A stretch of DNA of 64,000 nt from assembly GCA_947581855.1 (NCBI GenBank), contig CANPVZ010000003.1, positions 183,415 to 247,414 of the forward strand, written 5' to 3'. The notes beneath the pieces are model-generated. The model ran no database searches, was not told the DNA's origin, and saw only the letters and a list, made by a program, of their open reading frames with translations. Origin of the DNA: an uncultured Phocaeicola sp. GTDB lineage: Bacteria; Bacteroidota; Bacteroidia; Bacteroidales; Bacteroidaceae. Each line of letters opens with the position of its first letter. The first letter of the stretch is position 1. The translations under genes and the position numbers were made by a program. Shown piece after piece: positions 1 to 64,000 of this stretch.

Positions 1-2
1 TT

Positions 3-230
3 TTGTCCTGTTTTTGGTTGGTAAGCTTATCTTTATTTCTGGTGTTCGTTATGATTATTTTCATAGATTCTACCCTGCAAAACCGAAATTTGAAGATTGG
101 ATTGTTTTCTGTGGTAGCAGCCTTTCTTCAGTTAATTGGATACGGAACAGGATTTTTGTATGCTTGGTGGAAGCGTTGTGTGCTAGGAAAAAATGAATTT
201 GCGGCTTTTGAAAAGAACTTTTACAAATAA
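3..230 (+). CDS. C-terminal fragment of a membrane protein, probably a family 2 glycosyltransferase
   Basis: The frame is open from the left edge of the window, so only the last 75 or so codons are visible and the true start lies outside. The fragment has two hydrophobic stretches (about residues 3-22 and 33-55) and then a short basic tail ending in AFEKNFYK. A hydrophobic pair followed by such a tail is common at the C-terminus of bacterial family 2 glycosyltransferases, but the catalytic domain is not in view, so the family is inferred. Its stop codon overlaps the radC start (TAATG), which suggests co-transcription and translational coupling. Confidence 0.5.
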   Translation: MSCFWLVSLSLFLVFVMIIFIDSTLQNRNLKIGLFSVVAAFLQLIGYGTGFLYAWWKRCVLGKNEFAAFEKNFYK

Positions 231-919
231 TGAAAGAACGGTTAAGTATAAATCAATGGGCTGAAGAAGATAGGCCGAGGGAAAAAATGTTGTTGCATGG
301 AGTGGCGGCGTTGTCGAATGCTGAACTATTGGCTATCTTGATAGGTTCTGGTAATGCGGAAGAATCGGCTGTGGAATTGATGCGTAAGGTTCTGAAAGAT
401 TATCATGATAACTTAAATGAACTGGGAAAATGTGGAGTAGATGAACTTTGCCATTATAAAGGGATTGGTCCGGCTAAGGCCATCAGTATTTTGGCTGCCT
501 CGGAATTGGGAAAGCGCCGTAAAGAGGAAGATGGAAGAGAGCGTGAAGTGATACGTTGCTCCAGTGATATTTATCATTATTTTCATCCTTTTATGTGCGA
601 CTTGCCCGTGGAGGAGTGCTGGTTGATGTTGTTGAACCGTTCTATGAAAGTGATTGAACGGATGAAGATCAGTAGTGGCGGCTTAACCGAAACTTCGGTG
701 GACGTCCGATGTATATTGAGGGAAGCTTTGTTAAAGAGGGCTACGGCAATGGCTTTATGTCATAATCATCCTTCCGGAAATGTAAATCCGAGTACCGGAG
801 ATATTCATCTGACTGATTGTTTGAAGAAAAGCGCAGATGTAATGAACATCGCATTGATAGACCATGTTGTGTTAACGGATGGTTGTTATTATAGTTTTGC
901 GGATGAAGGACGTCTTTAA
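230..919 (+). CDS. radC: RadC family JAB/MPN-domain protein
   Basis: The protein has 229 residues, normal for RadC. An N-terminal helix-hairpin-helix region contains a KGIGPAKA motif near residues 76-83. The C-terminal JAB1/MPN metalloprotease-like domain carries the zinc signature HxHPSG...PSxxD (H178, H180, D191). RadC was once named a DNA repair protein; its biochemical role is still unsettled. The start overlaps the stop of the upstream gene by one base. Confidence 0.95.
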   Translation: MKERLSINQWAEEDRPREKMLLHGVAALSNAELLAILIGSGNAEESAVELMRKVLKDYHDNLNELGKCGVDELCHYKGIGPAKAISILAASELGKRRKEEDGREREVIRCSSDIYHYFHPFMCDLPVEECWLMLLNRSMKVIERMKISSGGLTETSVDVRCILREALLKRATAMALCHNHPSGNVNPSTGDIHLTDCLKKSADVMNIALIDHVVLTDGCYYSFADEGRL

Positions 920-928
920 ATTTTTTAG

Positions 929-936
929 TATGTTTG
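929..936 (+). promoter_or_regulatory. Possible -7 promoter element for the DUF59 gene
   Basis: TATGTTTGC matches the Bacteroides -7 consensus TAnnTTTG, about 20 nt before the DUF59 start. No TTTG lies at the expected -33 distance, so the site rests on one box. Confidence 0.35.
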
Positions 937-956
937 CATAAAAGATTTGTAGAAAT

Positions 957-1274
957 ATGGAAAAAACAAAGTTTGAAATAGAAGAAGCGGTGATCGAGAT
1001 GTTGAAAACGGTATATGATCCTGAAATCCCCGTGAATATATACGATTTAGGTTTGATATATAAAGTAGATGTCTTGGAAAATGGGGAAGTGGCATTAGAT
1101 ATGACTCTGACAGCTCCGAATTGCCCCGCTGCCGATTTTATAATGGAAGATGTGCGTCAGAAGATTGAATCGATTGATGGTGTTAAAAACGCTACGATTA
1201 ATCTTATATTCGAACCGGAATGGAATAAAGACATGATGAGTGAAGAAGCGAAACTGGAATTGGGCTTTTTATAA
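957..1274 (+). CDS. DUF59/MIP18 family protein, SufT-like iron-sulfur cluster assembly factor
   Basis: A 105-residue, single-domain member of the DUF59 (FeS_assembly_P) family. The family motif DPEIP is at residues 21-25. The conserved cysteine is C56 in LTAPNCPAAD. Relatives (SufT, PaaD, eukaryotic MIP18) act in maturation of iron-sulfur proteins. No suf genes are adjacent, so the exact partner cannot be told from the context. It lies 8 nt upstream of lpxH and probably shares its transcript. Confidence 0.85.
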   Translation: MEKTKFEIEEAVIEMLKTVYDPEIPVNIYDLGLIYKVDVLENGEVALDMTLTAPNCPAADFIMEDVRQKIESIDGVKNATINLIFEPEWNKDMMSEEAKLELGFL

Positions 1275-1282
1275 TAATAGGT

Positions 1283-2044
1283 ATGAAAAACATCTATTTT
1301 TTATCGGATGCCCATTTAGGCTCTCGTGCAATAGAGCATGCTCGGACGCAAGAACGGCGTTTGGTTAATTTCTTGGATAAAATAAAAGACCAGGCTGCAG
1401 CAATTTATTTTTTAGGAGACATGTTTGATTTTTGGTATGAATTTAAACTAGTAGTTCCTAAGGGTTATACTCGTTTCTTGGGTAAATTGTCGGAGCTGAC
1501 GGACCGGGGAGTTGAAGTTCATTATTTTGTAGGAAACCATGATTTATGGTGCGGTGACTATTTGGAGCAAGAGTGTGGTGTGATTTTGCACCGTGAACCT
1601 CTCACCTGTGAGATTTATGGAAGAGAATTTTATTTGGCTCATGGGGATGGATTAGGCGATCCCGATAGGAAATTTAAAGTTTTACGTTCTGCTTTTCATA
1701 GCAAAACGTTACAAAGATTGTTTTCTTCGCTTCATCCGCGTTGGAGCATAGACTGGGGATTGACGTGGGCGAAACATAGTCGTTTAAAGCGGGAAGATGG
1801 AAAAGAGCCAGATTATATGGGGGAAGATAAAGAATATTTGGTGCTTTATACGAAAAAATATTTAAAAAATCATCCCGATATCAATTATTTCATATACGGA
1901 CACCGTCATATTGAGTTAGATTTAATGCTAAATCGTTCGTCACGTATTTTGATATTGGGAGACTGGATACGGTATTTTACCTATGCTGTATTTGATGGAG
2001 AAAATATGTTTTTAGAAAATTTTGTGGAAGGCGAATCTGTTTAA
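1283..2044 (+). CDS. lpxH: UDP-2,3-diacylglucosamine diphosphatase (LpxH type)
   Basis: A calcineurin-like metallophosphoesterase of 253 residues. It shows the metal ligand motifs in order: DAH (D9, H11), GDMFD (D46), GNHD (N85, H86), HGDG (H120) and GHRH (H207, H209). The length and this set match LpxH, which hydrolyses UDP-2,3-diacylglucosamine to lipid X in lipid A synthesis at the inner face of the cytoplasmic membrane. Another calcineurin-family hydrolase is possible but less likely. Confidence 0.85.
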   Translation: MKNIYFLSDAHLGSRAIEHARTQERRLVNFLDKIKDQAAAIYFLGDMFDFWYEFKLVVPKGYTRFLGKLSELTDRGVEVHYFVGNHDLWCGDYLEQECGVILHREPLTCEIYGREFYLAHGDGLGDPDRKFKVLRSAFHSKTLQRLFSSLHPRWSIDWGLTWAKHSRLKREDGKEPDYMGEDKEYLVLYTKKYLKNHPDINYFIYGHRHIELDLMLNRSSRILILGDWIRYFTYAVFDGENMFLENFVEGESV

Positions 2045-2080
2045 GGAATATTTGTAGCATTTTAAATAATAGTGTGATAC

Positions 2081-2389
2081 ATGGAAGAATCAAATACAGA
2101 GAATCAGTTTCAGATAGAACTGAATGAAGATGTTGCGCAAGGAGTATACTCAAATCTTACAGTGATAACTCATTCCAGTTCGGAAGTTATACTGGATTTT
2201 GTAAGAGTGCTGCCGGGAATACCTAAGGCGGAAGTGAAGTCTCGTGTTATTTTGGCACCGGAACATGCCAAACGTCTGTTGTTGGCATTGCAAGATAATA
2301 TCAGAAAATATGAGGCTAAATTTGGAACTATACAGTTATTTAATGAGAGTTCATTACCACCGATATCTACATTAAAAGGAGAAGCTTGA
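2081..2389 (+). CDS. DUF3467 family protein
   Basis: A 102-residue, acidic, soluble protein with the DUF3467 pattern: an N-terminal strand region ending in GVYSNL, a central FVRVLPG, then RVILAPEHAKRLLLAL and a C-terminal helix with KYEAKFG. There is no signal peptide or membrane segment. Its function is unknown. It starts 36 nt after lpxH and directly precedes the promoter of the ribosomal operon, a neighbourhood that gives no strong functional hint. Confidence 0.8.
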   Translation: MEESNTENQFQIELNEDVAQGVYSNLTVITHSSSEVILDFVRVLPGIPKAEVKSRVILAPEHAKRLLLALQDNIRKYEAKFGTIQLFNESSLPPISTLKGEA

Positions 2390-2468
2390 AAAAACCGGCT
2401 TAAATAACAGGACCAAGTTGAGAAGATATAAAAAAATGATAGTCAGGCAAATTTTATTTGAAAAATAT

Positions 2469-2500
2469 ATTGCTAATTAAAATTCTATTGGTAACTTTGC
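2469..2500 (+). promoter_or_regulatory. Promoter of the rpsL-led ribosomal operon
   Basis: The -7 box TAACTTTGC (2492-2500) is a perfect match to TAnnTTTG. ATTG at 2469-2472 lies 19 nt upstream and matches the -33 TTTG at three of four bases. Transcription should begin near 2508, giving a leader of about 70 nt before rpsL. Confidence 0.75.
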
Positions 2501-2576
2501 AGCCCAAAATGTATAGTTTGGATAATAGTATAGAAAATTAGTAAAACAATATATAATAATTAAAAATCAAACAAAA

Positions 2577-2981
<405 letters not shown>

Positions 2982-3100
2982 TTAATTGTTAATTCGTTTT
3001 GGTTTGTTGGAAAGCTATAAGGGTTGAGTAAATGTTTCGGTGGAAACGTTGAAGTAAACAAGAATGCAGCCTCAAACAAAAACATTATTTTTCAAAAAAA

Positions 3101-3577
3101 ATGAGAAAAGCAAAACCAAAAAAACGTGTGATCCTTCCGGATCCGGTCTTCAATGACCAAAAAGTATCAAAATTCGTAAATCATTTGATGTATGACGGAA
3201 AGAAAAATACATCTTATGAAATTTTCTATAATGCACTGGAAACAGTGAAGACTAAACTTCCTAATGAGGAAAAAACTCCTTTGGAAATTTGGAAAAAAGC
3301 GTTGGATAATGTAACTCCACAGGTTGAAGTGAAATCTCGTCGTATCGGTGGTGCTACCTTCCAAGTTCCGACAGAAATTCGTCCGGATCGCAAAGAGTCA
3401 ATCTCAATGAAAAATTTGATTCTATTTGCTCGTAAACGTGGCGGTAAGTCTATGGCTGATAAATTGGCAGCAGAGATTATTGATGCTTTTAATGAGCAAG
3501 GAGGTGCTTTCAAACGTAAAGAAGATATGCATCGTATGGCTGAAGCTAACCGTGCTTTTGCTCATTTCAGATTTTAA
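3101..3577 (+). CDS. rpsG: 30S ribosomal protein S7 (uS7)
   Basis: The 158-residue protein has typical S7 features: PDPVFND near the N-terminus, [16 protein letters not shown] in the middle, and [20 protein letters not shown] at the C-terminus. S7 binds the 3' major domain of 16S rRNA and nucleates assembly of the 30S head. It starts 119 nt after rpsL; the spacer contains GTTTCggtgGAAAC, a small hairpin that could be a control site. The start is preceded by an A-rich run. Confidence 0.99.
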
Positions 3578-3611
3578 TCAAGTATTAATTTAAAATTAGG
3601 TAAAGGCTAAA

Positions 3612-5729
3612 ATGGCAAAACATGATTTACATTTGACCCGTAACATCGGTATTATGGCTCACATTGATGCTGGTAAAACAACTACTTCTGAACGTATCTT
3701 GTTTTATACGGGTTTGACCCATAAGATTGGTGAGGTTCATGATGGTGCAGCTACCATGGACTGGATGGAACAGGAGCAGGAGCGTGGTATCACAATTACT
3801 TCTGCTGCTACAACTACTCGCTGGAATTATGCAGGTAATACTTATAAAATTAACTTGATTGACACTCCGGGTCACGTTGACTTTACGGCCGAAGTGGAAC
3901 GTTCTCTTCGTGTACTGGATGGAGCTGTTGCAGCTTACTGTGCTGTCGGTGGCGTAGAACCACAATCGGAAACTGTATGGCGTCAGGCTGATAAATATAA
4001 TGTTCCCCGTATTGGCTATGTTAATAAAATGGACCGTTCGGGTGCCGATTTCTTTGAAGTTGTTCGTCAGATGAAGGATGTTTTGGGTGCAAATCCATGT
4101 CCTGTTGTAATTCCTATTGGTGCTGAGGAAAATTTTAAAGGTCTAGTTGATCTCGTTAAAATGAAAGCGATCTATTGGCGTGACGAAACAATGGGCGCTG
4201 ATTATGAGATTGAAGATATTCCAGCTGAATTGGTTGATGAAGCTACTGAATGGAGAGATAAAATGCTTGAAAAAGTAGCTGAGTTTGATGATGCATTGAT
4301 GGAGAAATATTTTGATGATCCTTCGACAATTACTGAAGAGGAAATCCTGCGTGCTTTGCGTGCTGCTACAGTGCAGATGGCTATCGTTCCGATGCTATGT
4401 GGATCTTCTTTCAAGAATAAAGGTGTTCAGACTTTGCTTGATTATGTTTGTGCTTTCTTGCCTTCTCCATTAGATACTCCAAATGTGGTAGGATCTAACC
4501 CGAATACAGGAGCTGAAGAAGATCGTAAACCGGATGATGAAGAAAAGATGTCGGCTTTGGCATTTAAGATTGCAACTGACCCGTATGTAGGTCGTTTGAC
4601 ATTCTTCCGTGTTTATTCTGGTAAGATTGAGGCCGGTTCTTATATTTATAATAGCCGTTCGGGAAAAAAAGAACGTGTGTCTCGTTTGTTCCAGATGCAT
4701 TCAAATAAACAAAATCCTGTTGAATTAATTGGAGCTGGTGATATTGGTGCGGGAGTTGGATTTAAAGATATTCGTACTGGCGATACTTTGTGTGATGAAA
4801 CTGCACCGATTGTATTGGAATCAATGGATTTCCCGGAACCGGTTATTGGTATTGCTGTGGAGCCTAAAACTCAAAAAGACCTCGATAAATTGTCTAATGG
4901 CTTGGCTAAATTAGCCGAAGAAGATCCGACTTTTACTGTACGTACGGATGAGCAAACTGGACAAACGGTGATTTCCGGTATGGGTGAGCTTCACTTAGAT
5001 ATCATTATTGACCGTTTGAAACGTGAGTTCAAAGTTGAATGTAATCAAGGACGTCCTCAAGTTAATTATAAAGAGGCTATTACTAAGACTGTCAATCTGC
5101 GTGAGGTTTATAAGAAGCAGTCTGGTGGTCGTGGTAAGTTTGCTGATATTATCGTTAACGTTGGTCCGGTAGATGATGATTTTAAAGAAGGAGGATTGCA
5201 ATTTGTTGATGAAGTGAAAGGTGGTAATATCCCAAAAGAATTTATTCCTTCAGTTCAGAAAGGTTTCTTGACCGCAATGAAAAATGGAGTGTTGGCCGGC
5301 TTCCCGTTAGATTCATTAAAAGTAACTTTGATTGATGGTTCTTTCCACCCGGTTGACTCGGATCAGTTATCTTTTGAAATTTGTGCAATTCAAGCATATA
5401 AGAATGCTTGTGTGAAAGCAGGTCCGGTATTGATGGAACCTATCATGAAGCTGGAAGTTGTAACTCCAGAGGAAAATATGGGTGACGTTATTGGTGACTT
5501 GAATAAACGTCGTGGCCAGGTAGAAGGTATGGAATCTAGTCGTTCTGGAGCTCGTATTGTTAAAGCCATGGTTCCCTTGGCTGAAATGTTTGGTTATGTA
5601 ACTGCATTACGTACAATAACTTCAGGTCGTGCAACTTCATCTATGACTTATTCTCATCACGCTCAGGTTTCCAGCTCTATTGCAAAAGCTGTTCTTGAAG
5701 AGGTGAAAGGTCGTACAGATTTAGTTTAA
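3612..5729 (+). CDS. fusA: Elongation factor G
   Basis: A full-length EF-G of 705 residues. The G domain has AHIDAGKTT (residues 16-24), the switch II region DTPGH and NKMD. Domains II to V follow, with the late conserved [14 protein letters not shown] region. EF-G drives ribosomal translocation with GTP. It lies 34 nt after rpsG, as in the classical str operon, but no tuf gene follows. Some Bacteroides also carry a divergent second EF-G; this copy is the canonical one by location and sequence. Confidence 0.98.
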
Positions 5730-5736
5730 AGTATTA

Positions 5737-5772
5737 GGAAGTAGGTTAGCGAATGACTCTTAACCTACTTCC
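5737..5772 (+). promoter_or_regulatory. Intercistronic hairpin between fusA and rpsJ
   Basis: A perfect 12-bp inverted repeat, GGAAGTAGGTTA (5737-5748) and TAACCTACTTCC (5761-5772), with a 12-nt loop lies in the 74-nt fusA-rpsJ gap. No U-run follows. It may be a partial terminator, an attenuator or a processing site separating str from S10. Confidence 0.6.
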
Positions 5773-5803
5773 ATTTAATAGTAATCATTTAATTTAAAAA
5801 GTA

Positions 5804-6109
5804 ATGAGTCAAAAAATTAGAATCAAATTGAAATCTTATGATCATAATTTGGTGGATAAATCTGCTGAAAAGATTGTAAGAACTGTGAAAGCAACAGGTG
5901 CAATTGTGAGTGGCCCGATTCCTCTCCCAACTCACAAGCGAATCTTTACAGTTAATCGTTCAACTTTCGTAAACAAGAAATCTCGTGAGCAATTTGAGCT
6001 TTCTTCATACAAAAGATTGATTGATATTTATAGTTCTACAGCAAAAACTGTAGATGCGTTAATGAAACTGGAGTTGCCTAGCGGAGTAGAAGTAGAAATT
6101 AAAGTATAA
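5804..6109 (+). CDS. rpsJ: 30S ribosomal protein S10 (uS10)
   Basis: A 101-residue S10 beginning [20 protein letters not shown], with the loop motif [15 protein letters not shown]10 (NusE) is part of the 30S head and, with NusB, of antitermination complexes. It is the first S10-type gene after the hairpin at 5737-5772. The start follows the A/T-rich sequence TTTAAAAAGTA without a Shine-Dalgarno element. Confidence 0.99.
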
Positions 6110-6125
6110 TTTAAAATTAACTGAA

Positions 6126-6743
6126 ATGCCAGGATTATTAGGAAAGAAAATCGGAATGACATCCGTTTTCAGTGCCGATGGTAAAAATGTACCATGCACT
6201 GTTATCGAAGCTGGTCCTTGTGTTGTTACTCAGATTAAAAGTGTAGAAAAGGATGGCTATGCAGCTGTTCAGGTAGGATTCCAAGATGCAAAAGAAAAGA
6301 ATACTACTAAACCTATGATGGGACACTTTAAAAAAGCTGGTGTAACTCCAAAGAGACACTTGGCCGAGTTCAAGAATTTTGAAACAGAGTTGAATTTAGG
6401 AGATGCTATTACTGTAGAACTCTTTAATGATTCAGCTTATGTTGATGTGATTGGTACCTCTAAAGGAAAAGGATTCCAAGGTGTTGTTAAAAGACATGGC
6501 TTTGGTGGTGTTGGTCAAACAACACATGGACAGCATAACCGCGCTCGTAAACCGGGTTCTATTGGTGCTTGTTCTTACCCTGCAAAAGTATTCAAGGGAA
6601 TGCGTATGGGTGGCCAAATGGGTGGTGATAGAGTTACAACCCACAATTTACAGGTATTAAAAGTGATTCCAGAACATAATCTTCTTTTACTTAAAGGGTC
6701 GGTTCCGGGTTGCAAAGGTTCAATCGTAATAATTGAGAAATAA
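6126..6743 (+). CDS. rplC: 50S ribosomal protein L3 (uL3)
   Basis: The 205-residue protein shows the L3 signatures LLGKKIGMT at the N-terminus and [14 protein letters not shown] and [14 protein letters not shown] in the C-terminal half, which reaches toward the peptidyl-transferase centre. L3 is an early 50S assembly protein. It lies 16 nt after rpsJ, and its stop overlaps the rplD start by one base. Confidence 0.99.
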
Positions 6744-7381
6744 TGGAAGTTAACGTATATAATATTAAAGGTCAGGAGACTGGAAGAAAGATAGCGTTAA
6801 ACGAATCTATCTTCGGCATTGAACCCAATGATCATGCCATTTATTTGGATGTAAAACAATACATGGCAAATCAACGTCAAGGAACTCACAAGTCAAAGGA
6901 AAGAAGTGAGATTAGCGGTTCTACTCGCAAATTAGGTCGTCAGAAAGGTGGGGGTGGTGCTCGCCGTGGTGATATTAATTCACCTCTTTTGGTTGGTGGA
7001 GCCCGAGTTTTTGGTCCTAAGCCACGCGATTATGGGTTTAAACTGAATAAAAAGGTAAAAGCTTTGGCACGTAAGTCTGCTTTGTCATATAAGGCTCAGG
7101 AAAACTCTATTATTGTGGTAGAGGATTTTTCTTTTGATGCACCAAAGACGAAAGATTTTATAGAAATTACAAAAAATCTTAAAATTTCTGACAAGAAGTT
7201 GCTTTTAGTTTTGCCGGAAGCCAATAAAAATGTATATTTGTCGACTCGTAACATTCAACGTGCTAATGTTATAATAGCCTCTGCTCTTAATACTTATAAA
7301 GTATTAGAAGCGGATACTCTTGTGATAACAGAAAGCTCGCTTAAAAGTATCGATAACGTCTTAACTAAAAAGGAGGCTTAA
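6743..7381 (+). CDS. rplD: 50S ribosomal protein L4 (uL4)
   Basis: A 212-residue L4, slightly longer than the E. coli protein. It has the extended-loop motif [17 protein letters not shown] that lines the exit tunnel. In E. coli L4 represses the S10 operon; whether this holds here cannot be told from sequence, though the hairpin before rpsJ is a candidate site. The last codons (Lys-Glu-Ala) contain AGGAGG, which serves as a Shine-Dalgarno sequence for rplW. Confidence 0.99.
7371..7376 (+). promoter_or_regulatory. Perfect Shine-Dalgarno AGGAGG before rplW
   Basis: AGGAGG lies 8 nt before the rplW ATG, inside the end of rplD. Most starts in this cluster lack any such sequence. Confidence 0.7.
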
Positions 7382-7384
7382 ATA

Positions 7385-7678
7385 ATGGGAATTATTATTA
7401 AACCGTTGGTGACAGAAAAAATGACTGCAATTTCCGAAAAGAATAATAATCGTTTTGGATTTATTGTGTCTCCGGATGCTAACAAATTGGAAATTAAGAG
7501 CGCAGTTGAGGCTTTGTATAATGTTACGGTCGTTGCTGTAAATACAATCAGATATTCAGGAAAGAATAAAAGTCGTTACACAAAAGCTGGAATAATTAAA
7601 GGTAAAACAAATGCTTTTAAAAAGGCAATTGTTACCTTAAAAGAAGGTGATACTATTGATTTTTATAGTAATATTTAA
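7385..7678 (+). CDS. rplW: 50S ribosomal protein L23 (uL23)
   Basis: A 97-residue L23 starting GIIIKPLVTEKMT, with the conserved NRFGFIVSPDANKLEIK and VEALYNVTVVAVNT regions. L23 sits at the tunnel exit and docks trigger factor and SRP. It starts 3 nt after rplD and has a perfect Shine-Dalgarno sequence at 7371-7376, one of only three in this cluster. Confidence 0.99.
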   Translation: MGIIIKPLVTEKMTAISEKNNNRFGFIVSPDANKLEIKSAVEALYNVTVVAVNTIRYSGKNKSRYTKAGIIKGKTNAFKKAIVTLKEGDTIDFYSNI

Positions 7679-7685
7679 ATAAAAG

Positions 7686-8504
7686 ATGGCAGTACGTAAA
7701 TTTAAGCCCACAACACCGGGGCAAAGACATAAGATTATTGGTACTTTTGAAGAGATTACTGCATCGGTACCAGAGAAGTCTCTTGTATATGGAAAACGTT
7801 CAACAGGTGGACGTAATAATGTCGGTAAGATGACTATGCGTTACCTTGGCGGTGGTCACAAGAGAAAATTTAGAATCGTTGATTTCAAGAGAAATAAAGA
7901 CGGTGTTCCTGCAGTGGTAAAAACTATTGAATATGATCCGAATCGTTCGGCTCGTATTGCTTTGTTATTTTATGCAGATGGTGAAAAAAGATATATTATT
8001 GCTCCTAATGGATTGCAAGTAGGTAGTACTTTGATGTCTGGTGAGACAGCAGCGCCTGAGATTGGTAATGCTCTTCCTCTTCAAAATATTCCAGTTGGTA
8101 CTGTAATTCATAATATTGAATTGCGTCCGGGTCAAGGTGCTGCTTTGGTGAGATCAGCTGGTAATTTTGCTCAGTTAACTTCTCGTGAAGGTAAGTATTG
8201 CGTTATTAAATTGCCTTCTGGCGAAGTAAGACAGATACTTAGTACTTGTAAAGCTACAATAGGTAGCGTGGGTAACTCTGACCATGCTTTGGAAAGTTCT
8301 GGTAAAGCTGGACGTTCTCGTTGGTTAGGTCGTCGTCCTCATAACCGTGGTGTTGTTATGAATCCGGTAGATCACCCGATGGGTGGTGGTGAAGGACGTG
8401 CTTCAGGAGGTCACCCGAGATCACGTAAGGGATTGTATGCTAAGGGCCTGAAGACAAGAGCTCCGAAAAAACAGTCCTCTAAGTACATTATTGAGAGAAG
8501 ATAA
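7686..8504 (+). CDS. rplB: 50S ribosomal protein L2 (uL2)
   Basis: A 272-residue L2 with the RNA-binding region [22 protein letters not shown] and the C-terminal [20 protein letters not shown], which includes the conserved histidine near the peptidyl-transferase centre. L2 is a primary 23S rRNA binder needed for subunit association. It follows rplW by 7 nt in the usual order. Confidence 0.99.
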
Positions 8505-8530
8505 TAGTAATAAGATTAATTGAGTAAATT

Positions 8531-8800
8531 ATGAGTCGTTCATTAAAAAAAGGTCCATATATTAACGTTAAACTTGAAGGCAAGGTTCTTGCAATGAATG
8601 AAAGTGGCAAGAAGTCTGTTGTTAAGACTTGGGCTAGAGCTTCAATGATTTCGCCTGATTTTGTAGGGCATACAATTGCAGTTCATAACGGAAATAAATT
8701 TATTCCTGTTTATGTTACAGAAAATATGGTTGGGCACAAGTTGGGCGAATTTGCTCCTACTCGTACTTTCCGTGGTCATGCTGGTAATAAAAAGAAATAA
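8531..8800 (+). CDS. rpsS: 30S ribosomal protein S19 (uS19)
   Basis: An 89-residue S19 beginning [10 protein letters not shown], with [18 protein letters not shown] and a C-terminal [14 protein letters not shown]19 forms a complex with S13 in the 30S head and contacts the A-site tRNA region. It lies between rplB and rplV, 26 nt after the former. Confidence 0.99.
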
Positions 8801-8835
8801 CAGGTTTTATTTGGAATAATAAAGTGAAATAAATA

Positions 8836-9246
8836 ATGGGAGCAAGAAAAAAAATATCGGCTGAAAAGAGAAAAGAAGCCCTTAAAACCATGTATTTTGC
8901 AAAATTGCAAAATGTTCCTACTTCTCCGCGGAAAATGCGCCTTGTGGTGGATATGATTCGCGGTATGGAAGTGAACAGAGCACTTGGCGTTTTGAAGTTT
9001 TCTTCTAAAGAAGCTTCTGCTAGAGTGGAAAAATTGTTGCGCTCTGCTATTGCTAACTGGGAACAGAAAAACGAACGGAAAGCTGAAAATGGTGAGCTGT
9101 TTGTAACGAAAATTTATGTTGATTGTGGAGCAACTCTAAAAAGAATGAGACCAGCTCGTCGGGGTCGTGGATATAGAATTCGTAAACGTTCAAACCATGT
9201 GACATTGTTCGTTGATTCGAAAAGTACTAATGATAATCAAAATTAA
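8836..9246 (+). CDS. rplV: 50S ribosomal protein L22 (uL22)
   Basis: A 136-residue L22. The core starts near residue 19 ([18 protein letters not shown]) after a basic N-terminal extension. The beta-hairpin motif [21 protein letters not shown] lines the exit tunnel, where changes cause macrolide resistance in other bacteria; no deletion is apparent. It lies 35 nt after rpsS and 8 nt before rpsC. Confidence 0.98.
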
Positions 9247-9254
9247 GAGTAGTA

Positions 9255-9980
9255 ATGGGACAAAAAGTTAATCCGATAAGTAATCGTCTGGGAATTATCA
9301 GAGGATGGGATTCTAATTGGTACGGCGGCAAAGATTTTGGTGATGCTTTGCTGGAAGATAGTAAGATTCGTAAATATTTAAATGCGAGACTTGCTAAAGC
9401 TAGTGTTTCAAGAATTGTTATTGAACGTACGCTTAAGCTTGTAACTATTACTGTTTGTACTGCTCGTCCAGGTATTATCATTGGTAAAGGTGGTCAGGAA
9501 GTTGATAAACTGAAAGAGGAGTTGAAGAAGATTACGGATAAAGATATTCAGATTAATATCTTTGAAGTAAAGAGACCAGAATTGGATGCAGTGATTGTAG
9601 CAAACAATATAGCACGTCAAGTCGAAGGGAAAATTGCCTATCGCCGTGCCATTAAAATGGCTATTGCAAATACAATGCGCATGGGTGCGGAAGGTATTAA
9701 AGTGTTGATCTCTGGACGTTTGAATGGTGCTGAGATGGCACGTTCTGAGATGTATAAGGAAGGTAGAACTCCATTGCACACATTTAGAGCTGATATCGAC
9801 TATTGTCATGCGGAAGCTTTGACAAAAGTTGGTTTATTAGGTATCAAGGTGTGGATTTGTCGTGGCGAAGTATATGGCAAGAAAGAACTTGCTCCAAACT
9901 TCACACAGAGCAAAGATGGCGGCCGTGGAAATAACAGCGGAAACAATGGAGGTAAAAACTTCAAAAGAAAGAAAAAATAA
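9255..9980 (+). CDS. rpsC: 30S ribosomal protein S3 (uS3)
   Basis: A 241-residue S3 with [22 protein letters not shown] at the N-terminus, the KH motif [15 protein letters not shown] sequence (here [13 protein letters not shown], about residues 73-85), and the C-terminal domain with [13 protein letters not shown]. The tail after residue 215 is rich in Gly, Asn and Lys. S3 lines the mRNA entry channel. Confidence 0.99.
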
Positions 9981-10008
9981 TTGCTAACGAATTTGAATTT
10001 TAGGATAT

Positions 10009-10443
10009 ATGTTACAACCGAAAAAGACAAAATTCAGAAGACAGCAGAAAGGCCGTCAAAAAGGAAATGCTCAAAGAGGTAATCAATTGGCTTTTGGCTC
10101 ATTTGGTATTAAATCTTTGGAGACAAAGTGGATTACTGGTAGACAGCTGGAGGCTGCTCGTGTTGCTGTGACAAGATATATGCAGCGTCAGGGACAAATT
10201 TGGATACGCATTTTCCCCGATAAACCAATTACACGTAAGCCTGCTGATGTACGTATGGGTAAAGGTAAAGGTAGCCCCGAAGGTTTCGTTGCTCCTGTTA
10301 CTCCAGGAAGAATAATCATTGAAGCTGAAGGCGTATCTTACGAAATTGCAAAGGAAGCTTTACGCTTAGCTGCTCAAAAACTTCCTGTTACAACAAAGTT
10401 TATTGTTAGACGTGATTACGATGCACAAAATCAAAATGCTTAA
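10009..10443 (+). CDS. rplP: 50S ribosomal protein L16 (uL16)
   Basis: A 144-residue L16 beginning [15 protein letters not shown], with the conserved [23 protein letters not shown] block that reaches the A-site tRNA elbow. It lies 28 nt after rpsC and 2 nt before rpmC, the usual order. Confidence 0.99.
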
Positions 10444-10445
10444 TT

Positions 10446-10640
10446 ATGAAAATTGCAGAAATTAGAGAAATAGCTACCAATGAGTTGGCTGAAAGAATTG
10501 AAACAGAAGTAGCCAATTATAATCAAATGGTTTTAAATCATTCTATCTCTCCGTTGGAGAATCCTGCACAAATCAAAAATTTACGCAGAACGATTGCGCG
10601 TATGAAAACAGAATTGCGTCAGAGAGAACTTAATAAATAA
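10446..10640 (+). CDS. rpmC: 50S ribosomal protein L29 (uL29)
   Basis: A 64-residue, all-helical L29 starting [18 protein letters not shown] and ending with the conserved [16 protein letters not shown] region. L29 sits beside L23 at the tunnel exit. It is packed between rplP (2 nt) and rpsQ. Confidence 0.98.
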
Positions 10641-10651
10641 TAATGGTCCTG

Positions 10652-10909
10652 ATGGAAGCTAGAAATTTAAGAAAAGAAAGAATGGGTGTTGTTGTGAGCA
10701 ACAAGATGGATAAGACCATTACTGTTGCCGCTAAGTTCAAAGAGAAACACCCGATTTATGGTAAATTCGTTAGCAAAACGAAAAAGTACCATGCTCATGA
10801 CGAAAAGAACGAATGTAATCCTGGAGATACCGTTCGTATTATGGAAACTCGCCCATTGAGCAAAACTAAGAGATGGAGATTAGTAGAAATAATCGAAAGA
10901 GCTAAGTAA
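10652..10909 (+). CDS. rpsQ: 30S ribosomal protein S17 (uS17)
   Basis: An OB-fold S17 with [37 protein letters not shown] and [16 protein letters not shown]. An ATG at 10643 would add three residues (MVL). The ATG at 10652 begins [10 protein letters not shown], which fits the usual family start better, so I chose it; the alternative cannot be excluded. It follows rpmC directly and is 2 nt from rplN. Confidence 0.97.
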
Positions 10910-10911
10910 TT

Positions 10912-11277
10912 ATGATACAAGCAGAATCCAGACTTACAGTGTGTGATAATAGTGGCGCAAAAGAAGCTCTTTGTATTCGCGTTTTAGGCGGTACAAAGAG
11001 ACGTTATGCGTCTGTTGGGGATGTAATTGTTGTTTCAGTAAAGAGCGTTATCCCCTCAAGTGATATTAAAAAAGGTGCAGTGTCTAAAGCTTTGATTGTA
11101 CGTACTAAGAAAGAGATTCGTCGTACTGACGGCTCTTATATTCGTTTTGATGATAATGCTTGTGTACTATTGAATAACGCAGGTGAAATTAGAGGTAGTC
11201 GTATTTTCGGTCCGGTAGCAAGAGAACTTCGTGCTGCAAACATGAAAGTTGTATCATTGGCACCAGAGGTACTTTAA
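10912..11277 (+). CDS. rplN: 50S ribosomal protein L14 (uL14)
   Basis: A 121-residue L14 with [39 protein letters not shown] and [14 protein letters not shown]14 forms part of the inter-subunit bridges. It lies 2 nt after rpsQ and 20 nt before rplX in the standard order. Confidence 0.99.
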
Positions 11278-11297
11278 TTTTGTAAAAGATTTAAGTA

Positions 11298-11621
11298 ATG
11301 AGTAAATTACATATAAAAAAGGGCGATACAGTTTACGTTAATTCTGGCGAAGATAAAGGTAAAACTGGTAGCGTGTTAAAGGTTCTTGTTAAGGAAGGTC
11401 GTGCGCTCGTTGAAGGTATCAATATGGTATCTAAAAGCACAAAACCAAGTGCGAAGAATCCTCAGGGTGGTATAGTTAAGCAAGAAGCTCCTATACATAT
11501 CTCTAATTTGAATGTGGTTGATCCAAAGACTGGTAAACCGACACGTGTGGGAAGAAAAATTGGTTCTGATGGAAGAACTTTAGTGCGTTATTCTAAAAAA
11601 TCAGGAGAGGAGATTAAATAA
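11298..11621 (+). CDS. rplX: 50S ribosomal protein L24 (uL24)
   Basis: A 107-residue L24 with an N-terminal KOW motif ([20 protein letters not shown]). L24 is an assembly initiator protein of the 50S subunit. Its end contains AGGAG (11608-11612), a partial Shine-Dalgarno sequence for rplE. Its stop overlaps the rplE start (TAATG). Confidence 0.99.
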
Positions 11622-12178
11622 TGAGTAATACTGCTAGCCTTAAGAAAGAATATGCAGAGCGCATTGCTCCTGCATTGAAAAATCAATTTCAATATTCTTC
11701 ATCGATGCAGATTCCCGTACTTAAAAAGATTGTGATTAATCAAGGTTTAGGTATGGCTGTTGCTGATAAAAAAATTATTGAAGTTGCTATCAATGAGATG
11801 ACAGCTATTACCGGTCAAAAAGCGGTTGCTACAATCTCTCGTAAAGATATTGCAAATTTTAAGTTGCGTAAGAAAATGCCTATTGGCGTTATGGTAACTT
11901 TGCGTCGTGAAAGAATGTACGAGTTCTTGGAGAAGTTGGTTCGGGTTGCATTACCTCGTATTCGCGACTTTAAAGGAATTGAAAGCAAATTCGATGGAAA
12001 AGGTAACTATACTTTAGGAATTCAAGAACAGATTATTTTCCCTGAGATTAATATTGATAGTATTACTAAAATCTTAGGAATGAATATTACTTTTGTTACT
12101 TCTGCTCAGACGGATGAAGAAGGATATGCATTGCTGAAAGAATTTGGTTTACCTTTTAAAAACGCAAAAAAGAATTAA
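11621..12178 (+). CDS. rplE: 50S ribosomal protein L5 (uL5)
   Basis: A 185-residue L5 with [12 protein letters not shown], the [26 protein letters not shown] block and the C-terminal [12 protein letters not shown]5 binds 5S rRNA and contacts P-site tRNA. It overlaps rplX by one base and has an AGGAG 8 nt upstream of its start. Confidence 0.99.
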
Positions 12179-12181
12179 GTT

Positions 12182-12481
12182 ATGGCAAAAGAATCAATGA
12201 AAGCTCGGGAAGTTAGAAGAGCTAAACTTGTAGCCAAATACGCGGAAAAACGTGCTGAACTGAAGAAAATTGTGAATACGGGTGAGCCTGCAGAGGCTTA
12301 TGAAGCTGCTCAGAAGTTGCAGTCTCTTCCGAAAAATTCTAATCCCATTCGTTTACACAACCGTTGCAAATTAACGGGACGTCCGAAGGGATATATTCGC
12401 CAATTTGGAATTTCAAGAATTCAGTTCCGTGAAATGGCTTCTAATGGTCTTATTCCGGGAGTGAAAAAAGCAAGCTGGTAA
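12182..12481 (+). CDS. rpsN: 30S ribosomal protein S14 (uS14), zinc-free form
   Basis: A 99-residue S14 with the C-terminal [27 protein letters not shown] block. It is the long form without the paired CxxC motifs of zinc-binding S14, since only one cysteine is present. S14 is a late-binding 30S head protein. It starts 3 nt after rplE. Confidence 0.98.
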
Positions 12482-12500
12482 TTTTATTTTTTAAATATTG

Positions 12501-12515
12501 TCAGGAGAGTCCTGA
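12501..12515 (+). promoter_or_regulatory. Small hairpin in the rpsN-rpsH gap
   Basis: TCAGGA-gag-TCCTGA, a 6-bp stem with a 3-nt loop, lies 20 nt before rpsH in a 54-nt gap. It could be a control site for S8-type autoregulation, which is known in E. coli but is inference here. Confidence 0.35.
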
Positions 12516-12535
12516 TTAATTTAATAATTATTTAT

Positions 12536-12931
12536 ATGACAGATCCAATAGCAGATTATTTGACGAGGTTGAGAAATGCAATCAGTGCAAAGCACAGAGT
12601 TGTAGAAGTTCCTGCCTCTAATCTTAAAAAGGAGATTACTAAAATCCTTTTTGAAAAAGGCTACATTCTTAATTATAAGTTTGTAGAAGATGGTCCTCAA
12701 GGTACTATTAAAGTAGCTTTGAAGTATGATCCCGTTAATAAAGTTAACGCGATTAAAAAGTTGGAAAGGATATCTACTCCAGGTATGCGTAAGTATACAG
12801 GGTATAAAGATATGCCGAGAGTGATAAATGGATTGGGTATTGCTATAATATCAACATCCAAAGGTGTAATGACAAACAAAGAAGCTGCTGATCTCAAAAT
12901 TGGTGGAGAGGTTCTTTGCTACGTTTATTAA
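12536..12931 (+). CDS. rpsH: 30S ribosomal protein S8 (uS8)
   Basis: A 131-residue S8 starting TDPIADYLTRLRNA and ending in the STSKGVMTNKEA...GGEVLCYVY block that recognises helix 21 of 16S rRNA. S8 represses the spc operon in E. coli. The 54-nt gap upstream, with a short hairpin, is among the longer ones in this part of the cluster. Confidence 0.99.
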   Translation: MTDPIADYLTRLRNAISAKHRVVEVPASNLKKEITKILFEKGYILNYKFVEDGPQGTIKVALKYDPVNKVNAIKKLERISTPGMRKYTGYKDMPRVINGLGIAIISTSKGVMTNKEAADLKIGGEVLCYVY

Positions 12932-12932
12932 T

Positions 12933-12938
12933 AGGAGG
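12933..12938 (+). promoter_or_regulatory. Perfect Shine-Dalgarno AGGAGG before rplF
   Basis: AGGAGG lies 8 nt before the rplF ATG in the 15-nt gap after rpsH, the best spaced of the three perfect sites in this cluster. Confidence 0.75.
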
Positions 12939-12946
12939 ATTTATCT

Positions 12947-13516
12947 ATGTCAAGAATAGGAAAATTACCCATAAGTATTCCAAGTGGAGTAACTGTTACT
13001 TATAAGGATGATATGGTTACTGTAAAGGGAGCCAAAGGTGAGTTGAGCCAGTATGTAAATCCGGCTATTAATGTAGTCGTTGAGAATAGTCACATTGTTT
13101 TGTCTGAGAATGAGCAAGCTATGCTTGATGATCCGAAACAAAAACATGCCTATCACGGTTTGTATCGTGCATTAATTCATAATATGGTTGTTGGCGTGTC
13201 TGTTGGTTATAAGAAAGAATTGGAACTAGTCGGTGTTGGATATCGTGCGTCTAATAACGGTAATATTTTAGAGCTATCCTTAGGCTATACCCATACTATT
13301 TTTATGCAAATGCCTTCAGAAATAAAGGTTGAGACAAAGTCTGAAAGAAATAAGAACCCTCTTATTATATTGGAATCTTGTGACAAACAATTGCTTGGTC
13401 AAGTTTGCTCAAAAATACGTTCTTTCCGTAAGCCTGAACCATACAAAGGTAAGGGTATTAAGTTTGTTGGCGAAGAAATTCGTAGGAAGTCGGGTAAATC
13501 AGCCGGTGCTAAGTAA
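12947..13516 (+). CDS. rplF: 50S ribosomal protein L6 (uL6)
   Basis: A 189-residue L6 with two similar domains, starting SRIGKLPISIPSGVTV and ending with the conserved KPEPYKGKGIKFVGEEIRRKSGKS block. L6 lies near the sarcin-ricin loop. Its start has a perfect AGGAGG at 8 nt, unlike most genes here. Confidence 0.99.
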   Translation: MSRIGKLPISIPSGVTVTYKDDMVTVKGAKGELSQYVNPAINVVVENSHIVLSENEQAMLDDPKQKHAYHGLYRALIHNMVVGVSVGYKKELELVGVGYRASNNGNILELSLGYTHTIFMQMPSEIKVETKSERNKNPLIILESCDKQLLGQVCSKIRSFRKPEPYKGKGIKFVGEEIRRKSGKSAGAK

Positions 13517-13537
13517 TTTACATAAAATTGTATTATC

Positions 13538-13879
13538 ATGACAACAAAATTAGAAAGACGAATCAAGATTAAATATAGAGTACGTAATAAAATTTCGGGT
13601 ACTACTGAACGTCCGCGTATGACTGTTTATAGAAGTAACAAGCAGATTTATGTTCAGGTTATTGATGATTTATCAGGTAAGACTTTGGCTGCCGCTTCTT
13701 CTTTGGGAATGGAAGCGATGCCCAAAAAAGAACAAGCTGCTAGGGTTGGTGAGTTAATCGCTAAAAAATCACAAGAAGCTGGTATTACGACTGTCGTATT
13801 TGACCGTAATGGTTACTTGTATCATGGGAGAGTAAAAGAAGTAGCAGATGCTGCTCGTAACGGTGGACTTAAATTTTAA
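13538..13879 (+). CDS. rplR: 50S ribosomal protein L18 (uL18)
   Basis: A 113-residue L18 with [34 protein letters not shown] and the C-terminal [27 protein letters not shown]18 binds 5S rRNA with L5. It lies 21 nt after rplF and 5 nt before rpsE. Confidence 0.99.
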
Positions 13880-13884
13880 AGATT

Positions 13885-14400
13885 ATGGCAGTTAATAACA
13901 GAGTTAAGATAACTAACGATATCGAATTAAAAGATAGACTTGTTGCTATCAATCGTGTTACTAAAGTAACGAAAGGCGGTAGAACTTTCAGTTTTTCGGC
14001 AATCGTTGTTGTAGGTAATGAGGATGGTATTATTGGTTGGGGACTTGGCAAAGCCGGTGAAGTAACAGCTGCTATTGCGAAAGGAGTAGAAGCTGCAAAA
14101 AAGAACTTGACTAGGGTGCCCGTTCTTAAAGGAACTGTTCCTCATGAACAATCAGCAAGATTCGGTGGAGCTGAGGTTTTTATTAAGCCTGCGTCTCATG
14201 GTACTGGAGTGGTAGCTGGCGGTGCAATGCGTGCTGTTCTTGAGAGTGTTGGTATTACTGATGTTTTGGCTAAATCGAAAGGTTCTTCAAATCCTCATAA
14301 TTTAGTAAAAGCTACAATCTTAGCTTTAAGTGAAATGAGAGATGCAAGAATGGTTGCCCAAAACAGGGGTATAAGTATGGAAAAAGTATTTAGAGGATAA
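13885..14400 (+). CDS. rpsE: 30S ribosomal protein S5 (uS5)
   Basis: A 171-residue S5 with the N-terminal [34 protein letters not shown] region and the C-terminal [15 protein letters not shown] block. S5 helps maintain decoding accuracy at the back of the 30S body. Its final A overlaps the AGGAGG preceding rpmD. Confidence 0.99.
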
Positions 14401-14405
14401 GGAGG
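14400..14405 (+). promoter_or_regulatory. Perfect Shine-Dalgarno AGGAGG before rpmD
   Basis: AGGAGG lies 5 nt before the rpmD ATG and begins at the last base of the rpsE stop codon. It also supports the start chosen for this short gene. Confidence 0.7.
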
Positions 14406-14410
14406 AATTT

Positions 14411-14587
14411 ATGTCAACTATTAAGATTAAACAGACGAAAAGTAGAATAGGTGCACCGATTGATCAGAAAAGAACGCTGGATGCACTTGGACTTCGTAAA
14501 ATGAACCGTGTGGTTGAACGCGAAGCAACTCCTTCAATTCTTGGAATGGTAGAGAAGGTTAAACATCTGGTTACCATTATAAAGTAA
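14411..14587 (+). CDS. rpmD: 50S ribosomal protein L30 (uL30)
   Basis: A short gene of 58 codons between rpsE and rplO. The translation begins STIKIKQTKSRIGAP and contains LDALGLRKMNRVVE, the L30 signature, then ILGMVEKVKHLVTI. Length, composition and position all fit L30. The start is fixed by a perfect Shine-Dalgarno sequence 5 nt upstream. Confidence 0.98.
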   Translation: MSTIKIKQTKSRIGAPIDQKRTLDALGLRKMNRVVEREATPSILGMVEKVKHLVTIIK

Positions 14588-14618
14588 TATATTGTTAATA
14601 TAAAAATTAATTTTCAAT

Positions 14619-15065
14619 ATGAAATTAAATAATTTACAGCCTGCTGCAAGGTCTACGCAAACAAGAAAGAGAGTCGGTCGTGGTCCTGGTTCTGGTTTAG
14701 GCGGAACTTCTACAAGAGGACATAAAGGAGCAAAACAAAGATCTGGATACTCTAAGAAGATCGGTTTTGAAGGTGGTCAGATGCCACTTCAACGTCGTGT
14801 CCCGAAATTTGGATTTAAGAATATCAATAGAGTAGAATATAAGGCGATTAATTTAAGTACTATACAAGCTTTGGCAGATGCTAAAAATTTGACTAAAGTT
14901 GGTTTAGATGACCTTATTGCAGCTGGATTTATTTCTTCAAATCAGTTGGTAAAGATTTTGGGAAATGGTAATTTGACCGCAAAACTTGAAGTAGAAGCAA
15001 ATGCTTTTTCTAAAAGTGCGGTAGCAGCAATTGAAGCTGTTGGTGGTAATGCAGTAAAACTCTGA
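14619..15065 (+). CDS. rplO: 50S ribosomal protein L15 (uL15)
   Basis: A 148-residue L15 with the glycine- and arginine-rich N-terminus RKRVGRGPGSGLGGTSTRGHKGAKQR and the QMPLQRRVPKFGF motif. L15 is a late 50S assembly protein. It lies 31 nt after rpmD and 4 nt before secY. Confidence 0.99.
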   Translation: MKLNNLQPAARSTQTRKRVGRGPGSGLGGTSTRGHKGAKQRSGYSKKIGFEGGQMPLQRRVPKFGFKNINRVEYKAINLSTIQALADAKNLTKVGLDDLIAAGFISSNQLVKILGNGNLTAKLEVEANAFSKSAVAAIEAVGGNAVKL

Positions 15066-15069
15066 TTCA

Positions 15070-16416
15070 ATGAGAAGATCTATTGAAACATTAAAGAATA
15101 TATGGAAAATTGAGGATCTGAGACAACGGATCCTCATCACTGTATTGTTTGTGGCGATATACAGATTTGGTTCATATGTTGTACTTCCGGGTATTAATCC
15201 AAATATGTTGTCACAATTGCACAAACAAACGAGTGAGGGTCTTTTGGCCTTATTGAATATGTTCTCGGGTGGTGCTTTTTCTAACGCGTCTATTTTTGCA
15301 TTAGGAATTATGCCATACATCTCAGCATCCATTGTTATCCAGCTTTTGGCTATCGCTGTGCCGTATTTTCAAAAGTTGCAACGTGAGGGTGAGAGTGGTA
15401 GAAGAAAAATCAATCAGTATACTCGCTATCTAACGATAGCAATTTTGTTGTTCCAGGCTCCTTCCTATTTGCTTAATTTGAAGGCGCAAGCCGGACCTTC
15501 ATTAAATGCTTCATTAGATTGGACATTATTTATGATTACTTCGACCATTATTTTGGCTGCTGGTAGCATGTTTATCTTATGGCTGGGGGAAAGAATTACT
15601 GATAAGGGTATTGGTAATGGTATCTCATTTATAATTTTAGTAGGTATTATTGCCCGTCTTCCTCAATCACTGTTCCAAGAAGTCGTATCACGGATGGCAT
15701 CTCCAGGTGCAGGTGGTCTTATCATGTTCTTATTTGAACTCGTATTTCTATTGCTTGTTATTGCAGCTGCAATAATGTTAGTGCAGGGAACTCGTAAAAT
15801 TCCAGTGCAATATGCAAAGAAAATTGTTGGAAATAAGCAATATGGTGGAGCTCGCCAGTATATACCTCTTAAAGTGAATGCTGCCAATGTAATGCCTATC
15901 ATTTTTGCTCAAGCAATCATGTTTATCCCTATTACTCTTATAGGATTCTCTAATACAGAGAATGCGAGTGGTATTGCGCGTGCATTGATTGATCATACGA
16001 GTTTCGGATATAATTTGGTATTTGCCATATTGATTATAGTTTTTACTTATTTTTATACAGCAATAACTATTAATCCGACTCAGATGGCTGAGGATATGAA
16101 GCGTAATAATGGTTTTATTCCAGGTATTAAACCTGGAAAGAATACAGCGGAGTATATTGATGCAATTATGTCTCGTATAACTTTACCAGGTTCTATTTTT
16201 CTTGCTATTATTGCGATTCTTCCGGCGTTTGCAGGTGTGTTTGGGGTGAAAACTGAATTTGCGCAATTTTTTGGTGGAACTTCATTGTTGATTCTTGTTG
16301 GAGTCGTTTTGGATACTTTGCAGCAAGTGGAGAGTCATTTGTTGATGAGACATTATGATGGTCTATTGAAATCTGGGCGTATTAAAGGGCGTTCGGCTAA
16401 TGTTTCTGCTTATTAA
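15070..16416 (+). CDS. secY: Preprotein translocase subunit SecY
   Basis: A 448-residue integral membrane protein with ten hydrophobic segments. It has the SecY motifs YRFGSYVVLPGINP near TM1, GIMPYISASIVIQLL in TM2, and NPTQMAEDMKRNNGFIPGIKPGKNT in the large cytosolic loop. SecY forms the protein-conducting channel with SecE and SecG. The location in the spc operon after rplO is standard. Confidence 0.99.
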   Translation: MRRSIETLKNIWKIEDLRQRILITVLFVAIYRFGSYVVLPGINPNMLSQLHKQTSEGLLALLNMFSGGAFSNASIFALGIMPYISASIVIQLLAIAVPYFQKLQREGESGRRKINQYTRYLTIAILLFQAPSYLLNLKAQAGPSLNASLDWTLFMITSTIILAAGSMFILWLGERITDKGIGNGISFIILVGIIARLPQSLFQEVVSRMASPGAGGLIMFLFELVFLLLVIAAAIMLVQGTRKIPVQYAKKIVGNKQYGGARQYIPLKVNAANVMPIIFAQAIMFIPITLIGFSNTENASGIARALIDHTSFGYNLVFAILIIVFTYFYTAITINPTQMAEDMKRNNGFIPGIKPGKNTAEYIDAIMSRITLPGSIFLAIIAILPAFAGVFGVKTEFAQFFGGTSLLILVGVVLDTLQQVESHLLMRHYDGLLKSGRIKGRSANVSAY

Positions 16417-16427
16417 GTATATTATCG

Positions 16428-17225
16428 ATGATATTTCTTAAGACTGAAGATGAGATAGAACTACTTCGCCAAAGTAACCTTCTTGTAGGGAAAACTTTGG
16501 GCGAAGTTGCCAAAATGATAAAACCTGGTGTTACAACACGCCAATTGGATAAGCTTGCGGAAGAGTTTATTAGAGATAATGGAGCTATTCCTACATTTAA
16601 AGGCTTTCCAAATCTTAATGGGGATCCTTTTCCAGGAACGTTGTGTACCTCGGTTAATGATCAGGTGGTTCATGGGATACCTAATGACACGCCATTGAAA
16701 GAAGGTGATATTGTATCAGTTGATTGTGGCACTTATATGAACGGTTTTTGTGGTGATTCTGCTTATACATTTTGTGTAGGAGAGGTTGCTCCAGAAATTA
16801 GGGATTTATTGAAAGTCACAAAAGAGGCATTATATTTGGGTATTGAAAATGCTGTTCATGGCAGACGCTTGGGTGATATAGGATTCGCAATCCAGAAATA
16901 TTCTGAAGCTAATTCATACGGTGTCGTTCGTGAATTTGTCGGGCATGGTATTGGAAAAAAAATGCATGAAGATCCTCAAGTTCCTAACTATGGAAAAAGA
17001 GGGTATGGAATATTGTTGAAGAAAGGAATGTGTATTGCAATAGAACCAATGATTACGTTAGGTTCCCGTCAGATCTATATGGAGCCTGATGGGTGGACAG
17101 TAAGAACGCGGGATGGTAAATGTGCTGCTCATTTTGAACATACAATTGCTATCAATCAGGGTAAAGCAGATATTTTGTCTTCATTCGAATATGTAGAACA
17201 AGTTTTAGGAGATAAAGCAATTTAA
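16428..17225 (+). CDS. map: Type I methionine aminopeptidase
   Basis: A 265-residue pita-bread-fold aminopeptidase that removes the initiator methionine from new proteins. The dimetal ligands are visible in order: VDCGTY and GDSAYTF (two Asp), [12 protein letters not shown] (His), IEPM (Glu) and FEHTI (Glu). It lies 11 nt after secY and 1 nt before infA. Confidence 0.98.
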
Positions 17226-17226
17226 T

Positions 17227-17445
17227 ATGGCAAAGCAATCCGCAATAGAACAAGATGGAGTAATAGTTGAAGCATTGTCCAATGCAATGTTTCGCGTAGA
17301 ATTAGAAAACGGGCATGAGATTACAGCTCACATCTCAGGCAAGATGAGAATGCATTACATTAAAATATTACCAGGTGATAAAGTAAGGGTAGAAATGTCT
17401 CCCTATGATTTATCTAAGGGTAGAATTGTTTTTAGATATAAATAA
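17227..17445 (+). CDS. infA: Translation initiation factor IF-1
   Basis: A 72-residue S1-like OB-fold protein with the IF-1 pattern [42 protein letters not shown]-1 occupies the A site during initiation. It directly follows map and precedes rpmJ by 13 nt. Confidence 0.99.
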
Positions 17446-17458
17446 TACACATAAAGAT

Positions 17459-17575
17459 ATGAAAGTAAGAGCATCATTAAAGAAACGTACGCCGGAATGT
17501 AAAATCGTTAGACGTAATGGCCGTTTGTATGTAATTAACAAGAAAAATCCTAAGTATAAACAACGTCAAGGATAA
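17459..17575 (+). CDS. rpmJ: 50S ribosomal protein L36 (bL36), zinc-free form
   Basis: A short 38-codon gene between infA and rpsM. The translation starts [10 protein letters not shown] and ends NPKYKQRQG, clearly L36. Of the usual C-x2-C-x12-C-x4-H zinc ligands only one cysteine (C14) remains; the other positions are Thr, Asn and Tyr, so it should not bind zinc. Confidence 0.97.
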
Positions 17576-17608
17576 TTTATTATTTTTGCAAAAAAAATAA
17601 TTTAGTAT

Positions 17609-17989
17609 ATGGCTATAAGAATAGTTGGTGTAGATTTGCCTCAGAATAAGAGAGGCGAGATTGCGTTAACATACGTATATGGTATTGGACGCAGCAGTTC
17701 AGCAAAAATCTTGGATAAGGCTGGTGTTGACAGAGATTTGAAAGTAAAAGACTGGTCAGATGATCAGGCAGCTAAAATCCGTGAAATCATTGGTGCTGAG
17801 TATAAAGTAGAAGGTGATCTTCGTTCAGAAGTGCAATTGAACATTAAGCGATTAATGGATATTGGTTGCTATCGTGGTGTGCGTCATCGTATTGGTCTGC
17901 CGGTTCGTGGTCAGAGCACTAAGAACAACGCTCGTACACGTAAGGGAAGAAAGAAAACAGTTGCAAATAAGAAAAAAGCTACTAAATAA
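17609..17989 (+). CDS. rpsM: 30S ribosomal protein S13 (uS13)
   Basis: A 126-residue S13 starting [26 protein letters not shown], with the conserved C-terminal [22 protein letters not shown] that contacts tRNA. It lies 33 nt after rpmJ at the start of the alpha-type gene group. Confidence 0.99.
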
Positions 17990-18000
17990 TAATTGTTGAT

Positions 18001-18390
18001 ATGGCAAAAAAAACAGTCGCAGCTAAAAAGAGAAATGTAAAGGTTGATGCAAATGGACAATTGCATGTTCATTCTTCTTTCAACAATATTATTGTTTCTC
18101 TAGCAAATAGTGAAGGTCAGATTATTTCATGGTCTTCTGCAGGTAAAATGGGATTTAGAGGTTCTAAAAAGAACACTCCTTATGCAGCGCAAATGGCTGC
18201 ACAAGATTGCGCTAAAGTAGCGTATGATCTTGGACTTAGAAAGGTGAAAGCTTATGTTAAAGGACCGGGCAACGGACGGGAGTCAGCTATTAGAACGGTT
18301 CATGGAGCAGGAATTGAAGTTACTGAAATCATTGACGTAACACCGCTTCCACATAACGGTTGTCGTCCTCCTAAGAGAAGAAGAGTATAA
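18001..18390 (+). CDS. rpsK: 30S ribosomal protein S11 (uS11)
   Basis: A 129-residue S11 with [32 protein letters not shown] and a C-terminal [14 protein letters not shown]11 forms part of the 30S platform. It lies 11 nt after rpsM. The next gap, before rpsD, is 115 nt. Confidence 0.99.
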
Positions 18391-18505
18391 AAGATAACCT
18401 AAATTAGAATGAAACTTGAATTAGTTTTTGGATTGCATTTTCCTTTCTGTAATCGCGGCTGCAACAATTTAAGTTCATTAATAAACAATTAAATTAAGAT
18501 TTAAA

Positions 18506-19111
18506 ATGGCTAGATATACTGGACCAAAATCAAGAATCGCTCGTAAATTTGGTGAAGCTATTTTTGGAGCAGATAAAGTTTTGTCTAAGAGAAATTATCC
18601 TCCTGGACAGCATGGAAACTCTAGAAGAAGAAAAACTTCAGAGTATGGTATCATGTTGGCTGAAAAGCAAAAAGCAAAATATACTTACGGAGTATTGGAA
18701 AAACAATTCCGTAATATGTTTGAAAAGGCAGCGAGTGTAAACGGTATTACCGGTGAAGTTTTGTTGCAAAGCTTAGAGTCTCGTCTCGATAATATTGTAT
18801 TCCGTTTGGGAATTGCTCCAACTCGTGCGGCTGCTCGCCAGCTTGTAGGTCACAAACATATTACGGTTGACGGTAAAGTGGTAAATATTCCTTCTTATTC
18901 AGTAAAACCCGGTCAGCTTGTAGGTGTTCGCGAAAGATCGAAATCATTGGAAGTAATTGCTAATTCACTTGCAGGGTTTAATCACAGCAAATATCCTTGG
19001 TTGGAGTGGGACGAAACAACAAAAGTTGGTAAATTGTTGCATATTCCTGAAAGGGCAGATATTCCTGAGAATATTAAAGAGCATTTGATCGTTGAGTTGT
19101 ACTCTAAATAA
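18506..19111 (+). CDS. rpsD: 30S ribosomal protein S4 (uS4)
   Basis: A 201-residue S4 starting [16 protein letters not shown], with the S4 RNA-binding domain ([13 protein letters not shown]...[17 protein letters not shown]) in the middle. It lacks the N-terminal zinc cysteines found in some S4 proteins. S4 nucleates 30S assembly and represses its own mRNA in several bacteria. The 115-nt leader upstream is unusually long for this operon and is a candidate control region. Confidence 0.99.
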
Positions 19112-19122
19112 TAATTAAATTC

Positions 19123-20115
19123 ATGGCGATATTAGCATTTCAAAAACCTGATAAAGTATTAATGTTGGAGGCGGATTCCAAATTTGGTAAGTTTGAATTC
19201 CGTCCGTTGGAGCCCGGTTTTGGTATTACTGTTGGTAATGCTTTGCGCCGTATTCTTTTATCTTCATTGGAGGGATTTGCTATCAACACTATTCGTATTG
19301 AAGGTGTTGAGCACGAATTTTCTACCGTACCTGGAGTGAAAGAGGATGTCACCAACATTATCTTGAATCTGAAGCAAGTAAGATTCAGACAAATAGTAGA
19401 AGAATTTGAGAACGAGAAAGTAAGTATCACTATTGAGAATGCAACAGAATTCAAAGCTGGTGATATCGGTAAGTATTTGACTGGATTTGAAGTGTTAAAT
19501 CCTGAATTGGTTATTTGCCATTTAGATTCAAAAGCAACAATGCAAATCGATCTTACGATTAACAAAGGACGTGGTTATGTTCCAGCTGATGAAAACCGTG
19601 AATTCTGCACCGATGTTAATGTAATTCCTATCGATTCTATTTACACTCCGATTCGTAATGTGAAGTATCAAGTTGAACCGTTCCGTGTTGAACAAAAGAC
19701 TGACTACGATAAACTTGTACTTGAGATTACTACGGATGGTTCCATTCACCCGAAGGAAGCTCTGAAAGAAGCTGCAAAGATACTTATTTATCATTTCATG
19801 TTATTCTCTGATGAAAAGATTACTCTTGAGAATTCAGATGTTGATGGCAATGAAGAGTTTGATGAGGAAGTATTGCATATGCGTCAATTATTGAAGACAA
19901 AGTTAGTGGATATGGATCTTTCTGTACGTGCGCTTAATTGTTTGAAAGCTGCAGATGTAGAGACATTAGGTGACTTGGTTCAATTCAATAAAACAGATTT
20001 GCTGAAATTCAGAAACTTCGGTAAGAAATCGCTTACTGAGCTTGATGATTTGCTCGATAGTCTGAATCTGTCGTTTGGAACTGATATTTCTAAGTATAAA
20101 TTAGATAAAGAATAA
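19123..20115 (+). CDS. rpoA: RNA polymerase alpha subunit
   Basis: A 330-residue alpha subunit. The N-terminal dimerisation domain has [22 protein letters not shown]; the C-terminal domain (about residues 255-320) has [23 protein letters not shown] and the helix-hairpin-helix [10 protein letters not shown]. The C-terminal domain binds UP elements and activators. It lies between rpsD and rplQ. Confidence 0.99.
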
Positions 20116-20118
20116 AAA

Positions 20119-20628
20119 ATGAGACACAATAAAAAATTCAACCATTTAGGTCGTACTGCTTCTCATAGAGCAGCTATGTTGTCAAATATGGCTGTTTCGT
20201 TGATTAAGCACAAAAGAATCACTACGACTGTTGCAAAGGCTAAAGCTTTGAAGAAATTCGTGGAGCCTTTGATTACAAAATCAAAAAACGACACAACAAA
20301 CTCACGTCGTGTTGTATTTGGTTATTTGCAAGATAAGTATGCTGTAACGGAATTGTTCAAAGATATCTCTGTAAAGGTTGCTGATCGTCCTGGAGGTTAT
20401 ACTCGTATTATCAAATTAGGAAATCGTCCTAGTGACAATGCCGAAATGTGCTTCATCGAGTTAGTTGATTACGATGAAAACATGGCTAAAGAAAAGGCTA
20501 CTAAGAAAACTACACGTACTCGTCGTTCTAAGAAGAGTGCAACAGCTGCTGCAGAGGCTCCTGCTCAACAACCTGTTGCTGAAGAGGTGGTTGAGACTCC
20601 TGCTGAAGAAACTCTGAAAGCTGAATAA
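20119..20628 (+). CDS. rplQ: 50S ribosomal protein L17 (bL17) with C-terminal extension
   Basis: A 169-residue L17. The core starts [21 protein letters not shown] and has [22 protein letters not shown]. From about residue 125 it continues in a low-complexity tail, first basic ([12 protein letters not shown]) and then Ala/Glu/Pro-rich, which is not part of the E. coli protein. It is the last gene of the cluster, followed by a terminator. Confidence 0.98.
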
Positions 20629-20653
20629 ATTTATAGAGTTTTTATATATAAGG

Positions 20654-20692
20654 AAGAGGCGGACTTGATAAAAGTTCCGCCTCTTTCTTTTA
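20654..20692 (+). terminator. Rho-independent terminator of the ribosomal cluster
   Basis: AAGAGGCGGACT and AGTTCCGCCTCTT form a GC-rich stem with one bulge and a short loop, followed by TTCTTTTAT. It starts 25 nt after the rplQ stop codon. Confidence 0.85.
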
Positions 20693-20797
20693 TAAGATGA
20701 ATATTGAGAGACGGTAGTTTTGAGTTCGTTATTGTCCTCTAGAAATAAGGGTGTTCTGTTGTACCTATTTGGGATTTAACAGCCTTTCCTGCATCGT

Positions 20798-21004
20798 TTA
20801 ATACTTGAATAAAGGAATTGTCTGATTGTTATCGGTAACTTTGAACGGTTGCATTGCAGGTAAATTGATGGAATCGGTTGTTACGTAAACTTCTTCACCT
20901 ATAACACGCAATTTTTCTATTTTAAAAGGAGTTATGCTTAACTGTAGACGACTGCTCTTAAATTGAAATAGGGGGGAATCTTGCGTAACTGTAAAGTGAA
21001 ACTT
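20798..21004 (-). pseudogene. Possible remnant of the 3' end of an unknown gene
   Basis: On the minus strand a frame is open for 68 codons from just after a TGA to a TAA. It has no start codon near its beginning. The translation looks protein-like (for example IEKLRVIGEEVYVTTDSI and a terminal TIPLFKY) but I do not recognise a family. It could be the tail of a decayed gene whose upstream part was lost near the tandem duplication beginning at 21022. It may also be chance. Confidence 0.3.
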
Positions 21005-21021
21005 TCACAGTTGTGCAATTC

Positions 21022-21540
21022 TTTTTGTAGTAGTAGCAATAATATACATATGTTTTTTATATATGAGAGGAAGTCTGACTGTCTTCTTTTTCGATTTCTC
21101 GCAGTAGAAAACGGTTTTCGTAGGTTCTTTATGACTTTCGTACGTGCTTAGTGGGTTTTATATAGTTCTTTAGGTGTGTCTTTGCTTCTGTTGTGGCGCT
21201 TTGAATGGTGGTGCTCTGAAGCCTTTGTTATGGTTTATATAAATAGCATTAGAATAAGTTTTTTGCAGTAGTAGCAATAATATACATATGCTTTTTATAT
21301 ATGAGAGGAAGTCTGACTGTCTTCTTTTTCGATTTCCCGCAGCAGAAAGCGGTCTTCATAGGTTTTTTATGACTTTCGTACGTTCTTCGTGGGTTTTATG
21401 CAGTTCTTTAGGTTGTATATTTGCTTCTTTGTGGCGCTTTGAATGGTGAAAATGATGAAAAGGGTGGGAATGGTGGCACTCTGAATGGTGGAGCTCAGAA
21501 GCCTGTGTTGCGGTTTATATGAATAGCATCAGAATAAGTT
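21022..21540. repeat. Imperfect tandem duplication, two units
   Basis: Unit 1 (about 21022-21260) and unit 2 (about 21261-21540) share long near-identical blocks, such as AGTAGCAATAATATACATATG, GAGGAAGTCTGACTGTCTTC and AGAATAAGTT. The period is about 238 bp at the start and 280 bp at the end. The difference is an insertion of roughly 42 bp in unit 2, built from GAATGGTG-like motifs. Unit 2 ends inside the 3' end of the transporter gene, and unit 1 carries a copy of its last codons plus stop. Confidence 0.85.
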
Positions 21541-23176
21541 GTGCTATAATCACTCGGCTAAACATACAAAGCGGGTAAACTGTAGCATAGCTTACGGCCG
21601 GATTGTCTCCCGGAATGGTGTCGTTGGCATAATTCAAAGCCATTGGATTGGCCATACTTCCACATAACATTCCACACACACTTCCGAAATCCAGACGGCT
21701 GATGCGTAAGGCTATCAGGGCTATAATGACAACCGGAATGAATGTGATGGCAAAGCCTAATACTATCCATAAAATTCCTTCCGGACGCATGACGGTTTCA
21801 AAGAAATGTGCGCCGGCACTTAAACCTAATCCCGCTAAATAGAGTGATAATCCTATTCCGCGTAACATTAAATTGGCGCTGCGAGTAGTGTAGGTAATCA
21901 GATGACAACGCGGGCCGAAGCATCCAATCAGAATGCCTACAACAATGGGACCGCCTGCCAGTCCGAGTTTTACAGGAGTACTGATTCCCGGGATAACAAT
22001 GGGGATGGATCCTAAGATAAGTCCCAGTATAATGCCTATGTAAATAGCCGCCAAATTCGGGTCTTTTAATGTTTTTGCCGTGTTACCCAGCACTTTTGCT
22101 ACATTCTGGATAGCAGCGGCTTCGCCTACCACTGTCAGTCGGTCGCCGAATTGGAGTACCAATCCTGGAGTAGCTAACAGTTGTACGCCACTGCGCATTA
22201 CACGACTGATGTTGATGCCGTAAGTGTTTCTTAAACGCAGGGAGCCTAACTTCTTTCCGTTAATTTCCGGGCGGCTGATGATAATATGTTTCGATATCAA
22301 TTGACTGTCTATAGCGTTCCAGTCGATATCTTCCTTGTTCCAGTCTTTGGATTCTTGTTCGCCGAAGAGGATGGTTAAAACCGGTGCATCTTTTTCTGTG
22401 GTGATGACCAATATCCGGTCGTTCTCTTTCAATATCTTTTCGGAGGTAGGGATGCTGACTGCTCCGTCTCTCCATAGGCGTGAAATAACGAATTTCGGAT
22501 AGCTCAGTTGAGCAATTTCTTTGATACTTTTACCGAAGATGGCAGGATTGTGTATTCGATATGTTGCGATGTATGTTTGGTTTGTTTCTTCGTGCTCGTT
22601 GACTTCAATATCCTCTTGTCTGACAAAAAGTTTGCGTATGGCCAGCATGGCAAGAATGACGCCTACTACTCCCAAAGGATAGCTTACGGCACAGCTTAAC
22701 GCTGAACCGCTTGTCGGCTCGCCGAGTTGCTTTAATGTTTCTTGTGCGGCACCCAATGCCGGCGTGTTGGTGGTGGCGCCGCAAAGGATACCCACCATAT
22801 CGCTCATCGGAATGGAGATCGTCTTACTGAAAACAACGGTCATAAGGGTTCCCAGTAACACTACGCCCATCCCCAGTATGTTGAGCTGCACTCCGCCTTT
22901 ACGAAAGGAACTGAAGAATCCCGGTCCTACCTGCAATCCAAGTTCGTATACGAAAAGTACCAAACCGAAACTTTGGGCATAATTCAGCATGTTCGGATCG
23001 ATGGAGAAGCCTAAATGTCCCGCCAGAATACCGGCAAAGAATACAAAAGTAACACCCAAGGAAATCCCGAAAAGACGGAGCTTACCTAGTCCAAGTCCGA
23101 TGGCGGTAATGGTAGAGAGTATTATTACCGCTTGCAGTGGCGTATGTTCGAAAAACAGACTATTTAACCATTCCAT
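21515..23176 (-). CDS. YidE/YbjL/AspT-type putative transporter with two TrkA-C domains
   Basis: A 553-residue membrane protein with about five hydrophobic segments at each end. The two AspT/YidE/YbjL repeats are separated by a soluble middle (about residues 195-365) that resembles two TrkA-C (RCK_C) domains. Conserved patches include GLVLFVYELGLQVGPGFF and GATTNTPALGAAQ in the first half and LCGSMANPMALNYA in the second. AspT in this superfamily exchanges aspartate for alanine, but the substrate here is unknown. It stands alone; its last codons are duplicated downstream. Confidence 0.88.
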   Translation of the reverse strand: MEWLNSLFFEHTPLQAVIILSTITAIGLGLGKLRLFGISLGVTFVFFAGILAGHLGFSIDPNMLNYAQSFGLVLFVYELGLQVGPGFFSSFRKGGVQLNILGMGVVLLGTLMTVVFSKTISIPMSDMVGILCGATTNTPALGAAQETLKQLGEPTSGSALSCAVSYPLGVVGVILAMLAIRKLFVRQEDIEVNEHEETNQTYIATYRIHNPAIFGKSIKEIAQLSYPKFVISRLWRDGAVSIPTSEKILKENDRILVITTEKDAPVLTILFGEQESKDWNKEDIDWNAIDSQLISKHIIISRPEINGKKLGSLRLRNTYGINISRVMRSGVQLLATPGLVLQFGDRLTVVGEAAAIQNVAKVLGNTAKTLKDPNLAAIYIGIILGLILGSIPIVIPGISTPVKLGLAGGPIVVGILIGCFGPRCHLITYTTRSANLMLRGIGLSLYLAGLGLSAGAHFFETVMRPEGILWIVLGFAITFIPVVIIALIALRISRLDFGSVCGMLCGSMANPMALNYANDTIPGDNPAVSYATVYPLCMFSRVIIAQLILMLFI

Positions 23177-23363
23177 ATTGCAAAGATATATTATTTCTGA
23201 TGAACAAGCTTCCGATAAGTAGGATTTTGTTTGAAAGGTTAAATACCGTTAGATGTTTGTATGTTTTTGGACCCTCTTTTATAATACTGTATGTCAATTT
23301 CTTATCATTGGTATTTCCCGCTGTTGTTTCTTTGTTCCGAGAAGGTTTTCGCAACGTGCTGAC

Positions 23364-23422
23364 GTAGACAGCGCGACCTTGCTACCTAGAGCTGTCTACG
23401 TTATGAGGTTGCGCTACCTGCG
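23364..23422. repeat. Degenerate copy of a palindromic element
   Basis: GTAGACAGCGCGACCTT (23364-23380) faces AGGTTGCGCTACCTGC, with CTAGAGCTGTCTAC in the middle. The same building blocks occur in a better preserved form at 37746-37825. Confidence 0.5.
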
Positions 23423-23602
23423 TTCTTTGGTTTTGCATGCTGAAGAAAAACATGGAAAAACAGATGTTTTCTCTTTGAAAAACATGCTCTTTACCGTAAG
23501 GAATACCTTGGAATTGCATGTTGAGCGGTCGAAAAACCTGTTCAACCGAATCCACAGAATCATGCGCCGGAAGTTGATAACGGACCCCCCCCCTCGTTCT
23601 AA

Positions 23603-23920
23603 TACTCCCAAAACGAGGTATTCGTTAGGGTTGAAGGACTTTTCGGCTATGCTTATTCTAAAAGTAATGTCGAAGACACCTTTACTGCTTATGACTGGAT
23701 CGGTAGTCTGAGCGTATTGTGTTTGCTGCCGGGTTGTATCCGTTTGGAGACCGTATTCCCTTACATTAAAAAACGCGGGTATGGTGATGGGTATAACTAT
23801 TCCGAAGCTATCTTGAACGGAATACTTTCCCGGCGTATTTTCTTGTCGGGAAAGCTGGGAGAAGGAATTCTTCGTTTTACCTCATCCGATTTGCTTCGTG
23901 AACTCAAGGTCTTTGCTTAA
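23603..23920 (+). pseudogene. Start-less coding remnant of unknown family
   Basis: The frame is open for about 105 codons between two TAA stops but contains no methionine codon at all. The translation looks protein-like (DTFTAYDWIGS, GYNYSEAILNGILSRR, ending RELKVFA). Upstream, a different frame is open through a run of nine C (23585-23593). I do not recognise a family. A frameshifted or truncated gene is the likeliest reading, but chance openness is not excluded. Confidence 0.3.
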
Positions 23921-24453
23921 CTTATCACTGACAATTTTGTGCACAATACAAGACCGTCTCGGATGGGGTGCTACTTCCTAGCATGTTTTGTTTATCAGTT
24001 TAATTTCTTCTCCTATCTGAAATAGCAGACTTTCATTTTTCGTTTTCTAATGAATTATTTTTTAATTCAACACACTGCTGTCCCGTTAAAAGATATATAT
24101 GCTACTGTATGTAATTAATAATCTATCGATTACGGTCATGCTTCGAATAAACGGATTTGAATTTATATTCTTTATGAAATTCATTAGATAATAAATCATG
24201 CAGCCTGTATATTCCACTTTATTATTATACTTCAACGGGAAAATAGGGGTCTCAAAATTTAACGGGACATTAATAAATTCAACAGTTGATTGAGTGAGTC
24301 ACTTATTCAACTGATGTTTGTTTTGATTGATTCCCTGTAATCTCCATGCTGTTCTTATAAAATGTGAGGCAAAAGACTTCCATATACATGTATCTTTCCT
24401 CTATAAAAGATCGTTTTTATATCCTGCCGATGTGAAATCTCGTAAATTTTATC
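23921..24453. other. Noncoding AT-rich spacer with a 12-bp inverted repeat
   Basis: I see no gene here. The stretch holds TGTCCCGTTAAA (24079-24090) and its perfect complement TTTAACGGGACA (24258-24269). Six nt outside each arm lies a direct copy of AATTCAACA. This could be a small mobile-element relic. Confidence 0.4.
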
Positions 24454-24461
24454 TACATTTG
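24454..24461 (+). promoter_or_regulatory. -7 promoter element for the glycine-zipper lipoprotein gene
   Basis: TACATTTG matches TAnnTTTG 32 nt before the start codon. No clear -33 TTTG is present. Confidence 0.45.
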
Positions 24462-24492
24462 TATTCATAAATATCTATATAAAAGCTTACGT

Positions 24493-25164
24493 ATGAAAAA
24501 GATAATCTTGGTTATGGCTCTGATAACCGTACTTTCGGGGTGCTCATCGCAGGAAATGCAGGGGAATCCTGCTGCAGTAATGGTCGGTGCGCAAGTAGGC
24601 GGCTTGGTGGGCGGAATAGTCGGAGACAATATGGGAGGCTATCGAGGCAGTATGTTCGGTTCGTTAATCGGCACTATTTCAGGAGCCTTGGTCGGCAATG
24701 CGGTTACCACTCCGCGCCAGCAGCAAGAAGAAGGGTATTATGTGGAAGAAATTTATGGTTATGAACCGGAGCCGGAAAGGAATTCATTGAAGCATCGTCG
24801 GCAGACAGTAAAGAACTCCAGTCTGGTTATCCGTAATATTCGTTTCATCGATGCCAACCGTAACCAGAGGATTGATTCCAATGAAACGGCGAAGATAATA
24901 TTCGAGGTAATGAATACGGGGCGTTCCGCAGTGTACAATGTAACTCCCGTGATTAAAGAATTAAACGGACTCAAACATCTTTATATATCGCCTTCCGCTA
25001 CGATAGAATGTATTCCTGCTGGGGACGGTATCCGGTATACGGCTAATATCCGTGCCGGTAAGAAACTGAAAACAGGCGAAGCTCTTTTCAAAATTACCAT
25101 TTTAGAGGGAAATAGCGTATCGGTTTCATCCCGCACATTTGCGATTCCTACTTATCGCAGGTAA
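24493..25164 (+). CDS. Glycine-zipper lipoprotein with a CARDB-like C-terminal domain
   Basis: A 223-residue protein with a lipoprotein signal peptide (lipobox LSGC, C17). Residues 28-70 form a glycine-zipper segment (GAQVGGLVGGIVGDNMGG...GSLIGTISGALVG) of the kind that packs in or on membranes. From about residue 105 a beta-rich domain (SSLVIRNIRFIDANRNQRIDSNETAKIIFEV) resembles CARDB/DUF11-type Ig folds. It is probably an outer-membrane-associated lipoprotein. No operon partner is near, and its function is unknown. Confidence 0.75.
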   Translation: MKKIILVMALITVLSGCSSQEMQGNPAAVMVGAQVGGLVGGIVGDNMGGYRGSMFGSLIGTISGALVGNAVTTPRQQQEEGYYVEEIYGYEPEPERNSLKHRRQTVKNSSLVIRNIRFIDANRNQRIDSNETAKIIFEVMNTGRSAVYNVTPVIKELNGLKHLYISPSATIECIPAGDGIRYTANIRAGKKLKTGEALFKITILEGNSVSVSSRTFAIPTYRR

Positions 25165-25476
25165 ATGGCCGTTGTCTTGAGATAGAAATATGCGATAGTA
25201 TTGCTTATGAAATGCAACAGACTCTGTCAGGATTTCCCGGTTTTATTCTTTCATCCTATAGAGGCTTCTGAACCAAGGAAATTCTGTTTTCGAGAGACAA
25301 TCATCTATAGAATGTAAGCCTGTTAACCTTCAAGTTCTGTTTTGAAACATTATCTTTTTGTAGTATGGGAAATGTTACGATATATATGCGTATAGTTCTC
25401 TTATGTATTAAATGCAACTCCTGACATCCGCAGTCTTTTTGCTCTGACAGGGAGATTTTTATAGAATATAAAAAAT
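25165..25476. other. Spacer without a recognisable gene
   Basis: Between the lipoprotein gene and the terminator before the convergent sulfhydrylase gene I see no coding frame, promoter or repeat worth calling. Confidence 0.6.
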
Positions 25477-25525
25477 AACATCCTACTTCCGGCCTTTTAA
25501 TATATGCGCCAAAAAGTAGGATGTT
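25477..25525. terminator. Bidirectional terminator-like hairpin between convergent genes
   Basis: AACATCCTACTT (25477-25488) and AAGTAGGATGTT (25514-25525) form a perfect 12-bp stem with a 25-nt loop. On the minus strand a run ATTTTTTATA follows, fitting termination of the sulfhydrylase transcript. Confidence 0.7.
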
Positions 25526-25595
25526 TATCTTTTATATAAATATAGGTGGCCAATCCGGATGCTCCTCGTTGTTGGCTTGCCTCCGGTTCCCCTTA

Positions 25596-26876
25596 TTATT
25601 TTGCCAATGCTTGTTCAATGTCAGCAATGATGTCGTCTACATTTTCAATCCCTACCGATAGACGAATTAAATCCGGTGCTACGCCAGCCTCTCTCAGTTG
25701 CTCGTCGGAAAGCTGACGATGCGTATGGCTGGCCGGATGCAATACGCAAGTACGGGCATCCGCTACATGAGTGACAATACAAATCATTTTCAAGTTATCC
25801 ATAAATCGGATAGCTTCTTCGCGGCTGCCTTTTAACCCGAAAGCAATCACACCGCACGAACCATTAGGCATGTATTTCTTAGCCAGTTCGTAATATTTAT
25901 TGCTCTTCAAACCGCAGTAATGTACCCATGCCACTTGCGGGTTCGCTTCAAGCCATTCGGCTACGGCTTGAGCGTTTTTGCAATGTTGCGGCATGCGCAG
26001 ATGCAATGTTTCCAATCCTAAATTCAGCAAGAAAGCATTTTGGGGAGACTGGATAGACCCTAAGTCGCGCATCAGTTGTGCGGTAGCTTTGGTTATATAA
26101 GCCATTTTTCCGAAGGCTTTTGTATAAGTCAATCCATGGTAGGATTCGTCCGGTTGAGTCAGTCCGGGAAACTTCTCCGCATGAGCTTCCCAATCAAAAT
26201 TACCGCTGTCGACAATGGCGCCGCCCACGCTGGTAGCATGTCCGTCCATATATTTAGTGGTAGAGTGAGTCACAATGTCAGCTCCCCATTCAAACGGGCG
26301 GCAGTTAATTGGAGTTGCAAATGTGTTATCTACAATCAAAGGCACACCATGACTGTGTGCAATACGTGCAAACTTTTCAATATCCAGTACATCGATACCC
26401 GGGTTGGAGATGGTTTCGCCAAACAGCGCTTTCGTATTCGGGCGGAAAGCTTTGTTGATTTCTTCTTCCGATGCGTCTGCATCGACAAACGTACATTCGA
26501 TTCCAAACTTCTTGAATGTAACACCGAATAAGTTGAATGTTCCGCCATAAATAGTTGAAGAACATACGAAATGGTCACCTGCCTGACAAATATTAAAGAT
26601 AGCATAAAAGTTGGCAGCCTGTCCCGAAGAGGTAAGCATAGCAGCTACGCCACCTTCCAATGCTGCAATTTTAGTTGCGACCGCATCGTTTGTGGGGTTC
26701 TGCAAGCGTGTATAGAAATAACCGCTGTCTTCCAAATCGAAGAGACGTGCCATTTGTTCACTGGTTTCATATTTAAATGTCGTGCTTTGGTAAATAGGCA
26801 ACACTCTCGGTTCTCCTTTTTTCGGATTCCATCCTGCCTGAACGCAGAGGCTTTCTCGTTTCAATTTCTTTTCCAT
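25596..26876 (-). CDS. metY: O-acetylhomoserine sulfhydrylase (aminocarboxypropyltransferase)
   Basis: A PLP-dependent Cys/Met-metabolism enzyme of 426 residues. It shows YQSTTFKYET, TRLQNPTND, the PLP lysine K208 in HSTTKYMDG, and SYHGLTYTKAFGKMAYITK, which favours MetY over cystathionine enzymes. It makes homocysteine from O-acetylhomoserine and sulfide. An in-frame ATG 14 codons upstream would begin inside the -7 promoter box, so the start MEKKLKRES at 26876 is preferred. Confidence 0.9.
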   Translation of the reverse strand: MEKKLKRESLCVQAGWNPKKGEPRVLPIYQSTTFKYETSEQMARLFDLEDSGYFYTRLQNPTNDAVATKIAALEGGVAAMLTSSGQAANFYAIFNICQAGDHFVCSSTIYGGTFNLFGVTFKKFGIECTFVDADASEEEINKAFRPNTKALFGETISNPGIDVLDIEKFARIAHSHGVPLIVDNTFATPINCRPFEWGADIVTHSTTKYMDGHATSVGGAIVDSGNFDWEAHAEKFPGLTQPDESYHGLTYTKAFGKMAYITKATAQLMRDLGSIQSPQNAFLLNLGLETLHLRMPQHCKNAQAVAEWLEANPQVAWVHYCGLKSNKYYELAKKYMPNGSCGVIAFGLKGSREEAIRFMDNLKMICIVTHVADARTCVLHPASHTHRQLSDEQLREAGVAPDLIRLSVGIENVDDIIADIEQALAK

Positions 26877-26914
26877 AATGATGTAGATGTAGAATTCTAT
26901 TCTTAAAAAACTTT

Positions 26915-26923
26915 GCAAACTTA
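26915..26923 (-). promoter_or_regulatory. -7 promoter element for the sulfhydrylase gene
   Basis: Read on the minus strand this is TAAGTTTGC, a full match to TAnnTTTG, about 40 nt before the chosen start. No clear -33 box is present. Confidence 0.55.
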
Positions 26924-27029
26924 CGCATAAATTCCGATTAATATGCCGTGTTGAATGAAGAAACCTTTTTTTCTTTAAAGGAAAAATAAGAATGAATGCA
27001 TGTTTTCTGATTATTTAAAGCAAAAAGAG

Positions 27030-27037
27030 TACCTTTG
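27030..27037 (+). promoter_or_regulatory. -7 promoter element for the thioesterase gene
   Basis: TACCTTTG matches TAnnTTTG. It would give a leader of about 160 nt before 27208, holding the dyad at 27118-27139. Confidence 0.45.
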
Positions 27038-27117
27038 AACTTGAATTTATTAAGTCCGCATAATCAGAGGGCTGTATACCGTTGCTTTATAGTGTGTAAG
27101 AACTATATTTTAACTGC

Positions 27118-27139
27118 CTGTACAATCATAATTGTACAG
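27118..27139. promoter_or_regulatory. Dyad in the thioesterase leader
   Basis: CTGTACAAT-cata-ATTGTACAG is a perfect 9-bp inverted repeat with a 4-nt spacer. It could be an operator or a small RNA hairpin. Confidence 0.5.
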
Positions 27140-27207
27140 AAAAGTTTGTTGTAACGGGAGGACATCTCCTTCATGCGGCATTTAAATAGTAAATATAGAA
27201 TATACTT

Positions 27208-27654
27208 ATGGATTTTAAACATTCTTTGCCGGTTCAAATTCGTTTCAGCGATGTCGACCAGTTCGGTCACATGAACAATTCCGTTTATTTTTCTCTTTAT
27301 GATTTAGCAAAAACCACCTATCTGCGAGATGTGATGGGCGGCAAAGAACTCGATTGGAAAGATGTGGCAATGGTGGTGGCCAATGTGAATGCAAATTTCT
27401 TTGCGCCGGTTTTCTTTAGCGATCAGTTAGTAATACAAACCACTACGGTTCATTTAGGGCATAAAAGTTTTACTCTGTTACAGCGTGCCGTTAATGTGGC
27501 TAAGCAGGAAGTAAAGTGCGAATGCCGCACTGTGATGGTGGGTTACAATATGCGAAACCTACAAGCGGAATTGATTCCGGAAGAATGGAAACAGGCTATT
27601 TGTGCTTTCGAAGGGAAAAGCGAAACCGAGCTTTCCGCCAGGGAAGTGAAGTAA
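27208..27654 (+). CDS. Hotdog-fold acyl-CoA thioesterase (4HBT/YbgC-like)
   Basis: A 148-residue single-domain protein with the thioesterase motif RFSDVDQFGHMNNSVYFSLYDLAK at residues 12-35, where the Asp and the GHMNN turn mark the 4HBT family. Such enzymes hydrolyse acyl-CoA or acyl-ACP thioesters; the chain length cannot be told. It is divergent from metY and not in an obvious operon. Confidence 0.85.
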   Translation: MDFKHSLPVQIRFSDVDQFGHMNNSVYFSLYDLAKTTYLRDVMGGKELDWKDVAMVVANVNANFFAPVFFSDQLVIQTTTVHLGHKSFTLLQRAVNVAKQEVKCECRTVMVGYNMRNLQAELIPEEWKQAICAFEGKSETELSAREVK

Positions 27655-27832
27655 ATCGTATCGTTTTTCCGTATTAATATGGTGTTGTAATCGGCATGCT
27701 GTTTTCGGTTTATGAAGTGAAAGTACATATTGCTTTTTCATAGGAAACGAATAATTACTTTCTATGTTTTGAGGCAGATACTTATCTTAGAAACTCGTTT
27801 AAGTTAGAAACGTCGTATTGTATAAGTAGAAT

Positions 27833-27870
27833 AAAAAAGCGCTACCAGGCCTTCACAGGTGTGGTAACGC
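27833..27870 (-). terminator. Rho-independent terminator of gdhA
   Basis: On the minus strand GCGTTACCA and TGGTAGCGC pair (27839-27870), followed by TTTTTTATTC (ending at 27833). It lies about 45 nt after the gdhA stop codon. Confidence 0.8.
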
Positions 27871-27915
27871 ATGTTACAATACAAAATACAAATACAACTA
27901 AACGAGATTCTATTA

Positions 27916-29253
27916 TTAAACGATTCCCTGTGCCATCATAGCATGGGCAACCTTCATAAAGCCTGCTATATTTGCGCCTTTCACATAGTTGATGTAACCG
28001 TCCGGCTGTGTGCCGTACTTCACACATTGTTCGTGTATGCCGTACATAATTCCGTGTAGTTTTTGATCAACTTCTTCTGCTGTCCAGCTCATGTGCATAG
28101 CGTTTTGACTCATTTCCAACCCTGATGTAGCTACACCGCCGGCATTCACTGCCTTACCGGGAGCATACATGGTTTTATGTTCAATGAAAGTATCGATTGC
28201 TTCCGGAGTACATCCCATGTTCGAGATTTCTCCCACACAAATAACATTATTATTAATTAAAGTCTTTGCATCGTCACCATTCAACTCATTTTGAGTTGCG
28301 CAAGGCAAAGCGATATCTACTTTGACTTCCCACGGACGGCGTCCTTCTACAAACGTTGCGCTCGGATATTTCTCGGCATACGGAGCTACTATATCATTAC
28401 CCGATGCGCGGAGTTCAAGCATATAATCTATTTTGTCACCGCTGATTCCGTCCGGATCATAAATGTAACCGTCCGGTCCCGAAATAGTCACCACTTTTGC
28501 ACCTAATTGAGTAGCTTTGGTTGCGGCCCCCCAGGCAACATTACCAAAACCTGAAATAGCAACTGTTTTTCCTTTAATATCAATACCTTTGGTTTTCAGC
28601 ATTTGGTTTACGAAATATAGACCACCGAAGCCTGTTGCTTCAGGACGAATCAGCGAACCGCCGAATTCCAGTCCCTTTCCGGTAAATGTACCGGTAAACT
28701 CGCGGGTAAGTTTCTTGTACATGCCAAACATATAGCCTACTTCGCGTCCGCCTACGCCTATATCGCCGGCCGGAACGTCCATATCCGGACCAAGGTGTCG
28801 CCATAACTCCAACATGAAAGCTTGACAGAAACGCATCACTTCGGCATCGCTCTTACCTCTTGGAGAGAAGTCGGAGCCACCTTTACCACCACCCATAGGC
28901 AGAGTTGTCAGTGCGTTTTTAAAAGTTTGTTCAAAGCCCAAGAACTTCAGAATTGACAAGTTTACTGATGCATGGAAACGGATACCGCCTTTATACGGGC
29001 CGATGGCATTGTTAAACTGTACGCGATAACCTAGGTTAACCTGTACTTTGCCATGGTCGTCTACCCAAGGAACTCTGAAAGTAAAAATACGATCGGGTTC
29101 CACTAAACGTTCGATAAGGCTGACTTTTTCAAATTCAGGATGTTGGTTGTAGATATCTTCAATGGATAAAAGTACTTCTTTTACCGCTTGGAGGTATTCC
29201 AATTCGCCCGGATGTTTTGCCTCAAGAGAGGACATGATACGTTCGATATTCAT
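27916..29253 (-). CDS. gdhA: Glutamate dehydrogenase, hexameric bacterial type
   Basis: A 445-residue enzyme interconverting 2-oxoglutarate plus ammonia and glutamate. The substrate motif GPYKGGIRFH has K88; the catalytic lysine K124 is in PMGGGKGGSDF. The Rossmann motif SGFGNVAWGAA lies near residue 240. Size and sequence fit the small hexameric, usually NADP-linked class, but cofactor choice is inference. A strong promoter lies just upstream. The divergently transcribed receiver/ATP-grasp gene is its neighbour. Confidence 0.95.
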   Translation of the reverse strand: MNIERIMSSLEAKHPGELEYLQAVKEVLLSIEDIYNQHPEFEKVSLIERLVEPDRIFTFRVPWVDDHGKVQVNLGYRVQFNNAIGPYKGGIRFHASVNLSILKFLGFEQTFKNALTTLPMGGGKGGSDFSPRGKSDAEVMRFCQAFMLELWRHLGPDMDVPAGDIGVGGREVGYMFGMYKKLTREFTGTFTGKGLEFGGSLIRPEATGFGGLYFVNQMLKTKGIDIKGKTVAISGFGNVAWGAATKATQLGAKVVTISGPDGYIYDPDGISGDKIDYMLELRASGNDIVAPYAEKYPSATFVEGRRPWEVKVDIALPCATQNELNGDDAKTLINNNVICVGEISNMGCTPEAIDTFIEHKTMYAPGKAVNAGGVATSGLEMSQNAMHMSWTAEEVDQKLHGIMYGIHEQCVKYGTQPDGYINYVKGANIAGFMKVAHAMMAQGIV

Positions 29254-29300
29254 GATAATTGGTTTTTAAGGTTAATGATAAAATGCAACCAAATACTGGT

Positions 29301-29332
29301 GCAAATATAGGTTATTATATGTATTGACCAAA
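29301..29332 (-). promoter_or_regulatory. Promoter of gdhA
   Basis: On the minus strand TTTG (29332-29329) lies 19 nt before TATATTTGC (29309-29301). Both boxes match the Bacteroides consensus. The start codon follows after about 47 nt. Confidence 0.85.
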
Positions 29333-29827
29333 ATTATTTGCGAAAATTTTATGTATAAACTGATAAAATGATAAGAACGGGGTGCGTATGGGTTATGAAT
29401 ACTGTTGCTTGACCAATCTCTGATCCTTAATAGCTGGAAACTTTTAACCGCAAGTCTTTCCCTTTAATTTTGTAAACTTTATGAGATGGATGATGGTAGG
29501 TTGTCTGGTGGTTTTCAAATTTTAATTCTAACTTTATAGTCCTTGCGAATATAGGTATTATAAATAAGTTCTTTCAGCCTCAAAGTTTATAGTGGGCTGA
29601 ACACTCTTCTATAAGACTGTAAAACCGAAAATCTTTTTATTTCATTTCCTCCAAAAGCAAACAACTCGCTTCTTTGTTTTCTTTCACTTATAGGCAAAGT
29701 GATAAATCTTTTACTATTATATATAAGGTATAAGAATAAGTGCGGTGAAAATAGATTTCTTTTCCAATTGTTGCATATTACGAGATTTATCCCGACTTTT
29801 GTTTGTTTCTTAAATTAAGACAGAACC
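29333..29827. other. Noncoding spacer between divergent genes
   Basis: No gene is seen. The only promoter-like match on the + strand is TAATTTTG at 29465-29472, about 355 nt before the next start, which is weak support. Confidence 0.5.
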
Positions 29828-32785
29828 ATGTTGAGTAAATTCAAACTGAACCAACTTTATTTTAAAGATACTTCGTTTGTCGATTTGATGACTAAACGAA
29901 TCTTCAACGTGCTACTGGTGGCAAATCCATATGATGCTTTCATGCTGGAAGATGACGGGCGCATAGATGAAAAGATTTTTAATGAGTACATGAATCTGAG
30001 TCTCCGTTATCCGCCTCGTTTTACACAGGTATCCACCAAGGAGGAGGCTTGGCAGAAACTTTCCGATATGACATTCGATTTCGTAATATGCATGCCCGGA
30101 ACGGATAATAGCGATGTGTTCGATATTGCCCGCAGTATTAAGGAGCGATACGAACATATTCCTTTAGTTGTGCTGACTCCTTTTTCACACGGCATCACCA
30201 AACGTATGGAAAACGAGGATCTGAGCATTTTCGAATATGTGTTTTGCTGGTTGGGAAATACCGATTTGCTGCTTTCCATCATCAAGCTGATAGAAGACAA
30301 GATGAATTTGGAGCATGATGTGAAAGAGGTTGGAGTGCAGATGATTATGCTGGTAGAAGATTCCATTCGTTTCTACTCCTCCGTATTGCCGAATCTTTAT
30401 AAGTTTGTGCTGAAACAGAGTAAAGACTTTGCTACCGAAGCTCTGAATGCCCATCAAAGTACTTTGCGTATGCGCGGGCGTCCTAAAATAGTATTGGCTC
30501 GTACTTACGAAGAGGCTATGGCGCTTTATGAGAAGTACAGCGACAATATATTGGGAGTGATTACCGATGCCAACTTTCCCCGTAATGGTAAGAAAGATCC
30601 GGAAGCCGGCCTTCGTTTGCTGGAAGCTATCCGGGCACAGGATGAGTACGTGCCGCTTATCATGCAGTCGTCCGAAGTGGGTAACGAGCAACTCGCCGGT
30701 CGGTATGGCGCCAGCTTTATCGATAAGAATTCGAAGAAGATGAATATCGATTTGAGAGAAGCAGTTTCGGCCAATTTCGGTTTCGGAGATTTCATTTTCC
30801 GCGATCCGAATACGATGGAAGAGATTGCAAGGGTGCGGAATCTGAAAGAATTGCAAAATATTATCTTTTCCGTACCGAAAGAATCGTTGCTCTATCATAT
30901 CAGTCGCAATCATGTATCGCGTTGGCTCTATTCGCGTGCCATGTTTCCGGTGGCTGAATTCTTGAAACAGATTACATGGAAATCTTTACAGGATGTAGAT
31001 GCGCACCGGCAGATTATTTTCGATGCTATCGTGAAATACCGGAAGATGAAGAATCGGGGTGTGGTGGCTGAGTTTCTGCGAGACCGTTTCGACACTTATT
31101 CCAATTTCGCCCGTATCGGCGAAGGCTCGTTGGGAGGCAAAGGGCGCGGACTGGCCTTTATCGATAACTTGGTGAAGCGCCACAGCGAATTCGAGAAGTT
31201 TGAAAACGCTTCAGTGGCGATACCCAAAACGGTGGTGCTTTGTACCGATATCTTCGATGAGTTCATGGATTCGAACAACCTTTATCAAATAGCTTTGAGC
31301 GACCAGCCCGATGATGTTATATTGAAGCATTTCCTTCGTGCAAAGTTACCCGACCGTTTGGTGGACGACTTTTTCGCTTTCTTCGATGTGGTAAAAGCTC
31401 CGGTAGCCATACGTTCGTCCAGTTTACTCGAGGATTCCCATTACCAGCCGTTTGCAGGAATCTATTCTACCTATATGATTCCTTATATAGAAGATAAATA
31501 CGAGATGCTCCGTATGCTGAGCGATGCGATAAAAGGAGTCTACGCTTCAGTATATTATCGGGACAGTAAAGCTTACATGCAAGCCACCAGCAATGTGATA
31601 GACCAGGAAAAGATGGCGGTTATCTTGCAGGAGGTGGTGGGAACTCAACGTGGCGATCGCTATTATCCGGCCATTTCGGGTGTAGCTCGTTCGCTCAATT
31701 ATTATCCCATAGGAGAGGAAAAAGCGGAAGAGGGAATTGTTAGCCTTGCGTTAGGACTGGGTAAATATATTGTTGATGGAGGTTTGACATTGCGTGTATG
31801 TCCCTACCATCCTCATCAGGTATTGCAAACCAGCGAGATGGAGATTGCCTTGCGTGAAACGCAGACTCAGTTTTATGCGTTGGATACGAAGAATGTAGGC
31901 GAGAACTTTTCCATCGATGATGGCTTCAATATCTTAAAGTTGCCGGTAAAAGAGGCTGAGAAAGATGGTGCGCTAATCTTTATCGCTTCCACTTACGACC
32001 CCTATGATATGGTTATTCGTGACGGTATCTATCCGGGAGGCCGTAAACTGATCACTTTTGCCAATGTATTGCAACACGATGTCTTCCCTTTGGCGGAACT
32101 TTTACAGTTGGCGCAGAAATATGGTCAGGAAGAGATGCGTCGTCCGGTGGAAATCGAATTTGCGGTGAAGTTGAGTCCGGATAAGACAGGCACTTTTTAT
32201 TTGTTGCAAATTCGTCCGATAGTAGATAGTAAGGAGATGCTCGATGAAGATTTGTCATTAATAAAGGATGAAGATACATTGTTGCGTTCCCATAATTCTT
32301 TAGGACACGGCATTGTAACCGATTTGCAAGACATTGTGTATGTGAAGACCGACAATTATACCCCTTCCAATAACCAGATGATAGCCTATGATATAGAAAA
32401 GTTGAACCGTCGTTTCTTGCAGGAAGGTAAAAACTATATATTGGTAGGTCCGGGACGCTGGGGCAGTAGCGACACATGGCTGGGCATTCCCGTTAAATGG
32501 CCGCATATCTCCGCTGCACGTGTCATTGTTGAAGCCGGATTGACTAATTATCGGGTAGACCCTTCGCAAGGGACACACTTCTTTCAGAATCTGACTTCTT
32601 TCGGTGTAGGATATTTCACCGTGAACGCCTTCCGTAAGGATGGGGTATATGATCAGGAGTTTTTGGATTCCTTGCCCGCTGTAGAGGAGACGCAATATCT
32701 GCGGCATGTACGTTTTGACGAGCCGTTGGTTGTGAAGATGGATGGTAAGAAGAATTTAGGAGTAGTGATGAAACCTTTTAAGTGA
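29828..32785 (+). CDS. Receiver-domain protein with a PPDK/PEP-synthase-type ATP-grasp domain
   Basis: A 985-residue cytoplasmic protein. Residues 24-150 look like a degenerate receiver (MPGTDN where the phospho-Asp would be). Residues 170-315 look like a real one: MLVEDS (E177, D178), ITDANFP (D247), MQSS (S281) and IDKNS (K300). The PPDK ATP-grasp part has GEGSLGGKGRGLA (431-443), VAIRSSSLLED (526-536) and LLQIRP near residue 798. No phosphohistidine (GGxTSHAA) or PEP-binding barrel follows. Instead there is an unrecognised C-terminal region with GPGRWGSSDTWLG. It is probably not a true PEP synthase. An alternative start is M21. Confidence 0.8.
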   Translation: MLSKFKLNQLYFKDTSFVDLMTKRIFNVLLVANPYDAFMLEDDGRIDEKIFNEYMNLSLRYPPRFTQVSTKEEAWQKLSDMTFDFVICMPGTDNSDVFDIARSIKERYEHIPLVVLTPFSHGITKRMENEDLSIFEYVFCWLGNTDLLLSIIKLIEDKMNLEHDVKEVGVQMIMLVEDSIRFYSSVLPNLYKFVLKQSKDFATEALNAHQSTLRMRGRPKIVLARTYEEAMALYEKYSDNILGVITDANFPRNGKKDPEAGLRLLEAIRAQDEYVPLIMQSSEVGNEQLAGRYGASFIDKNSKKMNIDLREAVSANFGFGDFIFRDPNTMEEIARVRNLKELQNIIFSVPKESLLYHISRNHVSRWLYSRAMFPVAEFLKQITWKSLQDVDAHRQIIFDAIVKYRKMKNRGVVAEFLRDRFDTYSNFARIGEGSLGGKGRGLAFIDNLVKRHSEFEKFENASVAIPKTVVLCTDIFDEFMDSNNLYQIALSDQPDDVILKHFLRAKLPDRLVDDFFAFFDVVKAPVAIRSSSLLEDSHYQPFAGIYSTYMIPYIEDKYEMLRMLSDAIKGVYASVYYRDSKAYMQATSNVIDQEKMAVILQEVVGTQRGDRYYPAISGVARSLNYYPIGEEKAEEGIVSLALGLGKYIVDGGLTLRVCPYHPHQVLQTSEMEIALRETQTQFYALDTKNVGENFSIDDGFNILKLPVKEAEKDGALIFIASTYDPYDMVIRDGIYPGGRKLITFANVLQHDVFPLAELLQLAQKYGQEEMRRPVEIEFAVKLSPDKTGTFYLLQIRPIVDSKEMLDEDLSLIKDEDTLLRSHNSLGHGIVTDLQDIVYVKTDNYTPSNNQMIAYDIEKLNRRFLQEGKNYILVGPGRWGSSDTWLGIPVKWPHISAARVIVEAGLTNYRVDPSQGTHFFQNLTSFGVGYFTVNAFRKDGVYDQEFLDSLPAVEETQYLRHVRFDEPLVVKMDGKKNLGVVMKPFK

Positions 32786-32925
32786 ATGGAATATAGGCTC
32801 CCTTTTCATATAGATACTTATAAGAAACCGTCGTAAAATGAGGTTGTCTCAGTATAAAAAAGTTGAGATTGTTATGGATTAAAACCTCTTTTAAGATAGG
32901 GATATCCTTAAAATAATAAAGTTAA

Positions 32926-33007
32926 AGCCAACTAACTCGCAATGGTGAAGTGCACCTCAAAAGTTGGACACAAAACTTTTAGGGTGCACTTCATGGATTA
33001 GTTGGCT
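32926..33007. mobile_element. 48-bp IS3-type mini-element inside a terminator-like hairpin
   Basis: TGAAGTGCACC (32946-32956) and GGTGCACTTCA (32983-32993) bound a 48-bp palindrome containing AAAAGTTGGACA, typical of IS3/IS150-group ends. It is flanked by TGG on both sides (32943-32945, 32994-32996), a likely 3-bp target duplication. Outside, AGCCAACTAA (32926-32935) and TTAGTTGGCT (32998-33007) form the stem of a hairpin followed by AATTTTA, probably the terminator of the upstream gene. Confidence 0.6.
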
Positions 33008-33041
33008 AATTTTATAGCATTTTCTGAATGTCCTTAAGATA

Positions 33042-33094
33042 AATCCCCTTGTTTTAGCCCTAATTTATCGATAGAAGGCGAAAACAAGGGGATT
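33042..33094. terminator. Terminator-like hairpin between convergent genes
   Basis: AATCCCCTTGTTTT (33042-33055) and AAAACAAGGGGATT (33081-33094) form a perfect 14-bp stem with a 25-nt loop. Confidence 0.6.
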
Positions 33095-33109
33095 CGTATG
33101 TTTCAATAT

Positions 33110-33163
33110 CCCAATAATTAGTAAGGCTGTTTCTTTTTTCTATTTGGAGAGAGCCTTATTGGG
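33110..33163. terminator. Second hairpin before the LRR lipoprotein gene end
   Basis: CCCAATAA plus TAAGGCT (33110-33128) pairs with AGCCTTATTGGG (33152-33163), with a few extra bases on the left arm. The spacer from 32786 to 33257 holds no gene. Confidence 0.45.
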
Positions 33164-33257
33164 TTTAAGCAGACAAGTGAGAAGCGCACTACTTAAAAAA
33201 CGGGTGTTGTCACCTGGAGGGAGGCGTCAAGTCAGATAATATACCTTATATAGATAG

Positions 33258-34499
33258 TTACTGAATATAGTTTCCCAGGTTTTGCACTTCTTCCCAACCC
33301 TTCTTCTCGAATATCTGTTTGGCACACCGTTCTGCTCCGGGATTTCCTTGTATGGCAATCAACCGTTGCGGGCGCGGTGGTGTAAGATCTCCTTTTACAG
33401 CTTTAGAAGTAAAGTCGGGCAGGGTGTCGAATAAAGTTTCAAGCGCATCCCTTTCCATTTTGTTCTCTCCGCAATCGAGCAGGTTTATTTCTTTGTTATT
33501 GTTAAGCGTAAGTTCGGTAAGCAGATTGTGGCGGCACTGTAATCCTATCAGTTCCTTATTATTGCTTAAGTCCAAAGCGGTAAGTTCATTCTCTGGGCAT
33601 GCCAATATGTAAAGTTGGGTATTGGCACTGACGTCCAATGCGGATAACCCGCAATTCGTGCAATTAAGCTTTCTCAACAGGGGACAATGGCTAAGGTCCA
33701 GTTCGTCTATCGGATTGGTTATACAAACCAAATCGGAAAGGATTTCATTATGGCTTAAGTCGATATCTGTCAGTTGGGTTTGGATCAGTTGCAGGATCTC
33801 GAGTTCTGTTTGCCGGCTCAAATCTATAGAAGTGATAGGCGTTTGAGCAAGAATCAAACGTTCTATCAACGGATTGTTCGACAGGTTAAGGTCTTTGATG
33901 TTTGTTTCCGAACATTGTAAATAAGTTAACTGAGATTGTGTGTTGAGGTTTAAAGAGGCAAGCCGTTTACAATCGAGACATTCTAAATGCTTCAATGTGG
34001 AAACGCCTGATAGATTCAATTCGGTGAGCTTTGGACAGACAGCCGCTTTAAAAACACTCAATTTAGGACAATTAGTCACTGCAAACGAACGCAGATTGGA
34101 AAGGATAGTGATTTCTAACTTTTCTAAAGAGGGACAGGCGCTTACCGTCAGTTCGGAAGATAGTGTTCCCATAGCGTTTCCTATTATCAGTTCGCGGATA
34201 GGAGCCTTTTCTATTTTAATGGTGTATGTGCCGCTTTTCGCATATTGATGGAGGAAATCGGTGGTATGCTCTTCGCTGCTAACGGTTTCTCTTTTTCCGT
34301 CGCCCCAGTCAATCACTATGTTATTTCCTTTTACACACACATCTGTTATGAATTTACCATTTTCATCGGCGGTTACTTGAGTGGTAATTTCCAAAGCTTC
34401 TCCATCTGGAATGGGAGCAGGCATGGAATCATTGTCGCTATCGGAACAGGCGATAAACAGTGCTGTGAGTAAAGTCAAAGTAAGCTTTTGTAGTTTCAT
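33258..34499 (-). CDS. PKD-domain and leucine-rich-repeat lipoprotein
   Basis: A 413-residue protein with lipobox FIAC (C18), so a probable outer-membrane or surface lipoprotein. A PKD-like domain follows (IDWGDGKRE...HQYAKSGTYTIKI, about residues 56-88). From about residue 110 there are roughly ten leucine-rich repeats of 20-23 residues, such as LTALDLSNNKELIGLQC. BspA-like LRR proteins of this type often bind host or microbial surfaces; the target here is unknown. The frame extends upstream, but MKLQKLTL at 34499 gives a proper signal peptide and lies after the -7 box. Confidence 0.8.
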   Translation of the reverse strand: MKLQKLTLTLLTALFIACSDSDNDSMPAPIPDGEALEITTQVTADENGKFITDVCVKGNNIVIDWGDGKRETVSSEEHTTDFLHQYAKSGTYTIKIEKAPIRELIIGNAMGTLSSELTVSACPSLEKLEITILSNLRSFAVTNCPKLSVFKAAVCPKLTELNLSGVSTLKHLECLDCKRLASLNLNTQSQLTYLQCSETNIKDLNLSNNPLIERLILAQTPITSIDLSRQTELEILQLIQTQLTDIDLSHNEILSDLVCITNPIDELDLSHCPLLRKLNCTNCGLSALDVSANTQLYILACPENELTALDLSNNKELIGLQCRHNLLTELTLNNNKEINLLDCGENKMERDALETLFDTLPDFTSKAVKGDLTPPRPQRLIAIQGNPGAERCAKQIFEKKGWEEVQNLGNYIQ

Positions 34500-34529
34500 G
34501 GTGTAATTTAATTGTAATGAATAAACACT

Positions 34530-34562
34530 GCAAAGATATATATAAAGTTTCGTGGGGGGGGG
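34530..34562 (-). promoter_or_regulatory. Promoter region of the LRR lipoprotein with a nine-base homopolymer
   Basis: On the minus strand the -7 box is TATCTTTGC (34538-34530). A run of nine G on the + strand (C on the minus; 34554-34562) occupies the place where the -33 box would be. No TTTG is present there. Confidence 0.5.
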
Positions 34563-34660
34563 TAGAAGAAAGAAATTATTTTTGTTTGACTTAACAATCT
34601 TTACAAGAATCAGCTTTGAGAAATAAAGGCTCATTCTTGTTTGGTAAGTTGCAGACATAA

Positions 34661-34879
34661 AAGGTCTTTTATATATACCATGGAGGCTTTTGCCTACACT
34701 CTGCACCTAATATCCAACGTCGGACCCAGGCCTTGCGTTTACATGGCCGGGCACTCGGCGATTACGTAAGAGAATATTTCATCAATAACAGGTCCGGTTT
34801 CATTAAGACGAGCCGGATGGGGAAGAACGCTCCATTGGGGCGGGGTTATTTAGGCAACCGCATGAACCAACGCCTCTAA
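34661..34879 (+). pseudogene. Start-less open frame, unknown
   Basis: The frame is open for 72 codons after a TAA and has no ATG in its first two thirds. The later part (RRTQALRLHGRALGDYVREYF, FIKTSRMGKNAPLGRG, ending NRMNQRL) is strikingly protein-like and basic. I do not recognise a family. It may be a decayed gene, or a repeat that happens to be open. Confidence 0.3.
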
Positions 34880-34943
34880 AGAGTATCAAAAAAGAGCTTG
34901 TGCCTGTTAGGATACAAACTCTTTAAAGAACTTCTCGAATATG

Positions 34944-37172
34944 TTATTTCCACCAGTTGGTGTGTTCTTTTCCTCCGCTGTTGGCCCAATCTTTAAAATC
35001 CGGATATTTATCTCCGATCTTTTCCTGTTCATCCGGATATCGGAAGTTTAAGATACTTGCGTCGGCATCGGCATTGAAATGAATGGCAAACGGGAAGTTA
35101 TCTTTAGCTGCATACCATTCGTGCTCACCAGTGTGTGGCCACAAATCACTTTTGCCTGTATTGTTCTCTCCTTTTGTTGCGAGATTATCGTAAGTGCTTA
35201 ATGCATTCGGGTGAGAAGGTGGGTTGCCTATGCAATGGATTTCCATACTATAATCATTGCCAGAAGTATTATCTTTCGAATATTTCAGAAGGAAGGGGTT
35301 GAAATAAGTAGACAGATTTGGGAAAATGGGCGCTTCGGTGGCAGATTTCAGCATTAATGGAACGGTGACCGTATAAGTAATTTCTTTATTAGCTTGTGGG
35401 GTGTTCCAGAAATCTAGTGCTTGTGCATTGTGCTGTATTCCAAAACCATTTGTTTTCACATAATGCTGTAGATAAATTATATAATTGTTTTCGCTTTTCT
35501 TATGAATCTCGTAATCAAATTCGGCCCGGTCATCTCGTGTGATGGTGATTCCTCCTTTGGACTCATCAACAGTATTGTCGCCTAAGTTGATTTCATAAGC
35601 AAAACTGTTGTCGTAGTTAGCTCCGTAATGCTTCATTACGAAAGTATCTGTAAATCTAGGATTGGAATAAGTGGTGGTCACACTTGGTTCAGGTGTATTG
35701 TTATCTATTGTTGTGACACGGTCATAAGTTTTTTTCAAATCGTAGGTAATAACTAAATCATTCAAGTCATAATCTCCCATCGACGGCCAGTTGTCTTCGA
35801 ATATCAGTAACCCTTTGTTTTGGGATTCCATTTGTTCGCCAGTGGTGACGATGGGTGGCAACTTCGTGGTTACTCCGTGTACTTTGAAGATAAGGTCGTT
35901 CATATCCTTATCTCCCCCACCTTCATAATCCCAATCATCCATTCCCACTAATATATGAATCTTATTGTCCGTAAATTTATAAGGAATAGTAGCGCAGCAT
36001 CCGTAACAGTAACCATTGATTTTATCGAATTTCTTATTATTGAAAGGTGTTGAGAACATTGGGTATTTGGAGTTTTTATTATTGTAACAAACAAAACCTA
36101 TTTTTGTGCCGGGACGCCATTGAGTGTCAAAAGTTCCGTCCTTTTTGATTGGCTTTAAGGTTACAGTCATACCAGAATAGATTCTGGCACTTATTCTATC
36201 ATACTGCTCTGGAATGGCATTGAAGAAGATGAGGCCTTTAGGGAGATTGACTATCTCCTGAGCAGTAGGAGGTCTATTGCCGTCATAGCAATAGTAAGCC
36301 AATAAATTTGTTGCTCCGGTGTAACCTCCTACAAAAGTTATTTTTACGGCATCGAATTCCGCATCTTCTTCTACTACTAAATCTGTTGCAATATCATGTT
36401 GCAGATCATAGGTAGGAGTCTTACCTTCTTGGAATCCTAGTTTTTTTGTTACAGAGTAAAGATCCCTGTACATTTTAGCTTCATCAGACTGAATTTTGTA
36501 TTTACCTCCTTTGGTGTCTTTAGCATTGTTTGGTGTTTCGGCCGGAACAAAAAGTAATCCATAAGAAGGCCATGCTCCTTTCTCATACCAAGTGCGACCT
36601 GTACGATTCTCGGTAAGTGTTAAGATGTTGAATTTGCTAAGCATTCCGTCCTCGATCGTCTCTCTGGTACTTTTATCCCTTAAACTCTTGATCTCTTTCG
36701 TATCATTATTTTCTTCTTCAACTCCCCAAATGTTATAGTCCTCGTTTATAATGACGGTACTTCCTGAAATTTCGCCTACTAGCATTTCACTAGGGTCGTA
36801 GGCATACAGGAATATTTTATCCAGTGTGGTAGGGAGGGTAAGCGTTCCGCTGTATGTTCCGTTTGTAGTGGTCGAAATCAGTGTAATAGGGGAAAGTCCT
36901 TCTTTCATAACAATAGAACCTGACTCTAATATTTCGAAAGGGTTTTCTATATAAACTTTGTATGTCACAGCTTCTGCTTTATCCAAGGTGAAGTCGAGAA
37001 ACACGTTTACGGTACTTTTGAAATCGAAGAAATTCAAAATGCCCGAAACCTGAGGCGCATAATTTGGATCGTAATAATCTTTATCTTCGTTACATCCGGT
37101 AAATACGACCAATAATACTGTAAGCAGAATGCTGCTCCAATATGTTTTTCCTTCCAGTCTTACGCTTTTCAT
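34944..37172 (-). CDS. LruC-domain (DUF4842) lipoprotein
   Basis: A 742-residue secreted lipoprotein (lipobox FTGC, C27). The N-terminus has the YYDPN motif shared with the divergent gene at 38346. Two Asp/Asn-rich patches, GGGDKDMNDLIF and GDYDLNDLVI (near residue 467), mark the DUF4114-like and DUF4842 (LruC) regions and look like calcium-binding loops. Function is unknown; such proteins are common at the Bacteroides cell surface. Its leader shares a 30-nt sequence with the divergent paralogue. Confidence 0.8.
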   Translation of the reverse strand: MKSVRLEGKTYWSSILLTVLLVVFTGCNEDKDYYDPNYAPQVSGILNFFDFKSTVNVFLDFTLDKAEAVTYKVYIENPFEILESGSIVMKEGLSPITLISTTTNGTYSGTLTLPTTLDKIFLYAYDPSEMLVGEISGSTVIINEDYNIWGVEEENNDTKEIKSLRDKSTRETIEDGMLSKFNILTLTENRTGRTWYEKGAWPSYGLLFVPAETPNNAKDTKGGKYKIQSDEAKMYRDLYSVTKKLGFQEGKTPTYDLQHDIATDLVVEEDAEFDAVKITFVGGYTGATNLLAYYCYDGNRPPTAQEIVNLPKGLIFFNAIPEQYDRISARIYSGMTVTLKPIKKDGTFDTQWRPGTKIGFVCYNNKNSKYPMFSTPFNNKKFDKINGYCYGCCATIPYKFTDNKIHILVGMDDWDYEGGGDKDMNDLIFKVHGVTTKLPPIVTTGEQMESQNKGLLIFEDNWPSMGDYDLNDLVITYDLKKTYDRVTTIDNNTPEPSVTTTYSNPRFTDTFVMKHYGANYDNSFAYEINLGDNTVDESKGGITITRDDRAEFDYEIHKKSENNYIIYLQHYVKTNGFGIQHNAQALDFWNTPQANKEITYTVTVPLMLKSATEAPIFPNLSTYFNPFLLKYSKDNTSGNDYSMEIHCIGNPPSHPNALSTYDNLATKGENNTGKSDLWPHTGEHEWYAAKDNFPFAIHFNADADASILNFRYPDEQEKIGDKYPDFKDWANSGGKEHTNWWK

Positions 37173-37202
37173 ATGCTTTTTTTATTTAATTTATAATTCG
37201 AT

Positions 37203-37232
37203 TTAATCTTGTTTAGTCCGCAGGGAACTTAT
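37203..37232 (-). promoter_or_regulatory. Leader motif shared with the divergent LruC gene
   Basis: Read on the minus strand it contains ATAAGTTCCCTGCGGACT and then CAAGATTAA, 30 nt before the start codon. It matches 28 of 30 positions of 38293-38322. Confidence 0.75.
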
Positions 37233-38220
37233 CTAAGTGTTTATATAGTTTATCGCACATTTGATTCTTTTGATAAAGTCGTTACTGAGTTTGCCAACCG
37301 AACCTTTTTATTGTTCTTCTATTTTGTAAAAAAGTTCTTATGAGATAGTGCGTAGTTATCGCTGTTGTATTTCGAAACTCCTCCTTTATTTTGTCGCCTT
37401 TACATATCCGTCCTTTTCGGAGATTTGTTAGCTTTCCTTTACAGCATGTTTGATACACAATATCTTCTCCTTTGAAACAATACTTCTTCTTCCCTTACGT
37501 ACTATGTCTTTGTACCCGTTACTGTATATTTTCTATAATAAATGATTGGTTAAAGGATATTTGTACATAATTGCCTTTATTTTTTTTCTTCATCTTCCTT
37601 ATGTTAATTTTTTTGATTCTATATAAATTGTAAACTAATCCTATCATCCTGTCGGATATTGTATGTTATTTGAATAACTCCTAATGCCCACTGTTCCCGT
37701 ATTCTCTAGCGGGTTGATGGAGTCGCGCTTTTTCAACCCGATGAGGTAGACAGCGCAACGTCCCAATGTAGAGCTATCTACCTTCTAACGTAGAGCTGTC
37801 TATCTCGGGACGTTGCGCTGTCTACGTCAATACAGAAATTTACTTCTTTCAATCGCTTTATAATAAGCGTTTTGGTTTATTCTATAAAAACTTGATTTAA
37901 ACGTATTATCTTTTTCCAATAGGGGCGAAAAATCATAAAGCAATTGTCATACTAGTACATATCGCTTATAAGAATGTATTGTATAAACGAAGCGGGAACA
38001 AAGAGGCATGATAGATTAAATGGTAAATATTTTCTGTATTCTATTTACATACACAATTACCCTTATTCATACCATGAAGCAGAAATCCGATTCTGAATCG
38101 GAAGAATAAATATCAATCATCGGAATTATAAAAGAAAGACTTATTATAGATTTGTGGTAGTTTTGAGTTAAAAAAGCAAAATTAGTCACTAGGGTTATAA
38201 CAATTGTTTTCAACTTTTTA
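37233..38220. other. Long spacer between divergent LruC genes
   Basis: No gene is seen. It holds the palindromic element at 37746-37825 and a perfect 17-nt dyad, TCCGATTC-T-GAATCGGA, at 38086-38102. It is otherwise AT-rich and featureless. Confidence 0.55.
37746..37825. repeat. 80-bp palindromic element
   Basis: GTAGACAGCGCAACGTCCC (37746-37764) and its exact complement (37807-37825) enclose two shorter dyads, GTAGAGCTATCTAC (37768-37781) and GTAGAGCTGTCTAT (37790-37803). A degenerate relative lies at 23364-23422. Confidence 0.75.
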
Positions 38221-38229
38221 TACTTTTGC
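38221..38229 (+). promoter_or_regulatory. -7 promoter element of the second LruC gene
   Basis: TACTTTTGC matches TAnnTTTG. Transcription would begin near 38237 and include the shared leader motif. No -33 TTTG is at the right distance. Confidence 0.5.
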
Positions 38230-38291
38230 CTTAAAGAGGGTGAAATGGTAGAACTATCTAAATAATAGCGCAATAAAGTGCCTTTTGCTCG

Positions 38292-38324
38292 AATAAGTTC
38301 CCTGCGGACTTATCAAGATTAAGG
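38292..38324 (+). promoter_or_regulatory. Leader motif shared with the divergent LruC gene
   Basis: AATAAGTTCCCTGCGGACT followed by TATCAAGATTAAGG lies just before the start. AGTTCC-CTGC-GGACT can form a small bulged hairpin. Confidence 0.75.
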
Positions 38325-38345
38325 AAATAATAAATGGATAGAATA

Positions 38346-41108
38346 ATGAAAAAGGTGAATTGGAAAAAACAAAGCGTATGGGGATGGATCCTCTTGCTGA
38401 CAGTAGGTATTTCTTCTTGTACGGATGAGAAGAACTACTATGATCCGAATTGGGAACGCCCGCATTGTGATTTTACATTTGATACGGAAGCGACAACTTC
38501 TCTTGATTTGGCTTATGAGAATATTGGATTCCCCACTTCTGTGTATTTTGAGCTGTATGACCGGATGCCGGTAGAGGTTTCGGGAACAATGTATGTGAAA
38601 AAAGAAGGCGTGTTGCCTTTGTTTACCGGTTATACGGATGTGGATGGAACTTTTAAGGGAAATGTGCCTTTACCGTCATATTTGGATAAAGTGTATATCT
38701 ATACCTCGGCATTCTATGCGCAAACTTTGATAGAAACGACTGTGGGCAATGATGGACGTATAGTTGCAACTGATGCGGATATGGACACTAAAAACCAACG
38801 TGCGACTCGCGCAGGAAGTAGTTCTACAACATATAAATGTAAAGCAGTAACGGAAGATGGTTGGAAAACATGGTTAGGTGAATGGGATGAAAGTACAGGA
38901 CGTATAGATGGATTTAAAGAACCGGCAACTACGGGAACGACCCAAAAAACGATATTATGGAGTGATGACTTCTCTAAATATGATTCTTATGATGATGACG
39001 ACGAATTGCAGAAATTGTCCGGTTCAAAATCAGAATATAAAGGAGATTATACAATAAATGGCAGTGGTATTCGGGGTGATGATGGATGGATTAGATTTTT
39101 TTCGGTGAAAGAATCGCAGAGCGCAAATAGTATAACTTTACCGGATGTTATTAAATGGAGCGGTAATAAACGAACATTATATGTTAAGTTTAATGCTAAA
39201 TCTGCAAGTGGAAATTCTGTTATAACAGTTTCTTCTACTAGTGGTACTGTAAATCAGGGATCTGAGATATCATTAACACAAAAGAGTTCTGGCCATACAA
39301 TTATGATTACAGGTGTAAGTTCGGGAACAAAAATCACATTTAAAGGACCTCAAGGTAGCAATTGGACAAAAAAGTCTGGGAACAAATGGCAGGAATCAGC
39401 CAAATATAAAGATGCGATGATTGATAATATTGAAGTTTACTATGAAACAACTTCGACAGGCGGTGAACCTACATCCCATAATGGATACGCATTTACCGAT
39501 GAAAGTAGTTCTCTTTATATTCCGAAGAGTGAAGCTGCAACGTTACTCACAGCGCATCAGAGCGTAATTAACATAAATCAAACTTGTCCACAAAAATATC
39601 GTGCGGCTACAGATATGTTGGTGAATGAAGACGCTAAAGTCGTTATTTCTTTATTGGGCGGTAACACATGCTGGAATAGTTCACTGGGTTATTATTATTA
39701 TAAAGATGGCAATGCGCCTAAAGATCTTAGGGATGCGAATGTAATTATGTTATTCCCGAATACTCAAGACGGTTTGTATTCCGTATATCCGAATGAATCA
39801 AAGCGTACTCAAGGTGTGGTTCGGGGGACAAATGTACAGTTAAAATTCTATGGTGAAAATCCGTCTAAAGAAAATGAATCCGAAGTTTTTCCTAAAGGGT
39901 ATCGTATTGGTTTTGTTCTGGCATGTAATACTTGGACAAATCGCCAAACAGAATGGCAATGTACGCAAGATCAAGCATATCGTGCAGCAACATCTTCCGG
40001 TCTGAGCGTGACAAATAATGGTAGCAAGTTTGGGGAACCGCGTACGGCCGTGTATCGTTATGGAGATTATGTAATGATTTCATTTGAGGATAACGATGAC
40101 GATGAAAACTTTAGTGATGTGGTATTTACATTAAAAACCGATCCGATAAAGGCTATTACGGACATTGTGACAGTAGAAGATGTCGAGACTTATAGTGAAT
40201 CTTACAAAGGGATATATGGCTTTGAGGATATATGGCCGATGCAGGGAGATTATGATATGAATGATTTGTTGGTGAAATGTACGCAAGGAACTACGTTTAC
40301 ACATTATGTGACAACTCAGACCTCAACAGGAACCGGCGGTCAGACTACAACCACTGTTACAAGCTCTGATGCGGAACTGACGGCAGAGTCATTTATTTTA
40401 AAGACATTCTCCAATCGTGCCGATTATACGGATGGTCTTGCTTGCATTTTGGATTTACCGCAAGAGTCCGCAATTCAAGCTATCAACTACTATAGAAAAA
40501 CAAAAGGCGCAAGTGACTTTGAGGCATATAAACCGGCGTCTGAATGGAGTAAGGAGGATATCTATAATGGTCATGGTTCATTTGCTTATAATGGTTATGG
40601 ATCGGGGCAATATAACATTATCAGATTAACAGGTAATGTAAAGGAAAGTATGGAGGCAGAATATAAAATAGAGATACTATACAATAAAGATTCTCATATA
40701 GACAAAAATACGCGTTCGGCTATTCGTCCTTTTATTTATATAGAGGCTGGGAAAGGTAGCTTGCAAGAGTATTACGAAGTGCATATACCATTGGAGGCTC
40801 CAACAAATAGAGTTTCGAAAACGTGGTGGTCTAAAAATGCGGATGCGTCTCGTCCTGCTAGTGTTATAGCGGATGGAAGTGGTAGGGGTGAATTCTATGT
40901 CCGAGCTAATGATCTAACGAACTATCTATATGGACCGTGGTATCCCTTTGCTATCTTTTTGGCAGGTGCTACGGAAACGGATCTTTCTCAATTGCTTAAT
41001 CCGGATAATGAAACGGTTCCTATCAGTAAACTGTATCCGAATTATGAAAATTGGGTAAAATCGAACGGAACAAGTTATACTGACTGGTATAAAACAACTC
41101 AGAAGTAA
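38346..41108 (+). CDS. LruC-domain (DUF4842) lipoprotein with an extra internal domain
   Basis: A large secreted lipoprotein of about 920 residues (lipobox ISSC, C25 from this start). It shares YYDPN with the divergent paralogue and has the same late Asp/Asn-rich patches: EDNDDDENFSDVVF and GDYDMNDLLV. About 165 residues (roughly 203-368), starting WSDDFSKYDSYDDDDE and beta-rich, have no counterpart in the paralogue and may be an inserted jelly-roll-like module. An ATG four codons upstream (38334) is the alternative start. Confidence 0.8.
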   Translation: MKKVNWKKQSVWGWILLLTVGISSCTDEKNYYDPNWERPHCDFTFDTEATTSLDLAYENIGFPTSVYFELYDRMPVEVSGTMYVKKEGVLPLFTGYTDVDGTFKGNVPLPSYLDKVYIYTSAFYAQTLIETTVGNDGRIVATDADMDTKNQRATRAGSSSTTYKCKAVTEDGWKTWLGEWDESTGRIDGFKEPATTGTTQKTILWSDDFSKYDSYDDDDELQKLSGSKSEYKGDYTINGSGIRGDDGWIRFFSVKESQSANSITLPDVIKWSGNKRTLYVKFNAKSASGNSVITVSSTSGTVNQGSEISLTQKSSGHTIMITGVSSGTKITFKGPQGSNWTKKSGNKWQESAKYKDAMIDNIEVYYETTSTGGEPTSHNGYAFTDESSSLYIPKSEAATLLTAHQSVININQTCPQKYRAATDMLVNEDAKVVISLLGGNTCWNSSLGYYYYKDGNAPKDLRDANVIMLFPNTQDGLYSVYPNESKRTQGVVRGTNVQLKFYGENPSKENESEVFPKGYRIGFVLACNTWTNRQTEWQCTQDQAYRAATSSGLSVTNNGSKFGEPRTAVYRYGDYVMISFEDNDDDENFSDVVFTLKTDPIKAITDIVTVEDVETYSESYKGIYGFEDIWPMQGDYDMNDLLVKCTQGTTFTHYVTTQTSTGTGGQTTTTVTSSDAELTAESFILKTFSNRADYTDGLACILDLPQESAIQAINYYRKTKGASDFEAYKPASEWSKEDIYNGHGSFAYNGYGSGQYNIIRLTGNVKESMEAEYKIEILYNKDSHIDKNTRSAIRPFIYIEAGKGSLQEYYEVHIPLEAPTNRVSKTWWSKNADASRPASVIADGSGRGEFYVRANDLTNYLYGPWYPFAIFLAGATETDLSQLLNPDNETVPISKLYPNYENWVKSNGTSYTDWYKTTQK

Positions 41109-41131
41109 TCTATAAATAGGATTTTACAAAC

Positions 41132-41178
41132 AAAAGTCTAAAGCGGTGGGGTATGCCTTGCCGTTTTAGACTTTTTTC
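41132..41178 (+). terminator. Rho-independent terminator of the second LruC gene
   Basis: AAAAGTCTAAA (41132-41142) pairs with TTTTAGACTTTT (41164-41175), with a CGG/CCG inner pair, followed by TTC and T-rich sequence. Confidence 0.8.
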
Positions 41179-41206
41179 TAATGTATAAAGGCTGTCTCAA
41201 AATAGG

Positions 41207-41229
41207 AACAAGAGATATCCTCTCTTGTT
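41207..41229. repeat. Short inverted repeat
   Basis: AACAAGAGA-tatcc-TCTCTTGTT, a perfect 9-bp stem, lies in the gap between two convergent genes. It may be a second terminator. Confidence 0.4.
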
Positions 41230-41393
41230 TGGATAACATTTAAACGTTTCATTAGGGGGCGACTGCACATGATGGAGCCGAGATGCGGGAAGATAGTTGT
41301 AACTTTATACGTCCCGAATCATAACATGATGGCATACAGAAGATGAAATGTAAATTTCCGCTTCCTTTTTCTTGATCTTTAGAGGATAATGGT

Positions 41394-42836
41394 TTACTTT
41401 GTTTTTGCTGATAATCCCATCTCTTCGGCCTTTTGCATCATAAAAGCATAGGCAGCTTCATGTTCGTTGGGAATCTCTCCATCGAGTATGGCATCTTTAA
41501 TGGCACTCTTCAGAGTTCCGATTTCCCGACAAGGCTTTAAGTTGAATACGTCCATGATTTCTTCGCCGGTAACGGGTGGCTGAAAGTTGCGGATACGGTC
41601 TTTCTCTTCCAAATCTTTCAGCTTTTGGCGAACCAGTTTGAAGTTGTCGAGAAAGCGTTGTTTACGTACTTGATTCTTTGATGTGATGTCGGCTTCACAC
41701 AACGTCATCAGGTCGTCAATGTCATCGCCGGCTTCGAAGAGAAGGCGGCGTACGGCTGAGTCGGTTACTACATCGTCGGCAATAATAATAGGACGCATGT
41801 GTAGCGTGACGAGCTTTTGCACGTATTTCATCTTCTCGTTCATCGGCAGTTTCATCTTCCGGAAGATGTCCGGAATCATCTTTTCACCGATAAAGTTGTG
41901 GTTATGGAAAGTCCAGCCGATACGTGGCTCCCAACGTTTGGTGCGGGGCTTGCCGATATCATGCAACAGGGCAGCCCAGCGTAGCCATAAATTGTCGGTG
42001 TGCTTGGCGATATTGTCTACCACTTCGAGAGTATGGTAAAAGTTGTCCTTATGGGCGCGACCGTTCATTACGTCCACTCCTTGCAAGGCGGCAAGTTCCG
42101 GAAAGATGAGCGGCAACAGCTCGCTACGGTCTAGCTCTACGAACCCTTTCGAAGGAACGGGCGAAAGCAGAATCTTGTTTAATTCATCGGCAATGCGCTC
42201 ACGGGATATGATTTCAATACGATCTTTGTTGCGGCGCAAGGAGGCAAGTGTTTCTTCTTCTATATAGAAATTAAGCTGGGTGGCGAAACGGATACAACGC
42301 ATCATGCGTAGCGGATCGTCGCTGAAAGTAATGTCCGGGTCAAGCGGTGTACGGATATTCCCTTGGCGGAGATCTTCCAGACCGTTGAACGGGTCGACCA
42401 ATTCTCCGTACCGTTCTTTGTTCAGGCACACAGCCAGCGCATTAATGGTAAAGTCGCGGCGGTTCTGGTCGTCTTCCAAAGTCCCGTCTTCTACTATGGG
42501 TTTGCGGGAATTGTGTTGATAAGACTCTTTACGTGCCCCCACGAATTCCACTTCCGTTTGATGATATTTTACCTGAGCCGTGCCGAAGTTTCGGAATATG
42601 GAAATGTGAGCACCCTTTCCCAGTTTCTTGCCGAGCGCTTCGGCCATTCGGATACCGCTTCCTACTACTACCACATCGATGTCTTTTGACGGACGTTGCA
42701 GAAACAGGTCGCGTACGTAACCGCCTACTACATAACATTCCAATCCCAGTTCATCTGCGGTTTCCGATATTTGGTGGAAGATTTTGTCGGCGAAACATCT
42801 CTTCAAGTCCTCTTGTGTCAGCTCTATCATTCTCAT
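41394..42836 (-). CDS. CCA-adding-type tRNA nucleotidyltransferase with HD domain
   Basis: A protein of 480 residues. The class II nucleotidyltransferase motif GGYVRD and the metal pair DID (in SKDIDVVVV) are followed by DFTINALAV and RRNKDR, and then an HD phosphohydrolase domain (LLHDIGKPR). It adds or repairs the 3' CCA end of tRNAs. A full promoter overlaps the first codons of the longer frame, so the start is at 42836 (MRMIELTQ) or 42830 (MIELTQ). Confidence 0.88.
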   Translation of the reverse strand: MRMIELTQEDLKRCFADKIFHQISETADELGLECYVVGGYVRDLFLQRPSKDIDVVVVGSGIRMAEALGKKLGKGAHISIFRNFGTAQVKYHQTEVEFVGARKESYQHNSRKPIVEDGTLEDDQNRRDFTINALAVCLNKERYGELVDPFNGLEDLRQGNIRTPLDPDITFSDDPLRMMRCIRFATQLNFYIEEETLASLRRNKDRIEIISRERIADELNKILLSPVPSKGFVELDRSELLPLIFPELAALQGVDVMNGRAHKDNFYHTLEVVDNIAKHTDNLWLRWAALLHDIGKPRTKRWEPRIGWTFHNHNFIGEKMIPDIFRKMKLPMNEKMKYVQKLVTLHMRPIIIADDVVTDSAVRRLLFEAGDDIDDLMTLCEADITSKNQVRKQRFLDNFKLVRQKLKDLEEKDRIRNFQPPVTGEEIMDVFNLKPCREIGTLKSAIKDAILDGEIPNEHEAAYAFMMQKAEEMGLSAKTK

Positions 42837-42855
42837 ACTACTTCGCTTAGGGAGT

Positions 42856-42888
42856 GCAAAGTTAGTGCAAGGGGAGGGGACTGCCAAA
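42856..42888 (-). promoter_or_regulatory. Promoter of the CCA-adding enzyme gene
   Basis: On the minus strand TTTG (42888-42885) lies 20 nt before TAACTTTGC (42864-42856). Both boxes match, and they rule out start codons further upstream. Confidence 0.85.
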
Positions 42889-42990
42889 TTAATTCCTTAT
42901 TTTCCGGTTTGCGCGGGATATTATGCATGGATATTAAGGTACACTCATCGATTTATTGTGCTATTTGATGAGAAGGAACGAATAAAATTG

Positions 42991-42999
42991 TATTTTTGC
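42991..42999 (+). promoter_or_regulatory. -7 promoter element of the small lipoprotein gene
   Basis: TATTTTTGC matches TAnnTTTG. A TTTG at 42964-42967 lies 23 nt upstream, a little farther than usual. Confidence 0.55.
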
Positions 43000-43024
43000 C
43001 CGAGAACTTATATAGCAGGGATTT

Positions 43025-43864
43025 ATGAAGAAGATAATTGGAGTAATATGCATGGCTTGCCTGTTAGGAGCCTGCGGGAACAGTGATGAAAAGAAAGCGG
43101 AGATCTTTTTGCAGAAAGCCGAGAGCGCTTGGCAGGCTGGCAATTTTAATGAAGCGAAACTTCAGATTGACAGTGTGAGGATACTTTATCCGAAAGCGTT
43201 TGAGGCGCGTAAGCAAGGGGTGAGAATTATGCAGAAGGTAGAACTGGACGAACAGCGGAAGGGGTTGGCTTATTTAGACAGCCTGTTACGCATAAAGCAG
43301 GATGAGTTTGAGGCGATGAAAGAGAATTACGTGTTCGAGAAAGACAGCATATACCAGGAGATAGGAAACTATTTCAGTTCGTCGCAGATTGTCGAGAAAA
43401 ATATAAACCGGACATTTCTGCGTGCTCAGGTGGACGAAAAAGGAGTCATGACCCTGACCTCTATATATTGTGGCGCCGGTTTTATTCATCATACATCCGT
43501 GAAGGTAAGTTCCGGCGATACGTATGCCGAGACTCCGCCTTCGGCTGACATTTATGAAACAACTGATTTAGGTTGGAAGATTGAAAAGGCGGACTATCCT
43601 GCCGGAAAAGATGGCGGAGTGATTGGCTACATCGTTTTGAATAAAGACAATCCGATAAAAGTGGAATATAAGGGTGACCGCACTTATAAGATCGCTATGA
43701 CTCCGGCCGACAGAAAGGCTATAGCGGATATTTATGCGCTGAAACAGGTACTTGCTTCCATCGAACAGATAAAAAAGGAACAGTTGGAGGCTAACAGGAA
43801 GATTGAGTTTATTACCCGGAAAATGAAGGAATCGGAAGAAAAGGACAAGCCGGTTTCCGAATGA
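43025..43864 (+). CDS. Lipoprotein with a helical, TPR-like N-terminal region
   Basis: A 279-residue protein with a lipoprotein signal (LGAC, C17). Residues 22-60 (AEIFLQKAESAWQAGNFNEAKLQIDSVRILYP) look like a tetratricopeptide repeat, then come further charged helices and a beta-rich middle. The C-terminus (about 240-279) is a charged helix rich in Lys and Glu. I do not recognise a named family. It lies 37 nt before the UDG-like gene and may be co-transcribed. Confidence 0.65.
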   Translation: MKKIIGVICMACLLGACGNSDEKKAEIFLQKAESAWQAGNFNEAKLQIDSVRILYPKAFEARKQGVRIMQKVELDEQRKGLAYLDSLLRIKQDEFEAMKENYVFEKDSIYQEIGNYFSSSQIVEKNINRTFLRAQVDEKGVMTLTSIYCGAGFIHHTSVKVSSGDTYAETPPSADIYETTDLGWKIEKADYPAGKDGGVIGYIVLNKDNPIKVEYKGDRTYKIAMTPADRKAIADIYALKQVLASIEQIKKEQLEANRKIEFITRKMKESEEKDKPVSE

Positions 43865-43900
43865 TTTCTGCCGGGGATGTATTAAAAAAAGGACAGAAGC

Positions 43901-44497
43901 ATGAGTGATATACAAATCCCGATAGAGGAACATCCTTTGCAACCCTTCTTGCCGGAAGGGGCGCGTTTGCTGATGTTGGGAAGTTTTCCACCGCAGAAGA
44001 AACGTTGGTCGATGGAGTTTTACTATCCGAATTTTCAAAACGATATGTGGCGTATTCTAGGCTATCTCTTTTATGGGGATAAGGAACATTTTGTAGACAA
44101 GTCGCGTAAGGTTTTCAAGAAGGAAGAAATTGTGGCGTTTGCCGAAGGGCATGGTCTGGCTTTTTACGATACCGCTTCATCTATACGGCGTTTGCAGGAC
44201 AATGCTTCGGATAAGTTCCTGGAAGTGGTGGAACCCACAGATGTGGAACTTCTTTTACGTCATCTGCCGCAATGCCGTGCGCTTTGTACCACGGGACAGA
44301 AAGCTACCGATACGATTTGCGCTTTGTTTGGAATATCCCAACCTGCTGTGGGTGGTTATACTTTATTTAATATAGGTGATAAGGAGATGCGCCTTTACCG
44401 GATGCCTTCTTCATCGAGGGCTTACCCGCTGGCGCTCGAAAAGAAAGCGGCTTTTTACCGGAATATGCTTCGGGAGCTGGGCATACTCGCCGGCTGA
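43901..44497 (+). CDS. Uracil-DNA glycosylase superfamily protein
   Basis: A 198-residue protein with motifs of the MUG/TDG-like branch of the UDG superfamily: LMLGSFPP near residue 24, YYPNFQNDMWR, FYDTASSIRRLQDNASD and MPSSSRAY near the C-terminus. Members remove uracil or mismatched thymine from DNA; activity here is inferred from the fold signature only. Confidence 0.75.
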   Translation: MSDIQIPIEEHPLQPFLPEGARLLMLGSFPPQKKRWSMEFYYPNFQNDMWRILGYLFYGDKEHFVDKSRKVFKKEEIVAFAEGHGLAFYDTASSIRRLQDNASDKFLEVVEPTDVELLLRHLPQCRALCTTGQKATDTICALFGISQPAVGGYTLFNIGDKEMRLYRMPSSSRAYPLALEKKAAFYRNMLRELGILAG

Positions 44498-44591
44498 GGG
44501 CTCGAAACGGAATGTCCGCGTTCCTTCATGATTAAAAGAAAAAATGCGAAACATGAATAATAGGAAATATAAATCGTTAAATCTAATAAGT

Positions 44592-45626
44592 ATGAGAACA
44601 TTACAAACTACAATGGTAAAAGTGCTGGTGTGCGCTTTCGCCTTATGCTCGTTTTGGGCATGTACGGAAACTGAAAAAGAAGTGTATATGTTTACTTCCC
44701 ACCGGGAACCGGCGTTGGACGGGTTGCATTTCTTGTATAGTTATGACGGTCTGCATTGGGATAGTCTGGCTGGCTCGTGGTTAAAGCCGGAGATAGGTAA
44801 TAAGACGAAGTATTTAAATCATCGGACCAACCAGATGGCCGAGCCTAAATATTATCCGAATTCCATGATGCGTGACCCTTCTATCTTAAAAGGTCCCGAC
44901 GGTACGTTTCACTTGGTGTGGACTATCAGTTGGAACGGCGAAAAGGGGTTTGGATACGCTTCTTCCAAAGATTTGATAAATTGGAGCGAGCAGCGTGAGA
45001 TTCGGGTAATGGCCGATTCGCTGACAAATAATGTGTGGGCGCCGGAATTATTTTATGATGAGGAAAAAGGACAATATATGATTATTTGGTCATCGGCAAT
45101 CCGTCCGGAACTTTATACGGCTGCCGATAGTTTGGGTTCGAATGGAAGTCATCGTACTTATTATACCACAACCAAAGATTTCCAGACTTTTGCGCCTACC
45201 AAACCTTATTACGACCCGGGATTCAATTCTATTGACGGATTTCTGGTGAAGCGCGGTCCAAAAGACTATGTTTATATAATAAAGGATAACCGTAAACCGG
45301 GATTCAGCGATTTGTTCTGCGTGTTTGGACAGTCACCCGAAGGTCCGTTCGCTAATCCTACTGAAAAGTTTGCTCCCACCTATTCCGAAGGCCCTTGCGC
45401 TGTGAAGCTGGGTGATGAGTGGGTTATATATTTCGATGTCTATCGTCAGGGAAGATACGGTGCTGTTTCAACCAAAGATTTCCAGACTTTTACGCCGATA
45501 GACGATAAGATTTCGATTCCTAAAGGACATAAGCACGGAACTATCTTCAAGGTAAAAGAATCGGTACTGAAGAAAATGAAAAAGGTGGAGGCTGAACGGC
45601 TGAATGCAGATAAAAGCAAGCAGTAG
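44592..45626 (+). CDS. GH43-like family five-bladed beta-propeller glycosidase, lipoprotein
   Basis: A protein of 344 residues with a lipoprotein signal (FWAC, C24). The three acidic residues of GH43-type propellers are visible: MMRDPSIL (Asp), WAPELFYD (Glu) and SIDGFLVK (Asp). Relatives act on arabinan or xylan side chains; the substrate here is unknown. No SusC/SusD pair is adjacent. The frame opens at 44544, but MRTLQTTMVK at 44592 gives a normal signal peptide. Confidence 0.75.
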   Translation: MRTLQTTMVKVLVCAFALCSFWACTETEKEVYMFTSHREPALDGLHFLYSYDGLHWDSLAGSWLKPEIGNKTKYLNHRTNQMAEPKYYPNSMMRDPSILKGPDGTFHLVWTISWNGEKGFGYASSKDLINWSEQREIRVMADSLTNNVWAPELFYDEEKGQYMIIWSSAIRPELYTAADSLGSNGSHRTYYTTTKDFQTFAPTKPYYDPGFNSIDGFLVKRGPKDYVYIIKDNRKPGFSDLFCVFGQSPEGPFANPTEKFAPTYSEGPCAVKLGDEWVIYFDVYRQGRYGAVSTKDFQTFTPIDDKISIPKGHKHGTIFKVKESVLKKMKKVEAERLNADKSKQ

Positions 45627-45735
45627 GTTGTGAAGCCGTTAACGGAAAACCGCTTCCTTTTACGTTGGTTTCCGGAGGTTCTTTTCGTTATATGGGTCGG
45701 CTCGTGAGGGAAGTTTTTGCCATATTCTAAGTTAC

Positions 45736-45783
45736 GCCCCACAGCATTATTAGTTATGCAGATAACTAGGAATGCTGTGGGGC
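45736..45783. repeat. Strong two-tier hairpin
   Basis: GCCCCACAGCATT (45736-45748) pairs exactly with AATGCTGTGGGGC (45771-45783), and TAGTTAT/ATAACTA pair inside. There is no clean T-run. It lies between convergent genes and may act as a terminator for both. Confidence 0.7.
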
Positions 45784-45906
45784 ATAATTATAATGTTGAA
45801 GAAATCCTAACATACTTGCCGACGTACCGTAAAGCTTCTCCATCATACCTTATTATATAGCAGTGCACTGGTGGGCTGGCAAAAGTGATAAAAAGCAGAG
45901 AAGTTA

Positions 45907-46494
45907 TTACAATCTTTTCAAGGCCAGCTTGATTACTTTTTCTACCGGAGCGGTCGGTTCTTCTTTTAAAATAGCCTGTACCACCTTCAGTGAAGGAGCG
46001 GATGGGAATCCCAGCATGGTGAGGGCAGCCACAGCTTCGTCTTGTATCTCGGAAACCTGCGGAGAAAACATTTCGCTGCCTGCACTGCTTCCGGTAATTT
46101 TGATTTTGTCTTTTAGGTCGACGATAATACGTTGGGCCGTTTTTAGTCCGATACCTTTTACGGTTTTCAGCAGTTTGTCGTTTCCGGTGCTGATAACCTC
46201 ACAAAGTTCGTTGGGCGAAAGGGCGGAAAGAATCATACGTGCCGTGTTGCCTCCGATACCTGAAACCGAAATCAATAGCAGAAACAGTTCCCGTTCCCGT
46301 TTGTCGGCAAAGCCGTATAGAACATAAGCGTCTTCGCGGATGGCTTCGTACACATATAGTTTTGTACGGCTCAAATTTTGGATAGCCGAATAAGTATTCA
46401 ACGATATATTCAAGCCATATCCTATTCCGTTACACTCCAGTATGGCTGTTGCCGGAGTGATTTCCGTAATGTCTCCTTTAATATATTCAATCAT
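45907..46494 (-). CDS. ruvA: Holliday junction branch-migration protein RuvA
   Basis: A 195-residue RuvA. The N-terminal OB-fold has [11 protein letters not shown] and GIGYGLNIS; the helix-hairpin-helix pair has [14 protein letters not shown] and [11 protein letters not shown]; domain III is at the C-terminus. RuvA binds Holliday junctions and recruits RuvB. ruvB and ruvC are not in the window. A full promoter lies upstream. Confidence 0.95.
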
Positions 46495-46522
46495 TTTATT
46501 CTTTAATTTGTTTATTTTGATA

Positions 46523-46553
46523 CAAAGATAGTGGAAATGCTACGAAAGTCAAA
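46523..46553 (-). promoter_or_regulatory. Promoter of ruvA
   Basis: On the minus strand TTTG (46553-46550) lies 19 nt before TATCTTTG (46530-46523). Both boxes match the consensus. Confidence 0.85.
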
Positions 46554-46591
46554 CTTGAGCGTTGTTATATAAAATAGCTTTTCTGCTTTTT

Positions 46592-46623
46592 ATTGCGAAT
46601 ATGATGAATATTGTTTATTTTTG
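46592..46623 (+). promoter_or_regulatory. Promoter of ddh
   Basis: ATTG (46592-46595) lies 20 nt before TATTTTTG (46616-46623). Three of four -33 bases and all -7 bases match. Confidence 0.7.
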
Positions 46624-46665
46624 TACGCAAAAACAAGAAAATAGTAATTTAAAACCAATAAAAGG

Positions 46666-47565
46666 ATGAAAAAGATTAGAGCAGCCATCGTAGGATATGG
46701 CAATATCGGTCATTACACATTGGAAGCCCTTCAAGTTGCTCCGGATTTTGAAATTGCCGGAGTGGTTCGCCGTAACGGTGCGGAAAACAAACCGGCCGAA
46801 CTGATGGATTATCCGGTAGTAAAGAGTATCAAGGAACTTGAAAATGTGGATGTGGCTATATTGGCAACTCCTACCCGCAGTGTGGAGATGTATGCGAAAG
46901 AGTGCCTGGCATTAGGAATCAATACGGTGGACAGTTTCGATATCCACACAAAGATTGTGGAGTTGCGCCGTTCGTTGGATAAAGAAGCGAAAGCTCATAA
47001 TGCCGTATCCATTATTTCGGCTGGATGGGATCCGGGAAGCGATTCCATTGTACGTGCATTGATGCAAAGTCTGGCTCCGAAAGGTCTCAGCTATACGAAT
47101 TTCGGTCCGGGCATGAGTATGGGACATACCGTAGCGGTGAAGGCTATTGAGGGAGTGAAGGCTGCGTTGTCTATGACGATTCCCGTAGGTACGGGCATTC
47201 ACCGACGTATGGTATATATAGAGGTGAAGGATGGTTATAAGTTCGAAGAGGTAGCTGCCGCCATTAAAGCTGATGCTTACTTTGCCAGCGATGAAACGCA
47301 TGTGATGCAGGTGGATTCTGTGGATGACCTGAAAGATATGGGACATGGTGTGAACCTTACTCGTAAAGGCGTTTCCGGTAAAACACAAAACCAGTTACTT
47401 GAATTTAATATGAAGATTAATAATCCGGCTCTTACCGGTCAGGTGCTGGTTAATGTGGCCCGTGCTTCCATGAAACAGCGTCCGGGTTGCTATACGATGA
47501 TAGAAATCCCTGTTATCGATATGCTCTGCGGCGACAGGGAAGACTTGATCGCTCATTTGGTTTGA
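46666..47565 (+). CDS. ddh: Meso-diaminopimelate dehydrogenase
   Basis: A 299-residue NADP-dependent enzyme with an N-terminal Rossmann motif (AIVGYGNIGHYTLEAL), TRSVEMYAKECLALGINTVDSFD, SAGWDPGSDS and GPGMSMGHTVAVKAI. It makes meso-diaminopimelate for lysine and peptidoglycan in one step from tetrahydrodipicolinate. It is monocistronic between ruvA and nadK. Confidence 0.93.
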   Translation: MKKIRAAIVGYGNIGHYTLEALQVAPDFEIAGVVRRNGAENKPAELMDYPVVKSIKELENVDVAILATPTRSVEMYAKECLALGINTVDSFDIHTKIVELRRSLDKEAKAHNAVSIISAGWDPGSDSIVRALMQSLAPKGLSYTNFGPGMSMGHTVAVKAIEGVKAALSMTIPVGTGIHRRMVYIEVKDGYKFEEVAAAIKADAYFASDETHVMQVDSVDDLKDMGHGVNLTRKGVSGKTQNQLLEFNMKINNPALTGQVLVNVARASMKQRPGCYTMIEIPVIDMLCGDREDLIAHLV

Positions 47566-47615
47566 TGTATTGAATAAAGCATTCGGGAATGAATGCGTCT
47601 TTCTGATATTTGAAC

Positions 47616-47683
47616 GCGGATTAACGCAGATGGGTGACGCCGGCGGAATTTTATGATGTTGTCGTCAATCTGCGTTAATCCGC
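47616..47683. terminator. Long inverted repeat between convergent ddh and nadK
   Basis: GCGGATTAACGCAGAT (47616-47631) pairs exactly with ATCTGCGTTAATCCGC (47668-47683) across a 36-nt loop. No T-run follows, so termination is inferred from the position. Confidence 0.5.
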
Positions 47684-47716
47684 ATGTTTATAATTTTACT
47701 TTGTTTATTTCTGTTT

Positions 47717-48592
47717 TCAGATTTCTATTAAACTCCCTCCCCACATCATCTTCTCCCGCAATGTTTTGAAAAATATATGATTATATCGTTTGACTACTTT
47801 AATGCAGTAATCAGCCTTGGTAATGGTTAGACGGATACCCTCTTGATAGCTCTCACTTCGTCCGTCGATAGCTACTAAGAAATTATGGCTGCGGCTTTCT
47901 ACTTCAAGTGTAATTTCCCAGTCGTCACGCACCACAATTGGACGTATATTGAGACTGTGCGGAGCTACCGGAGTAATGGCGATGGTATCGGCGTGCGGTA
48001 CCATAATAGGCCCTCCCACGCTTAAGGAATAGGCCGTGGAACCGGTAGGTGTTGAAATTACCAGTCCGTCTGCCTGATAGGTAGTTAACAACGCTCCGTT
48101 GATGTGCGTATGGATGCTGATCATCGATGAGCTGTCGCGTTTTAATACGGCTATTTCATTGAGCGCGTACGGATAACCTCGCGCGGGAAGCCCATCATTA
48201 TGTAAATGTAGTACACTGCGGTCTTCCACTTGATAATGACCGTTACAGATTTCATGAAATGTTTCTTTTATCTCTTCAGGAGAAATGTCTGCCAAAAAGC
48301 CGAGTCTGCCGGTGTTGATTCCCAATATGGGGATGTTCCGGTTGCCTACACGCATGGCCGACTTTAAGAAAGTGCCGTCACCACCCATACTGATAACCAT
48401 GTCGGCATCGAAATCTCCTCCTTCGAAAATGCCGTGCGGAGGATATTTGCGGGTTAATTCTTCCGGTAAGAAGATATAAAATTCGCGGTCGATATAAAGT
48501 TCTGCTCCATAAGCATGGAGTGTTTCGAGCAATGTGGCGATATGTGCGGATTTCTTTGTTTGGTATGTGTTCCCGAATAAGGCGAATTTCAT
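47717..48592 (-). CDS. nadK: NAD kinase
   Basis: A 291-residue NAD kinase with the signature [13 protein letters not shown] and the later [23 protein letters not shown] and [18 protein letters not shown] motifs. It phosphorylates NAD to NADP in the cytoplasm. It is divergent from pdxJ. Confidence 0.95.
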
Positions 48593-48666
48593 GAATCTAC
48601 TCTGTTTACTTAATTAATTTTATAATTCTTTTCCTTGCAAAAAGGTAACCTTTACATAAAACCTAT

Positions 48667-48675
48667 TATTTTTGC
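48667..48675 (+). promoter_or_regulatory. -7 promoter element upstream of pdxJ
   Basis: TATTTTTGC matches TAnnTTTG about 115 nt before pdxJ. No -33 TTTG is at the right distance. TACATTTGC on the minus strand (48696-48688) may serve nadK. Confidence 0.4.
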
Positions 48676-48789
48676 AAAAGATATATTGCAAATGTAGATA
48701 AAATCCACTGGATTTTACACCGTCAGGATATAAAAACTATTTTTTTATAGAGGAAAGATACACTTTTTAGATATAGATTATAAGAAAAG

Positions 48790-49503
48790 ATGACAAAGTT
48801 AAGTGTAAATATTAATAAAATCGCCACTTTACGCAATGCGCGGGGTGGCGATAATCCGAATGTAGTAAAGGTTGCTTTAGACTGTGAAACGTTTGGAGCG
48901 GACGGAATTACGGTGCATCCTCGTCCCGATGAGCGCCATATACGTAGAAAAGACGTATTTGATTTAAGGGGCGTGTTGAAAACAGAATTCAATATAGAAG
49001 GATATCCCAGTAACGAATTTATCGATTTGGCATTGAAGGCTAAGCCGGCTCAAGTTACGCTGGTGCCTGATAAACCGGACCAGTTGACTTCGAATGCCGG
49101 TTGGGATACCAAGACCAATCTGGAATTTTTGTCGGAAGTGCTCGACACATTCAAGAAAGCCGGCATACGTACGTCTGTATTTGTAGAAACAGATTTGGAA
49201 ATGCTGGATTATGCGGCTAAAGCCGGAACCGACAGAGTGGAACTGTATACCGAACCGTATGCCGCTATGTATGGAAAAAACCGGGAAGCGGCTATCGCTC
49301 CTTTTTTGACGGCGGCTAAGCATGCGCGGTCTTTAGGACTCGGCCTTAATGCCGGACATGATTTGAGTTTGGTGAATTTGGCCTATATGCATGAGAATAT
49401 TCCTTGGCTGGATGAGGTGTCTATAGGGCATGCATTGATCTGTGACGCTCTTTATCTGGGATTGGAAAAAACAATAGAAGAATATAAAAACTGTCTTCAC
49501 TAA
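48790..49503 (+). CDS. pdxJ: Pyridoxine 5'-phosphate synthase
   Basis: A 237-residue TIM-barrel enzyme with [52 protein letters not shown] and GLNAGHDL. PdxJ condenses 1-deoxyxylulose 5-phosphate and 3-amino-2-oxopropyl phosphate into pyridoxine phosphate. Its stop overlaps the exbB start (TAATG), so it leads the operon. Confidence 0.95.
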
Positions 49504-50225
49504 TGAACACGACATTATTATTGGCACAAGCAGTGCAGCATGCAGCTGAGGCCGTGGGAACGGAAAACCCCGTATTGACTCCCGTGGTTGCGGCGGAATC
49601 GGAAATGAATTTGTTGGATATGGCTATGAAAGGCGGGTGGATTATGTTGGTGCTTGCTTTGCTGTCAGTTATCTGTTTCTATATTTTCTTTGAGCGCTGG
49701 GCTGTTATCCGCAAGGCCGATAGGGATGATCCGTTATTTATGGAACGTATCCGGGACTATATACATAGCGGAGAGCTGAAATCAGCTATTAATTATTGCC
49801 GTGTGACCAATACTCCGGCAGCCCGTATGATTGAAAAAGGTATTACACGTATGGGACGACCGGCGGCAGATATTCAGGCTGCCATAGAAAATGCGGGGAA
49901 TTTGGAAATTGCCAAAATGGAACGGCGGCTGCCTGTGATTGCAACTATTTCAGGAGGTGCGCCGATGATAGGATTCTTAGGTACGGTAACCGGTATGGTA
50001 CAAGCTTTCTGGGAAATGGCGAATGCCGGTAATAATATTGATATTACACTATTATCGGGAGGTATTTATGAAGCCATGATTACAACCGTGGGAGGTTTGA
50101 TTGTGGGTATTGCGGCTATGTTTGCTTATAACTATTTGGTAGCAAAGGTGGATGGAGTGGTACGTAATATGGAAGCTAGTACACTGGCTTTTATGGATTT
50201 GCTGAATGAACCTGTTCAAAAATAG
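49503..50225 (+). CDS. exbB: ExbB/TolQ-type proton channel
   Basis: A 240-residue MotA/TolQ/ExbB protein with three hydrophobic segments (about 46-66, 150-175 and 190-215). Conserved patches are ATISGGAPMIGFLGTVTGMVQAF and GGIYEAMITTVGGLIVGI. With ExbD it uses the proton gradient to drive TonB or Tol. It is followed by exbD and a TonB-like gene, so a TonB-energising set is likely. Confidence 0.9.
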   Translation: MNTTLLLAQAVQHAAEAVGTENPVLTPVVAAESEMNLLDMAMKGGWIMLVLALLSVICFYIFFERWAVIRKADRDDPLFMERIRDYIHSGELKSAINYCRVTNTPAARMIEKGITRMGRPAADIQAAIENAGNLEIAKMERRLPVIATISGGAPMIGFLGTVTGMVQAFWEMANAGNNIDITLLSGGIYEAMITTVGGLIVGIAAMFAYNYLVAKVDGVVRNMEASTLAFMDLLNEPVQK

Positions 50226-50230
50226 AGTGG

Positions 50231-50650
50231 ATGGCATTAAAACGAAGAACTAAAATATCGCCCAATTTCAGTATGGCATCCATGACGGATATCATTTTCT
50301 TGTTATTGATATTTTTCATGATAACTTCAACAATGGTTTCACCTAATGCAATTAAAGTGTTGCTTCCGCAGGGGAAACAGCAAACTTCGGCGAAACCCTT
50401 GACCCGGGTGATTATTGATAAGGATTTGAATTATTACGGGGCTTTCGGTAATCAGGACGAGATGCCTGTAGCGCTGGAAGAACTCCCTTCGTTCTTACAG
50501 GAATGTGCAACGAAAGAACCGGAAATGTATGTGGCATTGTATGCGGACGAAACCGTTCCGTATCGTGAGATTGTGAGGGTATTGAATATTGCGAACGAGA
50601 ATCATTTTAAAATGGTGTTGGCTACCCGCCGCCCCGACAAAAATAAATGA
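50231..50650 (+). CDS. exbD: ExbD/TolR-type biopolymer transport protein
   Basis: A 139-residue protein with one N-terminal membrane segment that carries the conserved aspartate (SMTDIIFLLLIFFMITSTM), then a periplasmic domain. It pairs with the ExbB-like protein 5 nt upstream. Its stop overlaps the next start (ATGA). Confidence 0.9.
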   Translation: MALKRRTKISPNFSMASMTDIIFLLLIFFMITSTMVSPNAIKVLLPQGKQQTSAKPLTRVIIDKDLNYYGAFGNQDEMPVALEELPSFLQECATKEPEMYVALYADETVPYREIVRVLNIANENHFKMVLATRRPDKNK

Positions 50651-51498
50651 GTAATAACAAGTTACAGGGAATTATCGGTACAGTATTGCTGCACGGAATC
50701 ATATTGCTGATTTTATGTTTGGTGTTCCTCAGCAGGACAGAAACACAAGAAGAAAGCGGTGTGCCTGTAATGTTGGGAGAGACGGAAATATCGCAAGGAA
50801 ATGCAGATCCTTATACGTTGACGGATGTGGACATCATGGAAGAGTCGGTTTTAGAACAACCGGTTCCTGACATTTCCGATCCGTACGCTTCGAATGAGAG
50901 TGTGATAACTCAGGAAGAGGAGGAAACGGTTGCCATGAAACCTGAAACTTCTGCTGATAAAAAGGAGGTGAAAAGACAACCTGTAAAAGAACAACTTAAG
51001 AAAGAGGTTGTTAAGCAAGAAACTCCTCAACCTGTAGAGAAAACGGAAGCTGAGAAAAAAGCGGAAGCTGAACGGGCGGCAGCCGAAGTCGCAGCGAAAC
51101 GGATTGCCGGTGCTTTTGGCAAAGGTACTTCGATGGGAAGTAAGGGAAATGTAAATACAGGAAGCGGTTTGCAAGGTACACCGACGGGAAATGCTGCCGA
51201 TGGGAAAATGACAGGAGCGGGAGGTTATGGTACTTTCGATTTGAACGGACGCTCTTTAGGAGAAGGCGGTTTGCCGAGACCTGTATACAATGTACAGGAA
51301 GAGGGAAGGGTTGTGATTACCATCACAGTGAATCCGGCCGGCCTGGTAATCGGAACAAGTATCAATAAGCGTACGAATACGGTGAATGCGGCTTTACGCA
51401 AAGCTGCGGAGGATGCGGCTAAAAAGGCTCGCTTTAATCGTGTGGACGGCGTGAATAACCAAACAGGAACCATAACGTATTATTTTAAACTGAGATAA
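50647..51498 (+). CDS. TonB-like energy transducer
   Basis: A 283-residue protein: one membrane segment (about residues 8-27), a Glu/Pro/Lys-rich periplasmic stretch (about 60-160) and a glycine-rich spacer. The C-terminal TonB-like domain (about 200-283) has GRVVITITVNPAGLVIG and a terminal TITYYFKLR. It probably couples the ExbB/ExbD motor to outer-membrane receptors; a TolA-like role is possible. Confidence 0.8.
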   Translation: MSNNKLQGIIGTVLLHGIILLILCLVFLSRTETQEESGVPVMLGETEISQGNADPYTLTDVDIMEESVLEQPVPDISDPYASNESVITQEEEETVAMKPETSADKKEVKRQPVKEQLKKEVVKQETPQPVEKTEAEKKAEAERAAAEVAAKRIAGAFGKGTSMGSKGNVNTGSGLQGTPTGNAADGKMTGAGGYGTFDLNGRSLGEGGLPRPVYNVQEEGRVVITITVNPAGLVIGTSINKRTNTVNAALRKAAEDAAKKARFNRVDGVNNQTGTITYYFKLR

Positions 51499-51500
51499 TC

Positions 51501-52049
51501 ATGGGAAACATTTATTTATTTTTGGCAGATGGCTTCGAAGAGGTTGAAGCGTTGGGTACGGTGGACGTATTACGTCGTGCCGGATTACCGGTTAAAACTG
51601 TTTCAATTATTGACCAGTTAGAGGTGACCAGCTCGCATGGAGTGTCGGTTAAAGCGGATATGCTGTTTGACGAAGAGGCTTTGCGTGATGCGGAAATGTT
51701 GGTTCTTCCCGGTGGAATGCCGGGATCGTTGAATTTGAGCGAACACGAAGGACTGCGCCGAATAATACTCGCGTTCTCGGCTGCCGGCAAGCCTTTGGCT
51801 GCTATTTGTGCCGCACCGATGGTATATGGAAAGTTAGGGTTGCTGAAAGATAAAAAAGCTACTTGTTATCCGGGATTCGAAAAGTTTTTGGAGGGAGCCC
51901 AGTATACTGGTGCTTTGGTGGAGCACGATGGCAACTTTATAACAGGAAAAGGACCGGGTGCAACGTTTGAGTTTGCTTTGGCTATTGTGGCAAAGTTCTG
52001 CGGAAAGGATAAAGTGGCGGAACTGAAACAAGGTATGATTCTTGCATGA
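51501..52049 (+). CDS. DJ-1/PfpI family protein
   Basis: A 182-residue single-domain protein with [22 protein letters not shown] at the N-terminus and the nucleophile-elbow cysteine in [16 protein letters not shown]-1 family members include deglycase- and chaperone-like proteins; the activity is not settled. It is 2 nt after the TonB-like gene and overlaps ispD (ATGA). Confidence 0.88.
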
Positions 52050-52711
52050 AGAAGTATGCGATTATAGTAGCGGGTGGAAAAGGATTACGTATGGGCTCGG
52101 ATCTCCCGAAGCAGTTTTTGCCGATAGGTGGAATACCTGTTTTAATGCGGACTCTGGAGACCTTTCATCGTTATGACGGGGAAATGGAAATCATTTTAGT
52201 ATTGCCTGTTGCCCAACAGGCTTATTGGAGGGATTTGTGCCATACGTATTCTTTTTCTGTTCCCCATACGATTGCTGACGGTGGCGAAACGCGTTTTCAT
52301 TCGGTGAAAAACGGGTTGCAGCGGATAGATACGGAAGAGGAGGCTTTAGTGGCTGTCCATGATGGAGTGCGTCCGTTTGTAGCGCAAGAAGTTATCTCGG
52401 AATGTTTCCGGGAAGCTTTTGAAAAAGAAGCTGTCATTCCGGTTGTTGATATGGTGGAGACGGTACGTTTGTTAGCTGGTGAGCACAGCAAAACGGTTGA
52501 TAGAAATGCCTACCGGCTGGTTCAAACTCCACAAGTGTTTCATCTTCGACTATTAAGGAAAGCATATTGTCAGGATTATATTCCCTCGTTTACTGATGAT
52601 GCGTCGGTGGTGGAAGCACTAGGCAAAGAGGTGTTTTTAGTAAAAGGAAATCGTGAGAATATTAAAATAACCACTCCGTTCGATATAAAAGTAGCAAACG
52701 CTTTACTTTGA
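52046..52711 (+). CDS. ispD: 2-C-methyl-D-erythritol 4-phosphate cytidylyltransferase
   Basis: A 221-residue enzyme of the MEP isoprenoid pathway. It has the nucleotide-binding motif [27 protein letters not shown], and the later TPQVF and [11 protein letters not shown]. It transfers CMP to methylerythritol phosphate. Its stop overlaps the recG start (TGATG). Confidence 0.95.
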
Positions 52712-54807
52712 TGTTTGATATTACTACACGCGATATAAAATACTTGCAGGGGGTAGGACCGCAAAGAGCTGCAATACTGAATAAAGAGCTGGGTATCTAT
52801 TCATTGCATGACTTATTATATTATTTTCCCTATAAATATGTAGACAGAAGCCGCCTGTATTATATCCACGAGATAGACGGAAATATGCCTTATATCCAGT
52901 TGAAAGGAGAAATCTTGAGTTTCGAAACGATTGGTGAAGGCAGGCAACGGCGTTTGGTCGCCCATTTTAGCGATGGTACAGGAGTTATAGATTTGGTATG
53001 GTTTCAAGGCATTAAATATTTAACAGGACGTTATAAAGTTCATACTGAATATATCATATTCGGTAAGCCTACTATGTTTAACGGGAGGGTGAATGTAGCT
53101 CATCCGGATATAGATGTATCTTCCGAATTGGTGCTTTCTACCATGGGGCTTCAACCTTATTATAATACTACGGAGAAGATGAAACGCGGAATGTTGAATT
53201 CCCGTGCGTTAGAAAAATTGGCGGCTAATATGTTTTCTTTGTTAGTGGAACCACTTCCGGAAACATTGCCTTATTGGTTGGTGGAAAAATACCATTTGCT
53301 TACGTTGGATGAAGCTCTACGGAATATCCATTTTCCGAAGAATCCTGAATTATTGAGAAAAGCTCAGTATCGTTTAAAGTTTGAAGAACTTTTTTATGTT
53401 CAGTTGAATATTTTACGATATAGTAAGGATCGTCAACGTAAATTCCGGGGATTGATATTTGGGAAAGTAGGTGAGACGTTTAATATGTTTTATGAAAAGA
53501 ATTTGCCTTTTGAACTGACAAATGCGCAAAAACGGGTTATTAAGGAAATTCGTAAGGACATGGGGAGTGGACGCCAGATGAATCGACTGTTGCAAGGGGA
53601 TGTGGGAAGTGGAAAAACATTGGTGGCGTTGATGAGTATGCTGATAGCTATTGATAATGGTTATCAGGCATGTCTGATGGCTCCGACCGAGATTCTGGCC
53701 GGACAACATTATGAAACTATCTGTCGCTTACTGTTCGGATTGAATGTGCGTGTGGAACTTTTGACCGGTTCCGTAAAAGGAAAAAAGAGAGAAGAAATCT
53801 TGAAAGGATTACTTACAGGTGACGTGCATATTTTAATAGGAACACATGCCGTCTTGGAAGATACGGTCAATTTTTATTCGTTGGGAATGGTGGTGATCGA
53901 CGAGCAGCATCGTTTTGGAGTAGCCCAACGAGCGAAATTGTGGAATAAAAATGTTTCTCCTCCTCATGTGCTGGTGATGACAGCTACCCCAATTCCGCGA
54001 ACTTTAGCCATGACTCTTTATGGTGATTTGGATGTTTCGGTAATTGATGAATTGCCTCCCGGAAGAAAACCTGTACAGACTATACATCAATTTGATAACC
54101 GGAGAGTGTCACTGTATCAAGGTATACGGAAACAAATAGAGGAGGGGCGGCAGGTTTATATTGTTTATCCTTTGATTAAAGAAAGTGAGAAGATTGATAT
54201 AAAAAATCTGGAGGAAGGATATGAACATATCTGTGAAGCGTTTCCGGGGTATAAGGTTAGCAAAGTGCATGGTAAAATGAAACCGGCAGAAAAAGAGGAG
54301 GAAATGCAACGCTTTGTAAATGGGGAAACTCAGATAATGGTTGCTACAACAGTGATAGAAGTAGGGGTAAATGTACCGAACGCTTCGGTGATGGTAATTG
54401 AAAATGCCGAACGCTTCGGATTATCGCAATTACACCAGCTTCGTGGCCGGGTAGGCCGTGGGGCAGATCAGTCCTACTGTATTCTGGTCACTACCTATAA
54501 ACTGACGGAAGAAACTCGCAAACGTCTTGAAATTATGGTCCGTACCAATGATGGTTTCGAAATTGCGGAAGCTGATTTAAAGCTTAGGGGACCAGGTGAT
54601 TTGGAAGGGACGCAACAAAGTGGTATTGCTTTAGATTTAAAAATTGCCGATATAGCTCGTGACGGACAGCTGCTTCAATATGTTAGGGAAGTTGCACAAA
54701 AAATAGTGGATGAAGATGTCGCAGGGGTAAAACCGGAGAATGAAATCCTTTGGAAACAACTCAAAGCATTACGCAAAACGAATGTTAATTGGGCTGCAAT
54801 CTCCTGA
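52711..54807 (+). CDS. recG: ATP-dependent DNA helicase RecG
   Basis: A 698-residue RecG. An N-terminal wedge/OB domain carries LKGEILSFETIGEGRQRR. The helicase core shows LLQGDVGSGKTLVAL (Walker A), VVIDEQHRFGV (DEQH box), MTATPIPRTLAMT and the C-terminal QLRGRVGRGADQSYC. RecG remodels stalled forks and branched DNA. The ATG at 52711 overlaps the ispD stop; it is preferred over the TTG one codon before. Confidence 0.97.
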   Translation: MFDITTRDIKYLQGVGPQRAAILNKELGIYSLHDLLYYFPYKYVDRSRLYYIHEIDGNMPYIQLKGEILSFETIGEGRQRRLVAHFSDGTGVIDLVWFQGIKYLTGRYKVHTEYIIFGKPTMFNGRVNVAHPDIDVSSELVLSTMGLQPYYNTTEKMKRGMLNSRALEKLAANMFSLLVEPLPETLPYWLVEKYHLLTLDEALRNIHFPKNPELLRKAQYRLKFEELFYVQLNILRYSKDRQRKFRGLIFGKVGETFNMFYEKNLPFELTNAQKRVIKEIRKDMGSGRQMNRLLQGDVGSGKTLVALMSMLIAIDNGYQACLMAPTEILAGQHYETICRLLFGLNVRVELLTGSVKGKKREEILKGLLTGDVHILIGTHAVLEDTVNFYSLGMVVIDEQHRFGVAQRAKLWNKNVSPPHVLVMTATPIPRTLAMTLYGDLDVSVIDELPPGRKPVQTIHQFDNRRVSLYQGIRKQIEEGRQVYIVYPLIKESEKIDIKNLEEGYEHICEAFPGYKVSKVHGKMKPAEKEEEMQRFVNGETQIMVATTVIEVGVNVPNASVMVIENAERFGLSQLHQLRGRVGRGADQSYCILVTTYKLTEETRKRLEIMVRTNDGFEIAEADLKLRGPGDLEGTQQSGIALDLKIADIARDGQLLQYVREVAQKIVDEDVAGVKPENEILWKQLKALRKTNVNWAAIS

Positions 54808-54947
54808 AATCGTGTAAATATGTTCCATAACATATGTTCTTAGAAAACTCCTTTTATTAGAGAGCTTACGGTACTTCTTTACCTTATAAAAACGGGGATC
54901 GTTTGAAAAAATCGTTAATGAAATTCTCTTTTTTCATTTGGATTTTA

Positions 54948-54955
54948 TAACTTTG
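54948..54955 (+). promoter_or_regulatory. -7 promoter element of ndk
   Basis: TAACTTTG matches TAnnTTTG 44 nt before the ndk start. No -33 TTTG is at the proper distance. Confidence 0.5.
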
Positions 54956-54999
54956 AGCGATTTTTTAGAAAAAGAATACCATTTAAGTATCTCATAGGC

Positions 55000-55461
55000 A
55001 TGCAAAAAACGTTAGTCATATTAAAACCTGGTACTTTACAACGAGGACTTGTGGGGGAAATTACCCGCCGCTTTGAACGCAAAGGATTACGTTTGGCAGG
55101 AATGAAGATGATGCAATTGACCGATGATATCTTGAGTGAACATTATGCACATTTAAGTGCAAAATCGTTTTTTCAGCGTGTGAAGGATTCAATGATGGCG
55201 GCTCCTGTGATAGTCTGTTGTTATGAGGGGGTGGATGCCGTTCAGACTGTACGTAATATGGCTGGTGTAACAAATGGCCGGTTGGCTTTGCCCGGAACTA
55301 TTAGAGGTGATTACAGTATGAGTTTTCAAGAAAACATAGTTCATACATCTGATTCGCTGGAAAATGCGGAAATAGAACTGAAACGTTTTTTTAAACCTGA
55401 AGAGATATTTGATTATAAGCAAGCAGCATTTGATTTCTTATATGCAAATGATGAATATTGA
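55000..55461 (+). CDS. ndk: Nucleoside diphosphate kinase
   Basis: A 153-residue NDK with the N-terminal TLVILKPGTLQRG, where most families have KPDGVQRG, and the active-site histidine H115 in NIVHTSDS, where HGSDS is more usual. It balances NTP pools. These changes look like family variants, not loss of function, since the catalytic His and the SDS remain. Confidence 0.93.
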   Translation: MQKTLVILKPGTLQRGLVGEITRRFERKGLRLAGMKMMQLTDDILSEHYAHLSAKSFFQRVKDSMMAAPVIVCCYEGVDAVQTVRNMAGVTNGRLALPGTIRGDYSMSFQENIVHTSDSLENAEIELKRFFKPEEIFDYKQAAFDFLYANDEY

Positions 55462-55483
55462 TAAAGAAAAAGAATAGATAATA

Positions 55484-56362
55484 ATGATATTGAAATGTAT
55501 TAGAACAATTGCGGTCGCAGCGTTGGCTTTCACGAGCTTGAGCTCCTTTGGACAAGATTTGATTGCTCGCCAAGCTCCCGTTGATAAAAAAATGCGTGCA
55601 ATCGATTCTGTAGCATTGCAGCGTCAAATTAAGTTAGAACAATCACAATATCCGGCATACAGCCTTTATCCTAATTGGGATAATAGATATGTACATGCTT
55701 ATGGGAAAGACGTTGTGATTCCCGATACGTTTCGTATAGACCTTACAGGCTTTTGTATGCCTACCGATAGCCGTAAAATTACTTCTAAATTTGGTCCTCG
55801 CCGCCGCCGTATGCATAATGGATTGGATCTCAAAGTTTATATTGGTGATACAATTCGTGCCGCATTCGATGGAAAAGTTCGTATAGTAAGGTACGAACGT
55901 CGCGGTTATGGGAAATACGTGGTAATTCGTCATGAAAACGGATTGGAAACAGTATATGGTCACTTGTCAAAACAATTGGTTGAGGAAAATCAATTAGTAA
56001 GGGCTGGCGAAGTGATTGGATTAGGCGGAAATACAGGCCGCTCAACCGGTTCGCATCTCCATTTTGAAACTCGTTTCTTAGGTCAAGCTATTAATCCTGC
56101 TTTAATGTTTGACTTCCCGAACCAGGATGTGGTGGCGGATTCTTGGGTGTATAGAAAGCGGGGAGCCTCTCGTTCTTTAGCGTCTAAAGGTGGTACTGTA
56201 AATAGTGGAAATGGAGATATCCGTTATTATAAGGTGCGTTCTGGAGATACACTTTCACGGATTGCGAAAACACAAGGGGTTACAATCGATCAGTTGTGTA
56301 GGTTGAATAGAATTACTCGTAAAACAATTCTTCGTCCGGGACAAGTTCTTAGATATTCGTAA
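55484..56362 (+). CDS. M23 peptidase with C-terminal LysM
   Basis: A 292-residue exported protein (signal peptide about 1-23). The LytM/M23 domain has H111 and D115 in MHNGLD, H160 and HLHFE (H191, H193), the full zinc-ligand set, so it is probably an active peptidoglycan endopeptidase. A LysM domain occupies residues 247-291 (YYKVRSGDTLSRIAK). It acts in cell wall remodelling. Confidence 0.9.
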   Translation: MILKCIRTIAVAALAFTSLSSFGQDLIARQAPVDKKMRAIDSVALQRQIKLEQSQYPAYSLYPNWDNRYVHAYGKDVVIPDTFRIDLTGFCMPTDSRKITSKFGPRRRRMHNGLDLKVYIGDTIRAAFDGKVRIVRYERRGYGKYVVIRHENGLETVYGHLSKQLVEENQLVRAGEVIGLGGNTGRSTGSHLHFETRFLGQAINPALMFDFPNQDVVADSWVYRKRGASRSLASKGGTVNSGNGDIRYYKVRSGDTLSRIAKTQGVTIDQLCRLNRITRKTILRPGQVLRYS

Positions 56363-56381
56363 AAATAATGCAATATAGTTG

Positions 56382-56419
56382 AAAGAGCCGCAAAGTTTTC
56401 TTTGTTGGCTCTTTTTTTC
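56382..56419 (+). terminator. Rho-independent terminator of the M23 gene
   Basis: AAAGAGCC (56382-56389) pairs with GGCTCTTT (56407-56414), followed by a T-run. The next gene's promoter begins immediately after it. Confidence 0.8.
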
Positions 56420-56420
56420 T

Positions 56421-56429
56421 TAACTTTGC
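56421..56429 (+). promoter_or_regulatory. -7 promoter element of the DUF1599 gene
   Basis: TAACTTTGC matches the consensus 19 nt before the start codon. A TTTG at 56401-56404 lies 16 nt upstream, inside the terminator. Confidence 0.6.
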
Positions 56430-56447
56430 GGCCAATCCGTTAAGAAT

Positions 56448-56990
56448 ATGAAAGATACTAACAAACAATTCGAATATATAATCTCTGTGTGCCGGGATCT
56501 TTTTGCTAAAAAGTTGCAAGATTATGGTGCGGCATGGCGTATTATGCGCCCTTCTTCTGTAACCGACCAAATATTTATTAAAGCAAATCGTATTCGTAGT
56601 ATTGAGGTGAAAGGTGTTACTTTAGTAGACGAAGGGATTCGTCCTGAATTCATGGCAATAGTCAACTATGGAATTATTGGTCTGATTCAATTGGAACGCG
56701 GTTATTCCGAAGCGGATGATATGAGTGTGGAAGAGGCGTTGGAATATTATGACAAATATGCGAGGAAAGCTTTAGATTTGATGATTGCCAAGAATCATGA
56801 TTATGATGAGGCTTGGCGGTTAATGCGGATTAGTTCGTATACCGATTTGATTTTAATGAAAATTTATCGGACTAAACAAATTGAGAGTCATGCCGGTCAG
56901 ACTTTGGTTTCTGAAGGTATTGATGCCAATTATATGGATATGATTAATTATTCGGTTTTTGGATTGATAAAACTTGAGTTTGGAGAATAA
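56448..56990 (+). CDS. DUF1599 protein with two tandem copies of one domain
   Basis: A 180-residue soluble protein made of two similar halves. DYGAAWRIMRPSSVTDQI (about 25-42) repeats as DYDEAWRLMRISSYTDLI (about 120-137), and each half ends in a NYGIIGLIQLE or NYSVFGLIKLE segment. The family is of unknown function. It overlaps the DoxX-type gene and is probably co-transcribed with it. Confidence 0.85.
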   Translation: MKDTNKQFEYIISVCRDLFAKKLQDYGAAWRIMRPSSVTDQIFIKANRIRSIEVKGVTLVDEGIRPEFMAIVNYGIIGLIQLERGYSEADDMSVEEALEYYDKYARKALDLMIAKNHDYDEAWRLMRISSYTDLILMKIYRTKQIESHAGQTLVSEGIDANYMDMINYSVFGLIKLEFGE

Positions 56991-58260
56991 TTATATACAT
57001 AGAATCAAGATTGTCTGGACAAACTTATGTAGGTTTGTTCTAGCGTTAGTTTTCATCTTTTCCGGATTTATTAAAGCGAATGATCCACAAGGAACCTATT
57101 ATAAGATAGAAGATTATTTGCAGGCTTTCGGGTTGTTGGATTATACTCCCGAATTCCTACCTCTTTTCGGATCAATATTATTGGCTGTTGTTGAATTTAC
57201 TTTAGGTGTATTTCTTTTTTTTGGAATACGCCGGAAGCTGACGACTATTTCTCTATTAGGGTTTATGTTATTCATGACTCCGTTTACTTTATATTTGGCT
57301 GTTATGAATCCCGTTTCTGATTGTGGTTGTTTTGGAGATGCTATTATTCTGACCAATTGGGAAACCTTCTGGAAAAATATCTTCTTTTTGATTGCTGCTA
57401 TTTCAGTATTCAAATGGTCTGGTTTAATGATTCGTATCATCAGTAAAAAAAGCCAGTGGCTTATTTCTCTGTATACGTTACTTTACATCTCTGCCATTGC
57501 TTTGTATTGCGTCAGTTATTTGCCTATTTTCGATTTTCGTCCATATCATATCGGCGCAAATATTATAGAAAGTATGCGTATACCTCAAGGAGAAAAACCT
57601 TCGGTGTATGAGAGCCTGTTTGTTATGGAAAAGAATGGAGAACGGAAAGAATTTACATTAGAGAATTATCCTGATAGTACCTGGACTTTTATAGATACAA
57701 AGGTTATTTTGAAAGAAAAGGGATACGAGCCCCCTATTCATGATTTCTCTCTTTATTCGGCAGAAACGGGAGAGGATATAACAAAGCAAATTTTAACGGA
57801 TAAGGGATATACTTTCTTATTGGTGGCAAACCGTTTGGATAAGGCTGATGATGGCTATATAGATTTAATTAATGAAATATATGATTATAGTGTGGAGAAT
57901 GGCTATGCTTTTTATTGTCTTACCTCTTCGTTAAAAGAAGACATGGAGCAATGGCGCGAGCGAACTGGAGCCGAATATCCTTATTGTACGGCTGATGATA
58001 TCACATTGAAAACCATCATTCGTTCAAACCCCGGATTAGTATTGATGAAAGATGCAACGATTATTAATAAATGGAGTTGCCGGAGTTTGCCTGATGAATA
58101 TGATTTGTCGGACAGACTTGATAAACTGTCGTTGGCCCAAATGGAAACTCAAACATTACAGAATAAGATATTACTTGTGGTGGCTTGGTTTGCCATTCCT
58201 TTGTTTATATTCACTATGTTGGATAAAACGTTGATTGATCGATTGGAAAAAAGAAAATAG
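56974..58260 (+). CDS. DoxX/MauE-type membrane protein with a thioredoxin-like domain
   Basis: A 428-residue protein. Residues 15-185 hold five or six membrane segments with RFVLALVFIFSGFIKANDP and the cysteine pair DCGCFGD, as in DoxX/MauE proteins. A periplasmic part (about 215-385) has a thioredoxin-like shape, and a last membrane segment lies near 400. The cysteines hint at a redox role, which is inference. No ATG fits, so TTG at 56974 or 56980 is the start, overlapping DUF1599. It precedes tpiA. Confidence 0.75.
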   Translation: MSLENNYIHRIKIVWTNLCRFVLALVFIFSGFIKANDPQGTYYKIEDYLQAFGLLDYTPEFLPLFGSILLAVVEFTLGVFLFFGIRRKLTTISLLGFMLFMTPFTLYLAVMNPVSDCGCFGDAIILTNWETFWKNIFFLIAAISVFKWSGLMIRIISKKSQWLISLYTLLYISAIALYCVSYLPIFDFRPYHIGANIIESMRIPQGEKPSVYESLFVMEKNGERKEFTLENYPDSTWTFIDTKVILKEKGYEPPIHDFSLYSAETGEDITKQILTDKGYTFLLVANRLDKADDGYIDLINEIYDYSVENGYAFYCLTSSLKEDMEQWRERTGAEYPYCTADDITLKTIIRSNPGLVLMKDATIINKWSCRSLPDEYDLSDRLDKLSLAQMETQTLQNKILLVVAWFAIPLFIFTMLDKTLIDRLEKRK

Positions 58261-58283
58261 ATTAACATTAATTTTAGAAGAAA

Positions 58284-59042
58284 ATGAGAAAAAACATTGT
58301 AGCAGGAAACTGGAAGATGAACAAAAATCTTCAGGAAGGTATTGCTCTTGCAAAAGAATTGAACGAGATTTTAGCGGCTGATAAGCCTAATTGTGATGTA
58401 GTAATCTGCACTCCATTTATTCACTTGGCTTCTGTCACTCCGTTGGTAGATGCAAATCTTATAGGAGTGGGTGCAGAAAACTGTGCAGATAAAGTTTCGG
58501 GTGCATATACCGGTGAAGTTTCGGCTGAGATGGTAGCATCAACAGGTGCTAAATATGTGATCTTAGGTCACTCGGAACGTCGTGCTTATTATCATGAGAC
58601 TCCGGAAATCTTGAAAGAAAAAGTAAAACTGGCTTTGGCTAACGGACTGACTCCGATTTTCTGTATTGGTGAAGTGTTGGAAGAACGTGAAGCGGGAAAA
58701 CAGAATGAAGTAGTATATGCTCAATTAGCAGGTTCATTGTATGATCTTTCTGCTGAAGACTTCTCTAAAATTATTTTAGCTTACGAACCGGTTTGGGCAA
58801 TTGGTACAGGGAAAACCGCGACAGCAGAACAAGCGCAGGAAATACATGCATATATCCGTTCTACTATTGCGGATAAGTATGGTAAAGAGGTAGCTGAAAA
58901 CACTTCTATTTTATATGGCGGTAGCTGCAAGCCTTCTAATGCAAAAGAATTGTTTGCCAACAAGGATGTTGATGGCGGACTGATTGGTGGTGCTGCTTTG
59001 AAAGCTGCTGATTTCAAAGGAATTATTGACGCATTTAAATAG
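58284..59042 (+). CDS. tpiA: Triosephosphate isomerase
   Basis: A 252-residue TIM with GNWKMNK (K11), the catalytic histidine in LGHSERR, the catalytic glutamate in [14 protein letters not shown], and the phosphate loop GGSCKPSN and GGLIGGAAL. It interconverts dihydroxyacetone phosphate and glyceraldehyde 3-phosphate. It lies 23 nt after the DoxX-type gene. Confidence 0.98.
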
Positions 59043-59064
59043 AAAAAATGACAGAGAGCGTTTC

Positions 59065-59101
59065 AAGAGCATACAGTCTGTGTGTTCTTGCGTTCTTTTT
59101 T
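59065..59101 (+). terminator. Weak terminator after tpiA
   Basis: A near-palindromic AAGAGCATACAG...TTCTT hairpin (59065-59089) is followed by a short T-run. Confidence 0.45.
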
Positions 59102-59194
59102 AAAGAATCGTTCCTTATATTCTCCATATTTGATAAGAGGCGGTATAGGGAAATATAGAGCATTCTTGAGTTTATAAATAAATTGTTTAATGAA

Positions 59195-59659
59195 ATGAAA
59201 CATGTAGGAATTGTAATTCTTTTGCTGTTTTCCGTTACGGCTCTTTCTGCTCAAAATGATATGGTTAGCCATTTAAAGAAGCGGAAACCGGGTGAGGGAG
59301 TTGTTACGCTTTATCAAGATATTCGTCTGGAAAATTTATTAGGAAAACCTATTGAAGTACAGACAGCTGCGGAAGACGGAGAGAAGCAGACAATGAAAAT
59401 GGCCGGTTTTCGTGTGCAGGTATATGCCGGTAATAATTCTCGGACAGCCCGTAATGAAGCGAATGCAATGGCATCGAAAGTAAAGGAACAATTCCCGGAT
59501 ATGGCTGTATATACCCATTTTGTAAATCCGAGATGGCTTTGCCGGGTAGGTGATTTCCGTAGTATAGAAGAAGCGGATGCTGTGATGCGTAAGTTGAAAG
59601 ATACAGGCATGTTTAAAGAGGTATCGATAGTTCGTGGACAAATAAATATACCATACTGA
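59195..59659 (+). CDS. SPOR-domain exported protein
   Basis: A 154-residue protein. The signal peptide ends near SAQN (about residue 19). From about residue 71 a SPOR domain is visible ([31 protein letters not shown]...[19 protein letters not shown]), which in other proteins binds denuded septal glycan. The ATG at 59195 is preferred over a TTG four codons earlier. It is 1 nt before folE. Confidence 0.82.
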
Positions 59660-59660
59660 T

Positions 59661-60254
59661 ATGATGCAGGGAGATGAGTTGGATGCGACCGGTTCTCATA
59701 TAGAAGAACTGAAGGGGCATTATAAAGAGATATTGACTTTGTTGGGTGAAGATGTAGAGCGTGAAGGATTGCTGAAGACTCCGGAACGGGTAGCGAAAGC
59801 AATGGCGACTTTAACGCGGGGATATCGCATGGATCCGAAAGCAATTTTGAATTCTGCAAAGTTTAAAGAGGATTACAGTCAGATGGTTATAGTGAAGGAC
59901 ATTGATTTCTTTTCCTTGTGCGAGCATCACATGTTGCCGTTTTATGGGAAAGTACATGTCGCTTATATTCCGAATGGTTACATTACGGGGCTGAGTAAAA
60001 TAGCCCGAGTAGTGGATATCTTTTCTCATCGGCTTCAGGTACAGGAGCGCATGACTTTGCAAATAAAGGAATGCATCCAGGAGACTTTGAATCCGTTAGG
60101 GGTGATGGTGGTCGTGGAAGCTCAGCACATGTGTATGCAGATGAGAGGAGTTGAGAAACAGAATGCTATTACCACTACCTCTGATTTTACCGGTGCATTT
60201 AATCGTTCCACTACGCGGGAAGAGTTTATGAACCTGATTCAGGGAGGAAAGTGA
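59661..60254 (+). CDS. folE: GTP cyclohydrolase I
   Basis: A 197-residue FolE with the zinc motif [10 protein letters not shown] (C87, H90), [23 protein letters not shown] and [10 protein letters not shown] with the second zinc cysteine. It opens GTP to dihydroneopterin triphosphate, the first step of folate synthesis. Its stop codon abuts the stop of the convergent dnaG gene. Confidence 0.96.
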
Positions 60255-62225
60255 TTAGATTGTCAGCGTACGGTCGCCGAGCCTTTTAGCCATTATTTTC
60301 TGTATTTCGGAAAGCTCTTTATATCGTTTCATGATAGCGGTATAACGAGCTTCGTTTTTACAGTTCTCCGGGTCCTGTAAAGCCATAAGTGTTTGTTTGC
60401 ACTCTTCTTCCACGATGGCATATTTGAAATCGCCCATCAGCTGGGGGACTAATTCATAAAGCCGTTCTTCGTCACTGATGATCTTTTGATTTTTGGAATG
60501 ATACTTGCTAAGCTGATACCGTTCGCTTATTAGTTCTATGGCGGCTTTACTCAAGACAGGATCGGGATGAGAGCGGAAAAAACGTTCTGCCTCAAAATGA
60601 TTGTCATGAATATGTGCCAGCGTCTCAGAGAGTATTTTCCTGTGAAGCGGGTTATGAAACTGAAGCTCGTCGGTCTTTAAATCATTTGAAATGTACTCGG
60701 CTACCGTAATGGGTATATTGTCGGTCGTATGGCACATAATGCGTTCTCCGTAGCGGGTAAGTATGCGCATAATATATACCTCTATCGGGTAAAATTTCCT
60801 GCTCTCTTTGTTTTCTTGAGGAATATATGAAACATATTCTTCGGTAGGAAGTGGAATTCCCTCAGGAGAAATAGGACTTTCTATTCCTTGCTTTGCTTGT
60901 GGAGTATTCTGTTTGTCAGTTTGTTTCTCTTTTATTTTCTTAATTTCTGCAATAAGTAAACTCTCTTCTACTTGCAGCAACTGGCTGCATTCCCGTGTAT
61001 ACACGGAACGGACGATACCTTCGGGGATAACAGCGATACTTTTTACGATATCGGCTATCAGCTCGGCTCTTTTTATCGGGTCGTTTCCGGCTTCCGAAAG
61101 TAAGAGATTTGTTTTAAACCGTATAAAATCTACTTCATGAGAGTTGATGTAGGCTTGATAATCCGTAGCATTATGTTTGCGTGCGAAACTATCAGGGTCG
61201 TCTCCGTCTGGTAGCAATACTACCTTGATGTTCATACCTTCTTCCAGCAACATGTCAATGCCTCGTATGGAGGCTTTGATACCTGCCATATCTCCGTCAT
61301 AGAGAACTGTGATGTTGTTGGTGAAACGGTGTATGAGCCGTATCTGTCCCGGAGTTAGGGAGGTTCCTGAAGAGGAGACTACATTTTCTATTCCCGACTG
61401 ATGCATGGAAATGACATCGGTATACCCTTCTACCAGAAAACAACGATCCTGTTTAACAATAGCTTGTTTTGCAAAATAAATACCATATAGTTCGTTGCTT
61501 TTATGATAGATTTCGGATTCCGGAGAATTGACGTATTTAGCCGTCTTGGCGTCTGTTTTCAACACTCGGCCTCCAAAAGCTACAATCTTCCCCGACAGGG
61601 TATGGACCGGAAAAATGACACGTCCCCAGAAACGGTCGCGCAGGCTGCCATTTTCTTTTTCATAACAAAGTCCTGTCTTAGCCAGCAACTCTTTGTTGTA
61701 TCCTTTGCTGATAGCTTCTTTAGCCAATGCATCAAATTGATCGGTACTATATCCCAATTGGAACTTTTTGATGATGTCATCTCTGAATCCCCGTTGGCGG
61801 AAATAAGCCATGCCGATGGTTTGCCCCTCTGTATGATGATAAAGTATGTCTTGGAAATAATTTTTGGCAAATTCATTAATAATGAACATACTTTCGCGCA
61901 TGCTCTGTGCTTCTTTCTCTTCGTTAGTCAGTTCCCGTTCCTTTACCTCTATATTATATTTCTTTGCCAGATATTTTAGCGCTTCATAGTATGACATTTG
62001 TTCGTGTTCCATAATAAAATGGACTGCATTTCCTCCTTTTCCGCAGCTAAAGCACTTGCAAAGGCCTTTGGATGGAGATACGCTGAAAGAGGGAGTCTTT
62101 TCATTGTGGAACGGGCAAAGTCCCACATAATTCACTCCGCGTTTCCGCAAAGTGACAAATTCGGATACGACATCCACAATTTGTGCCGCATCTAGAATCT
62201 TATCTATGGTTGCCTGATCTATCAT
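60255..62225 (-). CDS. dnaG: DNA primase
   Basis: A 656-residue primase. The N-terminal zinc ribbon is CHC2 type (C37, H40, C58, C61). The TOPRIM core has VEGYTDVISMHQSG and LYDGDMAGIKAS. The C-terminal helicase-binding region is more divergent. The frame extends 45 codons upstream, but MIDQATIDKILDAA matches the family start and follows a -7-like TACTTTCG on the minus strand. Confidence 0.96.
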   Translation of the reverse strand: MIDQATIDKILDAAQIVDVVSEFVTLRKRGVNYVGLCPFHNEKTPSFSVSPSKGLCKCFSCGKGGNAVHFIMEHEQMSYYEALKYLAKKYNIEVKERELTNEEKEAQSMRESMFIINEFAKNYFQDILYHHTEGQTIGMAYFRQRGFRDDIIKKFQLGYSTDQFDALAKEAISKGYNKELLAKTGLCYEKENGSLRDRFWGRVIFPVHTLSGKIVAFGGRVLKTDAKTAKYVNSPESEIYHKSNELYGIYFAKQAIVKQDRCFLVEGYTDVISMHQSGIENVVSSSGTSLTPGQIRLIHRFTNNITVLYDGDMAGIKASIRGIDMLLEEGMNIKVVLLPDGDDPDSFARKHNATDYQAYINSHEVDFIRFKTNLLLSEAGNDPIKRAELIADIVKSIAVIPEGIVRSVYTRECSQLLQVEESLLIAEIKKIKEKQTDKQNTPQAKQGIESPISPEGIPLPTEEYVSYIPQENKESRKFYPIEVYIMRILTRYGERIMCHTTDNIPITVAEYISNDLKTDELQFHNPLHRKILSETLAHIHDNHFEAERFFRSHPDPVLSKAAIELISERYQLSKYHSKNQKIISDEERLYELVPQLMGDFKYAIVEEECKQTLMALQDPENCKNEARYTAIMKRYKELSEIQKIMAKRLGDRTLTI

Positions 62226-62527
62226 ACCTGAACAATTTGAGTGCGAAAGTAGTAAAACTGTGCTGAACGAGCAAGCTATTTTCTTGCCTTCTCCGGATTT
62301 TAACTTGAATGCCCTCTGTCCGTTTCGTTGATTGGGCGGTTGTAAGCAGGTGCACGTCATCCTTTATACAGAAGAAAACAATCTTTGTAATGTTTTCCTA
62401 TGAAAGGAGACGGCTGGTGGAAATTAATTCCCTAAGTCGTTCCGTTATGTTCGGGCAGTGTGAGAGCCGGTCGGATAAGAATCCTGTTTCCCAGGCTTCT
62501 TCTTGTTTATTCGGCATAACGAGGCTG
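62226..62527. other. Spacer between dnaG and the HU-like gene
   Basis: The spacer must hold the dnaG promoter; the best match is TACTTTCG on the minus strand (62251-62244), one base off consensus. I see no gene or repeat in it. Confidence 0.5.
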
Positions 62528-63139
62528 TCATAACTCTTCTCCCGGCACATAAATGGGTTGTTGGAGCGAACCGATGTTTTTCAGTTTCCCTTTCTTTGTC
62601 AGTTCCGCAATACGGCGGCGGGCTGTAATGCTGGTGAGTCCGCACAGAAACTCTAAATCCTTTCTCCGCAGGACAGGATGGGTGCGGAAATACTCCGTGA
62701 GTTTGCCAATGATGGTTTCTTCCGTTATGGGAGTGGTCGGGCCTCCCAATTTCAGACATTTCACTTTGATGTTGCCGATATGTTTCTTCAGTTCGTTGTC
62801 CGAACGAAACGTTATTCCTTTCAGTCTAACCTTGGTAGTTTTGTGTTTGGTAGAGGCTGTGACACGTTCTGTGCACGTAAGCGTAGGGGAGAAGTATCCG
62901 ATACCTTTAAGATGAACTTTTCTTCCCTCGGCCAGTTCTTTGCCCATGCAATGCGACAGAGCGTCGAGCACGGCTGAGACATCCGTTTCGGAAACCGTGC
63001 AGTAACGCTGGATTTGCCGGCGTAATTCGTTCGTGTCGGTAGCTCCGTTGTAATGGATACGGGGGTGTATAGCGGTTTCTTCCTCCCCGTCGTCTGGGTT
63101 GGAGTTCGGGTTTTTATACCAATCAAACAAGATAGACAT
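62528..63139 (-). CDS. HU-like DNA-binding protein with a C-terminal winged-helix-like domain
   Basis: A 203-residue protein. Residues 22-120 fit the Bacteroidetes HU-like family (LRRQIQRYCTVSETDVSAVLDALSHCM, GRKVHLKGIGYFSPTL, VRLKGITF). Residues 137-203 (ITEETIIGKLTEYFRTHPVLRRKDLEFLCGLTSITARRRIAELTKKGKLKNIG) look like a winged helix. A joined DNA-bending and sequence-reading protein is inferred. Its leader holds a long hairpin. Its targets are unknown. Confidence 0.75.
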   Translation of the reverse strand: MSILFDWYKNPNSNPDDGEEETAIHPRIHYNGATDTNELRRQIQRYCTVSETDVSAVLDALSHCMGKELAEGRKVHLKGIGYFSPTLTCTERVTASTKHKTTKVRLKGITFRSDNELKKHIGNIKVKCLKLGGPTTPITEETIIGKLTEYFRTHPVLRRKDLEFLCGLTSITARRRIAELTKKGKLKNIGSLQQPIYVPGEEL

Positions 63140-63242
63140 CGTATGAATTCTTTTTTCTTAGGCGCTTTCTATAAAACTCCGCCTTGGTTATACATCGTGA
63201 TAAACGTCTGTCTGACTGCTCGCGTTCTTTATTGCTTGTTGC

Positions 63243-63328
63243 TTGCTCACCTAAGTGAGGCGATTGAATCACAGGAATGACTAAAATCGCTCACTACTGT
63301 GATTCAATATATTCACTTTAGTGAGCAA
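63243..63328 (-). promoter_or_regulatory. Long hairpin in the HU-like gene leader
   Basis: Two 32-nt arms (63243-63274 and 63297-63328) pair imperfectly. TTGCTCAC and ATTGAATCACAG are identical in both arms, and each arm also holds a CACT/GTGA dyad. It lies between the promoter and the start codon. Confidence 0.7.
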
Positions 63329-63341
63329 TTGACAGACAAAT

Positions 63342-63373
63342 GCAAAGATAACTACTTTTATAGGTGGAACAAA
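63342..63373 (-). promoter_or_regulatory. Promoter of the HU-like gene
   Basis: On the minus strand TTTG (63373-63370) lies 19 nt before TATCTTTGC (63350-63342). The leader would be about 195 nt. Confidence 0.8.
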
Positions 63374-63851
63374 TTATTTACTCGCCTTTTTCTGAAAATG
63401 ATAAGACATGCAGGTTACTTACGTATATCCTATAGAGGAGTATTCTCCTTCATGGTACTTTGGCCTAACGATATACGTTGCAATTGCATTCTTATTTTAT
63501 GGTCCGGATGTATGAAAGTCTAATCTTGTTTATATTTTCATTGCTTTCCAGGGATTCTGCTGATGTGTCAATAAGAGGTCTGCTTTTTAAGAAAGGGGAA
63601 TAATGAAAAGAAGGCGGTTGTCTTGCATAATTGAGCGCGTTCTTTGTTCCGGAAGAATCAGGGAAGAGTATTCGATGGAAGCGGGCTGCATTTCTCATAG
63701 TGGGAGGTCCTTTATATTAAGTAAGGTGTATGAATAAAGGAACATAGACGCTTATGTATTTTAATAAATAAATTTTATGTTCGTTAGTTGCTTGATTATT
63801 AATGATTTTTAGAATTAAGTAGAAAAAACTTCAAAAAAAGTCTTTAGAATA
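63374..63851. other. Noncoding stretch before the rRNA-type promoter
   Basis: I see no gene here. The last part (63820-63842) is A-rich and could serve as an UP element for the promoter at 63852. Confidence 0.5.
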
Positions 63852-63885
63852 TTTGGAGCGTATAGGGAAAAACGCCTATCTTTGC
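63852..63885 (+). promoter_or_regulatory. Strong promoter, probably of an rRNA operon
   Basis: TTTG (63852-63855) lies 21 nt before TATCTTTGC (63877-63885). The region upstream holds A-runs. The downstream leader resembles Bacteroides rRNA leaders. Confidence 0.7.
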
Positions 63886-64000
63886 ATCACTTTCGCTTGA
63901 AAAAACAAACGAAAGTAAGAATTAAAGCATCGGTCTTTGAAAGAATGAAGAAATAACAAACAGTAGTACAAGAGCGTGTATGGGTATCTTTGTCTGATCG
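63886..64000 (+). ncRNA. Probable rRNA operon leader, cut by the window edge
   Basis: A stem ACTTTCGCTTG (63889-63899) with CAAACGAAAGT (63906-63916) is followed by GGTCTTTGAAAGA, which resembles a boxA antitermination signal, and GTAGTACAAGAGCG. The 16S gene is expected to the right of the window. Confidence 0.55.

Follow-up and report, generated by a model that had tools for sequence, protein, structure and literature searches.

Glutamate dehydrogenase (GDH) is a main point of ammonia entry in Bacteroides and Prevotella, dominant bacteria of the gut and rumen, and to our knowledge it is not clear how the activity of the enzyme is controlled after its synthesis in these organisms. GDH of B. 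fragilis is said to undergo "reversible inactivation", a description that our literature search did not recover. A passage citing Abrahams and Abratt (1998) states that NAD(P)H GDH is inhibited at high organic nitrogen, and the title of Baggio and Morrison (1996) ascribes effects on GDH activity to trans-acting gene(s) downstream of B. thetaiotaomicron gdhA. The window analyzed here, a stretch of 64,000 nucleotides from an uncultured Phocaeicola sp., contains a GDH gene and, diverging from it, a gene that joins receiver domains to an ATP-binding module of the pyruvate phosphate dikinase (PPDK) type. What does such a protein do, and does its position beside GDH have a functional meaning? Literature searches on receiver-PPDK proteins, on inactivation of Bacteroides GDH, and on GDH with partners resembling PEP synthase (PEPS) found no description of this protein among the papers listed.

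Domain organization of the protein

The open reading frame is real according to the listing of frames in the window (Table 1), and the gene is single-copy in its own genome. Family members that are named in their sources carry generic names ("PEP/pyruvate-binding domain-containing protein", "CheY-like chemotaxis protein", "histidine kinase", "response regulator", "uncharacterized protein"). NCBIfam matches are mostly to PEP synthase, prodigiosin-ligase, and rifamycin-phosphotransferase models and lie far below the cut-offs (15.2 bits versus 999 for the model of rifampin phosphotransferase, Rph). A viral fold library returned two matches with E < 0.001, one of them to a protein of Bacillus phage G.

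Table 1. Coordinates of the gene, its predicted domains, and the neighboring GDH gene in the window
Feature	Position	Strand	Basis
Whole protein, REC1-REC2-linker-PPDK_N ATP-grasp-C-terminal domain, 985 aa	29828..32785	+	Pfam, models
REC1, degenerate receiver, ~aa 25-165	29900..30322	+	Tandem-receiver fold match 3luf, residue counts
REC2, intact receiver, ~aa 169-323; phosphoacceptor D247 at 30566-30568	30332..30796	+	Pfam under cut-off, fold, conservation
Linker, aa 324-412, faint DUF5752 likeness	30797..31063	+	PF19027 under cut-off
PPDK-type ATP-grasp domain, aa 434-806; K438, R529, E775, E777, Q794	31127..32245	+	Pfam, conservation, fold
C-terminal domain, aa 813-985, predicted divergent phosphohistidine swivel; H917 at 32576-32578	32264..32782	+	Fold alignment, invariant residues; without sequence-profile support
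Glutamate dehydrogenase, 445 aa, proposed partner	27916..29253	-	Pfam ELFV_dehydrog E 4.6e-87, neighbor conservation
Divergent intergenic region, gdh to 985-aa gene, 574 bp	29254..29827		Sequence

A preliminary description of the locus read the N-terminal half as a degenerate receiver followed by an intact one, and both assignments stood. REC1 has no phosphoacceptor aspartate at the expected place, which was assigned by eye and from residue counts. REC2 combines the receiver fold with an acidic pair, a phosphoacceptor Asp, a Ser/Thr, and a Lys: E177, D247, and K300 are present in 32/32 full-length homologs (the protein of the window, 2 from its own family, and 29 others) and D178 and S281 in 31/32, and the Pfam receiver match at aa 207-288 falls just under the cut-off. 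The receiver fold was also retained in the structure check, with the tandem-receiver entry 3luf spanning residues 25 to 319. PleD, another of the structure matches, likewise has two serial receivers of which one is phosphorylatable; its output is a diguanylate cyclase, whereas here it is an ATP-grasp module of the dikinase type and, unlike in PleD, the degenerate receiver comes first. The linker gave a match to PF19027 under the cut-off (E 0.045 at aa 322-363), as did a homolog (E 0.0053).

The PPDK-type ATP-binding motifs noticed in the same description are borne out by Pfam (PF01326, PPDK_N, aa 434-806, E 1.6e-42) and by conservation of the nucleotide site. In a set of 58 family members (32 A, 8 B, and 18 C; see below), K438, R529, E777, and Q794 are invariant and position 775 is E or D. 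An ATP-grasp nucleotide domain with these ATP-site residues is what the protein shares with PEPS and PPDK.

Downstream in the window lie a 482-aa protein (33258-34706, minus strand) that is leucine-rich-repeat-like by eye and had no Pfam match at E 1e-4, and, farther on, two large proteins with DUF4842 and DUF4114 that resemble lipoproteins by eye (34944-37172, minus strand; 38334-41108, plus strand). The genes of these two point in opposite directions, with about 1.2 kb between them.

The C-terminal domain

The preliminary description left the C-terminal region unrecognized and held the phosphohistidine domain to be missing, a reading that is probably wrong. A confident model of the protein (pLDDT 86) was obtained, in which the fold of the region aligns with the phosphohistidine domains of PEPS (2ols), of five PPDK entries, and of Rph entries; the C-terminus is probably not new in kind. 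H917 is invariant in 58/58 family members, as are the GRWG motif (G876-R877-W878-G879), D882, E902, S913, G915, F918, and F919. We predict from the models that the domain is of the swivelling phosphohistidine type and that H917 is its carrier.

The fold evidence is uneven. The best Foldseek match for residues 413-985 was Rph (5hv1, 5hv3; E 5.5e-14), and the top match, 5hv1, aligned over 287 residues and ended at 748; in seven other PPDK entries the alignment was confined to the ATP domain or its vicinity, alignment ranges being given by first and last residues only. Within the domain, model confidence is lowest in the loop of H917, with a block pLDDT of 43 in the first model and 61 in the second. 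Sequence profiles were unsupportive: Pfam found no match to the phosphohistidine domain PF00391 in the protein, and when the profile of the C-terminal region was compared with profiles of this domain from PPDK, PEP synthase, and EI of related genomes, no match was significant. In the same hhalign comparison even the ATP-grasp part reached just 1.5% against PPDK, and we therefore treat the profile test as insensitive and not as disproof. A probable phosphohistidine domain, which the preliminary description would have counted against its own proposal, strengthens the idea of a phosphotransferase.

The absence of a PEP-binding barrel, claimed from the outset, was confirmed: neither Pfam nor the PEP-barrel profile columns gave a match, and the chain continues for just 179 residues beyond the ATP-grasp match (about 170 beyond residue 813). 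The second substrate is consequently not built into the chain. The protein further differs from PEPS and PPDK in the two receivers at its front and in a C-terminal domain that is unrecognized by sequence. Rph moves a phosphoryl group from ATP to its acceptor through a mobile His domain and has its drug-binding domain on the same polypeptide. In the present protein, by contrast, no acceptor domain is seen; the rifampin-binding domain between the ATP and His domains is absent, and the chain runs from the ATP-grasp domain (to 806) straight into residues 813-985.

Architectures and distribution of the family

Members of architecture A (n = 32) combine receivers, PPDK_N, and the C-terminal domain, those of architecture B (n = 8; 572-589 aa) have no receivers, and those of architecture C (n = 18; 776-1066 aa) have a different N-terminus. 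Two of the three C-type proteins that were scanned (L045, L058, L060) end in a nucleotidyltransferase domain, PF01909 (L045, E 1.5e-7; L060, E 6.5e-7), and the L045 end is possibly a nucleotidylylating arm of the same family. Operons of paralogs (L045:3805-8723, L051, L052, L054-L057) encode a receiver-less PPDK_N protein of 572-589 aa and then a PPDK_N protein of 1060-1065 aa, with a 428-type GDH upstream within three open reading frames in 6/7 of these loci.

The gene was found in 182/199 genomes of Bacteroidaceae, including all 69 genomes searched of the Bacteroides genus group, where one copy is split by a stop. Across the phylum, 49/296 genomes had a match at E 1e-10 when the best two candidates of each genome were scored; in nine of the 49 the match was to the distant C type alone. 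Names given to the proteins nearest the distant A profile include Ignavibacteriales and Melioribacteraceae bacterium.

Linkage to glutamate dehydrogenase

Linkage of the family to GDH is strong in two distant groups, and the early hint that proximity to gdh matters held up: GDH is by far the commonest neighbor outside Bacteroidaceae and a frequent one within it. In Bacteroidaceae, GDH lies within 7.5 kb in 15/22 loci (the L081 stub was dropped). The seven without it are L071, L082, L083, L085, L086, L088, from another species of the genus of the window, and L089, a short contig. Among the best 80 named loci, which do not include B. thetaiotaomicron, GDH is within three open reading frames in 39; 50 of the 80 have at least 6 kb on each side, and in these GDH is within three frames in 32, adjacent in 20, and not nearby in 18.

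The gene diverges from a 445-aa GDH in the window and in B. fragilis (L094; 358 bp) and converges with a 444-aa GDH, 74-87 bp apart, in L124, P. paurosaccharolyticus (L131), and B. graminisolvens (L145). Other enzymes lie near the gene in some relatives: a PLP enzyme of Cys/Met metabolism and one identified by eye as a malic enzyme. The gene order in L079 resembles that of P. ruminicola 23, where a Cys/Met-metabolism gene is placed upstream of the NAD-dependent gdh (PMC5552732).

For the wider comparison 40 regions were hand-picked, all but two (38) from outside Bacteroidaceae. Of the places listed outside that family, they cover 29/47 of the A type and 8/11 of the B type. Outside Bacteroidaceae, GDH (ELFV dehydrogenase) is adjacent to A members in 23/29 cases and within three frames in 24/29, or near them in 17/22 when counted by locus; the five members without it are in L041, L043, L047, L048, and L050. 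The corresponding fractions are 6/8 adjacent and 7/8 within three frames for B members, and 6/18 and 13/18 for C members. Here GDH is always on the same strand as the family gene. Tandem A copies accompany different GDH types, and B/C operons mostly accompany the 428-aa type. The linkage persists at about 40% identity with differing orientation, divergent or convergent in the own family and same-strand elsewhere, among members related by descent.

Next in frequency beside distant A members come a response regulator, at 11/29, and a histidine-kinase cluster, at 8/29; a neighbor lying between tandem copies may be entered twice in these counts. No histidine kinase was seen among the frames beside the gene in the window. 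The kinase cluster recurs with a LuxR-like regulator in distant A-type regions (L034, with PAS-HisKA_3, L036-L038, L047, L067, L068); this recurring kinase could be the phosphate source for REC2.

The genome of the window has two GDH genes. Among 17 Bacteroidaceae genomes without the 985-aa gene, 10 retain a 445-type GDH, which accordingly does not strictly need the gene. The 445-type occurs in 20/21 genomes with the gene versus 10/17 without (P 0.013), the 446-type in 16/21 versus 8/17 (P 0.094), and both types in 15/21 versus 2/17 (P 0.0003). This comparison was post hoc, with hand-picked gene-bearing controls and GDH types set by identity to two references, and we give it little weight. A divergent 445-type GDH, 68-70% identical to that of the window, was observed in four gene-less genomes of the family (G405, G430, G436, G478), and one at 69% in G414, which has the gene.

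A proposed mechanism and its alternatives

In the PPDK_N family, ATP is converted to AMP as a phosphohistidine forms, and the phosphoryl group then moves to an acceptor that a separate domain binds. Since the first two of these modules are kept, the second by prediction, the third is missing, and GDH is conserved at a distance, we propose receiver-gated phosphotransfer to GDH. A histidine kinase would phosphorylate D247 of REC2, with REC1 serving as an unphosphorylated adaptor. Phosphorylation of REC2 would set the ATP-grasp/His pair free, so that phospho-H917 forms and AMP is given off as in PEP synthase, and the phosphoryl group would pass to GDH, standing in for the built-in PEP barrel or drug pocket. 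GDH activity would thereby shift with nitrogen supply.

A phosphorylation-controlled, ATP-dependent phosphotransferase, which the preliminary description offered beside a ligase and with no acceptor given, is still the best reading of the protein, with GDH as the foremost candidate for its acceptor on the evidence of linkage. That the protein regulates GDH in some form appears fairly likely. The full mechanism, an AMP-forming phosphotransferase gated by receivers and dedicated to GDH, is held more tentatively (probability roughly 0.4), its catalysis and acceptor being inferred.

Control of the neighboring GDH might not involve its phosphorylation: the protein could bind GDH as an ATP-driven partner, gated by its receivers, that assembles, activates, or inhibits the enzyme, or it could add a nucleotide to GDH. 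GDH linkage in the own family and in distant members would fit such a role, as would a phosphohistidine assignment unsupported by sequence and the PF01909 ends of the C-type paralogs. We nevertheless consider it unlikely, given that the fully conserved ATP-site residues and H917 fit phosphotransfer better than binding alone and that the nucleotidyltransferase domain is absent from this protein by Pfam. It is rather improbable that the protein is a metabolic dikinase or ligase whose substrate is a small molecule of the glutamate/2-oxoglutarate node, and that it stands beside GDH because both serve one pathway. Its nearest solved folds are indeed small-molecule enzymes (Rph, PEPS, PPDK), and the malic and PLP enzymes of some relatives would suit this reading; yet the short C-terminal stretch gave no barrel match, and outside Bacteroidaceae the conserved neighbor is GDH and no other metabolic enzyme. 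That this is a stand-alone two-component output enzyme, its linkage mere inherited gene order, is quite improbable: the 18 well-flanked loci without GDH and the common descent of linked loci within each group speak for it, but the linkage holds at about 40% identity, in differing orientations, and across paralogs with different GDH types.

Relation to the B. thetaiotaomicron factor

In the 1996 work, a 3-kb segment downstream of gdhA reportedly restored the activity of an inactive GdhA in E. coli. That length is close to the 2958 bp of the present gene, which in the three convergent loci lies downstream of GDH, the right place for the factor. The 985-aa gene is a candidate for the "trans-acting gene(s)". 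A numbering of BT_1970-1973 was considered for the B. thetaiotaomicron locus; this assignment was dropped, as BT1971 is called a catalase in two papers and a literature search on three of these tags found no paper.

Implications

Should GDH prove to be the acceptor, chemistry of the PPDK type would be acting as a protein kinase. The broadest form of this proposal, a dikinase-type protein kinase in which a two-component-gated, AMP-forming ATP-grasp/phosphohistidine machine acts on GDH as a nitrogen switch of Bacteroidota unrelated to PII, GlnD, and GlnE and accounts for the 1996 factor, is doubtful at present. The protein nonetheless provides a specific candidate, with named residues, for the control of GDH in dominant bacteria of the gut and rumen.
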